Position numbers and translations under genes: made by a program. 64,000 nt of DNA from an uncultured Bacteroidota bacterium (lineage in GTDB: Bacteria > Bacteroidota > Bacteroidia > B-17B0 > Aurantibacillaceae), in contig CALMVZ010000012.1 in the NCBI GenBank assembly GCA_937873155.1, positions 310,001 through 374,000 on the forward strand, in the 5' to 3' direction. Shown here piece by piece: positions 1-64,000 of this stretch. How positions within the stretch are numbered: the first letter of the stretch is position 1; the number at the start of each line of letters is the position of its first letter. The notes beneath the pieces are model-generated. The model made no database searches. It was not told where the DNA came from and saw nothing but the letters and a program-made list of their open reading frames with translations.

Positions 1-1834
1 CTGCCAATGATTGTCCTTTTGGTATCACTAACCTGCCCTTTTGCAATTTATTTCCGGGATTGGAATTTATCAACTGCACTTTAACGAAACTTATATCCAT
101 TCCGTCTTTTACATCCTGGCTGCTTTTGGTAAATGTTTCCAAAACCAGATCTCGTGTGCTATCAAGGATTTTCCCTGGCTCTGTTAAGCGTAATTCTTTT
201 ACACAACGGTTCAATGCATTTGAACAAACAACACTTACGAGAGCTCCGGGTACACCATGACCTGTACAATCGGCTGCTGCAATGAAAAGGGAGTTTTCTT
301 CAGTTGGGGATGTTTCGAAATAATAAAAATCACCTGCAACAATATCCTTAGGTTTATAAAAGACAAAACTTTCAGGGAGATGTTTTTTTATGGAATCAAT
401 TGATGGTAAGATCGCCTCTTGTAACCGTTTGGCATAAGTTATAGAATCTAAGATCTCTTTGTTCTTCTCTTCTACTAAATGTTTCTGGATCTCGATCGTT
501 TTTTTCTGCCGTTGTGTTATTTTAAAACGGCTGAACATAAAAATACCGAACACGATCAGCAACAATAACCCACCGAATAAAGCGTAGCGTTGTGTTGCAG
601 CTCTTTTTAATTGTTCATCACGCGCCAGAACTTTCGCAGCATTCGTTTTTCTTTCTTCTGCATTCTTAATACTATCCTGTGCTACTTTTTTCGCATACTC
701 GAATTCGATCTCTTTCCGCGACAGGTCGCGCTGATTTTGCTGTGCGATCAACGTGTCATGATAAGAAACAAAATCATTGTAATATTCATAAGCCTTCTTA
801 TAATCCTTTTTAAAATAATAAACAGATGCCAGGCCTTTATAAGTTTCCTTCTTTAAGGAAACAGTTCCAATGCTATCCACATAAGCTTTAGCGAGTTTAT
901 AGTATTTTTCTGACTGCACCAGATCTTTCAGTTCATAATAAACACCTGCAATAAAATTCAAAGAGATAGCTTTATCCCGTTTTGAACCGCCCTCCTCTTT
1001 GATCTTTAATGCTATCTGAAAACGTTCAAGGGCCTTTTTGTAATCTTTTGCAGCAACATAAATATTACCAATGTTCTCCAGCGTATTTGCCTGTAACTCC
1101 TTAAAACCGTTTTTATCAGCCAACTCTAAAGCTTTATCATAATAATCCAACGCATTAGCATTATCTTTTTTCTCAGAATAGATCAAACCAATATTCCCGT
1201 AAGTATTTGCCTGTAATTGCACATAGCCGGTTTGTTCAGCAAGTTTCAGTGCTTTGAAATAATACTCTAACGATTTATCAAACTTTTTTAATTCGTAATA
1301 AACTATACCTATATTCCCTAAATGTCTCGCGATCCCACTGTTGTTCTTTAATTTCTCATCGATCTTTAAAGCATCAAGGTAAAAATCAAGTGCCTTTAAT
1401 AAATTTCCCTGATTTGAATAAACAAGTCCCATATAGCCCATGGTCTTTGCTTTGAGTGCCAGTACTTCTTCATCATTTTGCCGCTTTTCTAATTTCTGAC
1501 AGATGTATAATGCTTTGTTATAGAAAACCAATGCTGTTTTATAATCGCCTTTTAAATAATTGAAAAGTCCGACGTTATGCAGTGAATGTGCGCGGCCTTT
1601 GTCCCAGTTTATTTTTTCTGAGATGTCAAGCGCTTGTTTGCTAATTGTGATTGACGTATCCGTATCATAATACTTCAGCTCCCAGGCAAGGGAATTCAGA
1701 TTTTTAACGGTTGCTGTATCTTGTTTTGGATGTTGTAAAACTTTGAAAAGAGAATCAGTGAGGGATTGGGAAAAAAGAGTTCCTGATCCGCTTAGCAGAA
1801 AACATAAGGTGATCTGAAAAAATATTTTTTTCAA
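1..1834 (-). CDS. TPR-repeat sensor with SpoIIE/PP2C phosphatase domain (C-terminus cut by window edge)
   Basis: The frame is open from a TTG at 1834 to base 1, so about 611 codons are present and the end lies outside the window. An in-frame TAG at 1843-1841 leaves TTG as the only usable start. It begins with a signal peptide (KKIFFQITLCFLL, cut near FSQS), then about 8 TPR-like units (repeated KALEYY / NIGLIY patterns) in the periplasm, one membrane helix (LFGGLLLLIVFGIFMFSRF), a short coiled coil, the linker AKRLQEAILPS and a PP2C domain with the metal-binding segments DIVAGDFYYF and AADCTGHGVPGALVS. PP2C domains of this type dephosphorylate serine/threonine on anti-sigma-antagonist-like partners. 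The domain layout (periplasmic repeats, helix, PP2C) matches the sensor at 48.1-51.3 kb, with TPRs replacing the propeller. Partner unknown. Confidence 0.9.
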   Translation of the reverse strand, partial: MKKIFFQITLCFLLSGSGTLFSQSLTDSLFKVLQHPKQDTATVKNLNSLAWELKYYDTDTSITISKQALDISEKINWDKGRAHSLHNVGLFNYLKGDYKTALVFYNKALYICQKLEKRQNDEEVLALKAKTMGYMGLVYSNQGNLLKALDFYLDALKIDEKLKNNSGIARHLGNIGIVYYELKKFDKSLEYYFKALKLAEQTGYVQLQANTYGNIGLIYSEKKDNANALDYYDKALELADKNGFKELQANTLENIGNIYVAAKDYKKALERFQIALKIKEEGGSKRDKAISLNFIAGVYYELKDLVQSEKYYKLAKAYVDSIGTVSLKKETYKGLASVYYFKKDYKKAYEYYNDFVSYHDTLIAQQNQRDLSRKEIEFEYAKKVAQDSIKNAEERKTNAAKVLARDEQLKRAATQRYALFGGLLLLIVFGIFMFSRFKITQRQKKTIEIQKHLVEEKNKEILDSITYAKRLQEAILPSIDSIKKHLPESFVFYKPKDIVAGDFYYFETSPTEENSLFIAAADCTGHGVPGALVSVVCSNALNRCVKELRLTEPGKILDSTRDLVLETFTKSSQDVKDGMDISFVKVQLINSNPGNKLQKGRLVIPKGQSLA

Positions 1835-1861
1835 TGTATACTAAATTTACGATTTTCCTGT

Positions 1862-1891
1862 AAATAAAAAAACCGCCCTTTTGAGGCGGTT
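1862..1891 (-). terminator. Rho-independent terminator after rplQ
   Basis: Read on the minus strand: AACCGCC, 7-base loop, GGCGGTT, then a run of T residues. It is a perfect 7-bp stem 20 bp past the rplQ stop and ends the whole ribosomal operon before the next gene's TTG start at 1834. Confidence 0.93.
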
Positions 1892-1910
1892 CCTTATATA
1901 AGAGGTTCTA

Positions 1911-2393
1911 TTACTCTTCAGTTTTTGTTTCAGCAGTTGTATCAGTACCTTCTGCTTTCTTTTTACCTGCACGGCTACGACGAGTTGTTTTAGTTTTCTC
2001 AGTCTTAGCAGCACCTTTACCGCTTGAGTAAATTTCGTTGTAATCAACTAATTCAATTAACGCCATTTCAGCAGCATCACCCTGACGGTTCCCGGTTTTG
2101 ATGATACGAGTGTATCCACCTTTACGGTCACCAACTTTTACAGCTACATCTTTGAACAAAGTAGAAACTGCTTCTTTGCTTTTAAGATCAGCGAAAGCCA
2201 TACGGCGTGCATGAGTTGTATCGTTCTTGCTTTTAGTAATGATAGGCTCAACAAAAAGACGTAATGCTTTTGCTTTAGCAAGCGTTGTAAAAATACGCTT
2301 GTGTTCGATCAACGAACAAGCCATGTTGCTTAACAAAGCCTTACGGTGAGAGCTTGTTCTGCCTAAGTTATTTATTTTATCTCCGTGTCTCAT
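1911..2393 (-). CDS. rplQ: 50S ribosomal protein L17
   Basis: L17 of the large subunit lies near the peptide exit tunnel. The N-terminus [20 protein letters not shown] is diagnostic. The core covers residues 1-120; beyond it is a low-complexity Lys/Thr/Glu-rich tail of about 40 residues, so the protein (160 aa) is longer than the E. coli one (127 aa), a common trait in Bacteroidota. It is the last gene of the operon, 37 bp after rpoA, and is followed by a strong terminator. Confidence 0.98.
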
Positions 2394-2430
2394 TTTATTA
2401 TTCTTTAAGATCCATTACCGGATCAAATTT

Positions 2431-3423
2431 TTAGTCCTTGTCTAATTTATATTTTTGAACGTTCATTCCGAACTGTAAGCCTTTAGCTGAAACTAAGTCT
2501 TCTAATTCAGTTAATGATTTTTTACCGAAGTTGCGGAATTTCAAAAGATCGTTCTTGTTGAATGCAACAAGTTCGCCTAATGTTTCAACGTCAGCAGCTT
2601 TTAAGCAATTTAAAGCACGAACTGAAAGATCCATATCAACAAGCTTGGTTTTTAATAACTGGCGCATGTGTAATGATGTCTCATCAAATTCTTCTTCACT
2701 TTTCTTGTCTTCAGTATCCAAAGTGATCTTCTCATCAGAGAATAACATGAAGTGGAAAATAAGAATTTTAGCCGCTTCTTTTAATGCTTCTTTCGGGTGA
2801 ATTGATCCGTCAGAAACGATATCCAGGATCAAACGCTCGTAGTCAGTTTTTTGCTCAACACGATAGTTTTCGATTGTGTATTTTACATTCTTGATCGGCG
2901 TGTAAATTGAATCGATGAAGATAGTTCCGTTCGGAGCGCTGTTAGTTTTGTTCTCTTCAGCTGGAACATAACCACGTCCTTTTTCAATAGTCAATTCCAT
3001 TTTAATACGAACTGAAGAATCGCAATTGAAGATCACTAGATCCGGGTTCAATACTTGAAATCCGTTAACGTATTTCGCGATGTCACCTGCAGTGAATTTA
3101 TCAGCACCTGCGAAATGAACTACAACTTTTTCATTTTCGTGGTTATCTAATTGTTTTTTGAAACGAACTTGTTTAAGGTTTAAGATGATCTCAGTAACGT
3201 CTTCTACAACACCTTTAATAGTTGAGAATTCGTGATCAACACCTTCAACGCGTAAGCTTGTTACAGCAAAGCCTTCAAGTGATGATAATAATATGCGGCG
3301 TAAAGCATTTCCAATTGTAATACCAAAACCAGGCTCTAACGGACGGAATTCGAACTGTCCTTCGGTCTCTGTAGAGTTGATCATTATTACTTTGTCGGGC
3401 TTAACGAAATTTAAAATTGCCAT
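2431..3423 (-). CDS. rpoA: DNA-directed RNA polymerase subunit alpha
   Basis: Alpha dimerises to nucleate RNA polymerase assembly, and its C-terminal domain contacts upstream DNA and activators. At 330 aa it is the usual length. The N-terminal domain carries [20 protein letters not shown] (dimer interface). The C-terminal domain follows an acidic linker ([13 protein letters not shown], about 240-252) with helix-hairpin-helix segments ([31 protein letters not shown]). It lies 44 bp after rpsD in the alpha-operon part. Confidence 0.98.
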
Positions 3424-3467
3424 TTGATAATATATATTTAAGGTTATTAAATAAGTTCCAAAAAAAA

Positions 3468-4073
3468 TTATTTCGAGTATAACTCGACGATCAGCTGTTC
3501 CTTGATGTTCTCAGGAATTTGTGAACGCTCAGGACGGTTAATGAATTTACCGCTCATTGTAGATTTATCGAAATCTAACCAAGGGTATTTATTTACCGAA
3601 CCTGCGATGCTGTTTGTGATCGCTTCAAGCGATTGTGATTTTTCACGTACTGCTACTACATCGCCTGCTTTTAAAGTATAAGAAGAAACGTTTACAACCG
3701 TTCCGTTTACTGTAATGTGGGAATGAGACACTAACTGACGCGCTGCACGACGGCTGGGAGCGATTCCCATACGGTAAACAACGTTATCAATACGTGCTTC
3801 AATTAATTGTAATAACACCTCACCGGTGATACCGTGTGAACGTGCTGCTTTCGCGAAAATTTTAGCAAACTGACGCTCTAAGATTCCGTAAGTGTACTTA
3901 GCTTTTTGCTTTTCCATTAACTGAATAGCGTATTCAGATTGTTTTGCACGCTTTTTTGTTAAGCCATGCTGCCCCGGAGGGTAATTCTTCTTTTCTAACG
4001 CCTTATCCGGGCCGAAAATTGGCTCCTTGAATTTACGGGCGATCTTTGATTTTGGACCTGTGTACCTTGCCAT
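3468..4073 (-). CDS. rpsD: 30S ribosomal protein S4
   Basis: Primary 16S rRNA-binding protein and, in enterobacteria, the alpha-operon repressor. 201 aa, with the S4 RNA-binding domain around residues 95-155 ([20 protein letters not shown], then the HITVNGTVV strand). The N-terminal part (KNYPPGQHG) has no cysteines, so this is the zinc-free form. The unusually wide 161-bp gap before it, holding a hairpin, could be regulatory, but no known S4 target pseudoknot is recognisable. Confidence 0.97.
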
Positions 4074-4234
4074 TTTAAATAATTGTTTTTCTTTTGTGGT
4101 GAAGTCTACTTTATTCTACTTCACCGGTTTTTATTATTTAAGCTGAAAGCCCTTCCGGCTAGCAGCTCCAAACCATGAGTGTTTCCCACGGCCGGCTTTT
4201 TTGTTTTGTCCGAAGGACTCCCTTCGGGATAATT
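4074..4234. other. rpsK-rpsD gap with two hairpins
   Basis: This 161-bp gap is the widest inside the ribosomal operon. It holds an inverted repeat with an 8-bp stem (GGTGAAGT 4098-4105, ACTTCACC 4118-4125) and a compact palindrome (CCGAAGG 4210-4216 with CCTTCGG near 4221-4227). The hairpins could be mRNA-processing or feedback sites, or REP-type insertions. No open frame of note. Confidence 0.55.
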
Positions 4235-4648
4235 TTATACGCGGCGACGTTTTGGTGGACGACAACCGTTGTGAGGAATTGGTGTGATATCTACAATTTC
4301 AGATACTTCAATTCCGTTTGCAGTTAAAGTACGGATAGCTGATTCACGTCCTGCTCCGGGGCCTTTGATGTACACTTTTACTTTACGTAAACCTGCATCA
4401 TGAGCCACTTTACCACAATCTGTAGCTGCCATTTGCGCAGCATAAGGTGTGTTTTTCTTAGAACCACGGAAACCCATTTTACCTGCAGATGACCAGGAAA
4501 TAACCTGTCCTGCCATATTGGTTAACGAGATAATAATGTTGTTGAACGTAGCATTAATGTGCGCTTCGCCTACAGCTTCTACTTTCACCACGCGTTTGCG
4601 GGCTGCTGCTTTTCCGGTCAGGGGCGTTGTGCTTTGTTGTTTTGCCAT
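4235..4648 (-). CDS. rpsK: 30S ribosomal protein S11
   Basis: Platform protein of the small subunit next to the mRNA exit and Shine-Dalgarno region. 137 aa (E. coli 129). Family signatures visible: [33 protein letters not shown] and the C-terminus [18 protein letters not shown]. It starts 25 bp after rpsM. Confidence 0.98.
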
Positions 4649-4673
4649 TTTATATCTTTTTACTTTTTATTTA

Positions 4674-5051
4674 TTACTTAACTGCCATTTTCTTGTTAGC
4701 AATTGTCTTACGTTTACCTTTACGTGTACGTGCGTTAGTTTTTGTACGCTGACCACGAACCGGTAATCCGTTACGGTGACGGGTACCACGAAACGATCCG
4801 ATATCAACTAAACGTTTGATATTTAACTGAACTTCAGAACGAAGTGCACCTTCAACCTTAAAGCGGCTGTTGATGTAGTTACGGATAGCATTTTGCTCAT
4901 CATCCGACCACTCGCTTACTTTTTTATCTAAAGAGATCCCGGATTCATTCAGGATACGCTGCGCTGTGCTGCGTCCGATACCGAAAATATAGGTTAAGCC
5001 TATTTCTCCTCTTTTGTTTTTTGGTAGATCAATACCTGCTATACGTGCCAT
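4674..5051 (-). CDS. rpsM: 30S ribosomal protein S13
   Basis: Head protein of the small subunit that forms intersubunit bridges and touches the P-site tRNA. 125 aa. Signatures: [31 protein letters not shown] and [20 protein letters not shown] with a basic tail. It follows rpmJ by 36 bp, the usual order. Confidence 0.98.
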
Positions 5052-5087
5052 TTTCTATTTTTTAAAAAGGTTTGCAAAGTTACAAAA

Positions 5088-5204
5088 TTACTTCTGTCTT
5101 TGTTTAAATTTTGGAGTTTTCTTGTTTATAACGTACAATTTTCCCTTACGGCGAACGATCTTACAATCTACGCTGCGTTTCTTTATGGATGCTCTTACTT
5201 TCAT
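5088..5204 (-). CDS. rpmJ: 50S ribosomal protein L36, zinc-free form
   Basis: A 38-codon frame: [20 protein letters not shown] at the N-terminus and [10 protein letters not shown] at the end. It matches L36 along its whole length and sits in the standard infA-rpmJ-rpsM position. Compared with the zinc-ribbon form, Cys11 is Ser, Cys27 is Asn and His33 is Phe, with only Cys14 kept. It therefore cannot bind zinc in the usual way and is the C-minus paralogue type, whose expression does not depend on zinc supply. Confidence 0.97.
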
Positions 5205-5255
5205 ATCTTTAATCTTTAATTCTTATCTTATATTTTTTATTTATAATTCCTTTTT

Positions 5256-5280
5256 GTCACCCTGAGCTTGCCGAAGGGTT
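5256..5280. repeat. Dispersed repeat, CACCCTGAGCTTGCCGAAGGG type
   Basis: The motif CACCCTGAGCTTGCCGAAGGG overlaps the infA stop codon in the 74-bp infA-rpmJ gap. Degenerate copies of the same GAGCTTGxCGAA core occur at 39.2-39.45 kb. This type is widespread as an intergenic palindromic repeat in Bacteroidota; here it sits inside an essential operon. Confidence 0.75.
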
Positions 5281-5497
5281 ATTTATATCTAAACGTTATT
5301 CTTGCTTTACTTAAATCATACGGGCTCATTTCCAATCTCACTTTATCTCCCGGTAGAATTTTGATGTAGTGCATCCTCATTTTACCTGAAATATGTGCTG
5401 TTACCACGTGTCCGTTCTCTAATTCTACTCTAAACATAGCGTTACTTAGTGCTTCAATAATAGTTCCGTCTATCTCTATGTTCGTTTGTTTCGCCAT
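5279..5497 (-). CDS. infA: Translation initiation factor IF-1
   Basis: IF-1 occupies the ribosomal A site during initiation. 72 aa, a single OB-fold: [39 protein letters not shown] and [15 protein letters not shown]. It starts 3 bp after secY. Methionine aminopeptidase (map), often between secY and infA, is absent here. Confidence 0.98.
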
Positions 5498-5500
5498 ATA

Positions 5501-6835
5501 TTATCCTTGTTGTACCTGCATTGCGTTAGCGCCGCGTCCTTTAATTCGTCCCGATTTCATTAATCCATCATAATGACGGTTCAATAAATACGTTTCAATT
5601 TGCTGTAAAGTATCTAATACAACACCTACTAAGATCAATAATGAAGTTCCTCCATAAAAATCAGCGAACGCGCTATTGATACCTAATTGAATTGCGATAG
5701 CAGGTAAAATAGCAACTACTGCAAGAAAAATAGAACCAGGCAAAGTAATACGCGACATAACCTGATCGATGAACTCTGCAGTTTTCTTACCAGGCTTCAC
5801 ACCGGGAATAAAACCACCGTTACGTTTCATGTCATCTGCTAATTGATTTGGGTTAACCATGATGGCTGTGTAGAAATAAGTAAAGAGGATAATTAAGATC
5901 GCGAAAGTAAGGTTGTACCAGAAACCATAACGCTCTGTGAATACACCTGCAGAACTTCCGCTAAATCCGGTGATAGCTGCCGGGATGAACATGATCGCCT
6001 GGGCGAAGATGATAGGCATTACACCTGCTGCATTTACTTTTAAAGGAATGTACTGACGCACCCCACCGTATTGTTTGTTCCCAACGATCTTCTTAGCGAA
6101 TTGCACCGGGATACGGCGAGTTCCTTGTACTAACATGATAGAACCAATGATCACGAATAATAAGAATACGATCTCTAATAAGAACATGATCAAACCACCA
6201 CCTGAACTTTGTAAACGTGAACCGAATTCAGAAGTGATCGCAAATGGTAAACGTGAAATGATACCGATCATAATTAATAACGATATACCGTTTCCGATCC
6301 CTTTATCAGTGATACGCTCACCTAACCACATTACAAACATTGTTCCTGTCACTAAAATAATTGTTGACTGGATCATAAACCAGGATGTGTCGATTAAAAC
6401 AGCACCGGGGATATTGTAAACTTGTGTTGCTAAGTAACCAGGACACTGAACTGCAGTTACCGCGATAGTTAAGAAACGTGTGTATTGATTAATTTTTTTA
6501 CGTCCGCTCTCACCTTCACGCTGCATTTTTTGGAAATAAGGCACTGCCATTCCTAACAACTGAATAATGATCGATGCCGTAATGTAAGGCATAATACCCA
6601 AACCGAAAACTGAAGCACGGGAGAACGCACCACCCGCAAAAATGTTGATCAAACCAATGATCCCATCTTGCGAAGCAGAAGCATTTGCCTCGTTCAGAGC
6701 AGCTGAGTTAACACCGGGAAGAACAACGTAAGAACCCAAACGGTAAATTAATACCAAACCAAGAGTAAGAAGGATCCTGGCCCTGAGTTCTTCGATTTTC
6801 CAGATGTTTTGAAGTGTATCTATAAAACGCTTCAT
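5501..6835 (-). CDS. secY: Protein translocase subunit SecY
   Basis: Central channel of the Sec translocon in the inner membrane. 444 aa with ten predicted membrane helices. Visible signatures are YRLGSYVVLPGVN (helix 1), GIMPYITASIIIQLL (helix 2), ITDKGIGNGISLLIM and the C-terminal cytosolic motif QQIETYLLNRHYDGL. It lies 44 bp after rplO, the normal spc-operon position, and 3 bp before infA. Confidence 0.98.
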   Translation of the reverse strand: MKRFIDTLQNIWKIEELRARILLTLGLVLIYRLGSYVVLPGVNSAALNEANASASQDGIIGLINIFAGGAFSRASVFGLGIMPYITASIIIQLLGMAVPYFQKMQREGESGRKKINQYTRFLTIAVTAVQCPGYLATQVYNIPGAVLIDTSWFMIQSTIILVTGTMFVMWLGERITDKGIGNGISLLIMIGIISRLPFAITSEFGSRLQSSGGGLIMFLLEIVFLLFVIIGSIMLVQGTRRIPVQFAKKIVGNKQYGGVRQYIPLKVNAAGVMPIIFAQAIMFIPAAITGFSGSSAGVFTERYGFWYNLTFAILIILFTYFYTAIMVNPNQLADDMKRNGGFIPGVKPGKKTAEFIDQVMSRITLPGSIFLAVVAILPAIAIQLGINSAFADFYGGTSLLILVGVVLDTLQQIETYLLNRHYDGLMKSGRIKGRGANAMQVQQG

Positions 6836-6879
6836 ATATTATTTTTAATTCAATATGGCTGGTTTAACCAACCGGTTAA

Positions 6880-7350
6880 TTATTTTTCTTTCTTCTTAAT
6901 GAAGTTCAATTCAGTTGTAGCACCACCTTTTTCTTCAATTGCCTTTTTAGCAGTTGCAGTGAAAGCGTGAGCATGAACAGTAACTTTCGATTTTAATTCG
7001 CCACGGCCTAAGATCTTTACAAGATCATTTTTAGCAGCCATACCGTTCTTAATCAGGATATCAAGATTGATCTCAGTTGCTTTAGTTTTTTCAACTAATT
7101 TCTGGATCGCATCTAAATTGATACCGTTATACTCGATACGGTTAATATTTTTGAAACCGAATTTCGGGATACGACGCTGTAACGGCATCTGACCTCCTTC
7201 AAAACCACGCTTTGAAGAATAACCTGAACGTGACTTAGCACCTTTATGACCACGAGTTGCAGTTCCGCCCCCGCCTGAACCTTGTCCACGGCCTCTGCGG
7301 TAATTATTTTTTGTCGAACCTTTTGCAGGTGTGATTGTATTTAATTTCAT
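6880..7350 (-). CDS. rplO: 50S ribosomal protein L15
   Basis: Late-assembly large-subunit protein. 156 aa (E. coli 144). The Gly/Arg-rich N-terminal extension (RRGRGQGSGGGGTATRGHKG, SKRGFEGGQMPLQRRIPKFG) is diagnostic, and the C-terminal globular part ends KGGATTELNFIKKKEK. 54 bp separate it from rpmD, with a small hairpin at 7381-7397. Confidence 0.98.
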   Translation of the reverse strand: MKLNTITPAKGSTKNNYRRGRGQGSGGGGTATRGHKGAKSRSGYSSKRGFEGGQMPLQRRIPKFGFKNINRIEYNGINLDAIQKLVEKTKATEINLDILIKNGMAAKNDLVKILGRGELKSKVTVHAHAFTATAKKAIEEKGGATTELNFIKKKEK

Positions 7351-7380
7351 GTGTTGTGTTTTTTATTTTTTGTCACATGG

Positions 7381-7397
7381 AATACGCAAAGCGTATT
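7381..7397. repeat. Small palindrome between rpmD and rplO
   Basis: AATACGC, AAA, GCGTATT: a perfect 7-bp stem with a 3-base loop in the 54-bp gap. There is no T-run, so it is not a terminator. It may be a processing site or one of the short palindromes that punctuate this operon. Confidence 0.5.
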
Positions 7398-7404
7398 TCA
7401 TTGC

Positions 7405-7584
7405 TTAAGCTTTTTCAATTTTTAACATGTGCGCTACTGTATCAATTTGTCCTTGTACAGCAGGGTTTAATTCTTTTTCAAGAGTCTGGTAAGTTCTTTT
7501 GAAACCTAACGCTACTAACGTTGCTCTCTGACGTGGAGATCGTTTTGCTCTTCCTTGTACTAATGTGATTTTTACTTTTGCCAT
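7405..7584 (-). CDS. rpmD: 50S ribosomal protein L30
   Basis: A 59-aa frame: MAKVKITLVQGRAKRSPRQR, then a TLVALGFKRTYQT segment and the end DTVAHMLKIEKA. It matches L30 (two helices and three strands) in length and content and lies between rpsE (11 bp upstream) and rplO, its standard position. It stabilises 5S/23S rRNA contacts in the central protuberance. Confidence 0.96.
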   Translation of the reverse strand: MAKVKITLVQGRAKRSPRQRATLVALGFKRTYQTLEKELNPAVQGQIDTVAHMLKIEKA

Positions 7585-7595
7585 AACAACAATTA

Positions 7596-8114
7596 TTATC
7601 CGTTAAACACTCTATCTAAAGAAATACCACGCTGACGTGCAACTGTGATCGGATCGCGCATTTTCATTAATGCATCCAATGTAGCTTTAACCACGTTGTG
7701 AGGATTTGATGAACCTTTTGATTTCGCTAATACGTCAGTAACACCAACGCTTTCTAATACAGCGCGCATCGCACCACCCGCAATTACACCGGTACCGTGA
7801 GCAGCAGGTTTTAAGAAAACACGCGCTCCGCCGAATTTACCTTCCTGCTGATGAGGAACAGTTCCGTTAAGTATCGCTACTTTCACTAAACTCTTCTTAG
7901 CGTCTTCAATACCTTTGGTAATAGCATCAGTAACCTCGTTAGCTTTACCTAAACCTTGTCCTACAACGCCCTTTTCGTTACCTACAACTACTATGGCAGC
8001 AAAACTAAAGTGGCGACCACCTTTTGTAACTTTAGTTACACGTTGAATCGCAACTAACTTATCTTTTAGTTCGATGTCGCTTGATTTTACCCTTTTTACA
8101 ACTTCTGTTGACAT
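7596..8114 (-). CDS. rpsE: 30S ribosomal protein S5
   Basis: Small-subunit body protein that takes part in decoding accuracy and mRNA unwinding. 172 aa. The double-stranded RNA-binding-like domain begins [20 protein letters not shown] and the C-terminal domain has [19 protein letters not shown]. It starts 26 bp after rplR and matches the family along its full length. Confidence 0.98.
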
Positions 8115-8140
8115 TCTTTTTTATTTAAAATTTTTACTAA

Positions 8141-8497
8141 TTAAAATTTAAGTCCGCCTTCGCGAGCACCTTCTGCTAATTGTTTAACACGACCGTGGTA
8201 TAAATATCCGTTACGGTCGAATGTAACTGCATTGATACCTTTAGAGATCGCTTTTTCGGCGATAGCTTTTCCAACTAATTTCGCCATCTCCGACTTATTT
8301 CCTTTTGAAGCTTTTAATGCTTTGTCGCTTGAAGCAACAGCCATTAAAGTTTTTCCGGCTTTATCATCGATCAGCTGAGCGTATATTTCGTTATTGCTAC
8401 GATAAACACATAAACGCGGAGAACCTTCAGTTCCCTTTACTGTTTTGCGAATCCTGTATTTAATCCGTTGTCTTCTTTCTTCTTTACTTAGTGCCAT
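8141..8497 (-). CDS. rplR: 50S ribosomal protein L18
   Basis: 5S rRNA-binding protein of the central protuberance. 118 aa. Signatures: RIKYRIRKTVKGTEGSPRLC, VYRSNNEIYAQLIDD and the C-terminus FDRNGYLYHGRVKQLAEGAR. It follows rplF after a 51-bp gap that contains a perfect palindrome (8514-8529). Confidence 0.98.
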   Translation of the reverse strand: MALSKEERRQRIKYRIRKTVKGTEGSPRLCVYRSNNEIYAQLIDDKAGKTLMAVASSDKALKASKGNKSEMAKLVGKAIAEKAISKGINAVTFDRNGYLYHGRVKQLAEGAREGGLKF

Positions 8498-8513
8498 CTT
8501 TTCTAAATTTTAT

Positions 8514-8529
8514 CCCGATAGCTATCGGG
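8514..8529. repeat. 16-bp perfect palindrome CCCGATAGCTATCGGG
   Basis: Perfectly self-complementary 16-mer between rplF and rplR. To my knowledge this motif recurs in intergenic DNA of many Bacteroidota. It has no loop and no T-run, so it is not a classical terminator. No second exact copy was noticed in the window. Confidence 0.65.
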
Positions 8530-8548
8530 AGATTTACAATTTATTTAA

Positions 8549-9103
8549 TTATTTCTTAGCTGCTGATTTACCTGCTTTACGACGTAAGATCTCGCCTGTG
8601 AACTTGATACCTTTTCCTTTGTATGGTTCAGGTTTACGTAAGCTGCGGATCTTAGCAGCAACCATTCCTAATAACGCTTTATCATGACTTTCTAAAGTGA
8701 TCTTAGGGTTTGCTCCTTTTTCAGTTGCAGTTGTAACTTTAATTTCAGCAGGTAATTCAAAGTGAATGTTGTGAGAGTAACCTAAAGATAACTCTAACAA
8801 TTGCCCTTTGTTTGAAGCGCGGTAACCCACACCTACTAATTCCTGTTCAGTTTTGTAACCTTCGCTTACACCTTTGATCATGTTAAAGATCAAAGCGCGG
8901 TATAAACCGTGTAATGAGCGGTGACGTTTATGATCTGTAGGACGGGTTAAAGTAATAACTCCGTCTTTTACAGTTACTGTTATATCGGCATCAACTTTTT
9001 GAGTCAATGTTCCTTTTTTTCCTTTAACGCTAACCGATCCGTTAGTAACATTTACTTCAACTCCCTGAGGTATTGTTATCGGTGCTTTTCCTATACGTGA
9101 CAT
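8549..9103 (-). CDS. rplF: 50S ribosomal protein L6
   Basis: Binds 23S rRNA near the factor-binding centre. 184 aa. Two related alpha/beta domains; the start MSRIGKAPITIPQGVEVNV and the C-terminal signature RKPEPYKGKGIKFTGEILRR (about residues 155-174) are diagnostic. It lies 23 bp after rpsH. Confidence 0.98.
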   Translation of the reverse strand: MSRIGKAPITIPQGVEVNVTNGSVSVKGKKGTLTQKVDADITVTVKDGVITLTRPTDHKRHRSLHGLYRALIFNMIKGVSEGYKTEQELVGVGYRASNKGQLLELSLGYSHNIHFELPAEIKVTTATEKGANPKITLESHDKALLGMVAAKIRSLRKPEPYKGKGIKFTGEILRRKAGKSAAKK

Positions 9104-9126
9104 GTCTTCTTTCCTCCTTTAATTAA

Positions 9127-9525
9127 TTAAGAAACATAACATAAAACTTCACCACCTACATTCTGAGATTTTGCTTCTTTATCGGTCATAACACCTTTCG
9201 ATGTAGAGATAATTGCAATTCCCAAACCGTTCAATACTTTAGGCATATTGTTTACACCTGCGTAAGTACGCAAACCCGGTGAAGAGATACGATCTAAAGA
9301 ACGGATAGCCGATAATTTTGTTACCGGGTGGTACTTTAATGCTATTTTAATGATGTTGTGCTTTTTCTCGTTAGTCTCAAACTTATAGTTTAAGATATAA
9401 CCTTTATCAAAAAGGATCTTTGTGATCTCTTTCTTAAGGTTAGACGCCGGCACTTCTACCACTCTGTGGTTTGCTCTGATCGCGTTTCTTACGCGGGTCA
9501 AGTAATCTGAAATTGAATCTGTCAT
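9127..9525 (-). CDS. rpsH: 30S ribosomal protein S8
   Basis: Primary binder of the central domain of 16S rRNA and, in E. coli, the spc-operon repressor. 132 aa. N-terminus DSISDYLTRVRNAIRANHRV and C-terminal signature GIAIISTSKGVMTDKEAKSQ. The rpsN-rpsH gap is 60 bp with a short inverted repeat at 9544-9564 (TTATCC / GGATAA). Confidence 0.98.
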   Translation of the reverse strand: MTDSISDYLTRVRNAIRANHRVVEVPASNLKKEITKILFDKGYILNYKFETNEKKHNIIKIALKYHPVTKLSAIRSLDRISSPGLRTYAGVNNMPKVLNGLGIAIISTSKGVMTDKEAKSQNVGGEVLCYVS

Positions 9526-9585
9526 TTTTTTATTTTTTATATTTTATCCCGTAATCCAGGATAATTATACATTAATACTCTTTTT

Positions 9586-9855
9586 TTACCAGCTTGATTT
9601 TGTTAAGCCGGGGATCAAACCAAACACAACCATTTCACGGAAGGTTACACGGCTGATTCCGAACTGACGCATATAACCACGAGGACGGCCGGTTAACTTA
9701 CAACGGTTACGGCCCCTTACCGGAGACGAGTTACGCGGTAATTTTTGCAAACCTACCTGATCGTTAGCTTTCTTTAGTTCTTCGCGTTTAGCAGCAAATT
9801 TATCTGCTAATCTTTTGCGTTTCGCCTCGCGGGCTTTCATTGATTCTTTTGCCAT
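9586..9855 (-). CDS. rpsN: 30S ribosomal protein S14, zinc-free form
   Basis: Head protein of the small subunit. 89 aa; it has the family core ([20 protein letters not shown], then [21 protein letters not shown]). The single cysteine shows the zinc-independent version, as with L36 in the same operon. It is 3 bp from rplE. Confidence 0.98.
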
Positions 9856-9858
9856 TTC

Positions 9859-10416
9859 CTATTTTTTAAACGGTAATCCAAATTCAGTTAATAATGCCTG
9901 AGCTTCTTTATCAGTTGGTGCAGAAGTCACGAAAGTGATATCCATACCATTGATCTTGCTCACTTTGTCGATATCGATCTCAGGGAAGATGATCTGTTCA
10001 GTGATACCTAATGTATAGTTACCATGACCATCAAAACCTTTGTTGTTGATACCTTTGAAATCACGGATACGTGGTAGAGCCGAAGCCACTAAACGATCAA
10101 GGAATTCGTACATCTTGTCGCCGCGTAATGTTACACGAACACCAATTGCTACGCCTTTACGTAATTTAAAATTCGAAATATCTTTTGAAGAATAAGTAGC
10201 TACTGCTTTCTGACCTGTGATAGTGGTCATTTCTTTCACTGCAGATTCGATCATTTTTTTATCAGATACAGCGTCACCTACACCCTGGTTGATGCATATT
10301 TTTTCCAATTTAGGAACCTGCATTACAGTTGTGTAATTGAAACTAGTCATAAGATTCTTTGCGATCTCAGAGCTGTATTTGGTTTTTAACCTCGGTTGAT
10401 ACGTTTTTGTTGCCAT
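9859..10416 (-). CDS. rplE: 50S ribosomal protein L5
   Basis: 5S rRNA-binding protein contacting the P-site tRNA. 185 aa. Signatures: [39 protein letters not shown] and [20 protein letters not shown]. Its ATG overlaps the rplX stop by one base (TAATG), so the two are probably translationally coupled. Confidence 0.98.
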
Positions 10417-10733
10417 TATTTGATTACCTCCTTAGTTTTTTTAGAGATACGTACTGTATGTTTTGTTTTTTCGTCGATCTGACGGCCGATACGAACTGTT
10501 TTTCCACCTTCAACAAACATTACGTTTGAAATGTGTACTGAACCTTCTTGTTTGGTGATACCACCATTCGGGCTTTTTGCGTTTGGCTTGCTGTGTTTGC
10601 TGATCATGTTTACACCTTCAACAATCACACGCATCTTTTTTGTGTCAATAGAAATGATCTTACCTTCCTGGCCTCTTGATTCGCCTGAGATCACTCTTAC
10701 TGTATCGCCTTTTTTTAATTTTAACTTTGACAT
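10416..10733 (-). CDS. rplX: 50S ribosomal protein L24
   Basis: Assembly-initiating large-subunit protein with a KOW motif. 105 aa. Visible: [20 protein letters not shown] at the N-terminus (KOW) and [18 protein letters not shown]. It lies 12 bp after rplN and overlaps rplE by 1 base. Confidence 0.98.
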
Positions 10734-10745
10734 GACTTTTATTTT

Positions 10746-11114
10746 TTAAAGCACTTCCGGTGCTAATGAAATGATCTTCATAAATTGTTTATCGCGTAAT
10801 TCACGGGCAACAGGGCCGAAGATACGGGTACCACGGATCTCATCTGTACCGCTTAATAACACAACTGCGTTATCATCGAAACGGATATACGAACCATCAT
10901 TACGACGGATCTCTTTTCTTGTTCTAACAATAACAGCTTTGCTAACTGTTCCTTTTTTCACGTTACCTGAAGGCATTGCGTGCTTAACTGTAACCACCAC
11001 TTTATCGCCTATCGACGCGTAACGCTTACGTGTACCGCCCAACACACGGATCACCAACACTTCTTTGGCACCGCTGTTGTCAGCTACAGATAATCTTGAT
11101 TCGTTTTGTATCAT
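10746..11114 (-). CDS. rplN: 50S ribosomal protein L14
   Basis: Large-subunit protein at the subunit interface that contacts 16S rRNA. 122 aa, start [20 protein letters not shown], internal [20 protein letters not shown] and the end [12 protein letters not shown] are characteristic. It starts 26 bp after rpsQ. Confidence 0.98.
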
Positions 11115-11140
11115 TTTATTTTCTTATTACGATCTAATAA

Positions 11141-11398
11141 TTATTTAACTCTCTCTACGATCTGAACTAAACGCCAGTTCTTGGTTTTGCTTAACGGGCG
11201 GGTTTCCATAATGGTAACTGTATCGCCGATGTTACACTCGTTCTTTTCGTCGTGTGCAACGAACTTCGAAGTTTTGTTTACGAACTTACCGTATTTCGGG
11301 TGTTTCACTTTACGCATCACTGCTACAACAATTGATTTGTTCATTTTGTTGCTGGTAACTACACCTGTTTTTTCTTTTCTTAAATTTCTTTCTTCCAT
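11141..11398 (-). CDS. rpsQ: 30S ribosomal protein S17
   Basis: OB-fold 16S rRNA-binding protein. 85 aa. Signatures: [39 protein letters not shown] and [20 protein letters not shown]. It lies 16 bp after rpmC in the standard order. Confidence 0.98.
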
Positions 11399-11414
11399 TG
11401 TAATGGTATCTTAA

Positions 11415-11618
11415 TTATTTTGATGCTTTTGCGTTCTTACGTTTAGTAGCTTCAGTTTTTAAACGTGCCACCAATTTACGTGCGTCACGGATCTTAATAG
11501 GATTCTCGATAGGAGAAACATTATGATTCAACTTTAATTTTCCTAAAGCTTCTTTTTCCTGTTTTGCTTTATCTAACAATTCCGCGTCTGATAATGCAAG
11601 TATGTCTTTATTTTTCAT
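11415..11618 (-). CDS. rpmC: 50S ribosomal protein L29
   Basis: Two-helix protein at the tunnel exit, part of the docking site for trigger factor and SRP. 67 aa; the pattern ELLDKAKQEKEALGKLKLNH and IKIRDARKLVARLKTEATKR matches the family. It lies 12 bp after rplP and 16 bp before rpsQ. Confidence 0.97.
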   Translation of the reverse strand: MKNKDILALSDAELLDKAKQEKEALGKLKLNHNVSPIENPIKIRDARKLVARLKTEATKRKNAKASK

Positions 11619-11630
11619 TGTCGTTATTTA

Positions 11631-12059
11631 TTAAGCTTCGTTAGCGCTGTAATCGTGACGTACTACAAATTTTGTATTGATAGGTAATTTTTGTGCTGCA
11701 AGGCGTAATGCTTCTTTAGCAACTTCAATAGAAACACCTTCTGCTTCAAAAATAATACGACCTGGTTTTACAGGGGCTACCCAATATTCAGGGGCACCTT
11801 TACCTTTACCCATACGAACCTCAGCCGGTTTACGTGTAATTGGTTTATCAGGGAATACGCGGATCCAAACTTGCCCTTCACGTTTCATGAAACGGGTGAT
11901 GGCGATACGGGCAGCTTCAATCTGGCGAGCGGTTACCCAACAGCCTTCCTGAGCTTTAATACCAAATGAACCAAAGGCTAACTGATCGCCACGCTTAGCG
12001 TTGCCTTTCATTTTCATTTTTTGCGATTTCCTGAACTTCGTTCTTTTCGGTTGTAACAT
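11631..12059 (-). CDS. rplP: 50S ribosomal protein L16
   Basis: Large-subunit protein by the A-site tRNA. 142 aa. Start [20 protein letters not shown], then [20 protein letters not shown] and [20 protein letters not shown]. The 69-bp gap after rpsC holds only AT-rich sequence. Confidence 0.98.
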
Positions 12060-12128
12060 TTTATAATCTCTTTACTTATTATACTTTTTTTACTTTTTTA
12101 ATAGTGAATTGTGCTTTGCTCTAATTCA

Positions 12129-12857
12129 CTACTTGTCTTCTCTCTTTCCTTTTTTCTTTCCGCCGCCAAATTTTGGTTGCGCCGGTCCTTTTTTCTCTTT
12201 TGCAAGACCGATGTTTGGAGAAAGATCACGTTTACCAAACACTTCGCCTTTACAGATCCAAACCTTAACACCGATACGGCCATAAGATGTGTGAGCTTCT
12301 GCAACTGCGTAATCGATATCAGCACGAAGCGTATGTAACGGTGTACGCCCCTCTTTGTAACCTTCAGCACGTGCCATCTCTGCACCACCTAAACGGCCTG
12401 ATACTTTAATTTTAATTCCTTCTGCACCCATGCGCATGGTTGAAGCCATACTCATTTTAGCTGCACGACGGAATGAAATACGGCCTTCGATCTGACGGGC
12501 GATGCTGTCTGCAACGATACGCGCATCAGTTTCCGGACGTTTAATTTCAAATATATTGATCTGAACTTCTTTCTTAGTCAGTTTCTTTAATTCTTCTTTT
12601 AGTTTATCAACTTCTTTACCGCCTTTTCCGATGATGATACCCGGACGTGCAGTGTTTACGGTTACTGTAACTAATTTTAAAGTACGTTCGATGATGATCT
12701 TTGAAATACCACCTTTTGCCAAACGCGCTTTTAAATAGGCTCTGATCTTATCGTCTTCAACTAATTTCTCAGAATAGTCGCTTCCTCCAAACCAGTTAGA
12801 GTCCCAACCTTTAACGATTCCTAAACGAAAACCTATCGGATTAACTTTTTGTCCCAT
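12129..12857 (-). CDS. rpsC: 30S ribosomal protein S3
   Basis: Forms part of the mRNA entry tunnel and helicase activity of the small subunit. 242 aa. Start [22 protein letters not shown]-domain GXXG loop in [20 protein letters not shown], and C-terminal signature [20 protein letters not shown]. The tail is Lys/Gly-rich. One base separates it from rplV. Confidence 0.98.
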
Positions 12858-12858
12858 C

Positions 12859-13263
12859 TTATTTTTTATCTAATTTTTTTGTGTCTAATACTAAAGTAAC
12901 GTGATTTGAACGCTTGCGGATCCTGTAACCACGGCCTTGTGGTGCAGTACGTAAACGCTTTAATTGAAAACCGCTGTCAACAACAATCGTCTTCACAAAT
13001 AAAGTATCGTCTTCAGGACGAGCACCTGTTTTTGCTTCGTAGTTAGCGATAGCTGATTTCAATAATTTACCTAAACGTCCTGAAGCTTCACGAGTGTTAA
13101 ACTTTAATACGCTTAATGCTTTATATACATCCATGCCGCGAACTAAGTCTGCAACCTGGTTCATTTTACGTGGCGATGTAGGACAATTGTTCAATTTGGC
13201 GAAATAAGTGGTCTTATTTGCTTCCTTGCGCGCGTCGGCTACTAATCTTTTTCTTTTACCCAT
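12859..13263 (-). CDS. rplV: 50S ribosomal protein L22
   Basis: Lines the nascent-peptide tunnel. 134 aa, with an N-terminal extension of about 20 residues over E. coli (110). Signatures: [20 protein letters not shown] and the beta-hairpin region [20 protein letters not shown]. It lies 27 bp after rpsS. Confidence 0.98.
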
Positions 13264-13290
13264 TGTAATTTATCTTAATACTTTATACAA

Positions 13291-13590
13291 TTAACCTTTG
13301 TTTGCAGAAGCTGCAGCTGCTGCACCTTTATTATGACCGGCGTGACCTTTGAACACACGGGTTAAAGCGAATTCACCTAATTTATGACCAACCATGTTCT
13401 CAGTAACATAAACCGGAATGAATTTAGCTCCGTTATGAACTGCGAATGTATGCCCTACAAATTCCGGTGGAATAGTTGAGCGGCGTGCCCATGTTTTAAT
13501 TACAGACTTCTTACCGCCTGCATTCATTTTGTCAACTTTAGCAGCCAGGTTGTGGTCGATAAAGGGTCCTTTTCTTAGTGATCTTGCCAT
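13291..13590 (-). CDS. rpsS: 30S ribosomal protein S19
   Basis: Head protein that forms a complex with S13. 99 aa. [20 protein letters not shown] at the start and [19 protein letters not shown] near the end; an Ala-rich tail ([10 protein letters not shown]) extends the usual C-terminus. The 59-bp gap to rplB carries a palindrome at 13616-13631. Confidence 0.98.
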
Positions 13591-13615
13591 TTCTTTTCTT
13601 TTTTAGTTATGAATC

Positions 13616-13631
13616 CCAACAGTACTGTTGG
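13616..13631. repeat. 16-bp perfect palindrome CCAACAGTACTGTTGG
   Basis: A self-complementary 16-mer in the rplB-rpsS gap. It has no T-run. It is one of several short palindromes that occupy the wider gaps of this operon; it may act as an RNA hairpin for mRNA processing or stability. Confidence 0.6.
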
Positions 13632-13649
13632 AACCATTAAACGTTTATA

Positions 13650-14480
13650 TTATTTCTTTCTTCTTTCGATAATGTGTTTGTTACTTGCTTTTGACTTGTA
13701 ACGTGTTTTGAATCCTTTTGCAGGTAAACCTTTACGTGAACGTGGGTGACCACCTGAAGCACGACCTTCACCACCACCCATTGGGTGATCAACAGGGTTC
13801 ATTGCAACCGGCCTTGTACGCGGACGTACACCTAACCAACGTTTACGGCCTGCTTTACCGTGAATTTCTAAGTTATGATCAGGATTAGAAACTGCACCGA
13901 TAGTAGCTTTACAAGTGATAAGGATCATACGAACCTCACCTGAAGGCATACGCAATACTGCATACTTTCCTTCACGAGCAGTTAACTGTGCGAAAGAACC
14001 TGCGCTGCGGGCTAATGCTGCACCCTGACCAGGACGTAATTCAATATTGTGGATGATAGTTCCTAAAGGAATATCTGATAAGAATAAAGTGTTACCAACT
14101 TCAGGCGCCGCTTTTGCACCTGACATGATCTTTTTACCAACTTCTAACCCCTGAGGAGCTACGATATAACGTTTCTCACCGTCTTTATAAACGATAAGAG
14201 CGATACGTGCTGTACGGTTCGGATCGTATTCGATAGTTTTCACTGTTCCTTCAATTCCGTCTTTCTCACGTTTGAAATCGATGATACGGTATTGTTTTTT
14301 ATGACCACCACCAATGTAGCGCATAGTCATTTTACCTGAGTTGTTACGACCACCTGAACGTTTGTTAGTTGAAGTAACTAAACTTTTCTCCGGTTGGTTG
14401 TCAACTGTAATATCCTTGTTGTCTGAAGATAATTTATATCTTAAGCTTGGCGTTAACGGTCTATATTTTTTTAATCCCAT
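13650..14480 (-). CDS. rplB: 50S ribosomal protein L2
   Basis: Largest conserved large-subunit protein, needed for subunit association and peptidyl transferase integrity. 276 aa. Start [20 protein letters not shown], and the C-terminal signature [20 protein letters not shown] is diagnostic (the conserved His of the family lies in DHPMGGG). 19 bp after rplW. Confidence 0.98.
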
Positions 14481-14499
14481 TTCTAAACTTTTTTAAAAA

Positions 14500-14790
14500 T
14501 TAAATACTAGCGTAAAAATCTATTACTTCACCTTGTTTTAAAGTTACAATAGCTTTTTTGCTACGGTTCACACGACCAATTGCTAAACCACGGGTTGTGT
14601 TACGTGATTTAACTTTACCAATGTATTGTTGTGTGTTAACTGAATCAACTTTCACACCGTACATTTTCTCTACAGCCGCTTTAATTTCAAGCTTGTTAGC
14701 CTCTTTGCTTACTATAAAACCATAGCGATTCAACTTCTCAGACTGTGAAGTGATCTTTTCGGTTATTATAGGTTTTACTAAAATTCCCAT
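14500..14790 (-). CDS. rplW: 50S ribosomal protein L23
   Basis: Tunnel-exit protein that docks trigger factor and SRP. 96 aa. ILVKPIITEKITSQSEKLNR and EIKAAVEKMYGVKVDSVNTQ match the family. It starts 2 bp after rplD. Confidence 0.98.
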   Translation of the reverse strand: MGILVKPIITEKITSQSEKLNRYGFIVSKEANKLEIKAAVEKMYGVKVDSVNTQQYIGKVKSRNTTRGLAIGRVNRSKKAIVTLKQGEVIDFYASI

Positions 14791-14792
14791 TG

Positions 14793-15422
14793 TTACTTAT
14801 TTAAAATTGTTTCAATTACTTTAACTGAACTTTCTGATAAGATCAAATTATCTGCATTTAAAATATCATATGTATTTAAGTCAGATGCGTTGATCACTTT
14901 TGCTTTTTGGATGTTGCGTGATGATAAATAAACATTACCATTTGCAGAACCCAGAACCAAAAGCGTTTTTTTACCGGTCATGTTCAAATTCTTCATTAAC
15001 TCAGTATAGTTCTTTGTTTTCGGAGCTTCGAATGAAAAATCTTCCAATACAGTGATAGCATTTTCTTTTGCTTTGTATGATAAAGCAGAGATACGCGCTA
15101 AAGCTTTTACTTTCTTATTTAATTTAAAAGAGTAATCGCGGGGGCGCGGACCAAAAGCACGTCCACCACCAATGAATACAGGCGATTTCATAGAACCCGC
15201 ACGTGCACCACCGGTACCTTTTTGACGTTTGAACTTTTTAGTTGTACGAGCAATTTCAGCACGTTCTTTCGCCTTGTGAGTACCCTGACGCTGATTAGCT
15301 AAATAGCTTTTCACATCAAGATAAATACTATGGTCGTTTGGCTCCGCTGCAAATACAGCGTCTGCTAAGTCAACTTTCTTAGCTGTTTTTTTACCACTTA
15401 TGTTTAATACTTCTACTTGCAT
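14793..15422 (-). CDS. rplD: 50S ribosomal protein L4
   Basis: Tunnel-lining protein and, in E. coli, S10-operon attenuator. 209 aa. The extended loop is visible as [20 protein letters not shown] and [20 protein letters not shown]. 2 bp separate it from rplC on one side and rplW on the other. Confidence 0.98.
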
Positions 15423-15424
15423 GA

Positions 15425-16048
15425 TTACTTCTCAATTAAAACGTAAGACCCTTTAGCACCCGGAATAGAACCTTTTACAAGGATCACATTCTTATCTGCC
15501 ATAACTTTTACTACTTGTAAGTTCTGTACTTTTTTGCGGTCGCCGCCCATTCTTCCACCCATACGCACACCTTTTAATACGCGCGAAGGATCTGATGATG
15601 CACCTAATGAACCAGGAGCACGTTCACGATCATGCTGACCGTGAGATTTGTTTGCGTGACCTACCCCGCTAAATCCGTGGCGTTTTACAACACCCTGGAA
15701 ACCTTTACCTTTTGAAGTGCCGATTACATCAACGAAATCGCCTTCTGCGAATAACTCAGCTGTAATTACATCACCTAAATTTTTCTCAACTTCAAAATGG
15801 CGGAATTCAACAACTTTACGCTTTGGAGTGGTTTTAGCCAATTCAAAGTGTTTTTTCATAGCAGCTGATGTATGCTTTTCTTTTTTCTCATCAAATGCTA
15901 ACTGAACAGCTGTGTATCCGTCTTTCTCATTGGTTTTTACTTGCGTAACAACGCAAGGACCTGCCTCAATAACTGTGCATGGTACATACTTACCATTGGC
16001 ATCGAAGAAGCTGGTCATTCCTATTTTTTTACCAATTAATCCTGACAT
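15425..16048 (-). CDS. rplC: 50S ribosomal protein L3
   Basis: Early-assembly protein whose loop reaches the peptidyl transferase centre. 207 aa. Start [20 protein letters not shown]; loop region [20 protein letters not shown] and [20 protein letters not shown]. The glutamine of the SHGQHD segment corresponds to the methylated glutamine (PrmB target) of other bacteria. 66 bp after rpsJ. Confidence 0.98.
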
Positions 16049-16114
16049 TTTACTTTTTGTTTATTATTTATTTTTATTTAATTATCTAGTTTTAAACTAA
16101 TTCGCTTAACTCTT

Positions 16115-16420
16115 TTAAACTTTAATTTCAACCTCAACACCGCTAGGCAATTCAAGTTTCATTAACGCATCAACAGTTTTTGAAGAAGAACTGTAGATGT
16201 CTAACAAACGCTTATAAGCACATAATTGGAACTGATCACGCGCTTTTTTATTAACGTGTGGCGCTTTTAACACAGTGAAAATACGTTTGTGGGTAGGTAA
16301 TGGAATTGGGCCATTAACCACTGCGCCTGTAGCTTTTACAGTTTTCACGATCTTCTCAGCCGATTTGTCAACTAAGTTGAAATCGTACGATTTTAGTTTT
16401 ATTCTTATTCTTTGGCTCAT
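16115..16420 (-). CDS. rpsJ: 30S ribosomal protein S10
   Basis: Head protein also known as the antitermination factor NusE. 101 aa. Start [20 protein letters not shown]; signature [20 protein letters not shown]. In many bacteria tuf lies between fusA and rpsJ; here the gap is only 22 bp. Confidence 0.98.
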
Positions 16421-16442
16421 TGTATATCTAAAAAACCTTTAA

Positions 16443-18560
16443 TTAAACTTTTTCTTCTTTTTTACCTTTTGCTTTTGCAATTACATCAGCTGCGATACCT
16501 GCAGGAGTCTCGCTGTAATGAGAGAATTCCATTGTAGATGATGCACGGCCTGATGTTAAAGTTCTTAGTTGAGTAACATATCCAAACATCTCAGATAGAG
16601 GCACTTTAGCTTTGATAACCTGTGCAGTTCCTTTGCTGTCCATACCTTCAATTTGTCCGCGACGACGGTTTAAGTCACCTACAACATCACCCATGTTTTG
16701 TTCCGGAGTGATAACTTCTATTTTCATGATCGGCTCTAATAACACAGGCTTACATTTGCCTAATGCCTCACGGAATGCGTTACGTGCGCAGATCTCAAAA
16801 GATAATGCGTCCGAGTCAACCGCGTGGTAAGAACCGTCAGTTAATACAACTTTTAATCCAACTAAAGGATAACCTGCTAAAACACCATTGTTCAATGAAG
16901 CTTTAAAGCCTTTTTCAACTGCAGGTATAAATTCACGGGGAATGTTACCACCTGTAATCTCATTAACGAACTGTAAAGCACCTTTTGATACATCGTAATC
17001 AGCATCTACAGGACCTAAAGTCACTTTCATATCAGCGAATTTACCGCGACCACCCGTTTGCTTTTTATAAACTTCACGGTGATCAACTGTACCTGTAACT
17101 GCCTCTTTGTAAGATACCTGAGGGGCACCTTGGTTAACTTCTACTTTAAACTCGCGACGTAAACGGTCAACGATAATTTCTAAGTGAAGCTCGCCCATTC
17201 CGCTAACGATAGTCTGACCAGAATCTTCATCCGTTTTAACGCGGAAAGTAGGATCCTCTTCAGCTAATTTGTTTAATGCAACTCCTAATTTATCTAAGTC
17301 ACCTTGAGTTTTAGGCTCAATTGCGATACCGATAACCGGCTCAGGGAAGTTCATTGCTTCAAGAACGATAGGGTTCTTTTCGTCGCAAAGCGTATCACCT
17401 GTTTTAATGTCTTTGAAACCAACTGCTGCTCCAATATCACCTGCTTCAATGAATTCTACAGGGTTTTGTTTGTTAGCATGCATTTGGAAGATACGTGAAA
17501 TACGCTCTTTATTTCCGCTACGGGTATTTAACACATAAGAACCTGCATCTAAACGGCCTGCGTAAGCACGGAAGAAACACAGACGTCCTACGAAGGGGTC
17601 AGTTGCGATCTTAAATGCTAAAGCTGTGAAAGGTTCTTTTGGATCCGGCTTGCGGGTAACTTGTTCTTCGGTATCAGGATTGGTACCTACGATCTCTTTT
17701 TTATCTAATGGCGATGGCATTAATTCCATTACCAGGTCTAACATGGTTTGAACACCTTTGTTTTTGAATGCTGAACCGCAAACCATAGGAACGATCTTAT
17801 TCGCTACGCAAGCTTTACGTAATGCATCAAGAACTTCGCGCTCAGTGATAGTTTCAGGAGCATCAAAGAACTTCTCCATGATCTTATCATCAAATTCAGC
17901 TACTGATTCAAATAATTTCTCTCTCCATTCAGTAACTTCTTCCTTCATATCATCAGGAATAGGAACTTCAGTGAAAGTCATGCCTTTATCAGCTTCATTC
18001 CATACGATACCACGGTTGTTGATCAAGTCAACCACACCTTTAAAATGCTCTTCAGCACCAATCGGTAATTGTAACGGAACAGCGTTACCGCCTAAAATTT
18101 CTCTTGTTTGTTTAACTACGTTTAAGAAATCAGCACCCTGGCGGTCCATTTTATTAACGAAACCGATACGGGTCACGTTATAATTATCAGCTAAACGCCA
18201 GTTAGTTTCTGATTGAGGCTCAACACCATCAACGGCAGAGAATAAGAACACTAAACCATCAAGGATACGTAATGAACGGTTCACCTCAACTGTAAAGTCA
18301 ACGTGGCCGGGAGTATCGATAATGTTTACTTTATATTTATTGTTTCTGTAATTCCAAAAACAGGTTGTAGCAGCAGATGTAATTGTGATACCACGCTCTT
18401 GTTCCTGAACCATCCAATCCATTGTCGCAGCACCGTCATGCACCTCACCAATTTTGTGATTTACACCTGTATAGTATAGAATACGCTCGGTACAGGTAGT
18501 TTTACCTGCATCGATGTGGGCTGCGATCCCAATATTTCTTGTATATGCTAAGTCGCTCAT
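16443..18560 (-). CDS. fusA: Elongation factor G
   Basis: GTPase that drives ribosomal translocation and recycling. 705 aa, full length. G1 [20 protein letters not shown]2/G3 region [15 protein letters not shown] and [16 protein letters not shown]4 [10 protein letters not shown], domain [17 protein letters not shown] and domain [21 protein letters not shown]. It is 9 bp after rpsG, the classical str-operon order. Confidence 0.98.
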
Positions 18561-18569
18561 GTTCTTTAA

Positions 18570-19037
18570 TTAAAATCTAAAGTGCGAGAATGCTTTGTTA
18601 GCTTCTGCCATTTTGTGTACATCTTCCTTCTTTTTAAACGCTGCTCCTTCTTCTTTTGCTGCAGAAACGATCTCGCCGGCTAATTTATGAGCCATTGACT
18701 TTTCGTTACGCTTACGTGCATAAAGGATCATCCACTTAATTCCCATTGATATTTTACGGTCAGGACGGATCTCAGAAGGAATTTGAAAAGTAGCACCACC
18801 TACACGGCGTGAACGTACTTCAACTTGCGGGGTAATGTTCGCTAAAGCTTTTTTCCAAACTTCTAAACCATCTTCGTTAGTACGGCTGGCAACGATACCA
18901 ATTGCTTCGTGGAATATCTTAGAAGCGGTATTCTTTTTACCATCATACATTAAGTTATTTAAAAAACGGGTTACAAGGATATCATTAAAGATTGGATCCG
19001 GTAACAACACTCTTTTTTTAGCTTTCGACTTTCTCAT
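18570..19037 (-). CDS. rpsG: 30S ribosomal protein S7
   Basis: Nucleates assembly of the 30S head and touches the E-site tRNA. 155 aa. Start [20 protein letters not shown]; signature [20 protein letters not shown]; end [12 protein letters not shown]. 33 bp after rpsL. Confidence 0.98.
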
Positions 19038-19070
19038 TATCTACGAATTCTAATATTTACTTTTTAATAA

Positions 19071-19475
19071 TTATTTTTTCTTTGCAGTTGCTGCAGCAGC
19101 ACCCGCTTTAGGACGTTTTGTACCGTATTTTGAACGTTGTTGTTTACGGCCTTCAACACCTGCAGTGTCTAATGTTCCGCGAACAATATGGTAACGTACA
19201 CCCGGTAAGTCTTTAACACGACCACCACGCACTAACACAATACTGTGTTCTTGAAGGTTGTGTCCTTCGCCCGGAATATAAGCGATAACCTCTTGTTTGT
19301 TAGTTAAACGAACTTTTGCAACCTTACGCATTGCTGAGTTAGGTTTCTTTGGAGTGGTTGTGTATACACGTGTACAAACACCACGGCGCTGTGGACATGA
19401 GTCTAACGCTGCCGATTTACTCTTGTTGGTTGGTTTTTTACGACCTTTTCTTACTAATTGTGATATTGTAGGCAT
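19071..19475 (-). CDS. rpsL: 30S ribosomal protein S12
   Basis: Decoding-centre protein that controls accuracy and is the target site of streptomycin resistance. 134 aa with an Ala/Lys tail about ten residues longer than in E. coli. [20 protein letters not shown] and [19 protein letters not shown] keep the wild-type lysines of both resistance hot spots. First gene of the operon, behind the promoter at 19542-19571. Confidence 0.98.
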
Positions 19476-19541
19476 TTTATCTCCTCTGTATTTATTAAAA
19501 TTTCACTCTTAAATTTAACTCGCCCCTTATTTTAGGGAGGG

Positions 19542-19571
19542 CAAAGATAGGTAAATAATCTATCCCGGCAA
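19542..19571 (-). promoter_or_regulatory. Promoter of the ribosomal operon
   Basis: On the minus strand: TTG (19571-19569), 19 bases, TATCTTTG (19549-19542). This fits the Bacteroidota sigma-A consensus (TTTG about 19 bp from TAnnTTTG). It predicts a leader of about 60 bases before rpsL, with no recognisable attenuator. Confidence 0.85.
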
Positions 19572-19760
19572 GGGAAAAACGAAAGAAAATCTCCTAAAAA
19601 ATGTAATAAATTTTAGATTTTCTATTAATTTTTGTAATTACATGATAATCAGTGCTAAAAAATGATTCCCGTTTTTGTAAACTCTTGATTAAGATTTTGC
19701 CAGAATTTACGATTTAGGTCAATTTTATACAAAAAGTATAATACTTACAGGATAAAATGG
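19572..19760. other. Divergent intergenic region, AT-rich
   Basis: Between the rpsL promoter and the ATPase promoter the sequence is AT-rich, with an imperfect AAAATCT/AGATTTT inverted repeat near 19588-19623. I see no gene or known riboswitch. Confidence 0.4.
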
Positions 19761-19768
19761 TATCTTTG
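19761..19768 (+). promoter_or_regulatory. Promoter -7 element before the ATPase gene
   Basis: TATCTTTG matches the -7 consensus; no good TTTG lies 19 bp upstream. It ends 2 bp before the first TTG start and 8 bp before the second, so the mRNA would be nearly leaderless and the TTG at 19777 is the more credible start. Confidence 0.55.
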
Positions 19769-19776
19769 ACTTGTCT

Positions 19777-20826
19777 TTGGAAAATCCTTTCATAACCACT
19801 TTTTATCCTCAGTCCGACCTGTTCTGCGGCCGCGAAGAAGAGATAATCCGCCTCGTTACCATTGTGCGCGATAATGTGAACAGCATTTTATTAGGACCTC
19901 AGCGAATGGGGAAAACCGCTTTGATCCAGAAAGCATTTGAAAAACTCCGTCAGAAAAATGAATTCAAATGTTTTTATATCGATATTCATGCAACTGAGAA
20001 CCTGAAAGAATTCACAAGGTGTTTTTATGATGAGATCTCTGATTCTTATCCCGAAAAAAACGTCGGGAATATTGATCTTGATCTTCCAAAACAAAACGAG
20101 CAGCTGCTTTTATCGTTGTTTGATTTTTTAGACAAACAGAATATAAAAATGCTGATCGCCATAGACGAATTTCAGCAATTAGTAAAATATCCGGAGAAAA
20201 ATACGATCACAATTTTACGTCAGGCCACACAAAAATTAAAGAATATCTCATTTATCTTCAGCTGCAGCAACGAACATTTGCTGAATGATTTTTTCAGTGA
20301 CGGAAAACAATTATTCTTCACCAATTTCGATCTTTTGCAATTGGGCGGCATCAAAGAATCAGTTTACAGCGAATTCATCATTGAGAAATTCGAAAAAAAC
20401 AAACGGACAATTACCGAAGAAGCTGTGAATTTCATTCTTGAATGGACGAGGCGACATACTTATTACACCCAATCGCTTTGTAAACGGATGTTCGAAACAG
20501 AAATAAAAGAGATCGACATTGAACATGTCCACGAAGAATGCGGCCGGATCTTATTGGAGAATGAAAGTAATTATTTTATTTACCGGAATTTATTGTCCCC
20601 CGTACAATGGTTATTGCTAAAAGCTGTTGCCAAAGAAGAAAAAGTATACCACCCTACGGCCAAACAATTCTTAATGCAGCATAAAATTGGCACTCCCGCC
20701 AATGTGCAACGCGCACTTGATGCTTTATTAAGTAAAGAAATGGTCTTCGCCGCTCACGACGATAATAAGCGCTACTACCAGGTTTATGATTGTTTCTTAA
20801 GTCGCTGGCTCGAAAATTTAGATTGA
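19777..20826 (+). CDS. AAA-type ATP-binding protein of the archaeal-ATPase-like group
   Basis: A stand-alone P-loop ATPase of 349 aa (351 if the TTG at 19771 is used). Walker A is LLGPQRMGKTALIQKAF, Walker B LIAIDEFQQLV, and a sensor-like arginine segment TILRQATQKL follows. The C-terminal 90 residues look like a winged helix (LSPVQWLLLKAVAKEEKVYH, NVQRALDALLSKEMV). The layout resembles the Pfam ATPase_2/MNS-type family, which also occurs in pathways of unknown purpose in Bacteroidota. No signal peptide, so cytoplasmic. Transcribed divergently from the ribosomal operon. No partner gene is apparent, so its role is unassigned. Confidence 0.85.
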   Translation: MENPFITTFYPQSDLFCGREEEIIRLVTIVRDNVNSILLGPQRMGKTALIQKAFEKLRQKNEFKCFYIDIHATENLKEFTRCFYDEISDSYPEKNVGNIDLDLPKQNEQLLLSLFDFLDKQNIKMLIAIDEFQQLVKYPEKNTITILRQATQKLKNISFIFSCSNEHLLNDFFSDGKQLFFTNFDLLQLGGIKESVYSEFIIEKFEKNKRTITEEAVNFILEWTRRHTYYTQSLCKRMFETEIKEIDIEHVHEECGRILLENESNYFIYRNLLSPVQWLLLKAVAKEEKVYHPTAKQFLMQHKIGTPANVQRALDALLSKEMVFAAHDDNKRYYQVYDCFLSRWLENLD

Positions 20827-20843
20827 GTTTAGGTGGGATTTCA

Positions 20844-20874
20844 TTTGTTTAAGTATTGGATTTTTATATCTTTG
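20844..20874 (+). promoter_or_regulatory. Promoter that fixes the start of the SBBP/T9SS gene
   Basis: TTTG (20844-20847), 19 bases, TATCTTTG (20867-20874): an excellent match. Transcription would begin near 20880, downstream of the GTG at 20833, so the ATG at 20890 is the start. Confidence 0.85.
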
Positions 20875-20889
20875 GTTAAACGTTTTTAT

Positions 20890-23800
20890 ATGAAATTAAA
20901 ATTCATCTTATTTTTCACTTTCTTTTATTCTCTTTTTCTAGTCGGAAATACTAAACCTGCCAAAACACCCGAAATAAAAAAAGGCTTCGTTGAAAACAAA
21001 GGACAGATTCTCGATCAGAATAAGAAACAGAATGCTAACGTAAAATTTTTACTGAATCAACCCGGATTGAATGTACAGCTCACAATGAACGGGTTTAGTT
21101 ACGACACATATAAAGACAGTTCTTTCCATCGCATAGATATTGAATTTGTGAATGGGAACAAACATTCGCAAATAATTGCAACCGAAGAATTGCCGGGTTA
21201 CACAAACTATTATTTACCGGAAGCACCAAATGGAGAAGCACTCAATATTCACTCTTATAAAAAAGTGGTTTATAAGAATATCTACCCTAATATTGACATC
21301 GAATTCTTCCTGAACGAAAAATTAAATTCAGGTTTTGAATACAATTTTGTTCTAAGGAGCGGTAGTAATATCGGCGACATAAAACTAAAATACAAAGGCG
21401 CCAATAAAATCGAACTCATAGATAAAAAGATTAAAGTTTCGGTTGCGCATGGTGCTTTTACAGAAGAGATACCGAAAAGTTTTATTATGGAGAACGGACA
21501 AGAAATAAAAACTGATTATTCGTTGATCGGGTATAACACTTTTGGTTTTGTACTTCCTCAAAAAAACATTTCACTAAAGGGTAAAACACTAATTATTGAT
21601 CCATATCCTATTTTAAGCTGGGGAACATATTATGGCGGAAATAAATATGAATATCTGAATGATGTAAGTTCTGATCCTTCGGGCAATGTTATGATTTGCG
21701 GATATACAACCAGCACTGCGAATATTGCAACAGCAGGTGCCTATCAAACCACATTAAGTAATCCTAATATGGATGGATATCTTGCTAAATTTAATTCGTT
21801 AGGTGTCATTCAGTGGGCTACTTACTATGGGGGAAATTGCGATGTACAAATAAACGGCATGATCTGCGACAACTCTTCAAACATTTATTTTACAGGACAA
21901 ACCTGCGCGAATACAGGCATTTCAACGCCTGGTACTGCCCAACCGGTTTTTGGTGGCGGTGCGTCTGATGCTTTTTTGGTAAAATTCAGTCCGGCAGGAA
22001 TAAGAACCTGGGGAACATATTGTGGCGGCAGTTTTTTCGATTGGGGTTTTGATCTTGCGATCGACGCAAGCGGAAATATTTTTCTGGGAGGCGGAACTAA
22101 TAGTTCAAATGGAATTGCAACATTAGGAAGTTACCAATCGTCTTTATCAGGTTTTGGTATTGATGCATTTGTTGCTAAGTATAATCCTTCAGGCTTAAGA
22201 TCGTGGGGTAGTTATTATGGCGGCACAGGAGATGAGTATGCCTATGGAATCTCCGTTCTATCGGGCGGACCTGTTCTTGTTGGTTCAACAACAAGCACAA
22301 GTTCAATTGCTTCACCGGGGGCATTTCAAACAACTTTTGGCGGTTCACAAGATGGTTTTCTCGCAGCACTCGACCCAAATGGTAATTTCAGAACATTCGG
22401 AACCTATTACGGTGGTACGTCAACAGAAACTATAAGAAGAGTTGCCGTTGATGCGGGATCCGGTATTGTGATCACAGGTGAAAGTAATAGTAATGGTTTA
22501 TCTTCGGGAGGATCATTCCAGCCTAACAACGGAGGTGGCACTGATTGTATCATTGCAAAGTTTAACGGAAGCGGTTCAAGGTTATGGGGCACTTATTATG
22601 GTGTTCCATCAAGTGAAGCCGGCAGGGATATTGGGGTAGATGCTTCCAATAATATTTACGTTGCCGGATATTCTACTGGCCTTTCAAATACCGGCTCTTA
22701 TATGACCACACCGGGAGCATGGCAGCGTCCGGAAGGTTGTAATGGCGATGCTTTTATTATAAAATTAAATTCAGCAGGAGCGAGACAATGGTCTACTTTC
22801 TATGGCGATAAAGGATTCCAGCATGCCTTTGGTATTTCGGTAAACTCAGGTAATATTTTCATAGCCGGAAATACTTCTTCAGTTTCTTCAGTTCTTTTCA
22901 CAGCAGGTGCTTATCAATCGATCACAAATGGCGGAACCAATGATAATTTTCTTGCCATGTTCACCGAAACTGCAACCCCAAATCCGACTTTTTCCGCCAT
23001 CAGCGGGCCAACATTGATCTGCGGAAACAGTACTTATAACTATTCTGTTTCTCCAATTAACACTGCCGGCGCTGATTACTCATGGGCTTTTCCATGGACA
23101 TTTTTCAACACACCATCAAATATCGTAACAACTACAACTTCACCAATACCTACGGCAGGAACATTATCAGTTTATACATTTTGTGATAATTCTATAACCA
23201 CAACTCTTGCTATATCCGTGGTAATGCCTGTTGGAGGAGTCGGAACCATTTCCGGAAATACCCTTGTTTGTAGTGGAGTTCCTGCCACATATTCAGTTGC
23301 TCCTGCCCCGAATGCAACTTATTACATCTGGAATCTTCCCGGAGGCTGGACCGGAACATCAACAACAAATATCATCACTACAATTCCTGCAAGTTCAGGA
23401 AATGTTTCTGTGACCGCAGGTAATTATTGTGGTACACTCGGACCAATGACCAAAAGCATAACGGTCAGCAGTCCTCAGCTTACTTTAAATCCGGTCTCGG
23501 CCAGTTGTTTCGGTGTTTGTGATGCTTCTTTAACTTTTACTGCAGGTGGGGGCATGGCGCCATATTCTTATACACCTTCTACTCCGCCAACAGGATTGTG
23601 CGCCGGTATGTACACTGTTTATGCGACTGATAATGTAGGATGTAACGTTGTAGCGGCCGCTAATATCCCTCAACCTGCTCCGTTAATTATAAGTACGGCG
23701 AATACTTCTGTTACGTGCAACGGTTTGTGCAACGGCTCTTATACTCTAAATGCCAGCGGCGGAACGCCTGCTTATAGTTTTTCTCCTTCCATTAGTGCAA

Positions 23801-24828
23801 CAGGCCTATGCGCCGGAATTTATACCGTTAATGTAACAGACGCGAACTTATGTACAACTACGTCTTCAGTCATTATTACTGAACCTTTGGTTTTAACGTC
23901 AACTGTTGTTTCATCCAGCAGCGTGATCTGTGCCGGCAGTTCAAATACACTTATTACAAATTATACCGGGGGGACCCCGCCTGTAAATTTCATATGGAGT
24001 ACGCTAAATAATACACAAAGCATAATCGTGAATCCAACCATAACAAGCGTTTATTCATCGACAGTGGGAGACAGTAATGGATGCACATCCGTTGATGTAT
24101 ATACATTAACAGTAAACCCGTTGCCCCCTGTCACCGCCGCCACTTCTACATTTTGTTCAGGCACTACAGGCTGTTTATACGGAGGCGGGGCTACAACTTA
24201 TACCTGGGTAGGTCCTTGCGCTTTTGTTTCTTCAGTTCAAAATCCTTGCTTTGTTTATAGCGGAGCTTGCGGCTGTACTTTTACTTGTATGGGAACAGAC
24301 GCTAATGGTTGTACTAATACTGCAACTGTTTGTATGAATGTTTTACCGAATCCTACAGTTTCAACAACTTCATCTAACACTTTAATTTGTTCAGGACAAA
24401 CATCCACATTAACTTCTAACGGTGCGCTAACCTACTCCTGGAGCACCAGTGCTACCGGATCAACTACCGCAGTTTCTCCAACTGTCAATACTACCTATAC
24501 TGTTACAGGAACCGATGCAAATGGATGTATGGATACAGATACGCTGACGCAATACGTTTCAGCTTGTACGGGAATTAATGAAAATGGGAATTATTCCCAT
24601 TTTCAGCTTTATCCTAACCCAACTTCAGGGGAATTGGTTCTGAAAACTGAGCTAAAAGAAGATTTATCAATTGAAGTCTACAATGTGCTTGGAGAAATAA
24701 TCGTTCAGAAAAAAATAACCGGCACAGAAACTAAACTAAATTTAAGTGCGCATGCAAACGGCATCTATTTTACAAGGATAGTTGAGAATGGAAAACCTCT
24801 GTTTTTTTCTAAAATAATTAAGGAATAA
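20890..24828 (+). CDS. Secreted SBBP-repeat / SprB-repeat protein with T9SS type A sorting domain
   Basis: A 1312-aa cell-surface or secreted protein. Signal peptide MKLKFILFFTFFYSLFLVG; an N-terminal DUF7948-like domain (FVENKGQILDQN); about eight SBBP beta-propeller-like repeats (TYYGG, then SGNIFxAG, then KFNSxGxxxWGTYYGG) over roughly residues 240-700; PKD/Ig-like domains; two SprB-type repeats (CFGVCDASLTFTAGGGMAPY, CNGLCNGSYTLNASGGTPAY); and a C-terminal sorting domain (YPNPTSGELVL ... GIYFTRIVENGKPLFFSKII). A longer frame opens at GTG 20833, but that lies upstream of the predicted transcription start. Its C-terminal 150 residues are closely similar to those of the next gene. Likely an adhesin or structural surface protein; the ligand cannot be told. 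Confidence 0.92.
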   Translation: MKLKFILFFTFFYSLFLVGNTKPAKTPEIKKGFVENKGQILDQNKKQNANVKFLLNQPGLNVQLTMNGFSYDTYKDSSFHRIDIEFVNGNKHSQIIATEELPGYTNYYLPEAPNGEALNIHSYKKVVYKNIYPNIDIEFFLNEKLNSGFEYNFVLRSGSNIGDIKLKYKGANKIELIDKKIKVSVAHGAFTEEIPKSFIMENGQEIKTDYSLIGYNTFGFVLPQKNISLKGKTLIIDPYPILSWGTYYGGNKYEYLNDVSSDPSGNVMICGYTTSTANIATAGAYQTTLSNPNMDGYLAKFNSLGVIQWATYYGGNCDVQINGMICDNSSNIYFTGQTCANTGISTPGTAQPVFGGGASDAFLVKFSPAGIRTWGTYCGGSFFDWGFDLAIDASGNIFLGGGTNSSNGIATLGSYQSSLSGFGIDAFVAKYNPSGLRSWGSYYGGTGDEYAYGISVLSGGPVLVGSTTSTSSIASPGAFQTTFGGSQDGFLAALDPNGNFRTFGTYYGGTSTETIRRVAVDAGSGIVITGESNSNGLSSGGSFQPNNGGGTDCIIAKFNGSGSRLWGTYYGVPSSEAGRDIGVDASNNIYVAGYSTGLSNTGSYMTTPGAWQRPEGCNGDAFIIKLNSAGARQWSTFYGDKGFQHAFGISVNSGNIFIAGNTSSVSSVLFTAGAYQSITNGGTNDNFLAMFTETATPNPTFSAISGPTLICGNSTYNYSVSPINTAGADYSWAFPWTFFNTPSNIVTTTTSPIPTAGTLSVYTFCDNSITTTLAISVVMPVGGVGTISGNTLVCSGVPATYSVAPAPNATYYIWNLPGGWTGTSTTNIITTIPASSGNVSVTAGNYCGTLGPMTKSITVSSPQLTLNPVSASCFGVCDASLTFTAGGGMAPYSYTPSTPPTGLCAGMYTVYATDNVGCNVVAAANIPQPAPLIISTANTSVTCNGLCNGSYTLNASGGTPAYSFSPSISATGLCAGIYTVNVTDANLCTTTSSVIITEPLVLTSTVVSSSSVICAGSSNTLITNYTGGTPPVNFIWSTLNNTQSIIVNPTITSVYSSTVGDSNGCTSVDVYTLTVNPLPPVTAATSTFCSGTTGCLYGGGATTYTWVGPCAFVSSVQNPCFVYSGACGCTFTCMGTDANGCTNTATVCMNVLPNPTVSTTSSNTLICSGQTSTLTSNGALTYSWSTSATGSTTAVSPTVNTTYTVTGTDANGCMDTDTLTQYVSACTGINENGNYSHFQLYPNPTSGELVLKTELKEDLSIEVYNVLGEIIVQKKITGTETKLNLSAHANGIYFTRIVENGKPLFFSKIIKE

Positions 24829-24831
24829 TTT

Positions 24832-24839
24832 TATCTTTA
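24832..24839 (+). promoter_or_regulatory. Weak promoter element before the second T9SS gene
   Basis: TATCTTTA lies 4 bp upstream of the ATG at 24844 and just after the previous stop (24826-24828). No clear -33 element. Read-through from the upstream gene is equally possible. Confidence 0.4.
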
Positions 24840-24843
24840 TAGT

Positions 24844-27030
24844 ATGAGAATAAGTATTGTACTTGTGTTTTTTGTAATGCTGGTTAATATTACAAAAAGT
24901 CAAAACTACGGATATACCTGGCATTCTACCTCCTATGGCTGGCTCGGCAGTAATGGAACCTGCACCAAACTTCACGATGATGAAAAAGGTAAAATTTATT
25001 CTGCAACGCAGGGTTTTTTATCCAAACCACAATTACTTATTGAGAAAAAAAACATTGTTAATGGTAACATGGTCTACAATCTCACCTTAGAAGATCCCGG
25101 CATGGGTTTTACTTATCCTTATTGTCGGGTTTTAAAGTCAGATGATGCAGGGAATTTATACGTCACTGGTAATATTAACGGATCTCCTACTGTTATGGAT
25201 TTCGATGGGACCTTTGGAACTTATACTGTTGGTGCTCCCGGTTCAAGTGACTTTATTGCAAAATATTCTCCAACCGGCAGCCTTATTTATGTCTTTCTTA
25301 CAAAAGAAACGATCAGCGATCTTGCATTTGATTCGCAAGGAAATATTTACACTGTCGGTTCTTTCACAGGTTCTGTTGACTTCGATTGGAGTACAAATAC
25401 GAATACTTTAACTTCAAATGGCTCTACAGATATTTTTATTGCTAAATACAGTTCAACGGGGCAATATATCAGAGCGTATAATATGGGCGGTCCGAATACG
25501 GAGTACGGAATGAATATTGTTAACGACGGCAGTGATAAATTCATTATTGCTGGTACATTCTCAAATACACCCGTTGACTTTGATCCAAAAGCAATGTTTT
25601 ATTTCCTGACACCACAAGGCGCTTCCGATGTGTATTTAGCTCGTTACGATTCAATTTTTACTTTCAATTGGGCTCATGCCATTGGCGGAACCGGCAGTGA
25701 ATCACTTTATAAAATGGAGAAAGAAAATAAAAAGATCAACATCATCGCTTACTTTAATAGTCCAACCATGGATGTTGATCTTGGGCCTTCAACACTTAAT
25801 TTAACTTCATCCGGTCCGAATATGCATGGAATGATCTCTTATGATACAAGCCGTGTATTGCAATTTGGATACGCACTGAATTTTAATTCTTTACCTCCCG
25901 GAACTGCTTACGCACTTGATCTGAATACTCAAGGTAACCTTGCTGTAGCTGGAAGTTACACAGCTTCAATAGACGCTGATATTGGGCCTGGAGTTGCCAC
26001 AATGACAATGGTACCACCTACTACTACTTGTTGTCCGACGGACTTTTTTCTTGGTGTTTATAATTCTTCCGGATATGTAAAAGCTTATGCATTTGGTTCG
26101 ATGCCTGATGCAAATAATCGCGCGGAATGTGTACTCTTTAATTCGAATGATGAAATTATTCTTGGAGGAACTGATCTTAGCGTAAATTCTTTTAAGTTTG
26201 ATTTTGATCCGGGCCCGGGTATTGCATGGGCACCTGTTAGTTCAGGGTTCAATCACGGCTTTGTTGCTAAATACGGATATTGTACAACTGCTCCTACGGG
26301 AACTGTTGGCTCAATTTCCGGCCCGACAACTGTTTGTGCAAACACTACTTTCCAAAGCTATTCTATTACCCCTGTTAGCGGAGCCAGTAGCTACAGTTGG
26401 ACAGCTTCAGCTACTTTTACGGGAGGGAATTTTGCGAATTCGTATGATATTTATTTTTATTCAGCACCAGGAGGAACAATTCAGGTTCAACCTTTCAACG
26501 CGTGCGGAACTTCTACAACTATTCAAACTTTAAGCATAACGGTCAATCCAAATCCAACTGTCAGTGCTGTTACATCTGCATCTGTGTTATGTTCGGGACA
26601 GACATCTACACTCACAGCTAGCGGTGCCCTCACCTACTCCTGGAGCACAAGTACTACAGGATCTGCTACCGCCGTTTCTCCAACTGTAAATACAACTTAT
26701 TCTGTTATTGGCACAGATATAAATGGCTGCTCAAATTCAACAAGCATTACACAATCAGTTTCTACTTGCATAGGCATCAAAGAAAGTGTAAATAATTCTA
26801 CGATCCTGCTCTATCCCAACCCGACTTCAGGAGAACTAATATTGAAAACCGAGCAGAAAGAAAACTTATTATTCGAAGTTTATAATGTGCTTGGAGGATT
26901 GATCTTGAAACAAAATATTTATGAAACTGAAACAAAAATAAATCTGAAAGAAAAAGCCAACGGAATCTATTTTGTAAAGATAATTGAGAACGGAAAACCT
27001 CTCTACCATTCTAAGATCATCAAACAATAA
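24844..27030 (+). CDS. Secreted repeat protein with T9SS type A sorting domain, paralogue of upstream gene
   Basis: 728 aa with signal peptide (MRISIVLVFFVMLVNITKSQ). Repeats of the type SDFIAKYSPTGSLIYVFLT and DIFIAKYSSTGQYIRAYNMG form a propeller-like region (about 90-490) related to SBBP repeats. A PKD-like domain (SGPTTVCANTTFQSYSITPV) and an Ig-like module (ALTYSWSTSTTGSATAVSPT) follow, and the T9SS sorting domain ends NGKPLYHSKIIKQ. The last two modules are near-copies of the end of the upstream protein. It lacks the DUF7948 and SprB repeats. Only 15 bp separate the genes. Confidence 0.9.
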   Translation: MRISIVLVFFVMLVNITKSQNYGYTWHSTSYGWLGSNGTCTKLHDDEKGKIYSATQGFLSKPQLLIEKKNIVNGNMVYNLTLEDPGMGFTYPYCRVLKSDDAGNLYVTGNINGSPTVMDFDGTFGTYTVGAPGSSDFIAKYSPTGSLIYVFLTKETISDLAFDSQGNIYTVGSFTGSVDFDWSTNTNTLTSNGSTDIFIAKYSSTGQYIRAYNMGGPNTEYGMNIVNDGSDKFIIAGTFSNTPVDFDPKAMFYFLTPQGASDVYLARYDSIFTFNWAHAIGGTGSESLYKMEKENKKINIIAYFNSPTMDVDLGPSTLNLTSSGPNMHGMISYDTSRVLQFGYALNFNSLPPGTAYALDLNTQGNLAVAGSYTASIDADIGPGVATMTMVPPTTTCCPTDFFLGVYNSSGYVKAYAFGSMPDANNRAECVLFNSNDEIILGGTDLSVNSFKFDFDPGPGIAWAPVSSGFNHGFVAKYGYCTTAPTGTVGSISGPTTVCANTTFQSYSITPVSGASSYSWTASATFTGGNFANSYDIYFYSAPGGTIQVQPFNACGTSTTIQTLSITVNPNPTVSAVTSASVLCSGQTSTLTASGALTYSWSTSTTGSATAVSPTVNTTYSVIGTDINGCSNSTSITQSVSTCIGIKESVNNSTILLYPNPTSGELILKTEQKENLLFEVYNVLGGLILKQNIYETETKINLKEKANGIYFVKIIENGKPLYHSKIIKQ

Positions 27031-27124
27031 GCTTCTGTGATTTATGTAACCTTTTCAGTCTTTAAAGGACGGCTTTTACCGAAAACATGAAAATAAACAG
27101 GTTTTCCGGGAGTAATTTAGTTAC

Positions 27125-27187
27125 ATGAAAAAGAAATGGCTTTTTATTGTAACATTCCTGACTTACATTATTTTACTTAGTATATAG
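27125..27187 (+). other. 20-codon hydrophobic micro-ORF, signal-peptide-like
   Basis: MKKKWLFIVTFLTYIILLSI then TAG, in the 160-bp gap between convergent genes and ending 3 bp from the next stop. It looks like a signal peptide or a membrane micropeptide with a KKK start, or the stub of a decayed gene. No good promoter. Coding status uncertain. Confidence 0.3.
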
Positions 27188-27190
27188 CGT

Positions 27191-28180
27191 TTAAAATTTA
27201 TATCCTAACCCAAATCCAAAGTTGTTGAGTAACTGAACACGTGGACCATTAATATCATTCTTGTGGTCGTATTGACCATCTTTATTCCAATCGTATTTAG
27301 TAACGATATCGTGATCGTAAATTAATTTAGTACTGATCATGGCAGAAAATAATTTACTGATCTTAAAATTCACCATTGTATTCCACACAACGTCGATATT
27401 CTCAGGATGATTAGCATAGTTACTGAAAAAATCAGCGTAACTGTCAATCGCTACATTTTTGCTTAATTCTTTTTTGAACTTAATGGTTACTCTTCCTCCA
27501 AACTCATAACGTACACGTTCGCCCTCCCGGGTTATATTCCCTGCAGTATCACGTTCTGCAGCTGCAACACCAAAAGCTCCTGCATCTGCTAAACCTTTAT
27601 CGTTTACAATAGTTACTTTTCCTGCAGCAGGAGCAAAAGTGATCGAGAAATAATCATCCAACCTAAAATCCATACCCAAGCACAATTGAATATAACCGGG
27701 AGCCATAAAATTAGAATTTATTCCGGGCGCAACAGAGTCGGCATAATAATTATAACCCGGCGCCATTTGTGATCTGAAATCGGCTGTTAAAGTGTAGAAC
27801 CAATATTTTTTTGAAGCCAGCATACTAAGCTTTGTCAGAGCAAACAATTGGTCCATGTTTTTACGAAAAGTCAATTGCTGACCAGTCTTTATCATTCCAT
27901 ATTGTGCATCGACCTTAGTATCCCATTGATTTTTTCCTTTTATGTAATTGATATCGTAATTAAAGATGCCATTCACGGCAAAATTATCCTCTCCCCCGCC
28001 TTGCCAGTTACTTAATGAGGTCTGATTTAAATTCACACCAATAAAACCGGATGTTTTCCAAGACGTATCTTTTGGTGTAGGAGGAATAGAATCCACTTTC
28101 GGTTTAGGGGTAATAGTATCAACCTGCGAAAAGGAAGTAAAACAGATTAAAAGAAGTATTAAAGCGAAAAACTGTTTCAT
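27191..28180 (-). CDS. DUF3078 outer-membrane beta-barrel protein
   Basis: 329 aa. Signal peptide MKQFFALILLLICFTSFSQ, a Pro/Lys/Asp linker, then the family signature WKTSGFIGVNLNQTSLSNWQ followed by GGGEDN. The rest alternates in the manner of a beta-barrel and ends in an aromatic residue (FGFGLGYKF), typical of outer-membrane insertion. DUF3078 proteins are widespread in Bacteroidota with no assigned substrate. It ends 3 bp from the convergent micro-ORF and is 16 bp downstream of mqnE, so it may share that transcript. Confidence 0.88.
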   Translation of the reverse strand: MKQFFALILLLICFTSFSQVDTITPKPKVDSIPPTPKDTSWKTSGFIGVNLNQTSLSNWQGGGEDNFAVNGIFNYDINYIKGKNQWDTKVDAQYGMIKTGQQLTFRKNMDQLFALTKLSMLASKKYWFYTLTADFRSQMAPGYNYYADSVAPGINSNFMAPGYIQLCLGMDFRLDDYFSITFAPAAGKVTIVNDKGLADAGAFGVAAAERDTAGNITREGERVRYEFGGRVTIKFKKELSKNVAIDSYADFFSNYANHPENIDVVWNTMVNFKISKLFSAMISTKLIYDHDIVTKYDWNKDGQYDHKNDINGPRVQLLNNFGFGLGYKF

Positions 28181-28196
28181 AAATTATCTCACAAAT

Positions 28197-29351
28197 TTAG
28201 TTATTTGCGAAGTCGAAATTACTATAATCTGTTACAACATTATAAAGGGTATCACGCTCTATAGGACGGCGTCCGACTTGTTTTATGAGTTCAACCAATT
28301 GCTGAGTAGTCAATTTTGGATTCTGTTCTTCCGATCCCGCCATGCTATAGATCTTAGTAGTATCATCAATAGTTCCGTCAAGGTCATCAGCGCCGAAATT
28401 CAAGGCCATCTGAGCAGTGCTTCTGCCGATCATGGCCCAGTATGCTTTTATGTGAGGAAAATTATCCAAATAGACCCTTGCAATAGCATAGTTTCTCAGA
28501 TCTTCTATCACAGAAACTTCAGGTACATCAGACATCTCATTATCCTTATTTCGGAACTTAAGCGGAATGAATGCATTGAATCCTTTTGTTTTATCTTGTA
28601 ACTGACGCAAACGCTCCATGTGGTCAACCCTGTGCTCAAATGTTTCAATGTGTCCGTACAACATTGTAGCGTTCGATTGATTTCCCATTTCATGCCAGAT
28701 CTTATGAATGCTTAACCATTCTTCGGTGGTACATTTTCCACCGGCAATTTTATCGCGGATATCTTTGTCAAAAATTTCTGCCCCGCCTCCCGGTAAACTA
28801 TCAAGGCCCACCTCTTTCATTACTTTTAATCCTTCTTCGTATGTGAGTTTTGCTTTTTTAAATATGTAATGAAATTCAACAGGCGTTAAAGCTTTAATAT
28901 GAAGATCGGGACGATGTGCTTTTATTTTTCTGAATAGTTCAGTATAGAAAGCAAGATCCTGTTTAGGAACAACTCCACCTGTAATATGAACTTCTGTTAC
29001 ATGTTGTCCATCGTATTTTTTAATGATATCCAAAATCTGATCAACACTTAATTCCCAGCCTTGCTCCCTGTTTTTAATTAAACGCGAGTACGAACAGAAT
29101 GAACATGAATAAACGCACACGTTTGTCGGCTCCACGTGAAAGTTACGGTTGAAGAAAACTTTATCACCACTTTTTTTCTGACGGACGAAGTCGGCGAGTG
29201 TTCCTAAAAAACTTAATGAACCCTCTTTGTAAAGTGTTACGCCTTCTTCAAAAGAAATGCGCTCTCCATTGATAACTTTTTTTGCGATCTGCTTTAAAGC
29301 GGGAGAAATATGTGATGAAGCAACGAGTACTTCAGGGTGTGATTGTACCAT
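28197..29351 (-). CDS. mqnE: Aminofutalosine synthase (radical SAM)
   Basis: MqnE joins 3-[(1-carboxyvinyl)oxy]benzoate to SAM-derived adenosyl radical to give aminofutalosine in the futalosine route to menaquinone. The radical-SAM cluster motif is CVYSCSFC (Cx3Cx2C) after HVEPTN. Further hallmarks: HITGGVVPKQDL, PLKFRNKDNEMS and FGADDLDGTIDDTTKIYSMA. The frame opens at GTG 29384, but promoter TACCTTTG (29364-29357) ends 5 bp before ATG 29351, which gives MVQSHPEVLV and 384 aa; this is the likely start and a nearly leaderless mRNA. No other men/mqn gene is nearby. Confidence 0.95.
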   Translation of the reverse strand: MVQSHPEVLVASSHISPALKQIAKKVINGERISFEEGVTLYKEGSLSFLGTLADFVRQKKSGDKVFFNRNFHVEPTNVCVYSCSFCSYSRLIKNREQGWELSVDQILDIIKKYDGQHVTEVHITGGVVPKQDLAFYTELFRKIKAHRPDLHIKALTPVEFHYIFKKAKLTYEEGLKVMKEVGLDSLPGGGAEIFDKDIRDKIAGGKCTTEEWLSIHKIWHEMGNQSNATMLYGHIETFEHRVDHMERLRQLQDKTKGFNAFIPLKFRNKDNEMSDVPEVSVIEDLRNYAIARVYLDNFPHIKAYWAMIGRSTAQMALNFGADDLDGTIDDTTKIYSMAGSEEQNPKLTTQQLVELIKQVGRRPIERDTLYNVVTDYSNFDFANN

Positions 29352-29356
29352 CAATA

Positions 29357-29387
29357 CAAAGGTACTTATACTGTGTAATATCACAAA
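29357..29387 (-). promoter_or_regulatory. mqnE promoter
   Basis: Minus strand: TTTG (29387-29384), 19 bases, TACCTTTG (29364-29357). Consensus in both boxes and spacing. It overlaps the upstream GTG start of the frame and sits 5 bp from ATG 29351. Confidence 0.85.
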
Positions 29388-29444
29388 ATATGCAAAATAC
29401 TGGACTGTAAGGTATTAATTACATAATTTCAGTATTATAAATTC

Positions 29445-30209
29445 ATGAGGACGTTTATACCGATATTATTTCTTGCTTTTACTTCTTTTAAAAGCGTTGC
29501 ACAAACTAAGATCATTCATGTTTTAGTCGCACTTTGCGATAATAAATATCAGGGTATAGTTCCGGTTCCCGCTAAAATTGGTAACGGGCAAGATCCTGCC
29601 AATAATTTGTATTGGGGCTGCGGTTACGGTGTGAAGGCCTTCATGAAAAAACAAACCGATTGGAAATTTGTGAAGCTTATCAAAGATCCTACTTCCATCA
29701 TTTACGAACGCGCTGTTTTCAAACACAGAACAACTAACACTTACATGATCGCAGATGCTTATAATGGAGCCAATATAAAAGAAACCATTGAAGATTTTTT
29801 AGCTTTTTCGGCCGGATTGCGGAAGCTAACAATAAAATCAGATTCAGTTCTTGAATTAAATGCAGGCGGGAACTCAAACCTGATCTGTTTTGTAGGACAT
29901 AACGGATTGATGGATTTTTCATTCGACAATTATCCGGTGAAAAAAGATGACAACAAACGTGATGTAGCTATTTTTGCCTGCGCCAGCAAACCCTATTTTA
30001 AAGAACCACTTAAAAATACAGGAGCTACCCCGCTTATTTGGACAACCGGCCTTATGTGTCCTGAAGCATATACCTTAGTTGCGTTGGTGAACGGCTGGAT
30101 CAAAAAAGATAATCCTGCTGTAATCCATGAAAGTGTGGCACAATCGTATTTAAAATACCACAAATGCGGGATTAAAGGAGCAAGAGGTTTGTTTGCATCG
30201 GGTTGGTAA
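29445..30209 (+). CDS. Secreted protein of unknown family with caspase-fold-like His/Cys pattern
   Basis: 254 aa with signal peptide (MRTFIPILFLAFTSFKSVAQ). I do not recognise a named family. The segments NLICFVGHNGLMDFSF (His152) and VAIFACASKPYF (Cys179) are strand-turn patterns with a His-x-Gly and an Ala-Cys-Ala, 27 residues apart, which resembles the His/Cys dyad of the caspase/gingipain/CHAT clan. The C-terminal region carries a predicted helix (PEAYTLVALVNGWI). It is divergent from mqnE and followed after 30 bp by an NHL-repeat gene with its own promoter. The peptidase reading is inference from the motif only. Confidence 0.7.
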   Translation: MRTFIPILFLAFTSFKSVAQTKIIHVLVALCDNKYQGIVPVPAKIGNGQDPANNLYWGCGYGVKAFMKKQTDWKFVKLIKDPTSIIYERAVFKHRTTNTYMIADAYNGANIKETIEDFLAFSAGLRKLTIKSDSVLELNAGGNSNLICFVGHNGLMDFSFDNYPVKKDDNKRDVAIFACASKPYFKEPLKNTGATPLIWTTGLMCPEAYTLVALVNGWIKKDNPAVIHESVAQSYLKYHKCGIKGARGLFASGW

Positions 30210-30234
30210 AATTCAACCAAATTTTGTATATTTG
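30203..30234 (+). promoter_or_regulatory. Promoter of the NHL-repeat gene
   Basis: TTG (30203-30205), 21 bases, TATATTTG (30227-30234); the ATG at 30240 is 5 bp further, giving a nearly leaderless mRNA. Confidence 0.7.
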
Positions 30235-30239
30235 ACATT

Positions 30240-31544
30240 ATGAAAACAGGTATAATAATATTTCTATCCTTTATCCTACATAATATTCAGGCTCAAATAA
30301 TCAACACCTTTGCTGGTAATGGCACAACTGTTTTTAGTGGCGACGGCGGGCCGGCTACTCTTGCTGGTATTAAAGGTCCGGGAGCAATAGCTTTCGACAA
30401 TCTAGGTAACACCTACGTAACTGATGGAAATTATTATATAAGAAAGATTGATAATTTAGGAAATATCAGTACGGTAGCAGGAAATGGCTCAATGGGTTAT
30501 AGTGGCGACGGTGGCAGCGCTTTAGCAGCACAAATATCACCTAGCGGAATATGTGTTGATGCTGCAGGCAATATTTATATCTCTGAATTTAATAATAACC
30601 GGGTTAGAAAAGTAAACACCTCAGGAATCATTTCAACTGTAGCGGGAAACGGAGGAACTGTTGCTATAGGGGATGGCGGTCCTGCAACCAGCGCAACTCT
30701 TAATCGTCCAATGGGAATAAGGATAGATGCTACCGGGAATTTATTGATCACTGAAATGTTTGGATCAAGGATAAGAAAGGTTAACACTTCAGGTATTATT
30801 TCAACCATCGCTGGAAATGGAACTTCAGGCTATTCCGGTGATGGCGGACCTGCAACTTCCGCAAAGATAAACGGACCAAACGACGTTCATATTGATGCCT
30901 CTGGAAATATATACATCGCTGAAAGCTGGAACCATTGTGTTAGAAAAATAAATAGTTCAGGAATCATAAGTACATTTGCAGGTATCGGAGTTCAGGGAAA
31001 TTCGGGTGATGGTGGGCCTGCAATGAGTGCTATGCTGAGCTTTCCAATGGGGTTATCTTCTGATGTCGCTGGCAATTTGTATATAGGATTCATGAATGAT
31101 CATAGAGTACGAAAGGTAGATTCATTTGGCACTATTACTACTATTGCAGGAATTGGCACACCAGGTTACACAGGAGATGGTGGATCTGCGACAAGTGCGC
31201 AGCTAAACTCACCTGAATACGTTGCTATTAATTCGTATGGCGATCTTCTTATATCTTGTTACGTCAGTTATCATATTCGGATTGTCCAAAATCCTACTTC
31301 CATTGGAAAAACAGAAAAGGATATTCCCTTTGTGAGTATTTATCCGAATCCAAACAATGGCTCGTTCACAATAAAAGGGATTGAGACTGAAACTATTTTG
31401 ATCTCGAACCAGCTCGGACAAGAAGTAAAAACAATCTGTTTGTCTGATAAAAACAATTTCTCTGAAACAATAAATGATCTTGAAACGGGTGTTTACTTCC
31501 TTAACGGAAAGAACACGAAACAAAAGATCGTTGTAATAGATTAA
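30240..31544 (+). CDS. Secreted NHL-repeat beta-propeller with T9SS type A sorting domain
   Basis: 434 aa. Signal peptide MKTGIIIFLSFILHNIQAQ; six NHL-type repeats (GNGTSGYSGDGGPATSAKIN, then ASGNIYIAESWNHCVRKIN) form a six-bladed propeller at about 20-345; a T9SS sorting domain follows (SIYPNPNNGSFTIKG ... GVYFLNGKNTKQKIVVID). NHL propellers bind proteins, peptides or sugars; no catalytic motif is visible. Its stop codon overlaps the convergent mnmA stop by 3-4 bases (TTAA). Confidence 0.92.
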   Translation: MKTGIIIFLSFILHNIQAQIINTFAGNGTTVFSGDGGPATLAGIKGPGAIAFDNLGNTYVTDGNYYIRKIDNLGNISTVAGNGSMGYSGDGGSALAAQISPSGICVDAAGNIYISEFNNNRVRKVNTSGIISTVAGNGGTVAIGDGGPATSATLNRPMGIRIDATGNLLITEMFGSRIRKVNTSGIISTIAGNGTSGYSGDGGPATSAKINGPNDVHIDASGNIYIAESWNHCVRKINSSGIISTFAGIGVQGNSGDGGPAMSAMLSFPMGLSSDVAGNLYIGFMNDHRVRKVDSFGTITTIAGIGTPGYTGDGGSATSAQLNSPEYVAINSYGDLLISCYVSYHIRIVQNPTSIGKTEKDIPFVSIYPNPNNGSFTIKGIETETILISNQLGQEVKTICLSDKNNFSETINDLETGVYFLNGKNTKQKIVVID

Positions 31545-32644
31545 GAAAGCGGAACAGGTTTCCTGTCAATGAATCCACCACCTACTAAATCATTTCCTTC
31601 ATAAATAACTGCACTTTGTCCCGGCGCAACTCCGGTAACAGGTGCATGGAAAATAACATCTAGTTTTTTGTCAACTGTATTTATAGTGGCTAATGTTCCG
31701 GGATCTTTGTAACGGATCTTCGTCAAACCAACAAAATCTTCAGGTAAGGAAGCATACTTAATTAAATTAAAATCACGTACCATCAATTGTTGTTCTTCCA
31801 GGTCTTCTTTATCTCCCAACACAACCGTATTTGTTTCCGGGATAATTTCCTTTACAAAAACAGGATCACCCATTGCAATATCGAGACCTTTTCTTTGCCC
31901 TATCGTATAGAAAGGATAACCTCTGTGCTTTCCGACTTTTTTTCCTTTGTATAAATAATCGCCGCCTTCTACTTTCGCTTCCAATTCAGGCATACGGTGT
32001 TTTAAGAACGAACGGTAATCATTGTTTGGCACAAAACAAATATCATAGCTCTCACTTTTATTAGCGAGATCAATGAATCCTGCATCTTTTGCCATTTGTT
32101 TAATGTCAGGCTTTTTAAATCCTCCCAATGGGAAATGAGTACGCCTTAAACTTTCTTGTGACAATCCCCACAATACATAGGTTTGATCCTTATTCTCGTC
32201 AACGCCTTTAAAAACAATTTTACGGTCATTCTCAGTTCGCAATTGCGCGTAATGTCCGGTTGCTATGAATTCACAATCCAGCATATCTGCGCGTTTTAAA
32301 AGTGCATCCCATTTAATGTGAGTGTTGCATAACACACAAGGGTTTGGTGTTCTTCCCGCTAAATACTCTTCAACAAAATTATTGATGATATGATCACCAA
32401 ATTCTCCCCTGATATCTAAAATATAATGCGGAAAACCAAAATTCACAGCAATGGCACGCGCATCGTTGATACTATCTAAACTGCAACAACCCGTTTCACG
32501 TTTGCTGCTGCCTGAAGTAACATAATCCCATGTTTTCATGGTGATCCCAACCACTTCGTAGCCCTCTTCATGCAGCATCATAGCGGCCACAGAACTGTCT
32601 ATGCCCCCACTCATTGCTACTAATACTTTCCCCTTCTTGCTCAT
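31541..32644 (-). CDS. mnmA: tRNA-specific 2-thiouridylase
   Basis: MnmA puts sulfur on U34 of tRNA-Lys, -Glu and -Gln. 367 aa. PP-loop MSGGIDSSVAAMML, first catalytic cysteine in TPNPCVLCN, second in ESYDICFVPN; TGHYAQLR and TIGQRKGL are family hallmarks. A CC pair in ETGCCSLDSINDARA is typical of the Bacteroidota version. It follows the MORN gene by 29 bp and is probably co-transcribed. Confidence 0.96.
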   Translation of the reverse strand: MSKKGKVLVAMSGGIDSSVAAMMLHEEGYEVVGITMKTWDYVTSGSSKRETGCCSLDSINDARAIAVNFGFPHYILDIRGEFGDHIINNFVEEYLAGRTPNPCVLCNTHIKWDALLKRADMLDCEFIATGHYAQLRTENDRKIVFKGVDENKDQTYVLWGLSQESLRRTHFPLGGFKKPDIKQMAKDAGFIDLANKSESYDICFVPNNDYRSFLKHRMPELEAKVEGGDYLYKGKKVGKHRGYPFYTIGQRKGLDIAMGDPVFVKEIIPETNTVVLGDKEDLEEQQLMVRDFNLIKYASLPEDFVGLTKIRYKDPGTLATINTVDKKLDVIFHAPVTGVAPGQSAVIYEGNDLVGGGFIDRKPVPLS

Positions 32645-32673
32645 TGTAATTGGTAATTGATCAGAAAAACTCC

Positions 32674-33441
32674 TTAACCCTTCTTTGCTCCTTTGTCTGT
32701 AGTTTTCTTTTCAGGTGCTTTTGCTTCCTGAACTTTATTTTTCGAAAAAAATTCGTCTGTCTTTTTCTTGTCAGCTAATTTTCCATCTATGTATAATTCC
32801 TTTTCTTTTATTTTTCCGTCTTTTTCTTTGTAGATCCACGGGCCTGTTTTTTGCCCGTTCTTATAATAACCATTTGCCGCCTGCACACCATTCGGATAAT
32901 AGTAAGTATTTCTTCCTTCAAGATTTCCGTCAACATATGTCCCTTCTCCTTTCACTAATTTACCATCAAAATATAATTTGAAAGGACCATGCTGTACATC
33001 CATTTTATAGTTTCTTTCTTCTGCCATTTTTCCATCCGGTAAATACACAATACATTTCCCGTTCTTCTTTCCATCTTTATAAATATCTTTCGAAACCATG
33101 GTTCCGCTCTCATCATAATAGATCCAAACCGAATCTTTTATTTCCCCAACATATTTTCCTTTCGCCATTATCTTCCCGTTCGGGTGAAATAATTTTGCGT
33201 AAGCATAAGCACCATCTTTCTTAAAATCCATGATCGCTTTTACAGTATCGAACGGATAGTAATATTTAAAAACACCTTGCGGTTTATCATCTTTAAAAGC
33301 GCCCTCAAAAACGATCTTACCGGCTTCTCCCGAAGGTTTTTTCCAATAACCTTGCTTCTTTCCTGAAGCATCAGTAACGTTTTGCCCGAACCCAAAAACT
33401 GTGGTCAGAACTAAAGTAATTATGAGATTAATTTTCTTCAT
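32674..33441 (-). CDS. Secreted MORN-repeat protein
   Basis: 255 aa. Signal peptide MKKINLIITLVLTTVFGFGQ, then about eight MORN-like repeats (YYPNGVQAANGYYKNGQKTG, LFHPNGKIMAKGKYVGE), then a Lys-rich tail. Such repeats form an extended beta-sheet surface; function unknown. Databases often label these 'YwqK family antitoxin', but there is no toxin gene here. The frame opens at 33456, but TACCTTTG at 33461-33454 overlaps that point, so the ATG at 33441 is the start. Confidence 0.85.
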   Translation of the reverse strand: MKKINLIITLVLTTVFGFGQNVTDASGKKQGYWKKPSGEAGKIVFEGAFKDDKPQGVFKYYYPFDTVKAIMDFKKDGAYAYAKLFHPNGKIMAKGKYVGEIKDSVWIYYDESGTMVSKDIYKDGKKNGKCIVYLPDGKMAEERNYKMDVQHGPFKLYFDGKLVKGEGTYVDGNLEGRNTYYYPNGVQAANGYYKNGQKTGPWIYKEKDGKIKEKELYIDGKLADKKKTDEFFSKNKVQEAKAPEKKTTDKGAKKG

Positions 33442-33453
33442 AAATGGATAATG

Positions 33454-33461
33454 CAAAGGTA
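33454..33461 (-). promoter_or_regulatory. Promoter -7 element of the MORN gene
   Basis: TACCTTTG on the minus strand, 12 bp before ATG 33441; no good -33 box. It overlaps the upstream start of the frame and so decides the start. Confidence 0.5.
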
Positions 33462-33510
33462 ATATAAAGTTACTTAAGGTTAGTGCTTTTTATCAACCAA
33501 AAGCAGGAAT

Positions 33511-33611
33511 TTTCAGGGCTAAAGCCAATTCATATCTGCTTTGTTTAATTCGGGACTTAAGTCCGGGGTTAATGGGATATACAGAAGAAAGCAGGGCTTT
33601 AGCCCTGAAAT
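33511..33611. repeat. REP doublet (family B) directly after recQ
   Basis: TCAGGGCTAAAGCC (33513-33526) and its inverted copy GGGCTTTAGCCCTGA (33594-33608) flank a central palindrome GGACTTAAGTCC (33553-33564). The last base touches the recQ stop codon. The same end sequences and the same GGACTNAAGTCC-like centre recur around the transposase at 55.7-57.0 kb. Confidence 0.85.
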
Positions 33612-35515
33612 TATGCTAATCTGATATGTTTGTTATGGGTCATAGTCACAACTCCATTATCGATCATTTCATTCAAAACAGCTGTCCATTGTTCATCGTT
33701 AAATTTTACTAATTTTTCTTTGAGTTGGTCGATATGAAGGGTTTCTTTCCTGAGGTGCTTCAATATCTCTTGCTCGATCGATTTGGTATCCGGACTATGT
33801 TTTTGCGCGATACATACATCACAATAACCACATTTTTTTCCACTGAGTTCATTAAAATAATTCAGCAGGAACACTTGTCGGCAAATTGTTTTTTGGTTTG
33901 CGTATTCGATCACTTGTCCTGTTTTCTCAATGTAACGTGCCTTTAAATATTTGTAATTGCTTTGGTTTAACTCGATGTGTTTTGAATTAATTCTATCCTG
34001 CAATAAAATGATACGTGGCAGCTCTGTAGGTTTTACATATGATAGAACTTCCTGTTTTGTTAGGAATTCCAATTGTTCAACCGTGTATTGAATTGTGTTC
34101 TTGATCCTGTAAGCAATATCTTTTTCATTTATAAAAGCGTATTGATCATAAATGCCTCCGTAACTTCTCGACAAAGTTTTAAGAAGCAATTCATACTTAG
34201 GATATTTTACTTCGAAAGCATAAACATCTTCCTTACTCATAGTGATCATACACTTTGCGGGCTCATAACCGGCATCGAGTAAAGAAAGATAATTCTCCTT
34301 TTCTAAAAATTTAAGGCTGTTGAACAAAAGCACCGGGTGTAAATTATATAATTTGGAAACTTCATCGAGGTCAAATTCAAGACTTACGCCTTGTCCCGAA
34401 TTCATTGCGATCTGGTAATAATTACAAATAGCATTGTAACAATTTTGGATCATTTTTAATTCCGGAAAAGCATATTCAACTGCTTCTAATAATTGAGTTT
34501 CATCTTTTTTTGTATATAACAAAACTGCATAAGCTGCTTTTCCATCACGTCCTGCCCTTCCCGCTTCCTGGAAATACGATTCTAAACTATCCGGCAGATC
34601 CATATTCACCACAAAACGCACATCGGGTTTATCTATTCCCATCCCGAATGCATTCGTTGCCACCATCACCTGGAATTTATTATTCAGCCATTTATCCTGT
34701 TTATCTGCACGGATTGAATTCTTTATTCCCGCATGATAAAAATCGGCAGTTATTTTTAAACGGTTCAATGTCGCTGCAATTTGCTCAGCACGTTTTCTGT
34801 TCTTAACATAAACAACTCCTGAACCTCCAATGTTATTGATGATCTTTATAAGGCGCTCAATTTTATTCTCTTCTAATTGTACCACATAACGTAAATTCCT
34901 TCTTTCGAAAGACTGACGGAATATGTTTGGTTTTTTTAATTGAAGTTTTTGAGAAATATCTTCAACAACTTCTTTAGTGGCGCTTGCTGTAACAGCAATT
35001 AAAGGAAGATCCTTAAAATAATCTTTTACCTCGGCAATTCTCAAATAACTCGGACGGAAATCATAACCCCAATGCGAAATACAATGCGCCTCATCAACTG
35101 CGATCAAAGTAATTGGCAAATAACTGAGTTGCTTTCTGAAATCCTCATTCTCTAAACGTTCCGGAGAAACATATAAGAACTGAACATGTCCGTAAGCCGC
35201 ATTATTCAGGGCAATTTCAATTTCTTTATAGTTCATTGCTGAACTGATCGCCACAGCTGAGATACCTTTCTTCTTTAAATTCTGAACCTGGTCGTTCATT
35301 AAAGCGATGAGAGGAGAAACCACAAGGGTTGTTCCTCCTAAGATCAAACCCGGCAACTGAAAACACAGGGATTTTCCTCCTCCCGTGGGTAAAAGTGCAA
35401 TGGTATCTTTCTTATTCAGTACCGAAAGGATAATATCCTCCTGCATAGGCCTGAATTCGTTATGGCCCCAGTACTTTTTTAATAATTGACGGATATCTTC
35501 CTTTAATTCTACGAT
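33611..35515 (-). CDS. recQ: RecQ-type ATP-dependent DNA helicase (start codon uncertain)
   Basis: Superfamily 2 helicase (3' to 5') for recombination and fork repair. Walker A ALLPTGGGKSLCFQLPG, DEAH box AVDEAHCISHWGYDFRPSY, motif VI QEAGRAGRDGKA, and a zinc-binding cluster (CRQVFLLNYF, then CGYCDVC) with winged helix; no HRDC domain. The first ATG is at 35446 (611 aa), but codons upstream encode the conserved motif-0 segment KKYWGHNEFRPMQ. The frame is open back to a TAG just above, with no ATG, GTG or TTG. The best candidate is an ATC at 35515-35513 (giving about 634 aa), 4 bp from TAGCTTTG. It may be a rare start or a sequence error. Confidence 0.9.
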   Translation of the reverse strand: MVELKEDIRQLLKKYWGHNEFRPMQEDIILSVLNKKDTIALLPTGGGKSLCFQLPGLILGGTTLVVSPLIALMNDQVQNLKKKGISAVAISSAMNYKEIEIALNNAAYGHVQFLYVSPERLENEDFRKQLSYLPITLIAVDEAHCISHWGYDFRPSYLRIAEVKDYFKDLPLIAVTASATKEVVEDISQKLQLKKPNIFRQSFERRNLRYVVQLEENKIERLIKIINNIGGSGVVYVKNRKRAEQIAATLNRLKITADFYHAGIKNSIRADKQDKWLNNKFQVMVATNAFGMGIDKPDVRFVVNMDLPDSLESYFQEAGRAGRDGKAAYAVLLYTKKDETQLLEAVEYAFPELKMIQNCYNAICNYYQIAMNSGQGVSLEFDLDEVSKLYNLHPVLLFNSLKFLEKENYLSLLDAGYEPAKCMITMSKEDVYAFEVKYPKYELLLKTLSRSYGGIYDQYAFINEKDIAYRIKNTIQYTVEQLEFLTKQEVLSYVKPTELPRIILLQDRINSKHIELNQSNYKYLKARYIEKTGQVIEYANQKTICRQVFLLNYFNELSGKKCGYCDVCIAQKHSPDTKSIEQEILKHLRKETLHIDQLKEKLVKFNDEQWTAVLNEMIDNGVVTMTHNKHIRLA

Positions 35516-35519
35516 AAAA

Positions 35520-35527
35520 CAAAGCTA
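35520..35527 (-). promoter_or_regulatory. recQ promoter -7 element
   Basis: TAGCTTTG on the minus strand; no clear -33 box. It overlaps the in-frame TAG upstream of recQ and lies 4 bp before the ATC codon, so any start codon must lie downstream of about 35516. Confidence 0.5.
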
Positions 35528-35538
35528 AAGATTTTTTT

Positions 35539-35713
35539 AATCCCGCAGGGATGATATATTGGTTGTCAGGGATTTCATCTCTGGTTAAAAACAAACCACA
35601 AATTTCCCTCCCATCTCGGCGCGTTATGCCGAGGTGAAAGGGTGTTGGAAGTGTAGTATTCGCTTCCCCGGATTAGCATCCGGGGTTACCAATTATATCA
35701 TCCCTATGGGATT
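35539..35713. repeat. Palindromic intergenic element (family C)
   Basis: Bounded by inverted copies of AATCCCGCAGGGATGATAT (left 35539, right as complement ending 35713). Inside are two hairpins: CTCGGC / GCCGAG (35615-35633) and CCCCGGAT-TAGC-ATCCGGGG (35666-35685). It fills most of the 300-bp recQ-TonB receptor gap. A second copy lies at 38318-38452. Confidence 0.8.
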
Positions 35714-35763
35714 CAAAGACAATCATCATACACATTTTCCCAATAAAACACCTCAATAATTTA

Positions 35764-35795
35764 TTGGTTTTAATAATAATAACTGCTTATTTTCG
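35764..35795 (+). promoter_or_regulatory. Promoter of the TonB-dependent receptor
   Basis: TTG (35764-35766), 21 bases, TATTTTCG (35788-35795). A moderate match; the GTG start is 16 bp downstream. Confidence 0.5.
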
Positions 35796-35811
35796 TTACT
35801 TGTAATATTAC

Positions 35812-38319
35812 GTGTCAAGCCCTAAAAAGCATATCTTTTTCCTCCTCGTTTGCTGCCTTGGCCTACTTTCAGGCTATGGACAAAATGCCACTATCAGCGG
35901 GACTGTTAAAGCCAATGACGGTGAGCCTCTTGAGAATATTACTATTGCAGTCCTTGAGGATGCCAAAATAACTACTACTTCAGACTCAAAAGGAAATTAC
36001 AAACTGGATGTACCTGCCGATAAAGATCTGACAGTTGTTTTCTTTAGTTTGAGTTTTAAACAATCGAAGCAAACCATAAATTTAAAACCGGGAGAGAACT
36101 TTAGTTTCTCTCCTGTATTACAATTCAAAGAATTCATACCTGAGATCGATATCACAGCCGAGAAGAACCGTACAATTGAAATGGTTCGTATTGACCCAAA
36201 ATTATTTTTCCAATTACCAACTGCAGGCGGAAGTCTTGAGGATCTGATCAAAACACAAATGGGTGTGTCCAGTAATAACGAATTAAGCAGTAATTATTCT
36301 GTACGCGGTGGGAATTTTGACGAGAATTTAGTTTATGTGAATGATATTGAAGTGTACCGTCCTTTTTTAGTGCGAAGCGGACAACAGGAAGGTTTGAGTT
36401 TCGCCAATCCTGATATGGTTCAGAATATTGATTTCTCCGCCGGCGGATTCGAAGCGAAGTACGGTGATAAGATGTCATCCGTTCTTGATATTACTTACCG
36501 CAAACCAACTAAATTCGGAGGCGCAGCATCTGCAAGTTTATTGGGAGGAAATTTAAGTTTAGAGGGAATTTCGAAGAACAGATTGATCGCATGGTCGGTT
36601 GGCTCACGTTATAAAAGCAATGTTTATTTACTCAAGGGCATGGATACGAAGGGAGAATACAGGCCGCGTTTTTATGACGCACAAGCGTTCCTGACTTTCA
36701 ACATCAATCCAAAATGGACAGTAGAAGTTTTAGCTAATCTTGCGAATAACAAATACCAGGTTATTCCCGCTAACAGGGAAACTACTTTCGGTACAGTAAA
36801 TAACGCTGTAAGTTTTAAAGTTTTTTTCGACGGACAGGAAGTAATGCAGTATAATACTTTTATGGGAGGAATTTCTACAACTTATCTTCCGAACAAAACA
36901 ACAAAACTAAAATTCATTGCATCAGGATATTCAACTAAAGAAGAAGAACTGTATACAGTTCAAGGACAGTATTACATCGACCAGTTAGAGGCTGATTTTG
37001 GAAAAAGTACGTTCGGGCAAGTTGCGTTTAACCGTGGTATCGGAACATTTATCAATAATGGCCGTAACAGGTTAGAAGCGCAAGTGTATAACGTAGAACA
37101 CAAAGGCACAAAATACTTAAAACGTGACCGTGAATTGTTATGGGGTATCCGTTTCCAGAATGAAAATGTAAATGATAAACTCAGTGAATGGCGGATGATC
37201 GACTCTGCCGGATTTGTTAATCCGTATAGCGCCACTGAAATTAATTTAACTGATGCTTACAAAACAAAGATCAATCTGAACACTTCACGCATCATGGAGT
37301 ACGTGGAATATAAGTATAACAAAATGTTGGGGGATTCATCCATCTTAACTTTAACAGGAGGCGTGCGTGGGAATTATTGGACACTGAACAATCAATTCTT
37401 AGCATCACCTCGCGCTACATTAGCATTCAAACCACACTGGAAACGTGATTTCCTCTTTAAATTATCGGGCGGATATTATTATCAACCTCCATTCTACCGT
37501 GAATTACGCGGACTTGACGGAACTTTGAACAGAAACATTAAAGCACAACAATCGATCCACGTTGTATTAAGCAGCGATTATAATTTCACCGCGTGGAGAA
37601 GACCTTTCAAATTTGTAGTTGCAGCTTATTACAAAGAATTGAAAAATATTATTCCTTACGAAGTGGATAATGTCCGCGTACGTTATTTCGCTAAGAATAA
37701 TGCTTTCGGTTACGCCACCGGAATTGATTTCCGCGTGAACGGGGAATTTGTGAAAGGCGTTGAAAGCTGGACCTCATTGGGTATCTTAAGAACATACGAG
37801 TATTCGAAAGACAATATCCATTATGATTATTTTAATAAGGACGGAGAGAAGATCATAAAAGGATATACATTCGACCAGGTTAAAGCTGACAGTACAAAAA
37901 TAGATCCGGGATTTATTCCGCGACCAACCGATCAGTTAGTAACCTTCAATATGTTCTTCCAGGATTATTTACCGAAACATCCTGAATTGAAAATGAACCT
38001 GAACTTAATTTTCGGAAGCGGTTTACCGTTTGGTCCGCCTAACCATTTACGTTACCAGCAAGTATTCAGAATGCCCCCTTACAGAAGAGTTGACATTGGA
38101 TTCGCATATAATATCATAAGGGAGAACCGCGAGATCAAAAAGAAGAATTTTATGAATAATGTAAAATCGATGTGGCTCAATGTTGAAGTCCTGAATTTAC
38201 TGGACGTGAACAACACCGTTTCTTACACCTGGATCAAAGATGTTACAGCAAGGCAATATGCTGTTCCGAATTACCTTACAAGAAGACAGCTTAACGTTAA
38301 ATTACAAATACGTTTTTAA
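35812..38319 (+). CDS. TonB-dependent receptor with carboxypeptidase-regulatory-like domain
   Basis: 835 aa outer-membrane receptor starting with GTG. Signal peptide (HIFFLLVCCLGLLSGYGQ); a CarboxypepD_reg-like beta-sandwich (ISGTVKANDGEPLENITIAV, 28-115); plug domain with SNYSVRGGNFDENLVYVNDI and ending GGFEAKYGDKMSSVLDI (about 140-225); then a 22-strand-type barrel to the C-terminus (RRQLNVKLQIRF, ending in Phe). It is not followed by a SusD gene, so it is not a classical SusC; the substrate could be a siderophore, vitamin or other small ligand. It lies alone between two copies of the family C repeat. Confidence 0.93.
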   Translation: MSSPKKHIFFLLVCCLGLLSGYGQNATISGTVKANDGEPLENITIAVLEDAKITTTSDSKGNYKLDVPADKDLTVVFFSLSFKQSKQTINLKPGENFSFSPVLQFKEFIPEIDITAEKNRTIEMVRIDPKLFFQLPTAGGSLEDLIKTQMGVSSNNELSSNYSVRGGNFDENLVYVNDIEVYRPFLVRSGQQEGLSFANPDMVQNIDFSAGGFEAKYGDKMSSVLDITYRKPTKFGGAASASLLGGNLSLEGISKNRLIAWSVGSRYKSNVYLLKGMDTKGEYRPRFYDAQAFLTFNINPKWTVEVLANLANNKYQVIPANRETTFGTVNNAVSFKVFFDGQEVMQYNTFMGGISTTYLPNKTTKLKFIASGYSTKEEELYTVQGQYYIDQLEADFGKSTFGQVAFNRGIGTFINNGRNRLEAQVYNVEHKGTKYLKRDRELLWGIRFQNENVNDKLSEWRMIDSAGFVNPYSATEINLTDAYKTKINLNTSRIMEYVEYKYNKMLGDSSILTLTGGVRGNYWTLNNQFLASPRATLAFKPHWKRDFLFKLSGGYYYQPPFYRELRGLDGTLNRNIKAQQSIHVVLSSDYNFTAWRRPFKFVVAAYYKELKNIIPYEVDNVRVRYFAKNNAFGYATGIDFRVNGEFVKGVESWTSLGILRTYEYSKDNIHYDYFNKDGEKIIKGYTFDQVKADSTKIDPGFIPRPTDQLVTFNMFFQDYLPKHPELKMNLNLIFGSGLPFGPPNHLRYQQVFRMPPYRRVDIGFAYNIIRENREIKKKNFMNNVKSMWLNVEVLNLLDVNNTVSYTWIKDVTARQYAVPNYLTRRQLNVKLQIRF

Positions 38320-38452
38320 TCCCGTAGGGATTATATATCGGTAAAATACAACACCTCAGATAATTCCTGCGTTGCCTGTACCACAGGCAACGATGCGTTA
38401 ATTTGTGTTATCGGGTTATCATTTTATTACCAACATTTAGTCCCTACGGCAC
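38318..38452. repeat. Palindromic intergenic element (family C), second copy
   Basis: Starts with AATCCCGTAGGGATTATAT overlapping the receptor's TAA stop and ends with a degenerate inverted copy (GTCCCTACGGCAC). The centre is a hairpin GTTGCCTGT-ACC-ACAGGCAAC (38371-38391). Together with the copy at 35539 it brackets the receptor gene. Confidence 0.75.
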
Positions 38453-38459
38453 TTTTTTG

Positions 38460-38467
38460 TATCTTTA
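38460..38467 (+). promoter_or_regulatory. Promoter -7 element before the helical-repeat gene
   Basis: TATCTTTA, 4 bp before ATG 38472; the -33 region (TTTA, 38436-38439) comes from the family C repeat. It supports the ATG at 38472 over the upstream TTG at 38403. Confidence 0.45.
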
Positions 38468-38471
38468 CTTT

Positions 38472-38963
38472 ATGAAACATTATAGTGCCCATGCCATAGA
38501 TATGTTCACACGTCATGTGTTGAATGATACACCGGGTTCGAACTGGCTGATAGAAAATAATTACCGTGAATTGATCGCCGTTATTGACGCTATACGTGAC
38601 GATAAATTCGCTTTCAAATATTTAATTGACGGCAAACATTTTGAGTTAGCAGCTTTTGTTAATGCAATTTGGGAAGATGCAAGCGCCTTTAAATTTTTAA
38701 TTGACCGCAAGGCTTTCGATTGGGCTGCAACAGCTAATTATATCAATGGCGATGATAAAGCCGAAGAAGCATTGCTGCGTGCAGGAAAAAAACACTATGT
38801 AATGTTAGGCAACGCTATTCAAAGTGTTGTGAGAGCTGATGGAGATAGGGCTGTTAGTCCGATGGGAGTAATAAAAAACATGCTGAACTTCAAAAAGGCA
38901 TTCGAGAAAGAACCTGATACAAGCAGTTGGCAGAAAGATCCTAAAAAACATTTGAAAAAATGA
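38472..38963 (+). CDS. Uncharacterised protein with tandem helical repeats
   Basis: 163 aa, cytoplasmic (no signal peptide), family not recognised. About three tandem units of 26-29 residues are visible: NNYRELIAVIDAIRDDKFAF, then FELAAFVNAIWEDASAFKFL, then FDWAATANYINGDDKAEEAL, each a helical pair with Phe-Lys-Tyr/Phe-Leu at the end, like a short HEAT- or ankyrin-type solenoid. A linker and Lys-rich tail follow. It overlaps the next gene by 4 bp (ATGA), so the pair is a probable two-gene unit. Confidence 0.75.
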   Translation: MKHYSAHAIDMFTRHVLNDTPGSNWLIENNYRELIAVIDAIRDDKFAFKYLIDGKHFELAAFVNAIWEDASAFKFLIDRKAFDWAATANYINGDDKAEEALLRAGKKHYVMLGNAIQSVVRADGDRAVSPMGVIKNMLNFKKAFEKEPDTSSWQKDPKKHLKK

Positions 38964-39196
38964 GGATCATCGATAGTATTCCCCACCCTTCTATTACCAT
39001 CAGTATCTTTCAGATGAATGAAAAATTCATTGTGAAATTTGAGGCAGGACCTATGGAGCAAGCCTTTAAATTTGAGAATTCAGAAGTAAAAGGATTAGAG
39101 AACCTGAAAAAGATCATAACTCCCGAATTCATTGAAGAAGTAAGAAAACGTTTCAACGAGATGTTCCTCCAAATGAAAAATGCGAAACCCGTTTAG
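38960..39196 (+). CDS. Small conserved cytoplasmic protein, function unknown
   Basis: 78 aa. N-terminal beta-rich half (ITISIFQMNEKFIVKFEAGP, EQAFKF) and a C-terminal amphipathic helix (LKKIITPEFIEEVRKRFNEM). Its ATG overlaps the previous stop by 4 bp, which suggests translational coupling and a joint role. I recall similar small proteins in Bacteroidota but no assigned function. Confidence 0.75.
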   Translation: MRIIDSIPHPSITISIFQMNEKFIVKFEAGPMEQAFKFENSEVKGLENLKKIITPEFIEEVRKRFNEMFLQMKNAKPV

Positions 39197-39197
39197 C

Positions 39198-39450
39198 CCT
39201 TCGTCAGGCTCAGGGCTCCAATTCTTTCTTAATGCCATTATGGTTCGGCAAGCTCACCATGGCACATCCTTCAAAAATATTTTGTAGCTTCGACAAGCTC
39301 TGCCGCCATTCTTATATTTAAAAATAATCACTTTGTGACTGAATTTGTCGAAGTCACCTCTTAAGAAACGGAAGTCATGGTGAGCTTGCCGAACCACAAT
39401 AAATTCAACAAAAAGATAAACACTGAGCTTGACGAAGTGTTTAGACGAAA
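39198..39450. repeat. Cluster of degenerate GAGCTTGxCGAA repeats (family A)
   Basis: At least six copies of the core in both orientations: CCCTTCGTCAGGCTCAGGG (39198), GGTTCGGCAAGCTCACCAT (39242-39260), GCTTCGACAAGCTC (39283), GAATTTGTCGAAG (39340), ATGGTGAGCTTGCCGAACC (39377-39395) and CTGAGCTTGACGAAG (39423). The copies at 39242 and 39377 form a perfect 19-bp inverted repeat. This fills the gap between convergent genes. No gene. Confidence 0.75.
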
Positions 39451-39525
39451 GTACAAAGTTCACAGACCTACTATATTAAACCTAAACTACCCACACATAG
39501 ATCTGCAAACTCCGTATCCTTCCAA

Positions 39526-39588
39526 GCCACAGATTTCACTGATTTCCACAGATCAATAATATCTGAGTTAATCCGTGTAATCTGCGGC
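39526..39588. repeat. Dispersed repeat GCCACAGATT...AATCTGCGGC (family E)
   Basis: GCCACAGATTTCACTGATTT and, inverted, GTAATCTGCGGC, about 63 bp end to end. This CACAGATT-type repeat is a widespread intergenic element in many bacteria. Its right end meets the gldN stop codon. Confidence 0.7.
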
Positions 39589-40430
39589 TAATAATGCCAG
39601 AGATCATGCTCAAACCTGAAAATATCATTCTTAATTCTATCTGATTCCAATAACGCATCCACACCTTTTGTATAATCGAACACGTAACGATCGTACACAT
39701 TACTTTCCTTTACAATATAACTTCCGAATTCACGACGCTGAAAAAGATCATCGAACGTTGAGTGATCGCTGATATTCTTTGGATTGAATACCCTGTATTT
39801 CGCCAAATATTTTTTTGCAGCAGGATAATAGATCCAGAATAATTCTTTGTACGCTTCTTTTTCTTCTACATACTCATAGAACGCAATCCCGGTCACTTTC
39901 ACTTCCATTGCTGACCGTTCTCTATTCAGGAACCAATCTTCCATAAATCGTATCTTAATTACTTTAGTAAAAATGGAAGTTGAATCAGAAGCAACAATCG
40001 GAAATTCTTCAGATTCTCCATCCTCCCTGTACCTTATTTCAGTTGTTTCAATAGTTTCAACTAATTTAGCTTTAACAGCACTTAATGTAAGCGGGCTGTA
40101 AAAATTCTCATCTGCAAACGCTATAAGATCACCTTTTAAAATATGTTTACATACCAATTGCATTAAAGAGATCCTGCAAGGCTGATGATCTATAGGGTAA
40201 TATAAAGGATGATTTATCTTTTCACGAAGATCGATCTCCCGCCAAACTCTTTTTTCCCAGGCCACATCCGCTTCTCTTGTATAAGCACCAAACATTGGTT
40301 TTTTGTTTAAGATCAACGTATTGTTGATCGCACCGCAAGGATTAGCTTCTTCAGGACTTCCATCAGCATATTGCGCTTGCATTTTTAAGACTAAAGCTGA
40401 AAAAATAAATATGTAATTTCTTAACCGCAT
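39588..40430 (-). CDS. gldN: Gliding motility / T9SS ring protein GldN (PorN-like)
   Basis: 280 aa. Signal peptide (YIFIFSALVLKMQAQ). Hallmarks: WEKRVWREIDLREKINHPLY at about 58-78, IRFMEDWFLNRERSAMEVKV, LFWIYYPAAKKYLAKYRVFN and TFDDLFQRREFGSYIVKESN followed by VYDR. GldN/PorN pairs with the GldK/PorK lipoprotein to form the periplasmic ring of the T9SS. It normally lies at the end of gldKLMN; here it stands alone, so it may be a second copy or a split locus. No good promoter is visible upstream. Confidence 0.92.
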   Translation of the reverse strand: MRLRNYIFIFSALVLKMQAQYADGSPEEANPCGAINNTLILNKKPMFGAYTREADVAWEKRVWREIDLREKINHPLYYPIDHQPCRISLMQLVCKHILKGDLIAFADENFYSPLTLSAVKAKLVETIETTEIRYREDGESEEFPIVASDSTSIFTKVIKIRFMEDWFLNRERSAMEVKVTGIAFYEYVEEKEAYKELFWIYYPAAKKYLAKYRVFNPKNISDHSTFDDLFQRREFGSYIVKESNVYDRYVFDYTKGVDALLESDRIKNDIFRFEHDLWHY

Positions 40431-40574
40431 CTAAACCTATAATATTTGAAAAAAGAAAAGGTTACATATAAGTTTTGAACCCAAATCAGGTTTGCTTTAC
40501 AATTTTGGACCAAAAAAGGGTCGGAAATTGGCTGTTTTGTTCAAAAAACCCGCCTTCTGTTAAATCGTTTTAGT

Positions 40575-40582
40575 TATCTTTA
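40575..40582 (+). promoter_or_regulatory. Promoter -7 element before the PNGase F-like gene
   Basis: TATCTTTA at 40575-40582, 18 bp before the ATG; no good -33 box. Confidence 0.4.
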
Positions 40583-40600
40583 CTTTAAATATCAACTGAA

Positions 40601-43600
40601 ATGAAAAAATTATCGATTCTTTTTCTCTCTTTTTTAAGCTTAAATACCTTTTCACAATCGATCGGCGACACCATCGTTGTAAAAACCTTGAAATACGGCA
40701 GCACAACCCGGGACACTGCAATACAATTTCCAACGAGTGCGCTCACTTACGAAAAAATTATCATGCGCTATAACATGCGTTGTAAGAATGGATTGATCTC
40801 GACCTCATCCAACAAAAATTTAGGTTGCGGCGAATGGGACTATTCCTGCAATACATACATCGCCGATTCAACTCGAATAGAAGTTGAACCTTTAACAACT
40901 CCGAGTCATATCATTTCGAATTTCACAGGGACGGTTTTTCCTTACACCACCCTTCAGCCTTTCGATTATTATAACTATGCCCAAACTTCAGTTACTTTAA
41001 ATAGTATCATTTCAGAAACACAATTTACAGTCGGAACAGGAAGTGCTCCGGCACCCAATGTTTTAAAAACGAACGAAAGATCCGGGCGTTCATTCCTGCT
41101 ATATACCGCTGCAGAACTAACAGCCGCTGGATTTACTGCAGGTAATATCCACGGTTTGATCTTGGATGTAGCTAATGCAGGTGGTGTAGCTAACTTTTTA
41201 AATATGGGAATTCAACATACAACTTTAACAGCCCTTACAGCAGAATCAGGTACGCTGACAGGATTCACCAATGTTTACAATTCCAATCACACTTTTGTAA
41301 ATGGGAATAACCGTATTCAATTTCACACACCTTTTAACTGGAATGGCACTTCCAACATTATTATCGATTGTTCATTTACTAATTCAGGTCCCGGCACAGC
41401 AATTATTTTTAATGGTGTAACAACAACTTCGGCTAATGCGATCTATGCAAATAATAATTACGCGGTAGATTTAGAATGCGACGGACATATTAATATCAAT
41501 TCTTCATTCTTAAATACGATCACAGGATCGCTGACAGTTTCTTTCTGGGCTTACGGAAATAAGAACATGATGCCGGCAAATACTTCTATTCTTTATGGCT
41601 GGGCAACAAATCCAAACGACCGAAACTTAAATATACATTTACCATGGAGTGATAACAATGTTTATTTTGATTGCGGCTTTAGTGCAGGAGGGTTTGACCG
41701 CCAGAATAAAGTTTCAACTGCAGTTAACCAGGGCGGACAATGGAATCACTGGGTCTTCACAAAAAATACAGGCTCAGCCTGGATGAGGATTTATTTAAAT
41801 GGGGCATTGTGGTCGATAGCCGGTGGAAAATCAAAACCAATTTCATTAATGAATTTGATATTAGGTAAGGACGCCTCGTTGAGTAATAATTACAAAGGAA
41901 AAGTGAACGGGCTTACGATCTGGAATAAAGAATTTGCTTTAGCAGACATTAAATCTTTGATGAATGTTCCGATCACAGCCTCTCACCCATTCTATTCGAA
42001 CTTACTTGCCTATTACAAAATGGATGAAGGTACCGGTTCAATTGTAAATGACGCGAAAAATTCTGTTACGTCTAACGGAACAAATATATTATGGTCGTTC
42101 GACAGGGGAAATAAATTGAACAGGATGTTCTATGAAACTACAGTAAAACCAAACATCGTTCTTCTCCAGGGAAACTATTCTTTGACGACGAATACGATCA
42201 CAGTTAAAGATTCAATCGGAAGAGGGCCTAACACTGTTCAGCAATTCTCGGTAACAAACAATGCAACGGTTACGCCTTTTGTAAACGATGCTATCGTTTT
42301 AGCTTCCACATCAACTAATTTATATAATGCATCCCCGATCAATGTTTACAATGGCGATACAGGTGTACTAACAGGTACGATCGCTTCCACACCAACGGGC
42401 ACGATCACTATTACAAACTTAAGTTATAACAAACGTCATCCTTATTACATCGAGCTAATGTCGTTCGTTACACCATATGGTATTGGCTTAGATCTTGGAA
42501 TGAATGGCAAGACCTGGTATTTTGATATGAGTGATTATGCACCATTATTAAAAGGAAAGAAAAGATTTTTAATGACGCTTGGCGGAGAGTGGCAGGAAAA
42601 TATGGATATTGATTTTTTATTTATTGTAGGTACACCACCAAGAACGGTACTTGAGTCACATCAATTATGGCAGGGTGGAGCTCGTTGGGGCGGCTCATCG
42701 ATCGGCAGTATTACTTCCGATACAAGGTTTAGTGTACAAACTTATACATCACTAAGTGCTGCCAAAGAATTTAAAATGCGCTCAACAATTACCGGTCATG
42801 GCGCTGAAGGCGAATTCCATCAGAATGGCGGATTGGTAAATCATTACTTTAATATTAACGGCGGCCCGAATGAATTCAGCTGGCAGATCACACGTTTATG
42901 CGGAGCTAATCCTATCTACCCCCAGGGAGGAACATGGGTTTACGACAGGCAAGGTTGGTGTCCGGGTGAATACTCTTTATTAAAAGAATATGATGTGACC
43001 CCTTACATTGTGCCCGGATCAACCCTTACTTTGGATTACAATACTTCAAATCCTGCCATTCCGAGCGGTGATTACCGTTATATTGCAGCTCATCAGCTGA
43101 TCAGTTACGGAGCGCCAAATCATAATTTAGATGTTGGATTAGTTGACGTGCAAAAGCCAAGTGATAAAGTTGTTTACTCGCGTGAAAATCCAATGTGTGC
43201 TAAACCAATTATTGTTGTACAGAATACAGGTTCTGTAACCTTGACTTCGATCGATATAGATTATTGGATGAATAATACCTCAACAAAACAATCATATCAA
43301 TGGAATGGAAGTTTAACATCAATGGATACAGCGATCATCACTTTACCGATCGGATCATTATGGCAAAATGGTTTAGCTGCAAGCAACAACAGATTTTTTG
43401 TTGAATTGAAAAAAGCGAACAATAGTGTAGATAATTATTCTTACAACAACAAATATTCTTACCCGATCAATTTACCGGATATTCTTACAGATTCTATTAC
43501 AGTAGAGTTTAAGACAAATAACATTCCGTCTGAAAATTCTTACAAATTGGTGGATGCCAATGGGAATACTGTCATTGGAGCGAGTGCTTTAATTGCAGCG

Positions 43601-44077
43601 AATACCCTTTACACAGATAATTATATTCTGAACGGCTGTTATAAACTAATGGTTGAAGATACAGGTGAAGACGGGCTTCAATGGTGGGCAAGCTCAGCTC
43701 AAGGCGCCGGTTATGTCCAGTTAAAAAATCCGCAGGGCGCTGTTATAAAAACTTTCAATCCAGATTTCGGAAAACGGTTCGAATATAGTTTCAGTACAAG
43801 ATCTTCTCCTTTAGTATTAACAGTTAACCAAAATGAATTATCAAATTCAGTCCACCTCTACCCTAACCCTGCGCATGATAAATTTGAAATAACTATACAG
43901 AATACAGAGAATGTAAAAATAAATATTACTGATATGTTAGGAAGAACCTTTGATCTGCCTCATACCACTTTAAAAGATAAAATTGTATTCGACAGTTCAT
44001 TATTAAAAGCGGGAGTTTATTTAGTGCAGATCACCAAAGATAATTCCACTGCTACAAAGAAACTGATCATTGACTAA
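40601..44077 (+). CDS. Secreted PNGase F-like protein with inserted LamG domain and T9SS sorting domain
   Basis: 1158 aa. Signal peptide MKKLSILFLSFLSLNTFSQS. N-terminal part resembles the PNGase F N-domain (NLGCGEWDYSCNTYI). A jelly-roll LamG/Concanavalin-like domain (VSFWAYGNKNMMP, QWNHWVFTKNTG, GKVNGLTIWNKEF) lies at about 285-460. The PNGase F C-terminal domain follows at about 645-850, with ITGHGAEGEFHQNGG and CGANPIYPQGGTWVYDRQGW. A CARDB-like beta domain and a T9SS type A sorting domain (YPNPAHDKFEITIQN ... GVYLVQITKDNSTATKKLII) end it. PNGase F cuts N-glycans from asparagine; this protein probably acts on glycoproteins outside the cell. Catalytic residues were not mapped. Confidence 0.9.
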   Translation: MKKLSILFLSFLSLNTFSQSIGDTIVVKTLKYGSTTRDTAIQFPTSALTYEKIIMRYNMRCKNGLISTSSNKNLGCGEWDYSCNTYIADSTRIEVEPLTTPSHIISNFTGTVFPYTTLQPFDYYNYAQTSVTLNSIISETQFTVGTGSAPAPNVLKTNERSGRSFLLYTAAELTAAGFTAGNIHGLILDVANAGGVANFLNMGIQHTTLTALTAESGTLTGFTNVYNSNHTFVNGNNRIQFHTPFNWNGTSNIIIDCSFTNSGPGTAIIFNGVTTTSANAIYANNNYAVDLECDGHININSSFLNTITGSLTVSFWAYGNKNMMPANTSILYGWATNPNDRNLNIHLPWSDNNVYFDCGFSAGGFDRQNKVSTAVNQGGQWNHWVFTKNTGSAWMRIYLNGALWSIAGGKSKPISLMNLILGKDASLSNNYKGKVNGLTIWNKEFALADIKSLMNVPITASHPFYSNLLAYYKMDEGTGSIVNDAKNSVTSNGTNILWSFDRGNKLNRMFYETTVKPNIVLLQGNYSLTTNTITVKDSIGRGPNTVQQFSVTNNATVTPFVNDAIVLASTSTNLYNASPINVYNGDTGVLTGTIASTPTGTITITNLSYNKRHPYYIELMSFVTPYGIGLDLGMNGKTWYFDMSDYAPLLKGKKRFLMTLGGEWQENMDIDFLFIVGTPPRTVLESHQLWQGGARWGGSSIGSITSDTRFSVQTYTSLSAAKEFKMRSTITGHGAEGEFHQNGGLVNHYFNINGGPNEFSWQITRLCGANPIYPQGGTWVYDRQGWCPGEYSLLKEYDVTPYIVPGSTLTLDYNTSNPAIPSGDYRYIAAHQLISYGAPNHNLDVGLVDVQKPSDKVVYSRENPMCAKPIIVVQNTGSVTLTSIDIDYWMNNTSTKQSYQWNGSLTSMDTAIITLPIGSLWQNGLAASNNRFFVELKKANNSVDNYSYNNKYSYPINLPDILTDSITVEFKTNNIPSENSYKLVDANGNTVIGASALIAANTLYTDNYILNGCYKLMVEDTGEDGLQWWASSAQGAGYVQLKNPQGAVIKTFNPDFGKRFEYSFSTRSSPLVLTVNQNELSNSVHLYPNPAHDKFEITIQNTENVKINITDMLGRTFDLPHTTLKDKIVFDSSLLKAGVYLVQITKDNSTATKKLIID

Positions 44078-44094
44078 TGTGAAGTAAACCAAAA

Positions 44095-44130
44095 CAAAAA
44101 AGCCGCAAATGTAAAACTCGCGGCTTTTTT
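44095..44130. terminator. Bidirectional terminator between the PNGase F-like gene and accD
   Basis: AAAAAAGCCGC, 13-base loop, GCGGCTTTTTT. The stem ends in T-runs on either strand, so it serves both convergent genes. Confidence 0.9.
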
Positions 44131-44136
44131 ATTCTT

Positions 44137-44982
44137 TTAATTTCTTAGCATCTTCAGGATATTCGCTAACTTATCTTTCAATTCAGTACGCGGAATGATC
44201 TTATCAAGGAAGCCATGTTCTAATACGAACTCAGCTGTTTGAAACCCTTTCGGAAGATCTTTACCAATAGTTTCTTTTACAACTCGCGGACCTGCAAATC
44301 CAATTAAAGATTCCGGTTCAGCAATATTAAGATCACCTAACATAGCATAACTGGCAGTTACACCACCGGTGGTCGGATCAGTTAATAAGGAGATATAAGG
44401 AATTTTATGCTGTGCTAATTGAGAAAGTTTCGCTGATGTTTTTGCCATCTGCATTAAAGAGAATGCAGCTTCCATCATTCGCGCTCCACCCGATTTTGAA
44501 ATGATCAGTAAAGGTGCTTTTGTTTTGATACAGAAATCGATCGACCTTGCAATTTTTTCTCCAACCACAGAACCCATTGATCCCCCGATGAAACTAAAGT
44601 CCATACAACAGATCACAAGATCTTCACCATTCACTTTTCCGTAAGCACTACGTAAAGCGTCATTCAATCCTGACTTTTTTACTGAATCAGTTAAACGGTC
44701 AGTATATTTTTTTGTGTCAGAGAATTCTAAAGGATCACCGCTGACTAAATTCTCGTGTAATTCAGTGAACTGGTTATTATCAAATAAAACCTCGAAATAT
44801 TCTTTGCTTCCTAAACGCTGATGATTACCACAATCGATACAAACGTATTTATTAGCCTGATGATCGGCTGCTGTGTGAATTTTTTTACAAGACGGACATT
44901 TATACCACAAACCTTCAGGAGTTTCTTTTTTCTCTTTGGTACTTGTAGTGATCCCTTCTTTTAATCTCTTAAACCAACCCAT
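44137..44982 (-). CDS. accD: Acetyl-CoA carboxylase carboxyltransferase subunit beta
   Basis: AccD, with AccA, transfers the carboxyl group from biotin to acetyl-CoA, the first step of fatty-acid synthesis. Zinc ribbon: CPSCK then CIDCG; crotonase-fold segments [40 protein letters not shown] and [13 protein letters not shown]. The frame runs back to 45063, overlapping the aldolase stop, but its first 27 codons are unlike AccD and derive from an AGAAACTAGAAACC-type repeat; [10 protein letters not shown] at 44982 (281 aa) is the usual start. Confidence 0.95.
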
Positions 44983-45055
44983 TTCAGTTTCGTGTTTTTG
45001 GTTTCTAGTTTCTTGTTGTTGCGCGGTCGTCATACTACCGAAGTCAGTATCTTCC

Positions 45056-46111
45056 TTATGCAATAGTTATCGATTTATCTAAATACACGTCTTGAATAGT
45101 ATTCAGTAATGAAATTCCTTCTTTCAATGGTTTCTGGAATGCTTTACGTCCCGAAATCAATCCTTGTCCGCCGCCCCGTTTATTTATCACTGCTGTTGTA
45201 ACTGCTTCTGCAAGATCAGATGCACCTTTACTTTCGCCGCCACTATTAATTAATCCCATACGTCCCATGAAACAATTTGCTACCTGGTAACGGCAAAGAT
45301 CAATCGGATTCTCAGTAGTTAATTCAGAATAAACTTTCGGATGTGTTTTACCGTGACCGGTTGCGTTGTATCCGCCATTCTTATCCGATAATTTTTGCTT
45401 GATGATATCAGCCTGGATCGTAACACCTAAATGATTTGCCTGTGAAGAAAGATCGGCTGCTGTATGATAATCCACACCGTCTTTTTTAAATGCCGAGTTA
45501 CGTGTATAGCACCATAAGATCGTTGCCATTCCTAATTCATGTGCACGGTCAAATGCTTTTGCAACCTCAACAATTTGGCGGCCCGATTCTGCGGAACCAA
45601 AATAAATGGTAGCTCCAACGGCAACAGCGCCCATGTTCCATGCATCTTCAACAGTGCCGAACATGATCTGATCGAATTTATTAGGGTATGATAAAAATTC
45701 GTTATGATTTATTTTTACTATGAAAGGAATTTTGTGTGCGTATTTACGTGCTACAGAACCAAGAACTCCATAAGTTGAAGCAACTGCGTTACAACCACCT
45801 TCTATTGCTAATTTCACGATATTCTCGCTATCGAAATACATTGGGTTCGGAGCAAATGAAGCACCTGCACTGTGTTCGATACCCTGGTCAACCGGTAAAA
45901 TACTCATGTAACCTGTATTTGCTAAACGGCCTGTACCATATAATTGCTGCAGGCTACGTAACACCTGAGGATTGCGGTTAGTTTGCTGGAAGATACGGTC
46001 CACAAAATCCGAGCCCGGAATATGGATGTTATCTTTTGAAATGGTTTTACAAGTATGGTTCAATAAAGTATCGGCCTGAGCGCCTAATAATTCTTTGATA
46101 TTTACCGGCAT
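45056..46111 (-). CDS. fbaB: Fructose-bisphosphate aldolase, class I (DhnA/FbaB type)
   Basis: Cleaves fructose-1,6-bisphosphate with a Schiff-base lysine instead of zinc. 351 aa, the E. coli FbaB length. Signatures: [53 protein letters not shown] and [18 protein letters not shown]. The active lysine is likely the one in VKINHNEF; the phosphate loop is [16 protein letters not shown]. It follows tandem terminators, so it has its own promoter, and lies 73 bp before the accD start. Confidence 0.94.
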
Positions 46112-46144
46112 AATTTGGTTTTTAATGAGAGGGCAAATTTAACG

Positions 46145-46165
46145 AAAAAAGCCCTATTGAGGGCT
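46145..46165 (-). terminator. Second tandem terminator after the SiaC-like gene
   Basis: Minus strand: AGCCCT, CAAT, AGGGCT, TTTTTT. A 6-bp stem with T-run just behind the first terminator. Confidence 0.8.
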
Positions 46166-46174
46166 GTATTTAAT

Positions 46175-46206
46175 AAAAAACCCCGAAAATGTAACACTTT
46201 CGGGGT
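46175..46206 (-). terminator. Rho-independent terminator after the SiaC-like gene
   Basis: Minus strand: ACCCCGAAA, loop, TTTCGGGGT then TTTTTA. A 9-bp stem, 20 bp after the stop. With the next hairpin it tightly isolates the aldolase gene from the operon upstream. Confidence 0.92.
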
Positions 46207-46226
46207 CAATATAATAAGTTGAAATA

Positions 46227-46607
46227 TTATTCGCTTACCTGTACCATTTTGAATGGCACGTTGATGATGGCCTGGTAATCTTCACCAGCCTCTAACATAT
46301 CTTCATCATCTTCTTCGTAATGCCAGTTAATAACAACTGCACTGCCATTCTTATTGATATTCTCTAATTTCTTAAATACATCTAATATACATTTAGAAGA
46401 GCTGGTGTTGAAATATTCTAACTGAATATTAACGTTAGTTGCAGACTTAGGAGAACCTGCATACTTATCTAAAGCATCTACTAAAGGCTTGTAGAACTCT
46501 ATTGAGTTTTCAGGGATAGAGCGTCCTTTAATTTCCAATACACCGCTACCTAGATCGAAACTGATCGTTGGGGTTTTTGGAGTGCCGTCAATTGAGTATT
46601 TTTCCAT
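46227..46607 (-). CDS. SiaC-family regulatory phosphoprotein (DUF1987)
   Basis: 126 aa, an anti-sigma-antagonist-like switch protein. The N-terminus carries SIDGTPKTPTISFDLGSGVL and the hallmark EYFNTSSSKCILDVFKKL. In Pseudomonas SiaC the phosphorylated residue is, from memory, Thr68; here residue 68 is the Thr of YFNTSSSK. SiaC is phosphorylated by SiaB and dephosphorylated by the PP2C SiaA. All three types of partner are present in this cluster: the kinase gene is 40 bp upstream and the PP2C 1.5 kb upstream. No diguanylate cyclase (SiaD) is nearby, so the output must differ. Confidence 0.88.
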   Translation of the reverse strand: MEKYSIDGTPKTPTISFDLGSGVLEIKGRSIPENSIEFYKPLVDALDKYAGSPKSATNVNIQLEYFNTSSSKCILDVFKKLENINKNGSAVVINWHYEEDDEDMLEAGEDYQAIINVPFKMVQVSE

Positions 46608-46647
46608 AGTGTTTGTTTAATTTTATGTTCGTGTTCGTTGTAATTAC

Positions 46648-47223
46648 TTATACCGGTATTTGATTGATCTTTATATTAAGTGTAAAGAAAGAAACTTTAT
46701 TATCAATTTCCAAAAAATTATACTCTAATTTTTCGCCCGTTTTTCTGGCAATATCTATCATCCCTAAACCACCCCCGCCTTTTAAAGACATTTCACCGTT
46801 ATTAAGAACCTTTTTATAGTATTCCTTAAGTTCTTCCTTGCTAAGCGCGTTAACCTCATCTAAACGACCTCTAAGGCCATTCACGTTCTCGCTTAGAATA
46901 TAGTTTCCTGTAGTGATCGTATAGGCATTGTTAAGTTTACCGATCATGAAAATAGCAGAACGGTTCACGTCGCCGGCTGCATCAGCTACATCATCCATGT
47001 GATGATAAAGATTTTGCAAACACTCCACTAAAACGTTATAAACCTTTTTCTTCATCTTCGGTTCTTCCTGCATGTTATCCATTTTATTTTCCATGATCTG
47101 GAGAATGGATGTCAGGAGTTCCGACGTAATATCCCCTTTAAATGAAAGAAGAATATTATTCTTCTCCATCTTGTCGTAGATGTTGAACGCGTCAACCATT
47201 ATACTAGAGGAAATAACCGGCAT
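46648..47223 (-). CDS. SiaB-family serine/threonine protein kinase
   Basis: 191 aa, GHKL-type ATPase fold: an N-box-like helix (VYNVLVECLQNLYHHMDD, with Glu and Asn) and a glycine box (MSLKGGGGLGMIDIARKTG). It is soluble. This family phosphorylates SiaC. The start at 47223 is 7 bp after the lipoprotein stop; MVDAFNIYDKM at 47199 is another possible start. Coupling to the upstream gene and to the SiaC gene suggests one transcript. Confidence 0.86.
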   Translation of the reverse strand: MPVISSSIMVDAFNIYDKMEKNNILLSFKGDITSELLTSILQIMENKMDNMQEEPKMKKKVYNVLVECLQNLYHHMDDVADAAGDVNRSAIFMIGKLNNAYTITTGNYILSENVNGLRGRLDEVNALSKEELKEYYKKVLNNGEMSLKGGGGLGMIDIARKTGEKLEYNFLEIDNKVSFFTLNIKINQIPV

Positions 47224-47230
47224 CTGGATC

Positions 47231-48076
47231 TTATTTCAATGTAAATGCTATTGTTTGTCCGTTAACTGTGAATGTTGCCTGGTTATCGCAAGCGCCGCTT
47301 CCGAAATCAACTGTACGTTTACTAAAGTCTTTTGGAGTAACTTCAACTGTACCTTTTGTAATATGTTTACAGCTTGCGGGTTTTGTAATATTAGTAATAA
47401 CAACATCAAAGTCTCTTCCGTCACGGTTAGTACCGTTAGCTGTTCCGGTTACCTGAACCTCATCATCTGATAAAGCAGGTGTGCTTTGAGTTAACACTGT
47501 AATAGTCTTATCAGATGCGTACTTAATATTCCATCCGGATCCTGTACAAACACCATTTATGATCTTAACATTCCAGCTTTTTGTACTGACTGAGTTAGTA
47601 AGAGTTGTAACCAATATACTGTCGCAGGAATAAGTGATCAGTCCGTTAACTTTATAGTTTATCAATTTGATAATTGTTTTTGAACCTACAGTATTCGGAC
47701 GTCCAATAAAACGGATCCAAAGTTTACCTGTACGCGCAACACCATCAACATTCGCTAAAGAACAAGTCCCGTAATTGTATTCGAAAGTCGGTGGATTGGT
47801 ATTAGTAAATCCTGCTGCAGAAGTATCACCGCTGATATAAGTTAACGAATCACAACCGCCGAGTACATTTGCAAGTTTTGCAGCGCTTGTACCTTTTGTT
47901 TTAATAGCTAAGTTGTTTGAAGTTGGCTGGATCTGGGAGAACTCCTGCTCGCAGATAGAATTGTCAACTACTGACTGAGTTTCTGTGTCAACCTCTTTGG
48001 TGTCTTTCTTACATGAATAAACAAAAACCAATGATGAAGCGATCACAAAAATCGATAGAAATTTAATTTTTTTCAT
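47231..48076 (-). CDS. Lipoprotein of unknown function in the Sia-like cluster
   Basis: 281 aa from ATG 48076 (the frame runs to 48085). Lipoprotein signal: MKKIKFLSIFVIASSLVFVY then Ser-Cys-Lys-Lys. The mature protein is Ser/Thr-rich with repeated beta-like segments, no recognisable domain, and cysteines in INGVCTGSGWN, TKPASCKHIT and FGSGACDNQATF that could pair. It may be a surface or periplasmic partner of the sensor in the next gene. It lies between the PP2C and SiaB-like genes and has its own consensus promoter. Confidence 0.8.
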   Translation of the reverse strand: MKKIKFLSIFVIASSLVFVYSCKKDTKEVDTETQSVVDNSICEQEFSQIQPTSNNLAIKTKGTSAAKLANVLGGCDSLTYISGDTSAAGFTNTNPPTFEYNYGTCSLANVDGVARTGKLWIRFIGRPNTVGSKTIIKLINYKVNGLITYSCDSILVTTLTNSVSTKSWNVKIINGVCTGSGWNIKYASDKTITVLTQSTPALSDDEVQVTGTANGTNRDGRDFDVVITNITKPASCKHITKGTVEVTPKDFSKRTVDFGSGACDNQATFTVNGQTIAFTLK

Positions 48077-48082
48077 GATGAA

Positions 48083-48113
48083 CAAATATAATACTATTTT
48101 ATTTAAAAACGAA
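48083..48113 (-). promoter_or_regulatory. Promoter before the lipoprotein gene
   Basis: Minus strand: TTCG (48113-48110), 19 bases, TATATTTG (48090-48083), 6 bp before ATG 48076. It implies a short leader and partly independent expression of the lipoprotein-SiaB-SiaC genes from the PP2C gene. Confidence 0.65.
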
Positions 48114-51100
48114 TCCCGACCACTAAAACGTCATCAATTTGCTCATGGTTCCCGCGCCAGTCTTCAAAAGCTTTTTCCAACTCATTTTGTTGTTCAGCCA
48201 TGCTGTAAACATGAATGGCACATAAAAGGTCGTTGAACCGTTTAACCATATACTTTTTCCCCTTATCTCCTCCAAATTGATCAGCGTAACCGTCTGAATA
48301 TAAGTATACTGTATCTTGTTTGTTAAGCTCCAGTTTATGAGTGGTAAAGGTCCTGTCAATATCCATTTGAGCCCCTCCAACCGAATATTTATTACCATCG
48401 ATCTTCTCTAAACTTCCATCTGCTCTTACTATAACAGCAGGCCTGAAAGCACCTGCCCATAATACTTCACCGGTCTTCTCATTTATCGAGATCATAGAAG
48501 CATCCATTCCATCATTAGTATTTACCTGATTTTGTCCTTGTTTCAATGCCTGTTGAACTCCTTTATGCAAACCATTTAATATTTTTCCAGGATCAGTTAC
48601 TCCATTTTCAATCACCACCTGGTTTAAAATATTATGGCCGATCATACTCATGAAGGCGCCCGGTACACCATGACCTGTACAATCTACAGCTGCAAATATC
48701 TTATGCCCGTTCTTATTTCCGTACCAATAAAAATCGCCACTCACTATATCTTTTGGTTTATAAAGAATGAACATATTGGTGAATTTACTGAAGATCTGAT
48801 CTTTCGCAGGAAGAATAGCTTCCTGGATCCTCTTGGCATATTCAATACTCGCAGTAATATCAGCATTTTTCTCTGCTAATTCTTTGGTGCGTTCTGCTAC
48901 TTTATTCTCGAGGATCTTATTCTCGCGTTTGATAGCGCGCGTACGCATTTGAGTATATAAAATAATTATCGCAAGACCGAGAACAGACACTATAATATAG
49001 AACCAAACTGTTTTCCAGAATGGCGGAACCACTTTTATATAAATATAATTCGGTGTTTCATTCCAAACACCATCATCGTTAGCGGCTTTTACTTTGAAAA
49101 CATAATCACCACCCGGTAATTCGGTATAAGAAACGTAACGCACATTGGTTGGCGATGACCACTCTTTATCATAACCTTCCAGCATGTACATATATTTATT
49201 TTCCCCCGGCGAATTATAATCTAAAGCCGCTAACTCGAACTGGAAGAAATTCTCACGCCAGCTTAATTTCAAGTATTTTTTGTAGGTGATCGTAGTGTCC
49301 GTCTCAATATCTTTCCCGCTTCGTTTATAACTAACAATATAAGCAGGTGGAAAATGACTGTTCTCTTTAATGTTCTCAGGATCGAAAATATTCACCCCCA
49401 TCACACCGCCAAACACCAAACTTCCGTCCTTTAATTTTCCATAAGCTCCCTGCGAATGTTCGTTATTCAATAACCCATCTTTCTGATCGTAATTTTTGAA
49501 AGCAGAACCACCTACGTTCTCAATATTAGGATTGAATTTCGATACACCTTTATTCGTACTCATCCAGATATTATTCAGGCTATCAGAAAGAACAGATGAC
49601 ACGAAATTATTCGGAAGACCATCCTTCTCAGTATAATTACTGAATTTATTTGCGGCGATATCATATTTGCTTAAACCGTTACTTGTGGCAAACCACATAT
49701 TCGATCCTTTATCTTCCAGAACTGAATAAACAATATTCGATCCCAAAGAATTTTTCGAATCATCAAAAGCATATTTAACAATAGATTCCTTTTTATCAAT
49801 ATTTCCGTTCTTAATAAGACAAGCCCCTCCTCCGTCTGAACCTAACCAGATATTCCCTTTCGAATCATTATATATCGCGGTGATCTTATTACTGCTTAAC
49901 CCTGATGCTTCGGTATAATTCCTGATCTCCTTTGTCCTGGTATCCATCACAAATAAGCCATCACCATACGAACCGATCCATAATTTTCCATGCTTATCCA
50001 TGTATAAAGAAAGAACGGTTCCGCCCAGTTCACTATTTAAAAACACTTCTCTTGTTCCGGAACCTTTATTGTATTTATACACCCCAACGCCCCACGTACC
50101 CATCCAGATATTTCCCTCTTTATCACCTGTCATGGATAACACGTAATTCTCGCCGATAAGATGGCTGAAATCTTTAACAGTTTTAGTGGCGTGATTTAAT
50201 GTCTTCAATGATTTTTCACCGCCGATCCACAAGTCTGTTCCATCATCATAAGCAGAGAACATCCTTTGGAATTGCTCAGAGATCTCTTTTGGAAGATTAG
50301 GAAATTTTTGAGACTGATGGAATGAAACATTCACACCGCCTGAAAATGTTCCCAGCCAGATATTCTTTTGCTCATCAACATAAATAGTGGTGAGATAATT
50401 ATCGTTGATGCTATATTTATTACTTTCTTCTTTCTTAAAGATCGTATTCTTCTCCGTTTTCAGATCTAAAATAATTCCGCCGCCTCTCGTGATAGCGAAT
50501 AATTTATTCTCGATCACTTTAACCTCTTCAATAAAATTTATATTGGTATTCTGCTCATCGAACTTGTAAACTTTTTCAATTGTAAAATTACCCGGATCTG
50601 CTTTTAAGACCCCGCCTCCGTGCGTTGCAAGAAACAATTTACCATTAACTTCTGTGATAGAATTGATCGTCTCAATATCTGTCGGATCGATCTTTAAACT
50701 CGGAGGCAATAACAGATTTATTTTCTTAAACTGGTTGTTAGCAGTTAAAACCCATAAGCCCCATCCCTCGGTTCCTACAATGATCTGCCCGTTATATTTA
50801 AATAAAAATATAACTTCTAATTTCTTGCCTGAAGAACCTATTTCCTTACTTTCTTTTGTTTTAGTGTCGAACGAAATGATCCCTTTGTCGGTACCAATTA
50901 AAACCGTTGAATTATCCTGGTTCAGGAAGCAATTTATTTTAAGTTCCTGGGTACTGGCTTTATCAGCATTTAATTTTACACGTTCGAAAGAATCCTTAAA
51001 AGGATCATAAATATTAAAACCTGCGTTCCTTGTACCCACATAGATCATCCCATCAGCATGCTGATAGATTCGTGTAATATCAGATGACGAAAGTGAACTT

Positions 51101-51327
51101 TTATTCTCAATAGTATTTTTGAAGATCCTGAACTGATAACCGTCATATCTGCACAAACCATCCTGCGTTCCGAACCACATGAAACCACGGTCATCTTTTA
51201 AAATTGAGCTGACAAAATTGGTAGACAAACCATCCTCGCTGGTAATATGCTTAAAACGATAGGATTGCGCTACAACTAACGCCGGAACAAGAAACAACAA
51301 TATGTTCAGAACCGATTTTTTAAACAT
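48103..51327 (-). CDS. Membrane sensor: two-component-type beta-propeller, Y_Y_Y domain and SpoIIE/PP2C phosphatase
   Basis: 1074 aa. Signal peptide (LNILLFLVPALVVAQ); 12-14 Reg_prop repeats (SSILKDDRGFMWFGTQDGLC, AIYNDSKGNIWLGSDGGGAC) form one or two seven-bladed propellers in the periplasm (about 20-660); Y_Y_Y domain (ENFFQFELAALDYNSPGENK, about 685-765); membrane helix 772-793; coiled coil; and a PP2C domain from about 850 with Asp865 (VSGDFYWY), Asp882 (AAVDCTGHGVPGAFM) and Asp1065/1066 (IDDVLVVGIRF). The layout is that of a hybrid two-component periplasmic sensor with the kinase replaced by a phosphatase. It is the expected SiaA counterpart for the SiaB- and SiaC-like genes just downstream. 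Confidence 0.92.
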   Translation of the reverse strand: MFKKSVLNILLFLVPALVVAQSYRFKHITSEDGLSTNFVSSILKDDRGFMWFGTQDGLCRYDGYQFRIFKNTIENKSSLSSSDITRIYQHADGMIYVGTRNAGFNIYDPFKDSFERVKLNADKASTQELKINCFLNQDNSTVLIGTDKGIISFDTKTKESKEIGSSGKKLEVIFLFKYNGQIIVGTEGWGLWVLTANNQFKKINLLLPPSLKIDPTDIETINSITEVNGKLFLATHGGGVLKADPGNFTIEKVYKFDEQNTNINFIEEVKVIENKLFAITRGGGIILDLKTEKNTIFKKEESNKYSINDNYLTTIYVDEQKNIWLGTFSGGVNVSFHQSQKFPNLPKEISEQFQRMFSAYDDGTDLWIGGEKSLKTLNHATKTVKDFSHLIGENYVLSMTGDKEGNIWMGTWGVGVYKYNKGSGTREVFLNSELGGTVLSLYMDKHGKLWIGSYGDGLFVMDTRTKEIRNYTEASGLSSNKITAIYNDSKGNIWLGSDGGGACLIKNGNIDKKESIVKYAFDDSKNSLGSNIVYSVLEDKGSNMWFATSNGLSKYDIAANKFSNYTEKDGLPNNFVSSVLSDSLNNIWMSTNKGVSKFNPNIENVGGSAFKNYDQKDGLLNNEHSQGAYGKLKDGSLVFGGVMGVNIFDPENIKENSHFPPAYIVSYKRSGKDIETDTTITYKKYLKLSWRENFFQFELAALDYNSPGENKYMYMLEGYDKEWSSPTNVRYVSYTELPGGDYVFKVKAANDDGVWNETPNYIYIKVVPPFWKTVWFYIIVSVLGLAIIILYTQMRTRAIKRENKILENKVAERTKELAEKNADITASIEYAKRIQEAILPAKDQIFSKFTNMFILYKPKDIVSGDFYWYGNKNGHKIFAAVDCTGHGVPGAFMSMIGHNILNQVVIENGVTDPGKILNGLHKGVQQALKQGQNQVNTNDGMDASMISINEKTGEVLWAGAFRPAVIVRADGSLEKIDGNKYSVGGAQMDIDRTFTTHKLELNKQDTVYLYSDGYADQFGGDKGKKYMVKRFNDLLCAIHVYSMAEQQNELEKAFEDWRGNHEQIDDVLVVGIRF

Positions 51328-51385
51328 AATCAGGTTTTAAAGTTAATTAAATTTTTAAGAGTAAAAATCATATTTTTACCAAACT

Positions 51386-53221
51386 ATGTGTGGCATTGCG
51401 GGTATATATTTTTTAAAGAATTCAGATACGCCTGATGCCACAAAGATCAGGCAGGTGACCCGGGCACTTAAACACCGAGGTCCTGATTTTCAAAGCCATT
51501 ATTCTTTCAAAAATTGTACTCTTTTTCATGCGCGTTTAAGTATCCTTGACCTCAGTGAGAACAGTCACCAACCATTCTTAGACTCAACAAAAGAAAAAGG
51601 TTTAATTTTTAATGGTGAGATCTTTAATTACAAAGACCTCCGGCAAGAAATTTCTGATCTGAAAACCACCGGGGATGTAGAAGTTTTATTCAAACTATTT
51701 GACAAACAAAACATTTCCTGCCTCGATAAATTAAATGGTTTTTTCGGATTTGCTTTTTATAATTCGGTTACTGATGAATTAAGTGTAGTGCGCGACCGTT
51801 ATGGTGTAAAACCCCTTTATTATTACCGGGATGACGAGAAATTAGTTTTCGCTTCCGAATTGAGAGCTTTGTTAGAACTCAGCGGCCCGCAGGAAATAAA
51901 CTTCAATGCTGTTAATACATATTTGCGCCTGAATTATTCAACAGGGAAAGAAACTGTATTTAAAAATGTTTTTCGTTTATTGCCCGGAGAATATATTTCT
52001 GTAAAAAACAAAAAGGTTAGCGTTAATAGCTGGTACAGTATTCCTCACCGTAAAAAAGAAGAATCCATCAAGGATCTTTTAGCGGATGCGGTTAAATTAC
52101 GTTTGCATGCTGATGTTCCTGTCGGATGCTTTTTAAGCGGCGGATTGGATTCATCTATAATTTCTGCATTAGCGAAACAGCACCATAACGATATCCACAC
52201 TTTTAGTATTGGGTTTGCTGATGAACCGTTCTTTGATGAAACTCATTATGCCGAAATAGTAGCGAAGCACATCAACTCAACTCACAGAAGTTTTAAATTA
52301 AAGAATACCGACCTTCTTCACAACATTGAACCATTCTTACGAAGCATTGATGAACCGTTTGCAGATTCATCAGCTTTCAATGTTTATGTATTGAGTATGT
52401 ATACAAAACAACATGTGAAAGTCGCTTTATCGGGCGATGGTGCTGATGAATTGTTCATGGGCTACAATAAACATAAAGCTGAATTATTAAGTCGGACTTT
52501 CTCATCGAAAGCATTAACACCTGTTTTAAATCCGGTTCTCAGTGTTTTACCCGAATCAAGAAATAAAAAATTCTCTAATAAGATCCGTCAGCTTAAACGC
52601 TATTCAAAGTCTGCTAATTTAGATCCGGCCGAACGCTATATCGATTGGGCTTGCATCAGCAGTGAAAAAGAAGTGAATGATCTGCTTCTTAGTAAAGGAC
52701 ATCATCAGTTCAATGAGCTTTTCCAGGAAGCATTCTCGCAAAAGAATTTCAATCCTGTGAATTACGCTGATCTCAAAATTGTTTTGGCTGATGACATGTT
52801 AGTGAAAGCTGACCGTATGAGCATGCAGCATGGTTTAGAGATTCGTAATCCGTTCGTTGATTACCGTGTAGTTGAATTCGCAATGAATTTACCTGAAAAT
52901 AAAAAAATATCGAACCAGGGCCAAAAACTGATCTTAAAAGATAGTTTCAAGGATCTATTGCCTGCAGAAATATTCACCCGCGAGAAAAAAGGATTTGAAT
53001 TACCGTTGTGGAAATGGCTGAAAACAGAATTAAAGGATGATATTGAAAAAAAATGGTTAAGTGAAAAAAGAATTAAAGAAGAAGGCATTTTCAATTACGA
53101 AACCGTACAAAAATTAAAACAAAAACTTTATTCTGATAACCCCGGTGATGCTCCGGCTAAGATCTGGGCACTTATCATTTTTCAGAACTGGCTGACAAAT
53201 TTCAGGTCTTATATTAAATAA
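51386..53221 (+). CDS. asnB: Asparagine synthase (glutamine-hydrolysing) family amidotransferase
   Basis: 611 aa. N-terminal Ntn glutaminase with catalytic Cys2 (MCGIAGIYF), then a PP-loop synthetase domain (SGGLDSSIISALAK, SGDGADELFMGYNKHKAE). Both halves are intact and the length is usual for the AsnB family. It makes asparagine from aspartate, ATP and glutamine, but relatives also aminate sugars during polysaccharide synthesis; here the next gene is a glycosyltransferase 183 bp away, so a role in surface glycan synthesis is possible. Divergent from the PP2C sensor. Confidence 0.9.
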   Translation: MCGIAGIYFLKNSDTPDATKIRQVTRALKHRGPDFQSHYSFKNCTLFHARLSILDLSENSHQPFLDSTKEKGLIFNGEIFNYKDLRQEISDLKTTGDVEVLFKLFDKQNISCLDKLNGFFGFAFYNSVTDELSVVRDRYGVKPLYYYRDDEKLVFASELRALLELSGPQEINFNAVNTYLRLNYSTGKETVFKNVFRLLPGEYISVKNKKVSVNSWYSIPHRKKEESIKDLLADAVKLRLHADVPVGCFLSGGLDSSIISALAKQHHNDIHTFSIGFADEPFFDETHYAEIVAKHINSTHRSFKLKNTDLLHNIEPFLRSIDEPFADSSAFNVYVLSMYTKQHVKVALSGDGADELFMGYNKHKAELLSRTFSSKALTPVLNPVLSVLPESRNKKFSNKIRQLKRYSKSANLDPAERYIDWACISSEKEVNDLLLSKGHHQFNELFQEAFSQKNFNPVNYADLKIVLADDMLVKADRMSMQHGLEIRNPFVDYRVVEFAMNLPENKKISNQGQKLILKDSFKDLLPAEIFTREKKGFELPLWKWLKTELKDDIEKKWLSEKRIKEEGIFNYETVQKLKQKLYSDNPGDAPAKIWALIIFQNWLTNFRSYIK

Positions 53222-53241
53222 AACATTTATTAAGTTTAATC

Positions 53242-53354
53242 CCTCTGTGTTACTCTCTAGCCTCTGCATCTCTGTGTTGAAAGAACCGAACGTTTATCAA
53301 AAGAACTTGCCTGTTTACAACACAGAGTTTAAGAGATAAAGAGTTTCACGGAGG
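53242..53354. repeat. Dispersed repeat CTCTGTGTTG...CAACACAGAG (family D)
   Basis: CTCTGTGTTG (53270-53279) and CAACACAGAG (53318-53327) form a perfect 10-bp inverted pair; outer arms (CCTCTGTGTTACTCT, GAGTTTCACGGAGG) are imperfect. It is the widespread CTCTGTGTT-type intergenic repeat. It fills most of the asnB-GT4 gap. Confidence 0.65.
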
Positions 53355-53404
53355 TCTATAGAATTATTCTTTCATATTCGTATATTCGTACCGATCTGTA
53401 ATCC

Positions 53405-54592
53405 ATGCCTAAGAAAGTCCTCCGTATAATCAACCGTTTCAATTTAGGTGGCATCACTTACAATGTAGCCTATCTCACTAAGTACCTGTCATCAGATTTT
53501 GAAACGCTTTTAATTGGCGGTTCGGAAGAAGAAGGAGAAGAAAGTTCGTTACACATTACTGAAAATTTAGGATTGCAACCGGTTATTGTGGAAGAATTAC
53601 AACGCAGCATTGGCTTCAAAAGTGATTATGCGGCCTACAAACGCATCAAACAGATCATAAAAGAATTCAAACCGGATATCGTTCACACTCATGCTTCAAA
53701 AGCCGGCGCGGTTGGAAGATTAGCGGCAATTCATTGTAAAGTACCTATTATCGTTCACACGTTTCACGGACATGTTTTTCATTCTTATTTTGGAAAAATC
53801 AAGACCGCTTTTTTTAAAAATATTGAAAGATTCCTCGCAAAAAGAACCAATGCTATTATTGCCATTAGTGACATTCAGAAAAAAGAACTGACTGAAACTT
53901 TTAAAATTTGTAAACCGGAACAAACCCATGTTATCAATTTAGGTTTCGACCTGGAACGCTTCACACAAAATATTGAACAAAAACGAAAAGAATTCCGCAC
54001 AAAATATCATTTAAAGGATGATGAACTAGCTATTGGTATCATTGGCCGCCTTGCACCTGTAAAAAATCATGAATTATTCATTGATGCCATTGAGAATGCC
54101 GCAAATCATTCCGGTAAAAAGATCCGCGCCTTTATTATCGGCGATGGGGAGACACGCTCACCACTTGAAAACTATTTAATAGCAAAAAAACTTCCGTTCA
54201 CAAATGATCCGGCTGTTACAAAATTATTCTGCTTCACTTCATGGATCAAAAATGTGGATTGGGCTCTGGCAGGATTAGACCTTGTTGCATTAAGTTCAAG
54301 AAATGAAGGAACTCCTGTAAGTTTAATTGAAGCACAGGCAGCAGGGAAATTCATAGTTACAACAAATGTAGGTGGAACAGCGGACATCTTACATAAAGAT
54401 TGTGGTTTCCTCTGTGATAAAGACCAACCCGGCGAATTTATTTCGCAGATACTGAATGCAGTCATTAATTTTGAAACGCTTTCAGCAAAAGCAAAGAACG
54501 GACAACAACAGGTACTAAAACAATTCTCATACAAACGATTGGTGAATGATGTTGAGAACCTGTACAATACATTGCTAAAAGCAAAAAAATGA
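53405..54592 (+). CDS. Glycosyltransferase family 4 (GT-B)
   Basis: 395 aa soluble GT-B fold. N-terminal acceptor domain: NRFNLGGITYNVAYLTKYL, DIVHTHASKAGAVGRLAAI and HTFHGHVFHSYFG. C-terminal nucleotide-sugar domain: IGIIGRLAPVKNHELFIDAI and the EX7E motif in SSRNEGTPVSLIEAQAAG. It probably adds a sugar to a lipid-linked or lipopolysaccharide glycan; donor and acceptor unknown. No further polysaccharide genes follow, so this is a stand-alone transferase. Confidence 0.9.
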   Translation: MPKKVLRIINRFNLGGITYNVAYLTKYLSSDFETLLIGGSEEEGEESSLHITENLGLQPVIVEELQRSIGFKSDYAAYKRIKQIIKEFKPDIVHTHASKAGAVGRLAAIHCKVPIIVHTFHGHVFHSYFGKIKTAFFKNIERFLAKRTNAIIAISDIQKKELTETFKICKPEQTHVINLGFDLERFTQNIEQKRKEFRTKYHLKDDELAIGIIGRLAPVKNHELFIDAIENAANHSGKKIRAFIIGDGETRSPLENYLIAKKLPFTNDPAVTKLFCFTSWIKNVDWALAGLDLVALSSRNEGTPVSLIEAQAAGKFIVTTNVGGTADILHKDCGFLCDKDQPGEFISQILNAVINFETLSAKAKNGQQQVLKQFSYKRLVNDVENLYNTLLKAKK

Positions 54593-54649
54593 TTCAAGTC
54601 ATATAAATAAATCAAGCTTTACTTATCTTCACACAATAAATAGCACAGC

Positions 54650-55648
54650 ATGGACGCAAAGATCGAACAGAAAATAAAACTACTTGAAGAGAAATATGCA
54701 CAAATGGGACAAGATCTTGATTCTTATCTCGACGGGCTTTTATTATCGAACTACCTTACGTATTGGGATTATACACAAGTAGAAACCTTACTGACCTTAC
54801 AAAACCCAAAAACAGATTTCCCGGATGAAATGATCTTCATCATGTATCACCAGATCACTGAACTATATTTTAAATTATCATTACACGAATTCGAACAGAT
54901 CGGACATAATGGCCCGAATATTTTACCGAACGGACAATTGTTAGGCTGGAAAGAAAAAATAGACCCGAATTTCTTTGCGGAGCGTGTAATGCGCATCAAC
55001 CGTTATTTCGAAGCGTTGACCAAATCTTTCGAGATCATGATCAATGGGATGGAAAAAGAACAATTCTTGCGTTATCGTATGGCTTTATTGCCTGCAAGCG
55101 GATTTCAGAGCGCACAATACCGTATGATCGAAATTTGTTCAACCGACTTCATTAATTTAGTTGATAAAGATGTCCGCGCGAATTTCAAAGGTAAGGACAC
55201 AGATATAAGAGAGTTGTTCCAAAACATTTACTGGAATAAAGGCGCAACCGAATTAGCAAGCGGTAAAAAAACATTGACCTTAAAACAATTCGAGAAAAAA
55301 TATTCAGAGAAATTCATTACCCTTGCCAACGAATACAAAACAAAGAATCTCTGGGCAAAGTATAAAGCATTACCTGAACCGGATCAAAAGAACGGCAACT
55401 TAATTAATGCTTTAAAGCAATTAGATGTGAATGTAAACATCAATTGGCCATTGGTGCATTATAAATCGGCGGTACGTTATTTACAACAAAATACAGAAGA
55501 TATCGCTGCAACCGGCGGAACGAACTGGCAAAAATACCTGCCTCCTCGCTTTCAAAAACGTATTTTCTACCCGGAACTCTGGACCAAAGAAGAAACTGAA
55601 GATTGGGGTAAGGGCTGGGTTGAGACCAATGTATTTCAACAAAAATAA
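54650..55648 (+). CDS. Tryptophan 2,3-dioxygenase family protein (distal His absent)
   Basis: 332 aa, all helical. Family hallmarks: LTYWDYTQVETLLTLQ, DEMIFIMYHQITELYFKLSL, ERVMRINRYFEALTKSFEIM, FQSAQYRMIEI and, near the end, VHYKSAVRYLQQ then ATGGTNWQKYLPPRFQK. The His of VHYKSAV is in place of the proximal heme ligand. In bacterial and animal TDO the distal base is the His of HDE before the helix; here the sequence is FPDE, with Pro in that place. Kynureninase genes are not adjacent. Whether it oxidises tryptophan is open. Confidence 0.82.
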   Translation: MDAKIEQKIKLLEEKYAQMGQDLDSYLDGLLLSNYLTYWDYTQVETLLTLQNPKTDFPDEMIFIMYHQITELYFKLSLHEFEQIGHNGPNILPNGQLLGWKEKIDPNFFAERVMRINRYFEALTKSFEIMINGMEKEQFLRYRMALLPASGFQSAQYRMIEICSTDFINLVDKDVRANFKGKDTDIRELFQNIYWNKGATELASGKKTLTLKQFEKKYSEKFITLANEYKTKNLWAKYKALPEPDQKNGNLINALKQLDVNVNINWPLVHYKSAVRYLQQNTEDIAATGGTNWQKYLPPRFQKRIFYPELWTKEETEDWGKGWVETNVFQQK

Positions 55649-55913
55649 TCCTTCCAACAGTCAGGGCTAAAGCCCACAAATATCTATTCTTTGTTAACCC
55701 CGGACTAAAGTCCGGGGTTATTAGTATATCAGCTTATAAACAGCTTCGTTCTGCTTTTATTAGTACCCCATTCTAAAACCCAAACTAAAGTCTGGGGTTA
55801 ATAATGATACTCACTCCTCGTAAGCGACACATTAACCTCGGACTTTAGTTTAGGGTTTTATTCGTAAACGACACATTAACCTCGGACTTTGGTTTAAGGT
55901 TTTCTTTTCGGAA

Positions 55914-56217
55914 GCGGCACATTAACCTCGACTTTGGTTTAGGGTTTTCTATTCGGAAGCGACATTAACCTCGGACTTTAGTCCGAGGATTACAGCTTAT
56001 TAACATTATGGGCTTTAGCCCTGATAGAATTTTCCATAAAGCTACGATCGTAGCAATCAATCGCATTACAGACGGATTGAGAAAACAACCGCTTCTTTTC
56101 GTAAGCGACACATTAACCTCGGACTTTGGTTTAGGGTTTTCTATTCGGAAGCGACATTAACCTCGGACTTTAGTCCGAGGATTACAGCTTATTAACATTA
56201 TGGGCTTTAGCCCTGAC
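55914..56217. repeat. Direct duplication of about 110 bp within the REP array
   Basis: 55914-56024 and 56104-56217 are nearly identical, from GACACATTAACCTC(G)GACTTTGG through the CCTCGGAC hairpin to TGGGCTTTAGCCCTGA. Differences are a few substitutions and one missing G in the first copy. 80 bp of unrelated sequence separate them. Confidence 0.85.
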
Positions 56218-56271
56218 GGATTTTTTCGCAAATGCTACAAATCATAGCAACTAATCGGATTAAAAGCAGAA

Positions 56272-56279
56272 TATCTTTG
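56272..56279 (+). promoter_or_regulatory. Promoter -7 element before the transposase
   Basis: TATCTTTG, 23 bp before the ATG; no -33 TTTG at the usual spacing, so probably weak. Confidence 0.45.
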
Positions 56280-56302
56280 TATTTAATCAACAAAAAATAA
56301 AG

Positions 56303-56770
56303 ATGGCTCACACAAAAGTTTGGATACATGCAGTTTGGGGAACTAAAAACCGATATCCCTTTCTCACAAAAGATCTAAGGTCAAAAGTAATCTCACATAT
56401 TTTACAAAATGCAAAAGCTAAAGAAGTTTATATAAAAAACATGAATGGACATTCTGATCATTTACATTGTTTGTTTGCTTTAAATGCAGATTCAAGTATC
56501 TCCAAAACATTGCAACTCTTAAAAGGAGAATCTGCTTTTTGGATCAACAAAGAGAAACTGACCATAACAAAATTTGAATGGGCAAATGAATATTATGCAA
56601 GTTCAGTAAGTGAATCTCAATTGCAGTATGTTATGAATTATATAGATGATCAGGAAGAACATCACAAGAAAACTACTTTCCAACAAGAGTATGAGAACTT
56701 TATCCAACAGTCAAACTGTAATGTCAGGGCTAAAGCCCATGTGCCATCCACTTCTTCAACCCCGAACTAA
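56303..56770 (+). CDS. IS200/RAYT-like Y1 transposase (HUH)
   Basis: 155 aa. HUH motif in GHSDHLHCLFAL (His-Leu-His), catalytic Tyr in MNYIDDQEEHHKK, and the start HTKVWIHAVWGTKNRYPFL typical of the short Bacteroidota Y1 family. No TnpB partner. It is embedded between palindromic repeats with family B ends, the arrangement of REP-associated tyrosine transposases (RAYTs), which act on REP hairpins. The last 16 or so codons are the REP sequence itself: TCAGGGCTAAAGCCCA at 56724-56739 is in frame and the stop falls in the AACCCCGAACT palindrome. The native C-terminus was therefore probably changed by REP insertion or the gene co-evolved with it. Confidence 0.9.
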   Translation: MAHTKVWIHAVWGTKNRYPFLTKDLRSKVISHILQNAKAKEVYIKNMNGHSDHLHCLFALNADSSISKTLQLLKGESAFWINKEKLTITKFEWANEYYASSVSESQLQYVMNYIDDQEEHHKKTTFQQEYENFIQQSNCNVRAKAHVPSTSSTPN

Positions 56771-56978
56771 AGTTCGGGGTTATAAAATACTAAGCATCGT
56801 AATTCGTATGTGTATAAGTCGCTAAGTACAGTAATCTATTAACCCCAGACTTTTGTCCTGAGTTATAAATATTAAGCGTCGTAATTCGTATGTATAAGTT
56901 ACTAAATACAATTATCCATTAACCCCAGACTTTAGTCTGGGGTTAAGTGAACTACTGATACATGGGCTTTAGCCCTGA
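56724..56978. repeat. REP-like palindromes downstream of the transposase (family B)
   Basis: Begins with TCAGGGCTAAAGCCCA (56724-56739, within the transposase ORF), then AACCCCGAAC-TAAA-GTTCGGGGTT, a decayed AACCCCAGACTTTTGTCCTGAG unit, AACCCCAGAC-TTTA-GTCTGGGGTT (near 56923-56944) and the inverted end TGGGCTTTAGCCCTGA (56963-56978). Two copies of GTCGTAATTCGTATG lie between. The outer ends at 55661 and 56978 are exact inverted repeats that bracket the whole 1.3-kb element. Confidence 0.88.
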
Positions 56979-57028
56979 CATTCCGTTGACTCCATTTATG
57001 TTAAAAACATAAGCGTTTACTAACATCC

Positions 57029-57059
57029 TTGACAAAAAGATGATTTTTTAGTACATTTA
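57029..57059 (+). promoter_or_regulatory. Promoter of the UbiA operon
   Basis: TTG (57029-57031), 20 bases, TACATTTA (57052-57059). It lies 21 bp before the ATG of the first gene. It is 50 bp from the end of the REP element. Confidence 0.6.
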
Positions 57060-57080
57060 TTCAAACTAAAATCTCTTCGT

Positions 57081-58001
57081 ATGAAAAAACTTTTACTCTC
57101 AGTCATTTCCATCTTTATTTTCAATGTAAGTCAATCACAAATAATGATAGATACATTGGCAATGCAAAATTTTGATACCCTGAACTTATACAATCCTAAT
57201 TGGTCGTTTACCGGCCCTGTAGTTTATAATACAATGGGGGTGAGCCCTGCTGCCGCCTCACCTTCCAATAGCCCTACAGGCATTGGCAATTCCAATTCGT
57301 GGGAAAGCACAACACAAAGCACAGGTATCATACTTACCTTTTCTACTATAAATATTCCCGCGGGATACGATAGTATCCGCGCACGGTTCAGTTTAGCAGC
57401 TATGAACCTGATAAGTACAGGTGGTGGTCCTGATAATTTAGATTACGTTTTAACAGAAGTTAGTTTTAATGGTGGCCCTTTTTACAACAGATTACGTATT
57501 CGTGGTGCAGTTGCAAATAATAGCTGGTGGCCTTATGCAGCAACAGGTAAAGCTAAAGTATATTATCAGCCACAAACTGAACAGACATTTGCACCAACTA
57601 ACAGCGGTTTACAAACTACAGAAGGTTATAGCTATTGCGAAATTGTTTTTCCGGGAAGTGTAAACTCTGTAAGTATACGAATGACCGGACGTTCAAGTTC
57701 TTCAACAGATACCTGGTTAGTGGATAATGTTTTGTTGACAGGAGAGAAATTAGCAACCGGAATTAATTCAATCACAAAAAACAATTCAGTTAAGATCTAT
57801 CCTAACCCTGCTAATGATATTGTACATATCAGACGCGGTAATTCAAATGCCGGTTCTTTAACAATGGTAAATGCTTTGGGTCAAACTGTAATCACGAAAG
57901 AACTGACCAAAGAAGCAGAAAGTGTGAATATTTCTGAATTACCATCCGGAATTTATTTTATGAACGTTGATGGTTCTGTAAAGAAGATAATTAAACAATA
58001 G
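57081..58001 (+). CDS. Secreted protein with T9SS type A sorting domain (operon gene 1)
   Basis: 306 aa. Signal peptide MKKLLLSVISIFIFNVSQSQ; a beta-sandwich-like region (NWSFTGPVVYNT, RFSLAAMNLISTGGGPDN, SVSIRMTGRSSSSTDTWLVD) like jelly-roll carbohydrate-binding or discoidin-type folds; and a T9SS sorting domain (VKIYPNPANDIVHIRRG ... GIYFMNVDGSVKKIIKQ). No enzyme motif. It is 7 bp upstream of the UbiA gene, so it is the lead gene of the operon or simply co-transcribed by chance. Confidence 0.85.
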   Translation: MKKLLLSVISIFIFNVSQSQIMIDTLAMQNFDTLNLYNPNWSFTGPVVYNTMGVSPAAASPSNSPTGIGNSNSWESTTQSTGIILTFSTINIPAGYDSIRARFSLAAMNLISTGGGPDNLDYVLTEVSFNGGPFYNRLRIRGAVANNSWWPYAATGKAKVYYQPQTEQTFAPTNSGLQTTEGYSYCEIVFPGSVNSVSIRMTGRSSSSTDTWLVDNVLLTGEKLATGINSITKNNSVKIYPNPANDIVHIRRGNSNAGSLTMVNALGQTVITKELTKEAESVNISELPSGIYFMNVDGSVKKIIKQ

Positions 58002-58008
58002 TTCTTTT

Positions 58009-58926
58009 ATGACCGTTTTCAACGGTATTGCGATCCTGATCTTAACAATAATCCCGCCATTAGTACTTTGGCGGGTTAATTTTAATTTATTAAAAGAGAT
58101 CCTGAAAGATCTCCGTCCTCTCCGCATTCTTCATTTTTTTATTCTCACACTTATTGGCGCTCATGTTTATTATCATTCCGCAACCGATTGTAGTGATGAT
58201 CTGAACAACGATTACATTCAACAACTGCTTTCTTTTTGGGCCGCTTTGGTTTACGCAGCAGTTTTTGCAATCGTCTCTAATAACATGGAAGATATTGGGG
58301 CTGACAAGATCTCAAATCCATCGAGACCACTGGTAAAAGGCACTGTCGATCCGAGGTCTTATCTTAAAGCTGGGATCAGTTGTCAATTCATTGCCCTGGC
58401 CATTTCTTCATTCAGTGGTTGGTCCGTTCTATTCGGGATCATCGGAATTTCGATGGGATATTATTTGTATTCATGTCCCCCGCTCCGTTTGAAACGCGTT
58501 CCATTCCTTGCAAAATTTATGATCGGGCTCAATTCTTTCATTGCAGCCTTAACAGGGTTTACGATCATTGGCGGTGACCCATCAGAATTTCCAATCACCT
58601 GGGCTGTTTTTATTCTTGTTCCACTTTCATTAGCTGCCAATTTTATTGACCTGAAAGATACAGAAGGTGACCGCGCAACAGGTGTACAAACTTTACCTGT
58701 TATTTTCGGTGAGAAAAAAGCTAAGATCATCATTGCTGTTTTTACTGTGATCACCTATGGAATGGCCGGTGTGCTTATTAATAAATTATGGCTGTATCCT
58801 GCCGGTGCGATTGGCTTAGCATTTCATCTTTGGTTCTTATTCCGTGAACCTTTCAAAGAAAAACCGGTATTTTTGATATACATAACTTCTTTACTGGTAT
58901 TAGCCGTATTACTGCTGTTCCCATGA
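58009..58926 (+). CDS. UbiA-superfamily membrane prenyltransferase (operon gene 2)
   Basis: 305 aa, eight to nine membrane helices in the inner membrane. First Asp-rich motif NNMEDIGADKISNPSRPLVK (about 82-101) and second DLKDTEGDRATGVQTLP (about 205-221) are intact, with the arginine-containing SRPL. UbiA enzymes attach a polyprenyl chain to an aromatic or other acceptor. It is not the menA or ubiA gene in context; the neighbours (terpene-cyclase-fold protein, AttH-like lipoprotein, second UbiA-like protein) suggest a special isoprenoid. Its end overlaps the next start by 4 bp. Confidence 0.9.
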   Translation: MTVFNGIAILILTIIPPLVLWRVNFNLLKEILKDLRPLRILHFFILTLIGAHVYYHSATDCSDDLNNDYIQQLLSFWAALVYAAVFAIVSNNMEDIGADKISNPSRPLVKGTVDPRSYLKAGISCQFIALAISSFSGWSVLFGIIGISMGYYLYSCPPLRLKRVPFLAKFMIGLNSFIAALTGFTIIGGDPSEFPITWAVFILVPLSLAANFIDLKDTEGDRATGVQTLPVIFGEKKAKIIIAVFTVITYGMAGVLINKLWLYPAGAIGLAFHLWFLFREPFKEKPVFLIYITSLLVLAVLLLFP

Positions 58927-59876
58927 GATCCAAACTCACATATCTTTTGATTTTGATTACTGTGGTTGGTTTTTCGCAAACTTCCTCAATAAATGATGCG
59001 ATAAAACGCGGAAGGGATTTCCTGAAACATATTCAACGAACTGACGGTGCCATAGCAGACACTTCAAAAACTTTATTCGAGACATGGGAAACGGTTTTAG
59101 CTGCAACCGCTTTGTATGAAACGCAAAAGGACACCAACGAAGTTACATTTCAAAAAGCAGTAAATTTTTTAAGGCGTAATGAGAATGCCGATGGACTTAT
59201 TTGTCACAACAGAAAATGTAAAGAAGCTTATTGTTTGGAAACTACTTCGCAGTATTTTTTGTTATTGATCAGGATCGGACTGAAAGAAAAAATAATCTCA
59301 AGATTAGAGATCATCAAAAAACTGCAAAAGCCAAGCGGCGAATGGGAAATTGGCAATCCGGATGTAAAAGAAATAAAAGATTTTCCTTCCGTTACAGCAT
59401 TTATGTTACAATTATTTCAGGAGGCCGGGATAAAACCGAAATATGAGAAAGAAACTTATAAATGGCTCATCAGTAAACAAAATAAAGATGGAAGTTTTGG
59501 AAGCGCATGGGAATATTATGATTGTCCGCTTTATGCACTTTGGCCTTTTATGAATATCAGTGCAAAAGAATTGATCGCTTCAAAAAAGAAAGCAGAGAAT
59601 TTTATCCTGAAGAATAAACAAATGAACGGGATCTGGAATTTTAAAACTCAGAAAGGCCCTTCCATGGAATTACAAACCGCATTAGTTCTTGCAGCAATGC
59701 AAAATAATTTAAACGACCGTAAGACGAGTACGCTTTTTCTCCTCAAATACCAACAAATGAATGGAAGCTGGAACGGGGGTCTTTTCCCGGTAAAAAGTGA
59801 TTCGTATATCAAACATGAATACGTTTTTGCAACTTCATTAAGTTTAATAGCTTTAGCATTGCAGCCCGGAAAATGA
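58923..59876 (+). CDS. Secreted terpene-cyclase/prenyltransferase-fold (alpha-toroid) protein (operon gene 3)
   Basis: 317 aa. Signal peptide MRSKLTYLLILITVVGFSQ, so it works in the periplasm. Toroid repeats of the PFTB/squalene-cyclase type: LKHIQRTDGAIADT, ILKNKQMNGIWNF, LKYQQMNGSWNGG and ISKQNKDGSFGS. No DxDD motif of class II cyclases. A Cys/His cluster ICHNRKCKEAYC (94-104) and an Asp200-Cys201 pair with His298 could bind metal or shape the active site. The fold is that of enzymes that bind long isoprenoids, though other secreted toroids (complement-like) exist. It overlaps the genes on both sides by 4 bp. Confidence 0.85.
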   Translation: MRSKLTYLLILITVVGFSQTSSINDAIKRGRDFLKHIQRTDGAIADTSKTLFETWETVLAATALYETQKDTNEVTFQKAVNFLRRNENADGLICHNRKCKEAYCLETTSQYFLLLIRIGLKEKIISRLEIIKKLQKPSGEWEIGNPDVKEIKDFPSVTAFMLQLFQEAGIKPKYEKETYKWLISKQNKDGSFGSAWEYYDCPLYALWPFMNISAKELIASKKKAENFILKNKQMNGIWNFKTQKGPSMELQTALVLAAMQNNLNDRKTSTLFLLKYQQMNGSWNGGLFPVKSDSYIKHEYVFATSLSLIALALQPGK

Positions 59877-60832
59877 AAAACATTGCGGGCATACTACTCA
59901 TTATCCTTGCAAGTTCATGTGCGACGCGACAAGCACTTCCCTCTGAAGTTGTTCTCTTCCCGAAACCCGGAGAGAATAAGATCTGGCTGATCAATACCAT
60001 TGCAGAGGACTACCATTTTTGTTCGCTGATAAGTTTTGAAACTGCATCAACAAGAGAATACCTGACTTCTTTCGCGTGTCTTTGGTCAAAAAAAGATTCT
60101 GCTTATTATTACGGGATCAGAAGTACGAATAAAGCGACAGTTGCTCAACTAACAGAATTTCCGGTCTATCTTGATCTTTTAAAATCTGATTCGAGCTCTA
60201 ACGAATGTAAATTAGTTGTATCGAGGAGAAAAACAGTATGGAAAGGTGAATTGGGAGGAAAGGCTTCCAAAGTAAAAGTAAAATACAAAACACGATCAGA
60301 TTTTCATCTTTTCCAAGTATCAGACCAACCACAGGTTTGGACAACAGCTCCTCTTAATTCAATTTTAAGCCCGGTCGGTAAAGTGAAAACTGAAACAACT
60401 TCCATACTCTGCATGAGCGTTTTTAAAACCGACAAAGATCTGATCGCGTTAGCAGCTAACGGAACATTAGTCTGGATGGACCTGGTCCTGGATGACGGAA
60501 CACAATTTAATGGATTATTCAAAGTAAATGAAAAAACAACTTCTTTGATCGGCTATAGTATTAAAGATCCATCGCTTCAATATACCACAGATAAACGATT
60601 AGCCATAGAAGCGAAATATCACTGGAAAAGTACGGCAAGCGGCAAATCCTATCCTTTAACCTATACGATACAATTTCCTAATACTAATAAAACAATTCAT
60701 ATCCGTCCGCTTCTTGAAAACCAGGAGATCAATGCTAAAAAAAGTTCATTCTGGATGGGAGCTATAGAAGCTATTGATCCGGAAAAAAAAGTAAAGACCG
60801 GCAGCGGAAATATGTATATCTTCAATAAATAA
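59873..60832 (+). CDS. Lipoprotein with AttH/CrtC-like C-terminal half (operon gene 4)
   Basis: 319 aa. Lipoprotein signal with LIILASSCATRQ, so membrane-anchored on the periplasmic side. The C-terminal half has a lipocalin-like pattern reminiscent of the AttH/CrtC (carotenoid 1,2-hydratase) group: YHWKSTASGKSYPLTYTIQF, HIRPLLENQEINAKKSSFW and MGAIEAIDPEKKVKTGSGNM. The N-terminal half (about 25-150) also looks like a beta-barrel (YHFCSLISFETAS, RKTVWKGELGGKASKV). The assignment is by pattern, not by a full alignment. If right it could bind or hydrate an isoprenoid made by the UbiA and toroid proteins. It overlaps gene 3 by 4 bp. Confidence 0.7.
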   Translation: MKNIAGILLIILASSCATRQALPSEVVLFPKPGENKIWLINTIAEDYHFCSLISFETASTREYLTSFACLWSKKDSAYYYGIRSTNKATVAQLTEFPVYLDLLKSDSSSNECKLVVSRRKTVWKGELGGKASKVKVKYKTRSDFHLFQVSDQPQVWTTAPLNSILSPVGKVKTETTSILCMSVFKTDKDLIALAANGTLVWMDLVLDDGTQFNGLFKVNEKTTSLIGYSIKDPSLQYTTDKRLAIEAKYHWKSTASGKSYPLTYTIQFPNTNKTIHIRPLLENQEINAKKSSFWMGAIEAIDPEKKVKTGSGNMYIFNK

Positions 60833-60833
60833 A

Positions 60834-62093
60834 TTGAATAAACTTCAGAACATATTTATTTCTATCGTTAATAAAATTGAAAACAACGATACACCTTTCC
60901 GCCGGTATATATTTTTATTCTTTGCTATTCTTGTTTTACGACTTGCATTAGAGTTCTTTTCGAGCGGGAGGCTCTTTACTTTTTTTGACATCATGCACAT
61001 CGGGATGTGGTTTGTCTTTATTGTACTGACCTTTTTATTGCAGCTGCATTTATTCTCAGGCGAAGATCTTATCAAAGTAGCTAAATTGGTTATTACATGT
61101 TTTACTATAGCACTCACCGCCCCTATCATTGATATTCTGGTTTCATGGGGACAAAGTGCTAAAATGAATTATCTGAGCATAAATTCTGTGGAAGATATCT
61201 TCTGGTCGTACATAACAATTGGCGGATCAAGTTTAACACGGGGTGCTACTTTAGGAATAAGGATAGAGATTATTTTGTTAGTGATCGCCTGTTTCAATTA
61301 TGTATACACAAAACGGAGCAGTATAACACGGGGAGTCATTGCTTCAATTTGTATTTATACCATTTTGTTTTTATCAGGCGCTATTCCTTATTTCCTTGGC
61401 AAGATCGTTAACTATTTTCAATTGCAGTATGGTCCCGATGATCAATCTACCTTACTTTTATTACTCACGTTAAACCTGTTCCTTCTCTTTGTTTTTGCCT
61501 GGAGAAAAAACGGTTCGCGTATTAGGGAATTATTAAAACAAGCCCCATGGGGAAGCATTCTTAACATTACACCATTATTTTTTGCCGGAGCGATACTTGC
61601 CCTGAAAAATTATCCCGGTAACTGGAAATTAGATCCCACTACCCTCTTTTGGTTTCCTTTGCTATTTGCTCTCTCTTTTTGTTTCGTAGTTCTTTATTCA
61701 CTCAAAAAAACTAAAACAGGTACAAATTTTAATTGGGAGAACGGCATATTATTTCTTTTGATACTCATCAGCTCTCTTATCTCAACACGTACTTTTTTTT
61801 CTGCAATGTTGATCTGGGGACTTCTTTTTTTATTGTATGAACCGCCTTTATCACTTGTTAAAATTCCATTTCTCAACAACTTATTAAAAGCTATGACCGC
61901 ACTTGCCATTGCGTTTTTAGGCTTTACAACTTTCGGAGCGCCAATGATTGGTTTTCCTTCAAAATGGATTCTGGGCGTTCTAATAATAGGTTTCATTGAG
62001 GGAACCGTTATCAATTATGTTAAAACCGAAAAGCGTCAGTGGTTTGCGCTTGCATTTCTTCCTATAAGCATACTTTTACTCTTCCTTATTTAA
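60834..62093 (+). CDS. Polytopic membrane protein with UbiA-like C-terminal half lacking Asp motifs (operon gene 5)
   Basis: 419 aa from a TTG one base after the previous stop; about eleven membrane helices. The C-terminal part aligns by eye with the UbiA protein of gene 2: YEPPLSLVKIPFLNNLLKAM versus SCPPLRLKRVPFLAKFMIGL, then FLGFTTFGAPMIGFPSKW versus LTGFTIIGGDPSEFPITW. Where gene 2 has FIDLKDTEGDRATG, this protein has FIEGTVINYVKTEKRQ, and the first Asp motif is also missing. It is thus an apparently inactive UbiA homologue. About 200 N-terminal residues form another membrane domain (SLTRGATLGIRIEIILLV) that I do not recognise. Confidence 0.75.
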   Translation: MNKLQNIFISIVNKIENNDTPFRRYIFLFFAILVLRLALEFFSSGRLFTFFDIMHIGMWFVFIVLTFLLQLHLFSGEDLIKVAKLVITCFTIALTAPIIDILVSWGQSAKMNYLSINSVEDIFWSYITIGGSSLTRGATLGIRIEIILLVIACFNYVYTKRSSITRGVIASICIYTILFLSGAIPYFLGKIVNYFQLQYGPDDQSTLLLLLTLNLFLLFVFAWRKNGSRIRELLKQAPWGSILNITPLFFAGAILALKNYPGNWKLDPTTLFWFPLLFALSFCFVVLYSLKKTKTGTNFNWENGILFLLILISSLISTRTFFSAMLIWGLLFLLYEPPLSLVKIPFLNNLLKAMTALAIAFLGFTTFGAPMIGFPSKWILGVLIIGFIEGTVINYVKTEKRQWFALAFLPISILLLFLI

Positions 62094-62126
62094 ATCTTTA
62101 TTTTCATCAAAATAAGAAGAAGCTTG

Positions 62127-62157
62127 TTTGGCTCCTTCCCAAAATTCCGTATCTTCA
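62127..62157 (+). promoter_or_regulatory. Promoter that fixes the start of the next T9SS gene
   Basis: TTTG (62127-62130), 19 bases, TATCTTCA (62150-62157): a very good match. It places the start at ATG 62169, not at 62124. Confidence 0.8.
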
Positions 62158-62168
62158 TACAGCTAAAA

Positions 62169-63452
62169 ATGTTTTTCAAAAAACATACCCAGTTATTCTT
62201 CACAGCAATTACTCTTATTTGTTGTGTTACTTCGTATTCCCAGGTTACAACATGGTCGGTGAATTTTAATAATGGCTGTGCTGCTAACTGTCTTGCCACA
62301 ACCTATGGTGGATGGACAGTTGTGAATAATGATGGTGGCATAAGCGGAGCGGCCTCAAACAATTGGTTCGTAAGTTGTGCTGAAGAAGGCATTACCCCTC
62401 CCGGTTGCGGAAGCACTTGCATCAACGATCAGTGTTTGCACCTTGGCGCCAATGCTGGTGCCGGCGGAGATATGGGTGCAAGTTTTAATGAAACAGGTGC
62501 AACAAATGCTACTTATAAAATGGCTGTTTCTCCTGTTATCAATTTAACCGGTGTTACTACAAATACATTACAATTCGATTATATCGCTTTTGGAAGCGCA
62601 GGTTGTTCCGACGATAGAGCGCAATTGCGTTTGAGTGCAGATGGCGGTGCAACCTGGCCTGTTGGCTGGCAATATTGTTTAACCAGTGTTTGCTGCGGGG
62701 CGTGTAATGGTTATAGCCAGGGACAATGGACATTGTACTCTATCGTGTTACCTGCAGCTTTTGATAACAATCCTAATGTAAGAGTTGGTTTTCACTGGAG
62801 AAATAATGGTAATGGTGCGGGCACAGATCCTTCAGTTGCAATTGACGATGCAAGGATACTCTCACCTGTGATCTTACCTCTTACATTATTAGAATTTAAG
62901 TCAGGGAAAGAAAATGGGAACACGAATGTGAAATGGGTAACCGCTTCTGAAAAGAATTTCTCACACTTCGAATTACAAAAATCTACTGACGCAAAAACAT
63001 TTAATTCCATTGGAACTATTAATGGAAAAGGCCAGGGCAACGGAAAGTCACATTATAATTTTGTTGACAAAGAAAAGAATACGGAGACCGTTTACTACCG
63101 CTTAAAAATGATCGATAAAGATCAAACCTTTTCCATGTCGAAGATCATTAGCGAAGGTGCAGGTAAAGAGGGTGCCGGAGGTATTTCAATAACATCTCAA
63201 GCCGTGAATAACGACCAGTTGAATATTTATATGAATTCAGGTTCTGTTACCCAGGTCATTATAGAAATATATGATACAAGGGGCAAACAAATGCTTCAGG
63301 TGGAAGACCGGAAATTATATCCCGGTGATAATACTGTAAGTGTGAACATTACCAATTTAGCACCTGCCGTTTACTTCCTGAAAGTGAGTCCCGTAGCTGA
63401 AGGTAAAGCCCGGCCCGGTTTTGTTGTACAAAAATTCGCCCTTACCAAATAA
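62169..63452 (+). CDS. Secreted Cys-rich protein with T9SS sorting domain
   Basis: 427 aa. Signal peptide MFFKKHTQLFFTAITLICC then VTSYSQ. An N-terminal jelly-roll-like domain with about 14 cysteines (FNNGCAANCLATTYGGW, PPGCGSTCINDQCLHLGANA, LTSVCCGACNGYSQGQW) and many Asp/Asn resembles MAM or carbohydrate-binding modules that use disulfides or calcium. A linker domain (LPLTLLEFKSGKENGNTNVK) leads to a C-terminal T9SS type domain (IYDTRGKQMLQVEDRKLYPG ... PAVYFLKVSPVAEG). The frame runs back to 62124, upstream of the promoter. It probably stands alone. Confidence 0.87.
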   Translation: MFFKKHTQLFFTAITLICCVTSYSQVTTWSVNFNNGCAANCLATTYGGWTVVNNDGGISGAASNNWFVSCAEEGITPPGCGSTCINDQCLHLGANAGAGGDMGASFNETGATNATYKMAVSPVINLTGVTTNTLQFDYIAFGSAGCSDDRAQLRLSADGGATWPVGWQYCLTSVCCGACNGYSQGQWTLYSIVLPAAFDNNPNVRVGFHWRNNGNGAGTDPSVAIDDARILSPVILPLTLLEFKSGKENGNTNVKWVTASEKNFSHFELQKSTDAKTFNSIGTINGKGQGNGKSHYNFVDKEKNTETVYYRLKMIDKDQTFSMSKIISEGAGKEGAGGISITSQAVNNDQLNIYMNSGSVTQVIIEIYDTRGKQMLQVEDRKLYPGDNTVSVNITNLAPAVYFLKVSPVAEGKARPGFVVQKFALTK

Positions 63453-63502
63453 GTATATCTTTTTCGCATAATAAATCTTATTTTTATGCGTTTATAGTAT
63501 AA

Positions 63503-64000
63503 TTGAAAAAAGGTCTGCTCATATTCTTATCGGTTTTATCGGTTCTTTCCGTTGCCCAGGTAGGCGGGCCAACCACTTACCGTTTTCTTGAGATCCCGAT
63601 GCCTGCAAGGGCTGCGGCTTTAGGAGGCAACAGCATGTGTATCTGGGGAGATGATATCAATCTTTATTATAGCAACCCTGCTCTTTTGCATAAAGGCTGC
63701 GTTAAACAAGTTGCATTAAATTACAACAATTACATTGCCGACATGAACTTCGGGAATGTAGCTTATGCCCATCATGTAGATAAAATAGGAACTTTCGCTG
63801 GCGGCATCCAATTCTTCGATTATGGAAAATTTGACAGACGTGATGAATATGATGTGAATGAAGGAACATTCCGTGCAGCTGATTATTCTTTGAACTTAAC
63901 TTTTGCGCGCCGTTTAAAAGATACAAGCTTCAGCTTTGGCGCTACTTTAAAAACTATCTATTCGCATTACGATGTTTACAGGTCTTTCGGGAACGCTGTT
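63503..64000 (+). CDS. porQ: Type IX secretion system protein PorQ (cut by window edge)
   Basis: 166 codons, starting at TTG 63503; a TAA stop immediately precedes it, so no longer start is possible. Signal peptide KKGLLIFLSVLSVLSVAQ; the family signature GGPTTYRFLEIPMPARAAAL, then WGDDINLYYSNPALLHKG and the barrel strands FGNVAYAHHVDKIGTFAGGI. PorQ belongs to the PorV/FadL-like outer-membrane barrels of the T9SS attachment complex. It is next to a T9SS cargo protein and, with the gldN at 39.6 kb, marks the window as T9SS-positive. The C-terminus lies outside. Confidence 0.88.
   Translation, partial: MKKGLLIFLSVLSVLSVAQVGGPTTYRFLEIPMPARAAALGGNSMCIWGDDINLYYSNPALLHKGCVKQVALNYNNYIADMNFGNVAYAHHVDKIGTFAGGIQFFDYGKFDRRDEYDVNEGTFRAADYSLNLTFARRLKDTSFSFGATLKTIYSHYDVYRSFGNAV

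Follow-up and report, generated by a model that had tools for sequence, protein, structure and literature searches.

A rare, conserved five-gene cassette with a probable role in making an isoprenoid lipid and handling it across the cell envelope

In the merosterolic acid pathway the prenylation step is of the UbiA type, and the abbreviated name of the MstE substrate stands for geranylgeranylated dihydroxybenzoate. MstE, as presented in two papers, is a monodomain class II cyclase of this pathway, acting on a prenylated substrate (PMC9401909, PMC12365925). Pyr4-like transmembrane terpene cyclases are described, in PMC13307353, as compact membrane cyclases of meroterpenoid pathways that also employ a UbiA-like enzyme. 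Within the group of two-barrel proteins related to AttH, PMC12402844 gives D268 as the catalytic acid of CrtC. Kievitone hydratase, according to PMC5805349, is secreted, has no visible prosthetic group and acts on prenylated flavonoids at their prenyl group, and thus sets a precedent for extracellular prenyl chemistry. A literature search found no paper on the gene combination described here, which lies in a window of 64,000 nucleotides (the whole stretch of DNA that was analysed) and comprises genes 2–6 of the following list.

57081..58001, + strand: gene 1, T9SS-sorted secreted protein; adjoins gene 2, outside the conserved unit
58009..58926, + strand: gene 2, UbiA-superfamily prenyltransferase, 305 aa; Pfam UbiA, both Asp motifs (N91NMEDIGAD, D214LKDTEGD)
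58923..59876, + strand: gene 3, putatively secreted protein with one alpha-alpha toroid of the class II terpene cyclase kind, 317 aa; SQHop_cyclase_C
59873..60832, + strand: gene 4, lipoprotein with a two-barrel AttH/kievitone-hydratase fold, 319 aa; PF17186 and structure model
60834..62093, + strand: gene 5, polytopic membrane protein, 419 aa; new N-domain and UbiA-fold half
62124..63452, + strand: gene 6, Cys-rich secreted protein with a T9SS C-terminal sorting domain, 442 aa counted from a TTG start (a later ATG is possible); Por_Secre_tail

By the ORF calls, genes 2 and 3 overlap by 4 bp (58923–58926), as do genes 3 and 4 (59873–59876); gene 5 starts with TTG 1 base past the gene 4 stop, and gene 6 lies at least 30 bases downstream of gene 5. 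The calls and overlaps given for genes 1–5 in a preliminary description of this DNA, all on the plus strand, were correct. That description began its region at 57029, where a promoter-like TTGACA site is found; such sites are not enriched here (22 found, 23.6 ± 5.3 expected in shuffles), and the promoter/terminator scan was uninformative. Among the NCBIfam matches listed, none reached the cut-off for genes 2–5 (gene 2: best 25 of 33).

A search of 87 genomes of the family found genes 2–5 in one conserved order in all six that hold gene 5, and gene 5 and the toroid each occur in the identical 6 of 87. These six cassettes lie in four distinct genomic surroundings (L013/L014 alike, L015/L016 alike, L027 and the window), and the pairs (L013, L014) and (L015, L016) come back in each of the five proteins' gene trees. 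The co-occurrence that the preliminary description had proposed to check is thus observed, and its grouping stands as far as genes 2–5 are concerned (6/6). It does not stand for gene 1, which lacks a counterpart next to the other five copies: near them, only its C-terminal T9SS-tail end has anything that resembles it, and in 5/5 of them the gene that precedes gene 2 lies on the opposite strand. Gene 1 is therefore rejected as a member. Gene 6, which that description left out, belongs to the unit. Its product carries a Por_Secre_tail domain (E 3.5e-7, 30.9 bits against a cut-off of 27), its counterpart adjoins gene 5 in 6/6 cassettes, and it scores 418–433 bits in the six cassette genomes of the 87 against 161 bits for the next best, the other 81 genomes having distant matches or none. 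The conserved unit is therefore genes 2–5 together with gene 6, five genes that are rare and stand side by side in 6/6 genomes.

Beyond the family, the toroid matched in 12 of 395 sampled genomes of the phylum at E 1e-6; the 11 other than the window's own reach at most 55.5 bits and cover the second half of the profile only (from position 165). They hold 12 matches, seven of which were extracted as ORFs (five of the seven being aligned), and D-x-D-D is present in 5/7. At E 0.01 the gene 5 N-domain matched in 3/395, two of these being weak partial matches (20.6 and 18.5 bits), and neither gene 5 nor the toroid matched in plasmids. A scan of the genome contigs with gene 2 gave one locus, L019. 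Inspection by eye of how the ORFs flanking the cassette begin in the six genomes revealed no gene for acceptor or polyprenyl diphosphate supply, and the cassette itself has none either. Joint occurrence of the cassette genes is in itself no proof of a joint biochemical route.

Gene 2 is a clear member of the UbiA superfamily. It matches Pfam UbiA (PF01040) at E 3.9e-32 (111.9 bits against a cut-off of 34.2), as do its orthologues (6/6), and has PDB profile matches within the superfamily, whose relatives include chlorophyll synthase, DGGGP synthase and AfUbiA. Both Asp-rich motifs are present in 6/6 orthologues as N-N-x2-D-x3-D and D-x2-D-x3-D. Judged by such residues, gene 2 is the only one of the four isoprenoid-type proteins to keep its catalytic site, genes 3, 4 and 5 being altered.

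Gene 5 consists of an N-terminal membrane domain (residues ∼1–215) and a UbiA-fold half (∼231–419). The whole protein has no Pfam match, and its N-domain stays below the cut-off in Pfam and finds no sequence relative in the PDB. UbiA-likeness of the C-terminal half, on which the preliminary description had staked its reading, is borne out by a profile match to the gene 2 family (E 6e-6) and by the structure model, in which residues 232–419 match UbiA 4tq6 with Z 13.8 (rmsd 4.8, 177 aligned), a value that the tool places barely above chance level for helical bundles. Among the families on the VIA list, the top five rows for gene 5 are all UbiA, followed by prenyl synthases from Z 9.0. Model confidence is medium (pLDDT 69), and Foldseek gave nothing at E <0.001 (UbiA E 0.45). 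As had been described, both Asp motifs are lost, 0/6 orthologues carrying either.

The large N-terminal domain, reported before as unfamiliar, is indeed present; what had been overlooked is that it belongs to a family that Patescibacteria share, fused there to an intact UbiA. Such fusions, with the same domain order as gene 5, were found in the phylum of a Moraniibacteriota genome, which we take to be Patescibacteria. The alignment of gene 5 with the newly found fusions begins close to its N-terminus in 6/6 cases (23–33 % identity, locus-level E 4e-11 to 2e-25), and in the N-domain R, H and D are invariant with the fusions and E, R and K nearly so. Both Asp motifs are present in 7/7 fusions, the first with an ND pair where gene 2 reads NN. 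In BLAST, for which the fusions were represented by their 300 C-terminal residues and gene 5 from residue 219 onwards, each gene 2 matches a fusion UbiA part with best scores of 111–120 bits and each fusion matches gene 2 with 100–128 bits, against no more than 49 bits between gene 2 and the five further UbiA genes in the window's genome. A polyprenyl synthetase adjoins the fusion in three of six newly read loci (L077, L078 and L081). The outer split of the UbiA-domain trees is unresolved or weak: when gene 5 is left out, gene 2 and the fusions do not separate from L004 and L005, two further UbiA genes of the genome, and with gene 5 included the split has a support of only 58/87 among long branches. 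As Patescibacteria fuse the gene 5 N-domain to a gene 2-like intact UbiA, genes 2 and 5 look as if a single machine had been divided between them.

Gene 3 matches Pfam SQHop_cyclase_C above cut-off (E 8.6e-11; orthologues 6/6), and its profile matches squalene-hopene cyclase (E 3e-19) and MstE (E 1e-3), so that a squalene-cyclase-type alpha-alpha toroid is assigned from the sequence. The weaker Pfam matches of the six family members (TED 4/6, pectic acid lyase 3/6, GH88 1/6) indicate that the fold is generic. The product is probably exported from the cytoplasm, as judged from a signal peptide seen by eye that the hydropathy scan did not flag. Its invariants are W55-E-T, C94-H-N-x-K-C99, Y103-C-x-E106-T, N145-P-D-V and W196-E-Y-Y. 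The class II D-x-D-D is absent: C-x-E-T stands there in 12 of 16 alignment settings, Glu lies at the middle Asp in 13, and the remaining three align the protein otherwise, likewise without D-x-D-D. This mapping rests on MAFFT, since hhalign against class II cyclases covered the second half only. A first reading by eye, which set Glu106 against the third Asp and held the general acid to be lost, was withdrawn because Glu106 falls opposite the middle Asp in those 13 settings. The terpene-cyclase activity suggested before can thus not be carried over without qualification.

Gene 4 encodes a protein with a lipobox-like LASSC (by eye) at its start and a signal peptide flagged by the hydropathy scan, and matches Lipocalin_9 (PF17186) at E 5e-14 (orthologues 6/6). 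Model residues 22–319 superimpose on AttH (2ich) with Z 21.8 (rmsd 4.2, 275 aligned), followed by kievitone hydratase (7a0q, Z 19.5), CghA (16.7) and 25-PSL (13.8); the predicted AttH-likeness, the other point on which the preliminary description was to be judged, thus holds over the length of the protein. A CrtC-like hydratase activity is not supported. The hydratase-type Asp is replaced by S/N/N/S/S/G in 6/6 orthologues (S182 in the window) in 16/16 alignment settings, and the missing Asp rules out a canonical hydratase function. The equation of this site with CrtC D268 relies on the D-15-W-2-W spacing (a hand count in L084, one of the comparators, with 16 in L085) and on PMC12402844 rather than on an aligned CrtC sequence. 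Eleven AttH-type comparator ORFs were extracted, 10 of them with W[YI]D[RH]Q by eye and one (L089) with Asn; the printed alignment used five, and the 16-setting test used sets of 4 and 10 (3 and 9 carrying the motif). Of the two Trp in WxW, the first is replaced by Leu in 6/6 and the second is kept (W201), and H48-x-C50 is invariant.

Taken together, these data are best accounted for by a five-gene envelope cassette for one prenyl-lipid, which would be made by genes 2 and 5 and handled outside the cytoplasm by the toroid, the lipoprotein and the surface protein, a reading that we give a probability of about 0.6; that the cassette makes and handles an isoprenoid lipid across the cell envelope is probable. 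In such a scheme gene 2 would act in the inner membrane and link a polar acceptor with a polyprenyl chain. Gene 5 would serve as its membrane partner, since Patescibacteria make both as one protein, and its N-terminal domain may modify, present or flip the product. The periplasmic toroid would take the prenyl chain into its central cavity and either bind it or cyclise it by protonation from Glu106, the lipoprotein, its hydratase acid lost, would receive and carry the product at the outer membrane, and the T9SS protein might hold or use it at the surface. The chemistry so proposed outside the cytoplasm would be cofactor-free. The single route for a modified isoprenoid put forward in the preliminary description is still an inference, now better founded.

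The strongest competitor, to which we give well under an even chance, is a transport relay without chemistry outside the cytoplasm, with gene 5, the toroid and the lipoprotein as former enzymes that bind the gene 2 product and pass it from the inner to the outer membrane. Canonical catalytic residues are lost in gene 5 and the lipoprotein and changed in the toroid, and the proteins are ordered from the inner membrane through periplasm and lipoprotein to the surface, all as a relay would have it. However, the toroid is dense in active-site-like invariants (W55 E56 T57, C94 H95 N96 K98 C99, E106, D147, E197), and the charged residues that the gene 5 N-domain shares with the fusions likewise speak for more than passive binding.

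A meroterpenoid pathway moved outward, in which an aromatic acid prenylated by the UbiA is cyclised by the toroid in the manner of MstE and the lipoprotein hydrates a leftover prenyl double bond as CrtC or kievitone hydratase would, is unlikely. The MstE precedent, the profile match of the toroid to it, the acidic E106 at the general-acid position in most settings and the hydratase fold of the lipoprotein are all consistent with such a pathway, but the lipoprotein has neither the hydratase-type Asp nor the first Trp of WxW in any orthologue, the toroid has no D-x-D-D at the expected place, and the cassette holds no aromatic-precursor gene.

Still less probable is protein modification, with the T9SS-exported Cys-rich protein as a substrate that receives a prenyl-lipid or is matured by the toroid and the lipoprotein. 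Gene 6 is cassette-specific and encodes the most conserved member (N-domain mean identity 76 % versus 31–55 % for the others), yet conservation alone does not mark a substrate, because another 50 genomes of the family have related domains but not the cassette (56/87 match at E 1e-10). Known UbiA enzymes, moreover, work on small molecules. A chance neighbourhood, or mere co-regulation of genes that share no pathway, might be entertained for genes this rare (gene 5 was found in 1 of the 395 phylum genomes, the window's own) but is largely refuted by the identical order in four surroundings and the co-occurrence in the identical 6/87.

A bolder form of the preferred cassette reading can be offered only tentatively. 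A prenyl-lipid built at the inner membrane might be matured by a chain of repurposed isoprenoid enzymes, which would also pass it across the periplasm and the outer membrane as far as a surface protein. The chain would comprise a prenyltransferase split between an active UbiA and a partner bearing a new intramembrane domain, a protein of terpene-cyclase fold outside the cytoplasm whose site is based on Glu or on Cys/His, and a carrier lipoprotein of AttH fold; the gene 5 N-domain would then found a new intramembrane isoprenoid-handling family common to the window's lineage and Patescibacteria. If true, periplasmic terpenoid chemistry or traffic on dedicated proteins would widen the view of where isoprenoid lipids get finished. 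The locus would also offer a prenyltransferase naturally divided between an active protein and an inactive partner, for which another phylum has a counterpart made as one protein. To this it would add a membrane domain not yet described, recognisable by its clear residue signature, and a class II cyclase fold that is probably secreted and whose acid motif has changed.

Compared with described systems, the cassette shares with the merosterolic acid pathway a single-domain class II cyclase fold beside prenylation, the toroid matching MstE, whereas this toroid is probably secreted and lacks D-x-D-D, and the cassette adds a lipoprotein, the N-domain/pseudo-UbiA protein and a T9SS protein. With the group of AttH/CrtC carotenoid 1,2-hydratase, kievitone hydratase, fungal Diels-Alderase and 25-phosphosteroid lyase, gene 4 has in common its two-barrel fold (22–319), but not the CrtC acid or the first WxW Trp. 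Gene 2 agrees with the UbiA superfamily in Pfam match and both motifs and gene 5 in the fold of one half, although the latter lacks both motifs and bears an extra N-terminal membrane domain. Pyr4-like cyclases are a conceivable parallel for the gene 5 N-domain, and a parallel only, as no such family appears among its Pfam matches up to E 10. The Patescibacterial fusions agree with gene 5 in domain order and N-domain signature residues, and their UbiA part outscores the genome's other UbiA genes against gene 2; they differ in that a search of one fusion genome, G515, run with no positive control, gave no toroid match, and in that a single protein with intact Asp motifs there corresponds to two proteins in the cassette.

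The window belongs to a genome of 4.85 Mb in 39 contigs, and T9SS genes within it and next to it suggest the phylum Bacteroidota. All five open reading frames of the preliminary description, with two 4-bp overlaps and a 1-base gap ahead of the TTG start of gene 5, were reproduced in the sequence, and their Pfam matches, with the protein encoded downstream, are as follows:

57081-58001, + strand: gene 1, protein with a T9SS sorting tail (Pfam)
58009-58926, + strand: gene 2, UbiA (Pfam)
58923-59876, + strand: gene 3, squalene-cyclase-type toroid (Pfam)
59873-60832, + strand: gene 4, lipoprotein, Lipocalin_9 (Pfam)
60834-62093, + strand: gene 5, long membrane protein, no Pfam match
62124-63452, + strand: T9SS protein

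For genes 2-5, none was listed above the NCBIfam cut-offs. Gene 5 occurs in 5 of 100 relatives sampled, the window's own genome included, and in 6 of the 87 genomes, all from one family, covered by both the family search and the order search. Genes 2, 3, 4 and 5 keep identical order and strand in all six, as read from the neighbourhoods of the other five, and one of these (G110) has a 4-bp overlap at all three junctions. At E 1e-10, the toroid was detected in the same six of the 87. Among same-family genomes in a sample of 150 relatives, all Lipocalin_9 matches came from cassette genomes, five in number; whether the sixth was sampled is not evident from the list, but the lipoprotein of that genome matches the family. 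A T9SS-type protein lies immediately downstream of gene 5 in 6/6, its N-terminal domain is 69–90% identical across them, and its profile scores 418–433 bits in precisely these genomes and ≤161 bits in the rest of the 87 (with looser relatives, it reaches 56/87 at E 1e-10). Gene 1, counted in the operon by the preliminary description, does not belong: the other five loci match only its C-terminal T9SS-tail end, and their upstream neighbour is of three kinds, on the opposite strand each time. Given this conserved order and co-occurrence, the true unit comprises genes 2 (UbiA), 3 (toroid), 4 (lipoprotein) and 5 together with the gene for the T9SS protein. Its distribution is patchy (one of eight genomes within the window's genus), and two pairs of cassette loci (L013 with L014, L015 with L016) are common to the gene trees of all five proteins.

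Just upstream of the cassette (55689-56946) stand nine copies of a 33-nt palindromic repeat, 61–100% alike, which flank an IS200-like transposase gene (56303-56770, Y1_Tnp E 1.7e-26) in an arrangement as in REP-type elements; the match of the transposase to the REP-associated family falls below its cut-off. The gene after the cassette (63503-64000, continuing in L017:9504-10604) encodes PorQ, a T9SS protein, with an NCBIfam match above cut-off (E 6.7e-100); the next gene in the other cassette genomes looks different, judged by its first residues, or lies on the opposite strand.

The C-terminal half of gene 5 aligns with the gene 2 profile (hhalign E 6e-6, probability 85), and neither Asp motif is present in any of the six gene 5 proteins. 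In an AlphaFold model (mean pLDDT 69), this half matches archaeal UbiA 4tq6 with Z 13.8 (rmsd 4.8, 177 residues), a value that helical models may reach (about 13–14) without clear kinship according to the tool's warning; the top five structure rows are all UbiA, followed by prenyl synthases from Z 9.0, and Foldseek gave no match with E < 0.001. Gene 5 encodes 419 aa in the window (60834-62093), 400 aa in G110 (L027:9189-10391) and 477–479 aa in the other four as delimited; besides its loss of motifs, the UbiA half may be undergoing erosion in length.

The N-terminal membrane domain is not unique to gene 5. A search of genome contigs with gene 2 led to a single locus, L019, in a Moraniibacteriota genome. 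The 520-aa protein encoded there can be aligned with gene 5 over its N-terminal part and has an intact UbiA as its C-terminal part. Such fusions occur in 7 of 286 genomes of that phylum, the query's own counted, and all seven keep both Asp motifs. Across 13 sequences, the N-domain has invariant R30, H51, P93, D96, Y110, G137, Y152 and P181 and nearly invariant E34, R139 and K156 (numbering of the fusion at L077). None of the 13 members reached a Pfam cut-off when scanned (best E 0.025), no sequence relative was found in the PDB, and across 395 genomes of the window's phylum the only clear copy is that of the window's own genome. A polyprenyl synthetase adjoins the fusion gene in three of six newly read fusion loci. 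Around the fusion genes of L077-L081, we observed an rRNA dimethylase-type gene (by eye except L077:4393-5265), a UvrD-like helicase gene (4/5, by eye) and the polyprenyl synthetase just mentioned (3/5), a conserved gene context for an unexplained lipid enzyme, in genomes that are small (0.9–1.4 Mb). Elsewhere, a 571-aa ORF (L083, G555:C22, 4727-6442) is UbiA-like in its second half (E 0.002 with gene 2) and phytoene-synthase-type in appearance in its first, with a desaturase-like ORF adjoining (by eye).

The best BLAST scores are 111–120 bits for the individual gene 2 proteins against the UbiA part of the fusions and 100–128 bits for the individual fusions against gene 2, compared with ≤49 bits for gene 2 against the five other UbiA genes of the window's genome. 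Trees do not settle how gene 2 relates to the fusions: when gene 5 is left out, L004 and L005 from among those five are not split off from them, and when it is included all five fall outside, at support 58/87 and with long branches. The simplest account of the sequences treats genes 2 and 5 as descendants, or counterparts, of a single protein of N-domain plus UbiA, gene 2 having kept the catalytic half and gene 5 the N-domain with a UbiA half devoid of motifs. Gene 2 very likely encodes an active prenyltransferase, and the two proteins, linked here through homology, probably act jointly in the inner membrane, perhaps as a complex.

A profile built from the six toroids hits squalene-hopene cyclase at E 3e-19 and, more weakly, MstE at 1e-3. 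Some members have weaker Pfam matches to TED, pectic acid lyase and GH88, a sign of how general the fold is. The canonical cyclase motif is absent from the sequence: D-x-D-D occurs in five of seven ORFs extracted from a wider toroid search, and when the toroids were aligned with those five under 16 settings, C-x-E-T occupied its place in 12, and E106 lay opposite the middle Asp in 13, with three disagreeing. As many polar residues are also invariant (6/6), this mapping suggests that the acid may be kept as Glu and that the predicted active-site region is under strong constraint. We consider cyclisation by this protein possible but less likely than not. The N-termini appear signal-peptide-like, ending in (A/S)Q with the Gln invariant (by eye); a hydropathy scan did not flag gene 3.

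The lipoprotein, the least conserved of the five proteins (mean identity 31%), gave a model (mean pLDDT 74) matching AttH 2ich (Z 21.8, 275 residues), kievitone hydratase (Z 19.5), fungal Diels-Alderases (Z about 16) and 25-phosphosteroid lyase (Z about 14). A report on CrtC (PMC12402844) names D268 as postulated proton donor and W110, W283 and W285 as key residues. By hand count, a comparator (L084) has the Asp and two Trp spaced as in CrtC. At the Asp position, every one of the 16 alignment settings places S, N, N, S, S and G of the cassette lipoproteins. In WxW, Leu replaces the first Trp, while the second remains. Instead, H48 and C50 form an invariant H-x-C pair. A classical hydratase is thus unlikely. 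A 333-aa ORF of the same class (L089, G817) from the AttH-fold family has Asn for the hydratase-type Asp and no WxW pair, hinting that non-hydratase members are more widespread. An acidic run after the lipobox Cys distinguishes surface from periplasm-facing anchors; it is absent here, so that the anchor more probably faces the periplasm than the surface.

Toroid and lipoprotein are both probably outside the cytoplasm, and the characterised relatives named for their folds act on prenyl chains, steroids or polyenes. In the favoured order, a prenyl-lipid made by genes 2 and 5 would be taken up, and maybe cyclised, by the toroid; the lipoprotein would receive or finish it, and the T9SS protein would act on its delivery to the surface. 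We place the probability of such a shared prenyl-lipid route at about 0.6. No paper on combinations of these families was found in the literature searched, which is weak evidence, subscription papers being missing. These searches turned up no description of the set, of the split UbiA, of the N-domain or of a probably extracytoplasmic toroid with altered motif; the parts themselves are members of known superfamilies.
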